Positions 1-6,103 of a stretch of 6,103 bases of DNA are shown in pieces. The notes below the pieces were generated by a model. It was not told the DNA's origin. It saw nothing but the letters and a program-made list of their open reading frames with translations, and ran no database searches. The stretch lies in the NCBI GenBank assembly GCA_013152945.1, contig JAADFL010000076.1:1-6103 (forward strand), written 5' to 3'. Each line of letters begins with the position of its first letter. Positions within the stretch are counted from its first letter, which is position 1. A program made the position numbers and the translations under genes. The DNA comes from Deltaproteobacteria bacterium (lineage in GTDB: Bacteria; Myxococcota_A; JAADFL01).

Positions 1-91
1 TATAGAAAAGCCAAGTTACCGGGTTTGAGATCTATGACATGTGGTTCATATATATAATCGGATGAAATCGGATTTTGTATACCAAAAATTT

Positions 92-109
92 CAAAAAAAT
101 ATTTTTTTG
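92..109. repeat. 18-bp perfect A/T palindrome
   Basis: The sequence reads c, seven a, t, a, seven t, g, and is a perfect inverted repeat with no loop. It could give intrinsic DNA bending through phased A-tracts, or cruciform extrusion. As an RNA hairpin it would be all A-U and is not followed by a U-run, so it is a poor terminator candidate on either strand. Its function is unknown. Confidence 0.6.
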
Positions 110-203
110 TAATGCCATGTTGACCTGTTTGCATGACAGTCTTGCACGAGCCATGCCATAGCTACTTGTAATTACCAATAAATCAGGCAGGAAGAAAATC
201 AAC

Positions 204-250
204 GTGGGTGGGGACGGTGTGTGTGGGGGGGGGCGGGGCGGCGGTGGGGC
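204..250. terminator. G-rich block: G-quadruplex motif on plus strand, C-rich rut-like tail of panD mRNA
   Basis: The plus strand has G-tracts at 206-208, 210-213, 225-233 (nine G), 235-238 and 246-249. These satisfy a four-tract G-quadruplex pattern with loops of 1, 1 and 7 bases. On the minus strand the panD transcript, which stops at 258, would run straight into a C-rich, G-poor stretch. That is the composition expected of a Rho-utilisation site. The template strand would be the G-rich one, so a quadruplex could also stall RNA polymerase. No classical stem plus U-run is seen after panD, which leaves a Rho-type end as the simplest reading. The composition is observed; the terminator role is inferred. 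Confidence 0.35.
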
Positions 251-257
251 ACCAAAT

Positions 258-641
258 TTATACCGGGCTAAGTGCTCTCTTCTTTTCAGGTGGGCGTATC
301 ACCCTGTTTTGCTCATCGACAAATACCAGCCTGGGAACGTGTTTCTCAGCCTCCTTGTCGCTGATGCTCGCATGACTCGCCACTATGATGACATCCCCTT
401 TATGTACCAGGTGGGCTGCTGCACCATTGACGCACACCACCCCGGAACCTCTTTCCCCGGGAAGCGTATAAGTAGACAGCCTGGAACCATTCGTCACGTC
501 CCAGATATCCACGAACTCGTTGGTTAGTATATCGGCTGCATCCATTAGGTCCTCATCTATAGTGATGCTGCCGACATATTCCAGGTTTGCTTGTGTAACA
601 GTGGCTCGGTGGATCTTGGACTTGAGCATGTTGCGAATCAT
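258..641 (-). CDS. panD: aspartate 1-decarboxylase, pyruvoyl-dependent
   Basis: PanD converts L-aspartate to beta-alanine and CO2, the beta-alanine arm of pantothenate and coenzyme A synthesis, in the cytoplasm. The 127-residue product matches the usual PanD length. It begins [13 protein letters not shown], as in the family. Gly24-Ser25 is the self-cleavage site (YVGS) whose Ser becomes the pyruvoyl group. Lys9, Arg54 and Tyr58, known substrate or catalytic residues, are present, as are Asn72 and the VNGAAAH block. The frame is open 39 codons further upstream, but the ATG at 641 is chosen. It gives the family N-terminus, and the cleavage site is at the standard position. It is preceded by AAGGAAGGTGAT, a strong Shine-Dalgarno. 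The gene stands alone, without panB or panC, and diverges from the lipoprotein gene. All active-site residues look intact. Confidence 0.96.
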
Positions 642-643
642 GA

Positions 644-656
644 CATCACCTTCCTT
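644..656 (-). promoter_or_regulatory. panD ribosome binding site
   Basis: The minus strand reads AAGGAAGGTGATG just before the ATG at 641. This is the full anti-Shine-Dalgarno complement with one extra A. It decides the short PanD start over the longer upstream-extended frame. Confidence 0.8.
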
Positions 657-732
657 TTTTAAACGCCTGGATAAAAAATGACCGGCAGGCCCTAAAGAGG
701 AGGGAGAGTCTTTACTCCCATGAACTACCCGT

Positions 733-752
733 CTCGGTCCGGCTCGGTCCGG
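733..752. repeat. 10-bp tandem repeat in panD leader
   Basis: CTCGGTCCGG occurs twice, perfectly and without a gap, followed by atcc. On the minus strand it lies about 90 nt upstream of the panD start, inside the predicted leader RNA. Because CCGG is self-complementary, the two copies can pair as a 4-bp stem with a 6-nt loop. It may be a regulator-binding site or a replication-slippage duplication. Confidence 0.6.
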
Positions 753-858
753 ATCCAAGCGTCTCTTTTCAAAGCCGGGTCAAATCTCAATATTGCGGCC
801 TACAGTCCGTTCCCCTGGTACTGCGCCCGGCAAACGATTCAACCCGTTCCTGTATACT

Positions 859-887
859 AGTAAAGAAAAACTTTGCCGTATTGTCAA
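859..887 (-). promoter_or_regulatory. candidate panD promoter
   Basis: On the minus strand a perfect TTGACA -35 (887-882) is followed after 17 bp by TTTACT (864-859), which matches four of six -10 consensus bases. Transcription would start near 852, leaving a leader of about 210 nt before panD. The -35 box is convincing and the -10 only fair. Confidence 0.4.
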
Positions 888-918
888 GTTTGTGATCGTC
901 CGTTATTGTGCTCTCGAT

Positions 919-948
919 TTGACAGTTGCAAACCAAGACGGGTAGCAT
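919..948 (+). promoter_or_regulatory. candidate promoter of the lipoprotein gene
   Basis: A perfect TTGACA -35 (919-924) is followed after 18 bp by TAGCAT (943-948), which matches four of six -10 consensus bases. Transcription would begin near 955, giving a leader of about 54 nt. This fits the start at 1009 better than the in-frame ATG at 952. Confidence 0.4.
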
Positions 949-996
949 GCCTTGAAAATGAGGTTCCCGGTATCAACAAAGTCGAAAAAGAGCGAG

Positions 997-1002
997 AGGA
1001 GG
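997..1002 (+). promoter_or_regulatory. ribosome binding site deciding the lipoprotein start
   Basis: A perfect AGGAGG lies six bases before the ATG at 1009. The alternative in-frame ATG at 952 has no comparable site. Confidence 0.8.
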
Positions 1003-1008
1003 AGAGCT

Positions 1009-2004
1009 ATGGGCAGGTATGAAAAGCTTGCGATGTCTATGATATTCCTTGCAATGATGCCTGGATGCAAGTCCAGGCCATGGGTCAAGACTGCGCAAGA
1101 GTACTTGGACACCCTGGAGGACAAGGATTTTGCCAAGGCTTACGGCATGCTTGACGAAGACAGCCAAAAGGCCATCACCCAGGCAAAGTTCGAGGAAACG
1201 GTAAAAGACAAGCTGCTCGATAAACTTCCTTACGTTAGAATCAGGAAGTATATGAAGTCCGCCAACCAGTGCACCATAGAAACAGACTTTACGGGAAAGA
1301 TGAAGGCGCACAACTCCGATGTTTCGGCCAAGGTGACATTGGAACTGACCTTTGAAAGGGGCAAGTGGAGAATACACCTTCCCGACGCCATCCAGGCATA
1401 CCAGGAAGAACTGGCGAAAAAAGCGGAAGAAGAAGCCAAGAAGCAGTTGGTGGCCGAATGGAAGGGGCTCTTGGATTTCAAAGATATCAAGATATCAAGG
1501 TATAAGCCGACTCCCGATGAGATCGAAATGCTCAAGGCGAAATCACCCAGGCTTAAAAAAAGAGATGAAAAGGACAAGCATTACGAAGAGGTCGGTGAAG
1601 CTGAAGAAAAAGAGATAGAATGGCTCCAGATCCCATGGTGGGCTGTAAGTGGCGAAGTAATGAACCGCGGCCAGAAGGTCGTGGACAAGGCGGGACTATA
1701 TTTCAAGTTTTATTGGAAAGACGATCCGCGCAAGAGAATGCTATACGATGCGGTTGTGTACCCAGTCTATGAACAACCCGATGATGATCCCAAATACAAC
1801 AAGGAAGTCCTGTTGCCCGGACAAACACAGTCCTTCCAGGAAGTAGTCGATCTGGTCGACCTGCCGGCCGACTGGACCATGGATAAAGGCAGGATCGAGT
1901 GGGAGCTGTCCGACATAGCTGTGTCTGCTCCAACTCCAGAGCAGGAAAAGAAGATAGAAAAACTGAAAAAAAAGGCAAAGAAACACCACAAGAAAAGAAG
2001 ATGA
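1009..2004 (+). CDS. probable lipoprotein with NTF2-like and C-terminal beta-sandwich-like domains
   Basis: I recognise no named gene. The start at 1009 has AGGAGG at ideal spacing and gives a 331-residue protein. Residues 1-20 form a short export signal: basic start MGRYEK, a hydrophobic run, then MMPGC. Cys20 is the likely lipidation site, although Met at -3 and Pro at -2 are not typical of a lipobox. Residues 27-127 resemble NTF2-like/DUF4878-type domains. They show helices of the 'A..YL..L..KD...AY..L...SQ' pattern, then strands ending in FERGKWRIHLPDA. Residues 128-205 are a Lys/Glu-rich, probably helical or coiled-coil linker. Residues 206-305 look like a beta-sandwich of the FxLYD kind (WAVSGEVMNRG, VYFKFYW-type strand, LLPGQTQSF). 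Residues 311-331 are a strongly basic tail ending HHKKRR. It probably sits in the envelope. The domain calls are by pattern only. It converges on the HAD gene and appears monocistronic. Confidence 0.75.
   Translation: MGRYEKLAMSMIFLAMMPGCKSRPWVKTAQEYLDTLEDKDFAKAYGMLDEDSQKAITQAKFEETVKDKLLDKLPYVRIRKYMKSANQCTIETDFTGKMKAHNSDVSAKVTLELTFERGKWRIHLPDAIQAYQEELAKKAEEEAKKQLVAEWKGLLDFKDIKISRYKPTPDEIEMLKAKSPRLKKRDEKDKHYEEVGEAEEKEIEWLQIPWWAVSGEVMNRGQKVVDKAGLYFKFYWKDDPRKRMLYDAVVYPVYEQPDDDPKYNKEVLLPGQTQSFQEVVDLVDLPADWTMDKGRIEWELSDIAVSAPTPEQEKKIEKLKKKAKKHHKKRR
1059..1078 (+). other. 7-bp stem in mRNA centred on the lipobox Cys codon
   Basis: GCCTGGA and TCCAGGC are perfect complements separated by six bases. 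The Cys20 codon TGC opens the loop. This could be chance or a translational pause hairpin at the signal-peptide junction. There is no U-run, so it is not a terminator. Confidence 0.25.
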
Positions 2005-2023
2005 TGATTTACTGAACAGAACC

Positions 2024-2038
2024 GTTGCTATCGGCAAC
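2024..2038. terminator. weak hairpin between convergent genes
   Basis: GTTGC and GCAAC form a 5-bp stem with a 5-nt loop in the 47-bp gap between the lipoprotein stop and the HAD gene stop. Neither strand has a U-run directly after the stem; the A-run at 2046-2051 is on the wrong side for the minus strand. It is at best a weak bidirectional terminator. Confidence 0.25.
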
Positions 2039-2051
2039 AGCCCCTAAAAAA

Positions 2052-2981
2052 TCAGACTTTCAATGAGTTAATCAAGCCTGCCTCTTTCAGGGGGGCGAGC
2101 AATTTTCTTTTTTCATGGTCCGGCAACTCCAGCATCCTTGCGAGGCAGTCCTTGATCGAAACATCGAGCCGGTTCCCGGCTGCAGCGACTTGTGATGCCA
2201 CAGGCACGAGTGCTCCGCGCTGAATCTTTCCCAATTGAGCCAGGACCAGGGCCGCCTGCAGAAAATCCCTGCACAGAAAATGATTTTCTCCCGGAGCCGT
2301 CAAGTCACCATACTCGTGTTTTTTTGTAAGCCGAATAAATATGCCTTGTACCAAGGAGATTGGACCGGATTGAGCATCCCTTGCGAGCCCCAGCAGCTCT
2401 TCGATTTCACATGAAGACAAATTATATTGCTCCAGCTTCCGGACCAGTCCGGGCAAGGGCAATTCCCTGGAAATGATCGAGGCAAACAAAGAATAAATCT
2501 CGGCATCATCCTCTGCATCATCACCAAACAGGTACCATCCGGAACCGGCAGGCAAATCTCTATTGTATTCCAGCAAAGCAGCCAATTTATATGCGAGGTG
2601 CATCTTTAGTTTTTTTAGATGCAGTTTCTTGACGTGTCCCAACTGGTCCTTGAATGCGATGCCGTCGTACTCGATGCCATCAATGAGCATCTTGCGCTCT
2701 ATAACCGCTTTCAACTGTGGAGGGCTTGCTGAAACAAAATACAATGGTGTCTCGTTGTAACCCTTTCCTGCCCCGCGCCTGATTGCATGTAGCAAAGGCA
2801 CGGCGCCTGGCAACGCCTGCTTGTCCACTGCAAACTCAACCAGGAACGATGCCAGGTCCAGGGCAGAGCTGAAATGAGAATCCAGATAGGTCTTGTCCAC
2901 ATCCCAGATAAACACATCGCCCCTGTAATCGCGCGGCAATTCCCTGAAATTACTCCTTTGGAGCGGAATGCAACCACCCAT
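2052..2981 (-). CDS. HAD-superfamily phosphatase, APP1/DUF2183-like (putative phosphatidate phosphatase)
   Basis: The likely role is dephosphorylation of a phospholipid head, as the yeast APP1 catalytic domain does for phosphatidate to diacylglycerol. The substrate here is inferred. Haloacid-dehalogenase motifs are in order. Numbered from the ATG at 2981, motif I is DVDKT (residues 27-31) and motif II is FVSAS (82-86). Lys-rich FKDQ...KKLKMHLAYK supplies the motif III lysine (about 110-132). Motif IV is GDDAEDDAEIYS (153-164), close to the GDS..D.EIY signature of this family. Residues after about 185 form a helical C-terminal region I cannot assign. The ATG at 2981 is chosen because AAGGAG lies four bases before it. 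A GTG at 3026 (324 residues) is also possible and would overlap the GpsA-like gene by 26 bp. The gene is last in the lipid cassette. No signal peptide or membrane segment is evident. Confidence 0.8.
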   Translation of the reverse strand: MGGCIPLQRSNFRELPRDYRGDVFIWDVDKTYLDSHFSSALDLASFLVEFAVDKQALPGAVPLLHAIRRGAGKGYNETPLYFVSASPPQLKAVIERKMLIDGIEYDGIAFKDQLGHVKKLHLKKLKMHLAYKLAALLEYNRDLPAGSGWYLFGDDAEDDAEIYSLFASIISRELPLPGLVRKLEQYNLSSCEIEELLGLARDAQSGPISLVQGIFIRLTKKHEYGDLTAPGENHFLCRDFLQAALVLAQLGKIQRGALVPVASQVAAAGNRLDVSIKDCLARMLELPDHEKRKLLAPLKEAGLINSLKV

Positions 2982-2985
2982 GGCA

Positions 2986-2991
2986 CTCCTT
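2986..2991 (-). promoter_or_regulatory. ribosome binding site supporting the HAD phosphatase ATG start
   Basis: AAGGAG on the minus strand lies four bases before the ATG at 2981 and just past the GpsA-like stop at 3001. The competing GTG at 3026 has GGAG only three bases away. The ATG is therefore preferred, but the choice is not certain. Confidence 0.55.
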
Positions 2992-3000
2992 CTTGCCCAT

Positions 3001-4008
3001 TCATCGGGAACTGCGTATTCGATCACTCTCCATCAATGACTTGAGAAATCCTCCGGGTTTCTTTTTGCCGGCCAGGACCCTTGCCAAGCTTTCGAAAACA
3101 GGCAATTCAACACCAAGCTTGGCACCCAGCTTGACCGCCGCCCTTGCAGAAGCCGCCCCTTCACTTGACCTCAGCCTCAACTTTATCTCCTTGCTCAGTT
3201 TACCGGATCTCCCGAGGGTAAAACCTATTGCATAGTCATCTCCCGATTCCGGGCCGCAAGAAGCAACCAGGTCCCCTACCCCGGACAGGCCGGAAAATGT
3301 CCTGTTTTCCGCCTCCAACCTTGATCCGAGCCTCCTCATTTCACGAAGACACTCTGCAATGAACATGGCCTTCAGATTCCTGCCTGTTTTCAGGCTCTCC
3401 AGTATGCCGCATCCCAGGGCCGCCGCAGGCGACAGTGCTCCCGCCAACTCGGCACCTGCCAGATCCCGAGTGCTGAAAACCAAGAAATTCTTGGATGAGA
3501 GGATATTCTTCATCTCCTGTACCACCAGGTCGAAGTACGAAGCTGCTACGGTTGCTATCGGCATGCCACGCGCCACTTCTGCAGCAAGGTTTGGTCCTGA
3601 AAGCACGCCCAGCAGCCTGGCGCATGTCTCCTGCTTAATTACCTCGCTAATCCTGTTACAAGACGGATATTCCAACCCCTTGACAGCATGGACAACCAAC
3701 TGGTTACCACGAAAATATGAGCTTGCCCTGCTTAAAACCTTACGAACCATGAAAGACGGCAAGACAATCAATATCACTCTGCAGGAATCTACAACTTGTA
3801 TGATATCGGTTGTTGCACGAATCTTTTTGTCCAGCTTCAAGCCCGGCATGTACTTCGAGTTCGTACCCCTTTGAACAATCTCGGATGATACATCCTGCTC
3901 ACTCGCCCAAAGGCGCACTACGCGTCCGTTACGCGCAATCCTGTCGGCCAGCGCTGTTCCCCAGGCTCCAGCCCCTATGACACCAATTGATTGCAAGGCC
4001 AAGGTCAT
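3001..4008 (-). CDS. GpsA-like glycerol-3-phosphate dehydrogenase homologue lacking key active-site residues
   Basis: By fold this is the NAD(P)-dependent glycerol-3-phosphate dehydrogenase family (DHAP to sn-glycerol-3-phosphate). At 335 residues it has the normal GpsA length. Conserved blocks are a GAGAWGTALA Rossmann motif (12-21), VKGLE with Lys110, SGPNLAAEVARG (137-148), AELAGAL (186-192), LREMRRLG (221-228) and GLSGVGDLVASC (240-251, Asp246). The family's catalytic Lys-Asn after AGAL is Ser193-Pro194. The SRNR block that grips the substrate phosphate is replaced by GDDY (Asp257-Asp258). The Thr before Cys251 is Ser250. The frame is clean, so these are not sequencing frameshifts. It overlaps the acyltransferase stop by ATGA, so the two are probably translationally coupled. 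GGAGG sits only one base before the ATG but seven before a TTG at 4002, which could be the real start. It is probably a divergent paralogue with changed or lost catalysis, so I do not give it the symbol gpsA. Confidence 0.88.
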   Translation of the reverse strand: MTLALQSIGVIGAGAWGTALADRIARNGRVVRLWASEQDVSSEIVQRGTNSKYMPGLKLDKKIRATTDIIQVVDSCRVILIVLPSFMVRKVLSRASSYFRGNQLVVHAVKGLEYPSCNRISEVIKQETCARLLGVLSGPNLAAEVARGMPIATVAASYFDLVVQEMKNILSSKNFLVFSTRDLAGAELAGALSPAAALGCGILESLKTGRNLKAMFIAECLREMRRLGSRLEAENRTFSGLSGVGDLVASCGPESGDDYAIGFTLGRSGKLSKEIKLRLRSSEGAASARAAVKLGAKLGVELPVFESLARVLAGKKKPGGFLKSLMESDRIRSSR

Positions 4009-5600
4009 ACCTCCAGATCGTAGCCCAAGGCCCGGTTGTGGTAATAGTACAATAGATTCCTGTCTAACGGGAAAAGCCTGTCTCCTCTCCTTATTGCGGC
4101 CGGCTTCGTATGGTACGTTCCAAAGTGACGCAAGGCCTCTGCTATTACAGCGGCGGAATCACCAGTGGCCAAGGTCTCGGAAATTTTGACCTTGCCAATT
4201 GCATCGAGCCTTCGCAACTCTCCAATTATATTGTCAATGGTTTCCCTTACCTCGGACAAGGTAACAGATTCCGTTCTTCCCCCTGTGCGTAAAAGCCTAT
4301 AGAGTTCCATCCCGGGATTTTCCTTTGCCATCTTTCCAAAAAGGGCGAATGCCAGGACATGGGTAGAACAAAGGACGTTGTTTTCCATGTACGAAGAAGC
4401 CAGGATTCGGCCGAGTTCTCTTGTGTATTCTTCATCCCTCTGAGGATCCTCGACCGGTTCTCCTTTCAGGTCCATCAAGTACCTTGATATATCCACTGCC
4501 CTGCCCTTGGAATCCATGGAAACTCCATCATCGTCAACAAGATTACCAAAGGGATCCAGGGGCCTTGCAAACCTGACGAAAATCTTGGAGTCCAGTGAGA
4601 GCACGCCGCTCATGAAGGATGCCACCCTGCGGGGCTTGGAAAACTCGTCATCTATTATTATGTACCTGCTTTTCCCAACTTCCTTCAGATGATCGTCTAT
4701 CAGGGTCTCGGCCTCCAGTACCAAGTGGTAATTGAGCGTGCAGGGCACGATAAAGACCTTATGATCCGGTCGATTCGCCTTTACATTGTTCAGGTAGGCC
4801 TTGAGTCCGCTGCCCAGTAATCCCAGCTTCAGCTTTTGTTCGACTCCTCCCGACCTGCTCCTGGTTCCGCCCGGAAAAAATAGATTGTCATAACCGTACT
4901 CGATACTCAATGTGCAATATTCTTTCAAGGTATCCTTGTACAACTTGTGTTTTTTCAACCTGTCTACCGTATATGCACCCAGGTTGTGCATAAAAAAAGA
5001 TAAGACCGGGTTTATGAACAGGTTTATACCTGCACCATAAGTAAAGGGCGGCAACCCGGCTGCGTACAAAGACCATCCAAGAACAATCGAGTCCAGGTTG
5101 CTTGAGTGAGTCGGCACCAGGATTACCGTGCCCAGTTCGTGCATGCGACGTAATGCATCCACTTCCCCCTGCAAGACCACGTTCCTGGTCACATCCGGAA
5201 AAGAAGGAAAAGCTCTCAAGAAAGCCTTGGGTGACATGGCGTTCAACAACAAGGAAAGTCCCACAGGCACAACGCTCGTTGCAAGAGCATAAACCCGGGG
5301 ATCGAAATGGCCGACTATTTCCCGCGCATGAAAATCCACCACCTTGTTCAGCAATTGAAGTTGTTCCTGCTTCGAAGCCTTTGGTAACAACTTTTGTACA
5401 TTTTTCCAAAAAACCTTGTCCTGTTTGAAGGTCTTGGGATGGCCTCCTTGTTCCAATCGCCTCCGCTCATAATAAAGCGCTTCCTGAAGTATCTCTTCAA
5501 CTGTAGGATTATTGTTACCTTTATCCGCTTGCTTCTCAATGCGAGATACGACCCTGGCCGTGACTTCGACCACGGCCCGTTCCTGGTCTTCGGGCCTCAT
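4005..5600 (-). CDS. PlsB-like glycerol-3-phosphate acyltransferase (LPLAT superfamily)
   Basis: The family transfers a fatty acyl group to the sn-1 position of glycerol-3-phosphate at the membrane, the first step of phospholipid synthesis. The 531-residue protein is shorter than the roughly 800 residues of enterobacterial PlsB. Motif I is HSSNLD (His165-x4-Asp170). Motif II is GAYTVDR (208-214, Arg214). Motif III is FPGGTRSRSG (242-251). Motif IV is IVPCTLNYHLVLEAETL (284-300), whose NYHLVLE pattern is PlsB/GNPAT-like rather than PlsC-like. Residues 103-120 are hydrophobic and may contact the membrane. The C-terminal 150 residues resemble the helical tail of PlsB-type enzymes. In motif III the near-invariant Glu (EGGRSR or EGTRSR) is Gly244. 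The ATG at 5600 follows a duplicated GGGAGGGG Shine-Dalgarno region. The gene is first of the three-gene lipid cassette, with an ATGA overlap to the GpsA-like gene. A 1-acylglycerol-3-phosphate or DHAP acyltransferase role cannot be excluded. Confidence 0.88.
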   Translation of the reverse strand: MRPEDQERAVVEVTARVVSRIEKQADKGNNNPTVEEILQEALYYERRRLEQGGHPKTFKQDKVFWKNVQKLLPKASKQEQLQLLNKVVDFHAREIVGHFDPRVYALATSVVPVGLSLLLNAMSPKAFLRAFPSFPDVTRNVVLQGEVDALRRMHELGTVILVPTHSSNLDSIVLGWSLYAAGLPPFTYGAGINLFINPVLSFFMHNLGAYTVDRLKKHKLYKDTLKEYCTLSIEYGYDNLFFPGGTRSRSGGVEQKLKLGLLGSGLKAYLNNVKANRPDHKVFIVPCTLNYHLVLEAETLIDDHLKEVGKSRYIIIDDEFSKPRRVASFMSGVLSLDSKIFVRFARPLDPFGNLVDDDGVSMDSKGRAVDISRYLMDLKGEPVEDPQRDEEYTRELGRILASSYMENNVLCSTHVLAFALFGKMAKENPGMELYRLLRTGGRTESVTLSEVRETIDNIIGELRRLDAIGKVKISETLATGDSAAVIAEALRHFGTYHTKPAAIRRGDRLFPLDRNLLYYYHNRALGYDLEV

Positions 5601-5601
5601 C

Positions 5602-5625
5602 TCCCCTCCCTTATCCCCTCCCTTA
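5602..5625 (-). promoter_or_regulatory. duplicated ribosome-binding region and RNA G-quadruplex motif before the acyltransferase
   Basis: On the plus strand TCCCCTCCCTTA occurs twice in perfect tandem (5602-5613, 5614-5625). In the minus-strand mRNA this reads as two purine-rich Shine-Dalgarno copies. Together they contain GGGAGGGGATAAGGGAGGGG, four G-tracts with loops of 1, about 4-5 and 1 bases. The last tract is two bases from the ATG at 5600. Folding would hide the ribosome-binding site, so a translational switch is possible. The pattern is observed and the switch is inferred. Confidence 0.6.
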
Positions 5626-5644
5626 CCTGGTCATTTTGCCTTTA

Positions 5645-6103
5645 CTACCTCTTCCTCTTGAGTAAGGCAAGGCCAATAAAGGCCATTACCAGCAATCCGC
5701 CGGATCCACCTGCATGCGTCGAACAACCGCAGCCATCTGAATTGACCTTGGAAAGATCTATAGTGAATGCAAACAAACCCGACCATGGTCCGGCTGCATC
5801 GTGTTCATCCACGGCTCTGGCCTTCCATACATAGGAGCCTGCACTCGGCAGAGGAACATCGGGTTGCCATAAAGTCTGGCCTGCATTACCGGCTTTCACT
5901 TTACCGGAGGAAGCAACCGCTGTGGAGTCACCTCTGCCAGGATATACTTCGAACTCATAGAATACCTTGTCACCGTCAGGATCAGAAACATTTTCCAATT
6001 TAAATGCAGGAGTCAATACCCGGACTCTTTCCCCGTTTCCAGGACTCAATAGATCAGGTGATGTCTGTGGCGGATGATTCGTGCTTCCGGTATCCGTATC
6101 CGT
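5645..6103 (-). CDS. C-terminal part of a MYXO-CTERM-tailed surface protein (5' end outside window)
   Basis: The frame stays open to the window edge, so only the last 152 residues are present and the true start lies beyond 6103. A TTG at 6049 is inside the gene and is not its start. The visible part begins with a Thr/Asp/Pro-rich linker (TDTDTGSTNHPPQTSPDLLSP). A fibronectin-III or cadherin-like beta-sandwich follows, with a DPDGD calcium-type loop, YEFEVYPG, and SYVWKARAVDEHDAAGPWS near its end. The tail is GCGCSTHAGGSGG, a hydrophobic run LLVMAFIGLALL, and KRKR. This is the three-part MYXO-CTERM sorting signal of myxobacterial surface proteins, where the Cys is thought to be lipidated and the helix removed by a dedicated protease. 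The stop is 44 bp before the acyltransferase, so co-transcription is possible, although the functions look unrelated. Confidence 0.8.
   Translation of the reverse strand, partial: TDTDTGSTNHPPQTSPDLLSPGNGERVRVLTPAFKLENVSDPDGDKVFYEFEVYPGRGDSTAVASSGKVKAGNAGQTLWQPDVPLPSAGSYVWKARAVDEHDAAGPWSGLFAFTIDLSKVNSDGCGCSTHAGGSGGLLVMAFIGLALLKRKR

Follow-up and report, generated by a model that had tools for sequence, protein, structure and literature searches.

The window analysed here is the entire 6,103-nucleotide contig C76 of a 4.84 Mb deltaproteobacterial genome assembly. Three overlapping genes on its reverse strand encode an acyltransferase, a GpsA-fold protein and a phosphatase (Table 1). The stop codon of the upstream acyltransferase gene and the start codon of the GpsA gene share four bases (ATGA), and the listed GTG start of the phosphatase gene, which lies downstream of GpsA, overlaps the 3' end of the GpsA gene by 26 bases. 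Scans for promoters and terminators returned nothing above chance. The phosphatase has an APP1_cat domain (33.5 bits; cut-off 27.1), and its DxDxT motif was seen directly. PanD (TIGR00223, 174 bits; cut-off 106) is ordinary apart from an N-terminal extension of the listed open reading frame, which is probably untranslated. The MYXO-CTERM signal in the frame at the contig edge fits a genome in or near Myxococcota.

Table 1. Genes and open reading frames of the window
Feature	Position	Strand	Remarks
Aspartate 1-decarboxylase PanD	258-758	-	PF02261
Lipoprotein-like ORF	952-2004	+	Weak NTF2-like MecA_N match
APP1-type HAD phosphatase, 324 aa	2052-3026	-	PF09949, DVDKT; third gene of conserved operon
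GpsA-fold protein, 335 aa	3001-4008	-	ATG at 4008, stop 3001-3003
Short PlsB/GPAT1-type acyltransferase, 531 aa	4005-5600	-	H165-x4-D170 and FFPGGTRSR intact
MYXO-CTERM (myxosortase) protein	5645-6103	-	C-terminal part only, truncated by contig edge

The acyltransferase resembles human GPAT1 in structure and PlsB in sequence: it carries the HX4D and GGTRSR motifs of these enzymes, and among PDB entries it matches GPAT1 8e4y best when compared by structure and 9vuq when compared by sequence profile. The catalytic positions H165, D170, G245, R247 and R249 are invariant across an alignment of 88 rows. It is, however, much shorter than PlsB or GPAT1 (531 against about 800-900 residues) and falls far below the cut-off for full-length PlsB (67.9 against 618.5 bits), with the match confined to residues 147-302. 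The genome additionally encodes a long PlsB-like frame of 916 codons on contig C165.

The GpsA-fold protein has the complete two-domain architecture of its family. Both GpsA Pfam domains match (PF01210, E = 4.4e-44; PF07479, E = 4.9e-30), the NCBIfam NF000942 score of 288.5 exceeds the cut-off of 257, and the AlphaFold model (mean pLDDT 95.1) has Coxiella GpsA as its top structural match (3k96, TM 0.91). With GpsA and human GPD1 it shares the Rossmann dinucleotide-binding motif GxGxxG (GAGAWG, residues 12-17), Lys110 and Asp246, and it retains Asn211. Unlike them, it lacks the equivalents of the catalytic Lys204 with Asn205 and of the phosphate-binding pair Arg269-Asn270 (human GPD1 numbering), which are replaced by Ser193-Pro194 and Asp257-Asp258, the latter within GDDY at 256-259; Thr264 has become Ser250, followed by the family's Cys251. 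Of seven network residues scored (K120, K204, N205, D260, T264, R269 and N270 of human GPD1), only two are left, Lys110 and Asp246, the equivalents of K120 and D260. By comparison, the network is complete (7/7) in every one of 48 GpsAs encoded outside the operon as stand-alone genes and in 37 of the 40 operon GpsAs classed as intact, so the loss in the window protein is no random variation.

The Ser-Pro and Gly-Asp-Asp-Tyr replacements and the retained Rossmann motif, lysine and aspartate had been described in the initial annotation, which also judged misalignment around Cys251 improbable, and our alignments bear it out on each point. The HMMER alignment to solved GpsA structures is ungapped over residues 180-262, so that Ser-Pro falls on Lys-Asn and Gly-Asp-Asp-Tyr on Ser-Arg-Asn-Arg, and a larger family alignment agrees. 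A misalignment or frameshift behind the missing residues was rejected on the strength of the ungapped alignment, the open frame and the confident fold. No lysine or arginine occurs within residues 186-200 and 248-262; K207 and R210, nearby in sequence, could conceivably supply a displaced cation at the site.

In human GPD1, DHAP is contacted by K120, K204, R269 and N270, which are positioned by Q295, N205, D260 and T264 (PMC12874384). The substitutions K204A, N270A and R269A cost 3.1, 5.6 and 9.1 kcal/mol, respectively; R269A lowers kcat/Km 4.5-million-fold, and adding an amine fails to rescue K204A (PMC12874384). In the window protein the K204, R269 and N270 sites are all altered together, with the charge reversed at R269. 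Because five of the seven network residues are replaced, established enzymology makes DHAP reduction by the known mechanism very unlikely, and the earlier suggestion that the protein cannot reduce DHAP normally thus gains strong support from the cost of each substitution and the simultaneous change at all three sites. Standard annotation would label the protein a dehydrogenase.

A search of the genome for a second, canonical gpsA found one (G000:C9:18496-19470) with KN, SRNR and a complete active site, which removes the absence of any other gpsA as an objection to a non-catalytic reading. Likewise, a canonical gpsA accompanies the degenerate copy in 15 of 15 genomes that have only a degenerate operon-type GpsA, and the operon copy is the sole gpsA in 19 of 35 genomes with an intact operon.

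We then looked at the operon among relatives. Scanning genome contigs with the single protein found no relative; a scan with an acyltransferase alignment yielded at least 575 confirmed relatives, of which the best 80 were used. A GpsA lies immediately downstream of the acyltransferase in 64 of these 80 loci, and many then have the phosphatase. The conserved unit is therefore a short PlsB/GPAT-type acyltransferase followed by GpsA and often by an APP1-type phosphatase, and it occurs in Myxococcota and other phyla. By record names, which are fallible for metagenome-assembled genomes (MAGs), the acyltransferase relatives come from Myxococcota, MAGs named Planctomycetota, Sericytochromatia, Fibrobacteres, Bdellovibrionales and others. 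The GpsA set, built from operon loci and whole-genome loci after dropping three rows of another family, and with some rows duplicating one genome, comprised 40 intact proteins encoded in operons, along with degenerate proteins from 37 operon and 8 unlinked loci. GpsA is intact in about half of the compared operons, often as the only GpsA of its genome. The degenerate proteins retain 0-4 of the seven network residues; in their operons the acyltransferase motifs are nonetheless invariant.

Three proteins that a simple rule classed as degenerate (L142, L143 and L145) were rejected, as they belong to another GpsA-like family in which Lys-Asn is retained. Together with L182 and L188-L190 they form a third type of GpsA homologue, with a different phosphate loop (TTxGGRxxRxG or AAAGRNRAFG). 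Separately, four intermediate degenerates directly downstream of the acyltransferase (L076, L091, L094 and L097) have Ser for Lys204 and keep Asn205; some retain the phosphate-loop Arg, and L094 retains Arg-Asn. These proteins may record the sequence of steps by which catalysis disappeared.

All trees were quick searches. The operon GpsAs form one group inside the GpsA tree (support 98), and when all degenerates are included these cluster together on long branches. This single degenerate clade is contradicted by the acyltransferase tree and by trees containing just one degenerate group each, and we discounted it as a probable artefact of long-branch attraction. In the acyltransferase tree, which is free of long branches, the partners of degenerate GpsAs fall in four places, two of them within a clade where most operons are intact. 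A topology constrained to unite all these partners was rejected (AU p = 0.00048), and the minimum number of changes is 3. When degenerate groups were added singly, the window GpsA paired with L092, an intact protein (support 90), and group d was nested in the intact clade (support 95). As the partners of dead GpsAs do not form one acyltransferase clade, catalysis was probably lost at least three times. Repeated loss is the simplest reading of the trees; conceivably, one partner gene was instead swapped inside the operon.

Taken together, we consider it probable, if well short of certain, that the window protein is a pseudoenzyme retained to serve the acyltransferase in a non-catalytic role, as scaffold or regulator. 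The initial annotation had suggested a nucleotide-sensing regulatory subunit of the overlapping acyltransferase. The subunit part of this idea now has genomic support from conserved adjacency, co-occurrence when the genes are unlinked, and repeated loss of catalysis with the operon kept; nucleotide sensing is only plausible. The many intact relatives in operons, which reveal the loss as a repeated one, were beyond the view of the initial annotation. A strict NAD(H)-sensing subunit, in which the dead GpsA would turn the acyltransferase on or off upon binding nucleotide, would be a special case of the non-catalytic partner and is one we regard as rather doubtful. The glycine motif is exact in the window protein and in 31 of 42 degenerates, and the two proteins share an operon, both points in favour of such a sensor; but L046, L047, L049 and L054 have a disrupted motif, and the phosphate pair is lost in the window protein, so sensing of G3P or DHAP by it is unlikely.

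Residue conservation among the degenerates separates the active site from the fold. Near-invariant residues of active GpsAs are largely gone (K193 kept in 0%, N194 16%, N211 3%, C251 3%, N258 5%), and most fold glycines are more than 94% kept. Several residues typical of operon GpsAs and rare in stand-alone ones are also kept (G101 78%, T128 73%, G134 89%, E161 73%, V162 81%, F/Y159 97%); by the secondary structure of the model they map to the ends of strands and helices in the Rossmann domain, probably distant from the active site. Yet operon-specific positions as a whole set are 41% kept against 58% for universal positions under a strict count, so the argument for an interface draws on a hand-picked subset and is just a hint. 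As a separate observation, the lysine of VxxxKG has become Arg in most degenerates (VHxxRGLE, 78%; window residues 106-113), a change that the window protein does not share and that may mark a shared role.

A second alternative, also raised initially, is that the protein is still an oxidoreductase but uses Lys110 and Asp246 to act on another substrate, for example the acyl-DHAP that a DHAP-type acyltransferase would make. We consider this improbable. The window protein does retain the Rossmann glycines, Lys110, Asp246 and Asn211, most relatives keep GxGxxG, and the operon pairs an acyltransferase with a lipid phosphatase. However, the Lys193 position is occupied by S, A, V, G, T, C, R or N in different degenerates, positions 257-258 are equally mixed, and no common new residue appears at the replaced sites; since the replacements differ by lineage, a change of substrate is unlikely to explain the family as a whole. 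In some lineages the glycine motif is itself gone. Moreover, acyl-DHAP retains its phosphate, yet the pair that would bind it is Asp-Asp here, and the intact operon relatives resemble ordinary DHAP reductases.

The dead protein and the acyltransferase tend to be retained together. Of 37 genomes of the same phylum, 20 contain both the acyltransferase and a degenerate GpsA and 16 contain neither; one has the GpsA alone, and none has the acyltransferase alone (Fisher p = 1.3e-9, kinship ignored; the 'neither' genomes were searched directly for the acyltransferase, and the other acyltransferases were located beside GpsA). The two genes lie far apart in 7 of the 20 genomes having both, which is evidence against obligate co-translation. 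In genome G018 a degenerate GpsA was found and the acyltransferase was undetected. Thirteen further genomes have the acyltransferase without an adjacent GpsA; a degenerate GpsA lies elsewhere in four of them by residues and in three by score only, two carry an intact operon-type copy, and in four (G093, G094, G096 and G099) a degenerate GpsA was undetected.

Close relatives of the dead gene are under purifying selection. Pairs of closely related degenerate GpsAs have dN/dS of 0.12-0.23, compared with 0.04-0.10 for canonical copies, and are thus constrained, if less strongly; the window gene has no close relative, and these values refer to other degenerate GpsAs. Three pairs (L114/L117, L146/L147 and L091/L097) had high or nearly saturated values and were set aside; in the first two, the partner acyltransferases have about equally high dN/dS. 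The least probable account, that a redundant gpsA is decaying into a pseudogene once a second gpsA took over, would fit the long branches and faster evolution relative to canonical GpsA, the second gpsA in every degenerate-only genome examined and the seeming absence of the degenerate copy from some genomes, but it sits poorly with frames open in some 40 divergent degenerates, the constraint between close pairs, the preserved glycines and high-confidence fold, and co-retention with the acyltransferase even when unlinked.

We therefore return to the non-catalytic partner. The ancestral GpsA would have been catalytically active and would have shared an operon with a short GPAT-type acyltransferase, to which, judging from gene content, it probably provided sn-glycerol-3-phosphate (G3P). 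Another gpsA would then have taken over the G3P supply, catalysis would have been lost in several lineages, and the dead GpsA would have been retained because the acyltransferase depended on it as a non-catalytic partner, whether as a scaffold for folding or assembly or as an allosteric subunit perhaps still binding NAD(P)(H). Physical contact with the acyltransferase, the direction of regulation and the ligand are what we infer from this scheme. Stated more boldly, and only tentatively, a GpsA whose original task was to supply a dedicated GPAT-type acyltransferase with G3P may have become its obligate non-catalytic subunit several times independently, possibly as an NAD(H)-state switch on glycerolipid synthesis.

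When catalysis is lost repeatedly yet the gene stays next to the same partner, nature itself offers strong evidence for a second, non-catalytic job. If this is true, the intact operon GpsAs would be expected to share that job, which would point to an enzyme pair for the first glycerolipid steps. The idea is testable, as Plesiocystis pacifica and Enhygromyxa salina are both cultured and each carry intact and degenerate operons. Databases label such dead GpsAs active dehydrogenases, which misleads metabolic reconstructions. No paper on a dead GpsA of this kind was found in the open literature searched, of which coverage was partial.

Related arrangements are known from other systems. The dehydrogenase domain of N-PAC/GLYR1 has a dehydrogenase fold without the catalytic lysine and acts as a scaffold; it is only a weak structural match to the window protein (2uyy, TM 0.49) and differs in being part of a eukaryotic chromatin factor in an unrelated pathway. 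Trypanosomatid prozymes are dead paralogues retained as activators of a living enzyme. Whereas prozymes pair with their own active paralogue, the window GpsA would pair with another enzyme from its pathway.
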